DNA of 6,645 nucleotides. Source: Gammaproteobacteria bacterium. GTDB taxonomy: Bacteria; Pseudomonadota; Gammaproteobacteria; DSM-16500. A model generated the notes under the pieces. It was not told where the DNA came from and did no database searches. It was given only the letters and a program-made list of their open reading frames with translations. The position numbers and the translations under genes were made by a program. This document shows positions 1 through 6,645 of this stretch, piece by piece (positions within the stretch are counted from its first letter, which is position 1; every line of letters begins with the position of its first letter). The stretch spans positions 1-6,645 of the forward strand of contig SCTP01000348.1 of the NCBI GenBank assembly GCA_004322325.1, read 5' to 3'.

Positions 1-1
1 A

Positions 2-355
2 AGCACCACAACGCTACCTAACAATGCTACGAAACTATTTGAAGTAGTTAAATTATTAAAAGCGGAAATAAAAAGATTAAAAATACAATCTGCTTTTATT
101 AAAGACAAATTAAAAGCAGATGAAATAAGCTTTAATTCTTATAATGAGGATTTAGCTAAAATTTCAGCGCTGCATCATAAAAAGATATGTTTGTTTTTTG
201 GGCCAAAAATTGGCCATGAAATAAACGCTTACCATGCGCTAGAAAGTTTTTTAAGGAAAATGCCTCGAGAAGTAGGGGAGCATATATTTAGTTATATTGA
301 TGATGAACAAGATTATCAAGATACCTATTTAAAAAATAGAAAATGTAAACCATAG
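2..355 (+). CDS. C-terminal part of an unrecognised protein (5' end outside window)
   Basis: This frame is open from the left window edge to a TAG stop at 353-355, giving 117 residues. There is no plausible start near its beginning: the only in-frame ATG lies late, at about residue 87, so the gene very likely begins upstream of the window. I do not recognise the family. The first half (roughly residues 11-42) is a lysine-rich, leucine/isoleucine-spaced stretch that looks helical and perhaps coiled coil. It is followed by a segment around KICLFFGPKIGHEINAYHAL and an acidic-to-basic tail ending in NRKCKP. No signal peptide or membrane segment is visible in this part. It is convergent with the cyclase operon, only 23 bases from the end of cyclase A, so it is probably functionally unrelated. 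That it is coding rests on the uninterrupted frame in AT-rich DNA and its protein-like composition. Confidence 0.7.
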   Translation, partial: STTTLPNNATKLFEVVKLLKAEIKRLKIQSAFIKDKLKADEISFNSYNEDLAKISALHHKKICLFFGPKIGHEINAYHALESFLRKMPREVGEHIFSYIDDEQDYQDTYLKNRKCKP

Positions 356-378
356 TTCCTTGAAGGAGTACGTATAAA
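356..378. other. Short convergent intergenic gap
   Basis: Only 23 bases separate the stop codons of two convergent genes. The gap contains the small near-palindrome TCCTTGAAGGA (357-367). Its usable stem is about three Watson-Crick pairs, extendable by G-U pairs, and no T-run follows on either strand. I therefore do not call a terminator, although some termination must occur near here for both transcripts. Confidence 0.5.
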
Positions 379-1467
379 TTAACCCTTAACTGAAATCAAC
401 TTATACAATTGAATCGTCTTCTCACCCACCGTGACTGAGTCAGCTTTTTCAATTTGAAAATCATCTTTAATAAATTGAAAGGTTGATTCGTCAATCAACA
501 CAGTATTTGGCATGTCATGCGTTAATCCTTCAATTTTTAGCGCATTTTCCACTACTTCGCCAATCACAGAATAACTTAAAAAATTCTCCGATATCGTATG
601 CCCGACAATCGCCTCCCCTGTCGTAATGCTAATCCCAATTGACGTGTCAAAATTCACTTTTTCTTTCATCGCATCATTAAAATCCTTTATGGCAGCCACC
701 ATCTCTAAAGCACATAATGCTGCATTTCGCTTGTCATCCAAAGATGAAGTGGGTGCACCAAAAGTAGCAATTAATCCATCACCTAATATCTTATAAATAT
801 TGCCATGATTTTTTATCACAATATCGACCATCACAGAAAAATATTTATTCAAATAATCAACTAATATTTTGGGGTCAATTGTTTCGGATATGGTAGTAAA
901 ATGATGAATATCGACAAATAAAACAGAGATAACGCGATTTTCAGCCAGGAGTGAAGAGGTATCAGTAGAGTCATTCATGATTTGATCAATAATATCTTTC
1001 GGAACATATTTTTGAAAAAGATCAATGGTTTTTTCTTGTTTATCTATAATTTCTTTTAACTCATTAAGTAATACATAATTGCTTTGCTCTTGCCGATAGA
1101 TTTTAATCCCAATGTCAATAATTTGTTTTAACTCATCTTCTTCCCAAGGTTTAGTAATATAACGTAATACCAAACCATTATTGATTGATTTAATAATCGC
1201 ATTAATATCGCTAAATCCCGTCAGAATCATGCGTACTGACTTAGAATGCTTAGGAATCACTGCTTCTAAGAATTGAACACCCGTAATATCTGGCATGCGT
1301 TGATCGGTGATAATTAATTCAATGTCATGCTTTTCTAAAACTTTAATGGCCTCAGTCGCTGAAATAGCAGTAAAAATAGTATAATAACGACGAAATGCCG
1401 CAGCGAAAGCGTCTAAGTTCGATTGTTCATCATCAACATATAATATCACTGGCTTTTGTGGCTGCAT
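379..1467 (-). CDS. Cyclase A: response regulator with class III nucleotide cyclase domain lacking the catalytic Asn/Arg
   Basis: This 362-residue cytoplasmic protein has a receiver domain (about 6-125), a helical linker with a KYVPK motif (about 126-170) and a class III adenylate/guanylate cyclase domain (about 176-358). The receiver looks functional: acidic pair D12/D13, phosphoacceptor D55 in TDQRMP, T83, and K106 in a KPW motif. In the cyclase domain both metal-binding aspartates are present (D186 in FVDIHHF, D230 in KILGDG), as is the adenine-contacting lysine K226. The transition-state pair is missing: where the family has VNxAxR, this protein has VENALK, putting E307 for Asn and K311 for Arg. 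S300 sits at the second purine-contact position. It should be unable to cyclise ATP as a homodimer but could supply the metal site to a partner. It is the last gene of the operon, starting two bases after HK-A ends, and is the likely phosphorylation target of HK-A. Domain calls are secure; partnership with cyclase B is inferred. Confidence 0.93.
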   Translation of the reverse strand: MQPQKPVILYVDDEQSNLDAFAAAFRRYYTIFTAISATEAIKVLEKHDIELIITDQRMPDITGVQFLEAVIPKHSKSVRMILTGFSDINAIIKSINNGLVLRYITKPWEEDELKQIIDIGIKIYRQEQSNYVLLNELKEIIDKQEKTIDLFQKYVPKDIIDQIMNDSTDTSSLLAENRVISVLFVDIHHFTTISETIDPKILVDYLNKYFSVMVDIVIKNHGNIYKILGDGLIATFGAPTSSLDDKRNAALCALEMVAAIKDFNDAMKEKVNFDTSIGISITTGEAIVGHTISENFLSYSVIGEVVENALKIEGLTHDMPNTVLIDESTFQFIKDDFQIEKADSVTVGEKTIQLYKLISVKG

Positions 1468-1469
1468 AA

Positions 1470-3737
1470 TTACTCCTGGTGGATGGGAAGAGTAATAATA
1501 AACTCAGAACCCTTGCCCACCTCACTTTTTACTTCAATATGTCCTTTAAGATCTGAAATAATACCAAATGAAATAGATAAGCCTAATCCTAATCCTTTGC
1601 CCACATCTTTGGTAGTGAAAAATGGTTCAAATATTTTAGCTTTACTCTCCTCACTCATGCCAGTACCTGTATCTTTGAAGCTAACAATGACATGATTACC
1701 TTTTTTCTCTGTTTTAATGGTAATATCACCTTTATCAGGTGTGGCATCAATGGCATTAGACAGCATATTCATAAAGACTTGATTCAATTTTCCAGGAATG
1801 CACTCAATTTCAGGAATGTCGCTGTAATTTTTAATAATATTAATCTTGCCGGCACATTTATCTTTTAACAAAATAAGTGTCGAATCAATTCCTTCAAGAA
1901 TATTAAATTTCATCATGGTTTCTTCAGATGCGCCTGAAAATGTACGCAAACTGGTAATAATTGAAGCTGTTCGGTGTGTACCTTCTGCCATTCCTTTTAA
2001 TAGTTTATGCGTCTCTTCAATAGTGTAATCCAAATCAAGCGATTTTTTTAAGGCTTCAATTTCTTGTAATTGGTTAAGAAGATTTTCACTGGATTTTATC
2101 TCGGCATATTTGTTCATCACATTCGTCATATCGGCTATATTTCGTTTAAGAGAAGTAACGGTTGATTTGACAAAATTAATGGGATTATTTATTTCATGCG
2201 CAATCCCTGCGGTGAGCACCCCAATGGAAGCAAAACGATCGTTTTTTTGCAGATTTTCACTTAATTTAACGTTTTCCGAGATATCATCAATGCGAATCGC
2301 TAAGCCTTGTTCTTTGCCTAATAAATGCAATGGGTAAGTAACGACGCTGAAATAGAGAGTGGTATCGCTGGTGGTATGAATCACTCTATCAATTGTAACA
2401 GCCGTGTTTAATTTATTTTGATAATTCTTTAAATAGGGAAAAAAGTCAAATATGGATTTTCCTTTAACTTCCTGAATCGATTTGCCAATGGATTTTTCTG
2501 CTAATGAGTTTAAGTGAGTAATCAAGAAATCTTTATTAATAATTAATAGAATGGAAGGCATCGTGTTGATAATATCGCTTAATAAAGATTCAGCTTCTTG
2601 CAATCTTCTAGAAAACAAATTAGCTTTATCTAATTCATTGGAAACTTGATTTAATAACAATTTCTGCTGACGACCATATTCTTCAATAATAGATAATGTT
2701 TTATTCGTTTCTTTTTCTACTGATGTCAATTCATCAGAGCCTTCTTCATTGACGCGTAATGAAAATTTCTTTTTTGATTCAATATTAATAATATTTTTGC
2801 TTAATTTTTCCAGTCGGTTAATCACTAAAATTCGTAATAGATAAGAGAGAATAATAATAAACAGAATGCCAAAGCCGAAAAATAGCAGGTTAAAATTATA
2901 AATAGTATGAGTACCTGCTTCATATACTGTTCGAGGGATGACGGCTTGCAAGATGGCGATAGGTTTATCATTAATGTCTTTTAATAAAAGATAACCCAAT
3001 ATTTCATTTTTCTTTTGTCCAATAACAGCGATAGGCTTATTTTGATCTATTAATTGATTAAAGATAGTATTTAATACTGGTTGATGACGAATGTCATTTA
3101 AGCGGTAGAGTGTTAAATGCAAGTGAGTCACTTCTTCTACCCTTGATAAGGAAGCAGGAGAAAAATAGCGGGCAAAAATTAATGCGCCGCGAGAAGGGCC
3201 TGAATAATCCGTTTTTAAAATAGGATGAGAAGAAACTAAATAAATACCGGCCGGGATAGAAATAAGTCCTTTTATTTTCATTTTTAAATCAGGTTGATGG
3301 ACCAATTTTCCATTAGGTGCTAAATAATCATATAATCCGCTGGGTAAGGGTACTTCCATGGTTCTATCAGCGGAGACGGCTCTAGCAAATACGGTTTTTC
3401 CTGTTGCATCGAAATACAGCATCATATCGACGTTGGAAGCAGAAAAAACGGTGATTTGAAGATTAGCGTTAATATAATCTTGAATGCTTTTTGGATTTTT
3501 ATCGACAATAAAATTGTAAGTCTCATCCCAAACCGCTGTATCAGTATCAAATGTTTCTACTTCATCTACCATACGCTCAATTGTTTTGTCGACTTGATCC
3601 ATTTTACGAATGACTTGCTTATTTTCAAGTTGCAGATAACTGTTTAGCAAAATACGTTGTGCGCCAAAGTAAATGGCGGCTACCATTAAACCCCAGACGA
3701 TGACAATGATCAGTGTGACTTTCGTTTGTAGTCTCAT
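1470..3737 (-). CDS. HK-A: CHASE4-HAMP-PAS sensor histidine kinase with intact H-box
   Basis: This 755-residue inner-membrane hybrid-free sensor kinase has TM1 (about 8-25), a periplasmic CHASE4-type domain (about 40-280, with the VWDETYNF and GPSRGALIFAR signatures), TM2 (about 284-302), HAMP (about 303-355), a short coiled coil, PAS (about 385-490), a HisKA dimerisation domain (about 500-600) and a HATPase_c domain (about 645-752). The phosphoacceptor is H514 in AGIAHEINNP, which also carries an ExxN phosphatase-type motif (E515, N518). The ATP site has N661 in the N-box, DTGTG (689-693), an EPFFTTK F-box and GLGLGL (715-720). The H-box resembles the NtrB-like HPK4 class. It has no receiver of its own, so the receiver of cyclase A just downstream is the natural phosphoryl target. 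The ATG overlaps the HK-B stop. The ligand is unknown; CHASE4 domains are sensory but not tied to a single signal. Confidence 0.94.
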   Translation of the reverse strand: MRLQTKVTLIIVIVWGLMVAAIYFGAQRILLNSYLQLENKQVIRKMDQVDKTIERMVDEVETFDTDTAVWDETYNFIVDKNPKSIQDYINANLQITVFSASNVDMMLYFDATGKTVFARAVSADRTMEVPLPSGLYDYLAPNGKLVHQPDLKMKIKGLISIPAGIYLVSSHPILKTDYSGPSRGALIFARYFSPASLSRVEEVTHLHLTLYRLNDIRHQPVLNTIFNQLIDQNKPIAVIGQKKNEILGYLLLKDINDKPIAILQAVIPRTVYEAGTHTIYNFNLLFFGFGILFIIILSYLLRILVINRLEKLSKNIINIESKKKFSLRVNEEGSDELTSVEKETNKTLSIIEEYGRQQKLLLNQVSNELDKANLFSRRLQEAESLLSDIINTMPSILLIINKDFLITHLNSLAEKSIGKSIQEVKGKSIFDFFPYLKNYQNKLNTAVTIDRVIHTTSDTTLYFSVVTYPLHLLGKEQGLAIRIDDISENVKLSENLQKNDRFASIGVLTAGIAHEINNPINFVKSTVTSLKRNIADMTNVMNKYAEIKSSENLLNQLQEIEALKKSLDLDYTIEETHKLLKGMAEGTHRTASIITSLRTFSGASEETMMKFNILEGIDSTLILLKDKCAGKINIIKNYSDIPEIECIPGKLNQVFMNMLSNAIDATPDKGDITIKTEKKGNHVIVSFKDTGTGMSEESKAKIFEPFFTTKDVGKGLGLGLSISFGIISDLKGHIEVKSEVGKGSEFIITLPIHQE
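1473..1477 (-). promoter_or_regulatory. Ribosome binding site of cyclase A
   Basis: AGGAG on the minus strand lies five bases before the ATG at 1467-1465. It falls in the last codons of HK-A, directly before its TAA (1472-1470), so ribosomes finishing HK-A can re-initiate on cyclase A. This supports the chosen start and an equal-dose, coupled expression of the two proteins. Confidence 0.75.
3734..3737 (-). other. ATGA stop/start overlap between HK-B and HK-A
   Basis: The HK-A start (ATG, 3737-3735) and the HK-B stop (TGA, 3736-3734) share bases in the classic ATGA arrangement. This implies translational coupling and roughly matched amounts of the two kinases, as expected if they form a heterodimer. 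Confidence 0.9.
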
Positions 3738-5974
3738 GGCAGCTTACCTCTTGGTAAGGTAATAATAAATTCCGTCCCCTTACCGGCCTCGCTCTTAAAT
3801 TGGATATCACCATGCAATTCTTTAATAACACTGAAAGAGATGGATAACCCTAATCCTGAGCCACTCTCGGCCTTTTTGGTAGAAAAGAAAGGTTGAAATA
3901 TTTTACTTTGATGCTCTTTGCTAATCCCAGTACCATTGTCTTTGATGCTAATGGAAACGTCACGCTCATCTTCAGTTGTTTTTATTTTAATGGCGCCTTG
4001 ATGCGGAATCGCGTCAATTGCATTTGAAATAATATTCATAAAAACTTGGTTTAACTTGCCGGGGATGCAATTAATTTCAGACGAATGAGTATATTCTTTA
4101 GTAATATCAATTCGATTAATACATTTATATTTTAATAAATTAACGGCAGAATCAATACCTTCTTTGATGTCATAATTTTTCTCGAGATTTTCATCTAATC
4201 GGACAAATGTTTTTAGATTACGCACAATCTCATCGGTCTGATTAGCGGCTGATTTTATTTCATCTAATAGGCGATTCGTTTTTTCAATATCATAATCAAT
4301 ATTATTTACTTTTCCATGTAATTTTTTTATCTCATCCCATTGATCATTAGAAGTAATAGCGGCATATTTATTCAGCGTATTGATTAATTCAGATATGTTG
4401 CTGGAAATGGTAGGTAAGATAGATTCAATAAAGCTAATAGGATTGACAATTTCATTGGCTATACCAGCTGTCAAGATACCAATGGAAGATAATTTGTCTG
4501 TTTGTCTTAATTCATCTTCCAGTTTTACTTTTTCAGAAATATTATCGATTCTTAATGCTAATCCTCGGCCTTTTTCTGGGTGGCTAAGGGGATAAATCAC
4601 CACGCTAAAATAGAGGATTTTATCCTGAATAGGACAAGCTATTTTGTCAATGCTATTGATGGTTTTATTCTGAAATGATGTTTTTAACAGTTCTTCGTAG
4701 TTTTTAATGTAAGGGAAGAATTCGAATAGCGATTTTCCTGTCACCTCAGTCACTGGTTTTTCTATGTATTTTTCTGCTAAGGAGTTCAAGTGAGAAATAG
4801 TTAAATCAGCATTGATAATGACTAACATAGAAGGCATAAAATTAATCGTATCACTTAAGAGCGATTCTGTTTCCTGTAGTTTTTTTGAAAATTTATTAAC
4901 GTTATCTAATTCATCCGATACTTTCTTTAATAATATTTTTTGTTCTTCACTATATTTTTCAATTGCGGATAACATTTTATTGGTTTCTTTTTCCACTGAC
5001 GTGAGCTCATCGGATCCTTCTTCATTTACTCTTAAAGAAAATTGTTTTTTGGAGCCAATATCGATAATATTTTTATTTAATTTTTCTAAGCGAGAAATCA
5101 GTAGAGATCGTAATAAGTAAGATAATACGAAGACAAAGACCACACCGAATCCAAAAAAGACATAGTTAAAATAATACATGGTATTAATACCAGACTGATA
5201 GATATCGCGCGGCATCGCTGCTTGGATGATAGCGATGGGCTGATCATTAATATCTCTTAATAAAAGGTATCCATATAAAATTTTCTTATTTTTCCCTACT
5301 TTCACAAGAGGTCCATTTTTTAATTCATTAATATTGGAAGTAGCGTTGATGCGATACATGGTTAAATCAAGATGGGTGGTATCTGCTATTTTTTTCAAAG
5401 TTTCATTTGTGAATCGTTTAGCAAGAATTTGTGCACCTCGTGATGGTCCGGTGCTATCGCTTTTCACAATCGAATGGGAAGCAACTAATAAAATACCAGA
5501 GGGAATAGAGACGAAGCCTTGAAAGCTGCTATTGACATGGGGTTGATACACTAATTTTCCTTTAGGTTGTAAATAATCGGATAATCCTTCTGGAAGAGGA
5601 ATTATTTTTTCTCGAGTGGGATCCACGGCGAGCCCATAAAAATATTGACCGGTTGGGGTGAAATAAAGCATCACATCGATATCAGCTTGACCTAAGGTGC
5701 TGACAGTGGCAGTGCCATTAATATATTCCTGGTTTTTATCTGCCATGAATTGATAAGCATCATCAAAGATAGACCAGAAGGCATCCATTTTGCTCAGCTC
5801 ACTTAACATGCGATCAATGGTTTCCTTGACTTCGATAATATTATTCATTCCATTTTGATGTTCTAATTGTAAATAGCTCTGGGTTAATAATCTTTTGCCT
5901 TCGAAATAAGTCGTAGCTAATAGCAAGCCCCAGACGAGAAGAATAATTAACGAAACCTTGCTTCTTAGCTTCAT
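3734..5974 (-). CDS. HK-B: CHASE4-HAMP-PAS sensor kinase paralogue lacking the phosphoacceptor histidine
   Basis: This 746-residue paralogue matches HK-A along its whole length: TM1 (about 8-24), periplasmic CHASE4-like domain (about 40-265, with GPSRGAQILAKRF), TM2 (about 271-288), HAMP (about 290-342), coiled coil, PAS (about 375-480), HisKA-like region (about 492-590) and HATPase_c (about 635-742). The H-box reads AGIANEIVNP, with N507 exactly where HK-A has H514 (codon AAT at 4456-4454), so it cannot autophosphorylate at the usual site. The ATP-binding domain looks intact: N651 in the N-box, DNGTG (679-683), QPFFSTK and GSGLGL (705-710). The ExxN phosphatase-type motif is kept (E508, N511). 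The CHASE4 segment lacks the WDETY form seen in HK-A and is more divergent. Likely roles are trans-phosphorylating H514 of HK-A in a heterodimer, or a phosphatase or signal-modulating subunit. The frame is intact over 746 codons, so it is not a pseudogene. Confidence 0.92.
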   Translation of the reverse strand: MKLRSKVSLIILLVWGLLLATTYFEGKRLLTQSYLQLEHQNGMNNIIEVKETIDRMLSELSKMDAFWSIFDDAYQFMADKNQEYINGTATVSTLGQADIDVMLYFTPTGQYFYGLAVDPTREKIIPLPEGLSDYLQPKGKLVYQPHVNSSFQGFVSIPSGILLVASHSIVKSDSTGPSRGAQILAKRFTNETLKKIADTTHLDLTMYRINATSNINELKNGPLVKVGKNKKILYGYLLLRDINDQPIAIIQAAMPRDIYQSGINTMYYFNYVFFGFGVVFVFVLSYLLRSLLISRLEKLNKNIIDIGSKKQFSLRVNEEGSDELTSVEKETNKMLSAIEKYSEEQKILLKKVSDELDNVNKFSKKLQETESLLSDTINFMPSMLVIINADLTISHLNSLAEKYIEKPVTEVTGKSLFEFFPYIKNYEELLKTSFQNKTINSIDKIACPIQDKILYFSVVIYPLSHPEKGRGLALRIDNISEKVKLEDELRQTDKLSSIGILTAGIANEIVNPISFIESILPTISSNISELINTLNKYAAITSNDQWDEIKKLHGKVNNIDYDIEKTNRLLDEIKSAANQTDEIVRNLKTFVRLDENLEKNYDIKEGIDSAVNLLKYKCINRIDITKEYTHSSEINCIPGKLNQVFMNIISNAIDAIPHQGAIKIKTTEDERDVSISIKDNGTGISKEHQSKIFQPFFSTKKAESGSGLGLSISFSVIKELHGDIQFKSEAGKGTEFIITLPRGKLP
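3743..3758 (-). promoter_or_regulatory. Hairpin covering the HK-A ribosome binding site
   Basis: Read on the minus strand, CTTACC-AAGA-GGTAAG forms a perfect 6-bp stem with a 4-base loop. The HK-A Shine-Dalgarno sequence (AGAGGT, 3751-3746) spans the loop and the 3' arm, about nine bases before the ATG. The hairpin lies within the last codons of HK-B, so a translating ribosome would melt it. That would make HK-A translation depend on HK-B translation. The pairing is visible; the regulatory effect is inferred. Confidence 0.45.
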
Positions 5975-5982
5975 ATTATTTA

Positions 5983-5988
5983 TTCCTT
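5983..5988 (-). promoter_or_regulatory. Ribosome binding site of HK-B
   Basis: AAGGAA on the minus strand lies eight bases before the ATG at 5974-5972, in the short gap after the cyclase B stop. It supports the chosen start, which places a membrane segment right after a short basic N-terminus, as in HK-A. Confidence 0.65.
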
Positions 5989-5989
5989 A

Positions 5990-6001
5990 AAACAGCTGTT
6001 T
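5990..6001. repeat. 12-bp perfect palindrome at the cyclase B / HK-B junction
   Basis: AAACAGCTGTTT is a perfect palindrome and continues for two more matching pairs on each side after one mismatch. It overlaps the cyclase B stop codon and sits just upstream of the HK-B ribosome binding site. It has no loop, so it resembles a dimeric protein-binding site more than an RNA hairpin. A chance occurrence in AT-rich DNA is possible. Confidence 0.35.
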
Positions 6002-6645
6002 AAATTCTTTTTTTAAGCACCTTATATAAATTAATTGAATTTTCTTTCCCACGTACTTTTGTTTCACCAATGGATTCTGTCACGACACATTCTTGCACTA
6101 ACGGATAAATAGAATCGGTAATTAAGACGGTATTACGTATTCCTTTGGTGAGGTCGACGATGCGAGAGGCTGTGTTAACGGTATCGCCAATCGCGGTATA
6201 AGTAATATATTGTTTAGAGCCGATATTACCGATGACGGTTTCGCCTGAATGAATGCCTACGCCTAACTTGATTTCGAAGCCTATTTTTTCGCGATTCTCT
6301 GCATTGAACGTTTCTAATTGTTCCATCATGGATAAGGCACAAAAGACGGAATTTTTTTGATTCTCAATCGAAGAGATGGGTGCGCCAAAAATAGCGAGAA
6401 TACTGCCGCCGACGAATTTATCGACTATTCCTTTATGTTCTTCAATACATTTTGCCATGAGTGAAAAATAACTATTGATATAATCGTGAACTTGTTGCGG
6501 GTTGGATTTGTCATAGAGTTGACTGATATTATGAATAGTCGCAAACAAAATAGAAATAATGCGCAGTTCCCCATCAAATAATGTTTCCACATTGTGATGA
6601 GCGACCAGTGATTGATCGACGATATTTTTTGGCACGTACTTACTA
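6000..6645 (-). CDS. Cyclase B: class III nucleotide cyclase lacking both metal aspartates (5' end outside window)
   Basis: The frame stays open through the right window edge. A GTG at 6635-6633 could be read as a start, but the residues around it (SKYVPKNIVDQ) align with the internal linker KYVPKDIIDQ of cyclase A, so this is a mid-protein Val and the gene continues upstream, possibly into a receiver domain. Numbering from that Val, the cyclase domain spans about 24-208. Both metal-binding aspartates are replaced: T33 in LFATIHN (codon ACT, 6539-6537) and G77 in KFVGGS (codon GGC, 6407-6405). The other catalytic residues remain: adenine-contacting K73, T147 in TYTAIGD, N154 and R158 in VNTASR. 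The K/Thr pair suggests ATP rather than GTP. Alone it should be inactive, but it has what cyclase A lacks. It is followed after 25 bases by HK-B. Sequence calls are firm; the function as an obligate partner is inferred. Confidence 0.9.
   Translation of the reverse strand, partial: SKYVPKNIVDQSLVAHHNVETLFDGELRIISILFATIHNISQLYDKSNPQQVHDYINSYFSLMAKCIEEHKGIVDKFVGGSILAIFGAPISSIENQKNSVFCALSMMEQLETFNAENREKIGFEIKLGVGIHSGETVIGNIGSKQYITYTAIGDTVNTASRIVDLTKGIRNTVLITDSIYPLVQECVVTESIGETKVRGKENSINLYKVLKKRI

What the first reader, a model, noticed from the sequence alone, without database searches (positions are those of the whole stretch)
379..6645. Two class III cyclases in one operon with complementary loss of catalytic residues
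Cyclase A keeps metal aspartates D186 and D230 but has E307 and K311 in place of the catalytic Asn and Arg. Cyclase B has Thr and Gly in place of both metal aspartates but keeps Lys, Thr, Asn and Arg. Class III active sites form at the dimer interface, with metal aspartates from one chain and the purine-binding and Asn/Arg residues from the other. An A:B heterodimer would therefore have exactly one complete site and one dead site, the arrangement known from the C1 and C2 halves of mammalian adenylyl cyclases. Most bacterial class III cyclases are homodimers with two sites, so a split pair made by two separate, operon-linked bacterial proteins would be unusual. The dead site could serve as an allosteric pocket, as the forskolin site does.
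Basis: partly seen in the sequence, partly recalled or inferred. Interest (0 to 1): 0.93.

Follow-up and report, generated by a model that had tools for sequence, protein, structure and literature searches.

The report
Split bacterial adenylyl cyclase pair
Two genes in one bacterial operon each encode a cyclase that keeps only one half of the catalytic residues, the same complementary loss recurs in relatives from another genome and from metagenomes, and the two proteins are therefore predicted to make cyclic AMP only when paired, most likely under control of the sensor kinases encoded between them.

Summary
Cyclase A keeps both metal aspartates (D186, D230) but has Glu/Lys for the catalytic Asn/Arg; cyclase B has Thr/Gly for the aspartates but keeps Lys, Thr, Asn, Arg. 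It is not a one-off: A lies in a 17-row clade and B in a 14-row clade (100/100 each). A-type keep the metal half and lack the Asn+Arg pair; B-type keep Lys, Thr, Asn, Arg and lack at least the second Asp. The order B-kinase-A recurs in another genome, and A-, B- and kinase-type clusters share contig lengths twice more. In that genome's family, 15 of 16 single-copy relatives are complete. Best reading: duplication and complementary decay of a homodimeric response-regulator cyclase gave an obligate A:B heterodimer with one site, like C1/C2 of mammalian adenylyl cyclase but as two proteins, probably phosphorylation-gated. New here: one of the two kinases lacks its phosphoacceptor His but keeps its ATP boxes, so the kinases may be split too. 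Dimerisation and activity are untested, B's N-terminus lies off the contig, and some A-type contigs show no linked B.

The parts
379..1467 (-). Cyclase A: receiver domain (phosphoacceptor D55 at 1303-1305) plus class III cyclase domain with the metal half-site: D186 at 910-912, D230 at 778-780; Asn/Arg replaced by E307 (547-549) and K311 (535-537)
6000..6644 (-). Cyclase B: class III cyclase domain, N-terminus cut by the contig end; T36 (6537-6539) and G80 (6405-6407) replace the metal Asp; K76 (6417-6419), T150 (6195-6197), N157 (6174-6176), R161 (6162-6164) and K200 (6045-6047) kept; a receiver domain is inferred from homologues
1470..3737 (-). HK2: CHASE4 - PAS - HisKA (below its cut-off) - HATPase histidine kinase, phosphoacceptor H514 (2196-2198) present, ATP-binding boxes intact
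3734..5974 (-). HK1: CHASE4 - PAS (below its cut-off) - HATPase kinase, 53% identical to HK2; Asn507 (4454-4456) in place of the phosphoacceptor His, ATP-binding N, G1 and G2 boxes intact

Best explanation
A and B carry complementary halves of one class III active site, and they most likely work as an obligate A:B heterodimer with a single catalytic site, predicted to make cAMP when their receiver domains are phosphorylated by the CHASE4 histidine kinases encoded between them. Shown from sequence: the complementary loss, its retention across two clades, the operon, A's intact receiver, and receivers in B's homologues. Inferred: A would supply the two metal ions and bind the triphosphate, while B would supply the adenine-selecting Lys/Thr and the transition-state Asn/Arg; the reciprocal site would be dead. 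Inferred evolution: an ordinary homodimeric response-regulator cyclase next to one kinase was duplicated, and each copy lost the opposite half-site, so output came to need both proteins. Most speculative step: the kinase was then duplicated too, and HK1 (no His, ATP domain intact) may work only as a heterodimer with HK2.
For: (1) Residues in the window. (2) A-type, 16 distinct rows: D1 16/16, D2 15/16, the Asn+Arg pair 0/16. B-type, 13 distinct rows: Lys, Thr, Asn, Arg 13/13 each, D2 0/13, D1 2/13. (3) Each type is one clade at 100/100, and A+B together is not rejected as one clade (AU p 0.38). (4) Same order B-kinase-A, with one extra open frame after B, in L067 from another genome; A, B and kinase clusters have equal contig length at 11664 and again at 85819. 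(5) In 143 genomes of L067's family, 17 have a match at E 1e-70: only L067's genome has two; of the 16 single copies 15 keep D, D, N and R and one is interrupted by stops. (6) The A profile has one matched stretch, in the C1 half, for AC5, AC8 and sAC; the B profile matches their C2 halves best; control profile A4 has two stretches in each. (7) The receiver Asp and supporting residues are invariant in the 16 rows of A1 and nearly so in A2.
Against: P0019 (A-type) has His for D2; P0130 and P0132 (B-type) keep D1. AC9 is matched best in its C1 half by both profiles. Only 2 of 15 A-type clusters have a B-type cluster of equal contig length; P0002, P0006, P0010 and P0013 have contigs of 23-32 kb with no listed B-type of equal length, so A without a linked B may exist. 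The operon was seen in none of the 35 other genomes of the order, so a recently acquired or misbinned contig is possible.
Confidence: 0.74

Rival explanations
1. A and B are pseudo-cyclases: both have lost catalysis and serve as phosphorylation-dependent binding or scaffold proteins.
For: Degenerate class III copies do occur in the family: P0032 and P0048, whose clusters share contig length 12109, have both lost D2 and Arg, which cannot complement each other.
Against: Plain decay would not spare exactly opposite half-sites. In B-type Lys, Thr, Asn, Arg are 13/13, and in A-type D1/D2 are 16/16 and 15/16, at about 50% sequence identity.
Confidence: 0.13
2. A and/or B pair with other, complete cyclases of the cell and tune them (dominant-negative or modulator subunits) rather than with each other.
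For: The genome holds four further Guanylate_cyc places. In the SAR324 locus L107 a complete receiver-cyclase is encoded near one that has lost both metal Asp.
Against: A and B share an operon, and the same receiver-cyclase architecture in homologues. Of the six cyclase places in the genome only the window's two reach E 1e-45 with the A profile. A modulator needs only one type, but L067 also holds both.
Confidence: 0.08
3. A or B alone is active through substitute residues (for example other metal ligands or another way to hold the transition state).
For: Some class III cyclases tolerate substitutions at Asn/Arg (general knowledge, recalled, not tested here).
Against: No consistent substitute is seen: A-type shows D (9/16), E, H, N, G at the Asn column and K, R, Q, T, L, E, S at the Arg column; B-type shows G or S at D2.
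Confidence: 0.05

Closest known systems
Mammalian membrane adenylyl cyclases (C1/C2 pseudoheterodimer) and soluble AC
   Same: One half binds the phosphates and metals, the other the adenine; one catalytic and one degenerate site. PMC8815786 section 10 (read) describes tmAC in these terms, with forskolin at the degenerate site. Residue names recalled.
   Different: There both halves are in one polypeptide. Here they are two separate bacterial proteins, linked to receiver domains and histidine kinases.
Soluble guanylyl cyclase alpha/beta
   Same: Heterodimer of separate, homologous subunits (start of abstract of PMC3591389).
   Different: Makes cGMP in response to NO; here Lys/Thr at the purine pocket point to ATP.
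Chytrid NeoR/RGC1 heterodimeric rhodopsin cyclases
   Same: Obligate heterodimer of separately encoded, clustered cyclase genes (PMC8815786, passages and section 10).
Single-copy receiver-cyclase plus MASE1 kinase (L185, family of G402)
   Same: Same receiver-cyclase architecture and an adjacent kinase; related in sequence.
   Different: One copy with all catalytic residues, hence presumably an ordinary homodimer.
Bacterial class III cyclases of known structure (CyaC, CyaB, Cya2)
   Same: Same fold: among the closest solved structures of both models.
   Different: Those are homodimers with two equivalent sites (general knowledge, recalled).

Membership tests
Class III nucleotidyl cyclases | Guanylate_cyc catalytic domain (PF00211) above the curated cut-off | tested here: met
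   A 63 bits, B 85 bits, cut-off 21.9; structural models closest to CyaB, CyaC, Cya2
Homodimeric bacterial class III cyclase | One chain carries all of D, D, Lys/Thr, Asn, Arg | tested here: not met
   A lacks Asn/Arg, B lacks both Asp
C1/C2-type heterodimeric class III cyclase | Metal Asp on one chain; purine, Asn and Arg residues on the other | tested here: met
   Residues and clade-wide conservation; C1/C2 profile preference with control, AC9 excepted
C1/C2-type heterodimeric class III cyclase | Physical heterodimer with activity needing both chains | not testable with these tools
   No complex prediction or assay available
C1/C2-type heterodimeric class III cyclase | Degenerate second site works as an allosteric pocket | not tested
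   No docking or binding data
Two-component response regulator with cyclase output | Receiver domain with phosphorylatable Asp | tested here: met
   A: PF00072 64.8 bits, D55 present and invariant in A1. For B only in homologues; B's own N-terminus is off the contig
Two-component response regulator with cyclase output | Sensor kinase encoded alongside | tested here: met
   HK1 and HK2 between B and A; one kinase in L067. That they phosphorylate A and B is not tested
Adenylyl (not guanylyl) cyclase | Lys and Thr/Asp at the purine pocket of the Asn/Arg chain (criterion recalled) | tested here: met
   K76 and T150 in B, 13/13 in B-type; substrate itself not assayed

The most novel reading that the evidence does not exclude
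This is a bacterial invention, independent of animals, of the C1/C2 adenylyl cyclase: two separate response regulators that share one active site, so that cAMP is made only when both are present and phosphorylated. In the window the kinase pair is split the same way, with HK1 giving the ATP-binding domain and HK2 the histidine. The operon would then be a two-layer AND gate built twice from complementary pseudo-enzymes.
Probability: 0.3. Interest if true: 0.9.

Novelty: new variant of a known kind. Interest (0 to 1): 0.82.

Why it matters
[quoted passage not shown] This operon looks like the step before fusion: a duplicated homodimer whose copies have lost opposite half-sites and would now depend on each other. 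Complete single-copy relatives still exist, so the path from two-site homodimer to one-site heterodimer can be tested directly. It would also add a form of two-component output in which one enzymatic site is shared by two response regulators. In the listings of my nine library searches I saw no bacterial cyclase split between two separate proteins by complementary residue loss; I opened few of the listed papers, and the library lacks most subscription journals.

Tried and rejected
Plasmid origin: no tblastn match of A at E 1e-30 in 72,556 plasmid records. Viral contigs: one match, to query residues 8-124 (receiver) only. Relatives: in 93 other genomes the best match to B was 33% identical over most of its length (42% over residues 13-209 in another) and none of the fetched loci shows either half-site loss. 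Class sample: 0 of 368 other genomes reached E 1e-70. Order: 7 of 35 other genomes had a match at E 1e-45; all eight such places keep both Asp and Asn, one with His for Arg. Repeating L067's family search at order level returned 143 genomes and the same places. P0015 was first counted with A-type but falls outside the clade and was dropped. Structure models: A mean pLDDT 82, B 89; monomers only, so the interface was not tested. Downstream cAMP receptor: two cNMP-binding proteins in the genome, one FNR-like by its Cys cluster (recalled), one a short protein of 161 residues; no clear CRP, but the genome is about 93% complete.

The survey PMC2447327 could not be used: the held text is short and of my five terms only 'pseudo' occurred.

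Full report
WHAT IS THERE. The window is a complete 6645-bp contig (G000:C343) of a 2.03-Mb, 353-contig genome. Four genes lie on the minus strand in the order B, HK1, HK2, A, with gaps of 25 bp (B-HK1) and 2 bp (HK2-A), a 4-bp overlap (HK1-HK2), and purine-rich stretches before the three visible starts. A is a receiver plus cyclase; B is a cyclase whose N-terminus is cut off by the contig end; HK1 and HK2 are CHASE4 kinases with PAS and HATPase domains.

RESIDUES. A has D186, K226, D230, S300, E307, K311; B has T36, K76, G80, T150, N157, R161 in the 214-residue frame. These columns were fixed by aligning A and B with 237 homologues and agree with profile alignments to the solved cyclase Cya2 and the phytochrome-cyclase chimera 6fht. 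The roles of the residues are recalled knowledge of class III cyclases.

A-TYPE CLADE. A search of about 5.8 billion proteins gave 516 relatives at E 1e-30; the best 120 were listed and examined. The closest (P0002-P0014, P0016, P0019, with L067's copy and A itself) form one clade of 17 rows at 100/100. With the near-copy P0005 removed, 16 distinct rows keep D1 16/16 and D2 15/16 (P0019 has His). Asn is kept in 1/16 (P0010), Arg in 2/16 (P0002, P0011), both together in 0/16. Outside this clade, P0052, P0054 and P0065 also lack both Asn and Arg while keeping both Asp, and P0015 has Asn but not Arg; these are scattered cases.

B-TYPE CLADE. A search with B gave 166 proteins at E 1e-15, of which 120 were listed. 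P0122-P0132 and P0135, L067's copy and B form one clade of 14 rows at 100/100. With the near-copy P0127 removed, 13 distinct rows keep Lys, Thr, Asn and Arg 13/13 each; D2 is lost in 13/13 and D1 in 11/13 (P0130 and P0132 keep it). The homologues P0122, P0125, P0131 and L067's copy carry a receiver domain, and the other full-length ones align with them there.

DIFFERENTIAL CONSERVATION. I compared 36 other relatives chosen by me from the hit lists and loci; eight long-branch or odd rows, P0015 and two near-copies were left out beforehand, and four of the 36 (P0028, P0032, P0048, P0052) are themselves partly degenerate. Of 40 cyclase-domain columns at least 90% conserved among them, those lost in A-type (kept in under half of rows) but kept in all B-type rows are N290, G292, N307 and R311 (A numbering). 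Those kept in most A-type rows but lost in B-type are D186, R188, F190, V203, D230 and E313. One column (E298) is lost in both. The C-terminal RGK motif is 13/13 in B-type, whereas in A-type its Arg is 0/16 and its Lys 8/16.

C1/C2 LIKENESS. The A profile has one matched stretch, in the C1 half, in AC5 (67 bits), AC8 (77 bits) and sAC (58 bits). The B profile matches best the C2 half of AC5 (102 bits), AC8 (99 bits) and sAC (68 bits), with a second stretch in AC5 and AC8. For AC9 both match C1 best. A control profile of 16 ordinary relatives has two stretches in AC5, AC8, AC9 and sAC, the best in C1 for the first three and in C2 for sAC. Which residues are C1 and which C2 is recalled.

CO-OCCURRENCE. 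One scan of 84,980 species genomes with the A profile found 492 relatives and kept the best 80 loci. Of these, only L067 (title: Legionella sp. 2055-AUS-E MAG) shows the complementary pair: B-type (N, K, G, T, N, R), an open frame whose tested part has no Pfam match, a CHASE4 kinase with His, then A-type (D, K, D, T, E, Q). Several kept loci end close to the match, so a partner could be cut off. In the protein database, A-, B- and kinase-type clusters have equal contig lengths at 11664 (P0004, P0125, P0246) and 85819 (P0014, P0131, P0254). A B-type and a kinase share 9094 and 20209; an A-type and kinase(s) share 23408 and 32114. Equal length is taken to mean the same contig; the contigs were not read. 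Thus 2 of 15 A-type clusters show B, and four A-type contigs of 23-32 kb (P0002, P0006, P0010, P0013) show none among those listed, so solitary A-type genes are not excluded.

ORIGIN. In 143 genomes of L067's family, 17 have a match at E 1e-70; L067's own genome has two, 16 have one. Fifteen of these 16 keep D, D, N and R, and one (L180) is interrupted by stops. The one that I read in context (L185) overlaps by 4 bp a MASE1 kinase with an AHEINNP His box. In the tree, A-type and B-type lie together with three complete rows (96/76, not a starred branch), and one A+B clade is not rejected (p 0.38). This fits one duplication followed by complementary loss. None of the 35 other genomes of the window's order has the operon, so it was probably acquired, or the contig is misbinned.

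KINASES. HK1 and HK2 are 53% identical and fall in sister clades of four (100/100 and 100/99). HK2-type keep His in 4/4. HK1-type keep it in P0241 and P0247 but have Asn in the window and Ala in P0242. The ATP-binding boxes are kept in these eight, apart from changes in P0247's N box. P0242 shares its longest contig length (23408) with an HK2-type kinase (P0249) and an A-type cyclase (P0002), so the two-kinase form with one His-less member is seen twice. Two kinases elsewhere in the tree, P0254 and P0262, have Tyr instead; P0254 has the contig length of the P0014/P0131 pair, and P0131's receiver looks degenerate. That lineage speaks against phosphorylation control as a general rule. Trans-phosphorylation between HK1 and HK2 is an inference.

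MECHANISM AND LIMITS. The simplest account is an obligate A:B heterodimer with one composite site. Lys and Thr in B suggest ATP as substrate. Receiver residues suggest phosphorylation control. The structure models are single chains and confirm only the fold. No assay or complex exists, the signal sensed by CHASE4 is unknown, and the cAMP receptor was not identified.

LITERATURE. In the listings of nine searches of open-access full text I saw no bacterial class III cyclase split across two proteins by complementary residue loss. Of PMC8815786 I saw passages and read section 10; of PMC9433096, PMC13001267 and PMC2447327 passages only; of all others the search listing with the start of the abstract.

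Noticed in passing
window 4454-4456 (HK1): HK1 has Asn instead of the phosphoacceptor His while its ATP-binding boxes are intact; a related HK1-type kinase (P0242) has Ala there. Possible split kinase pair with HK2.
   Followed up: partly
L107 3-1175 and 4941-5981: SAR324 locus: a complete receiver-cyclase and a second receiver-cyclase with Gly and Ala for the two metal Asp, on either side of a kinase and two proteins that look by eye like periplasmic binding proteins: a one-sided case of the same theme.
   Followed up: partly
P0032 and P0048 (equal contig length 12109): Two receiver-cyclases that have both lost D2 and Arg, so they could not complement each other.
   Followed up: no
L067 6829-7596: An open frame between B and the kinase; its part 7048-7593 has no Pfam match. 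By eye it could be an outer-membrane protein; a guess.
   Followed up: partly
window 2-355: Open frame of 117 aa on the plus strand running off the contig, no Pfam match; no link to the operon seen.
   Followed up: no
P0052, P0054, P0065: Receiver-cyclases outside the A-type set that keep both metal Asp but have lost both Asn and Arg; they might have B-like partners.
   Followed up: no
P0254 (equal contig length 85819 with P0014 and P0131): The kinase that goes with this A/B pair has Tyr in place of the phosphoacceptor His, and the B-type partner's receiver looks degenerate: a lineage where phosphorylation control may be lost.
   Followed up: no
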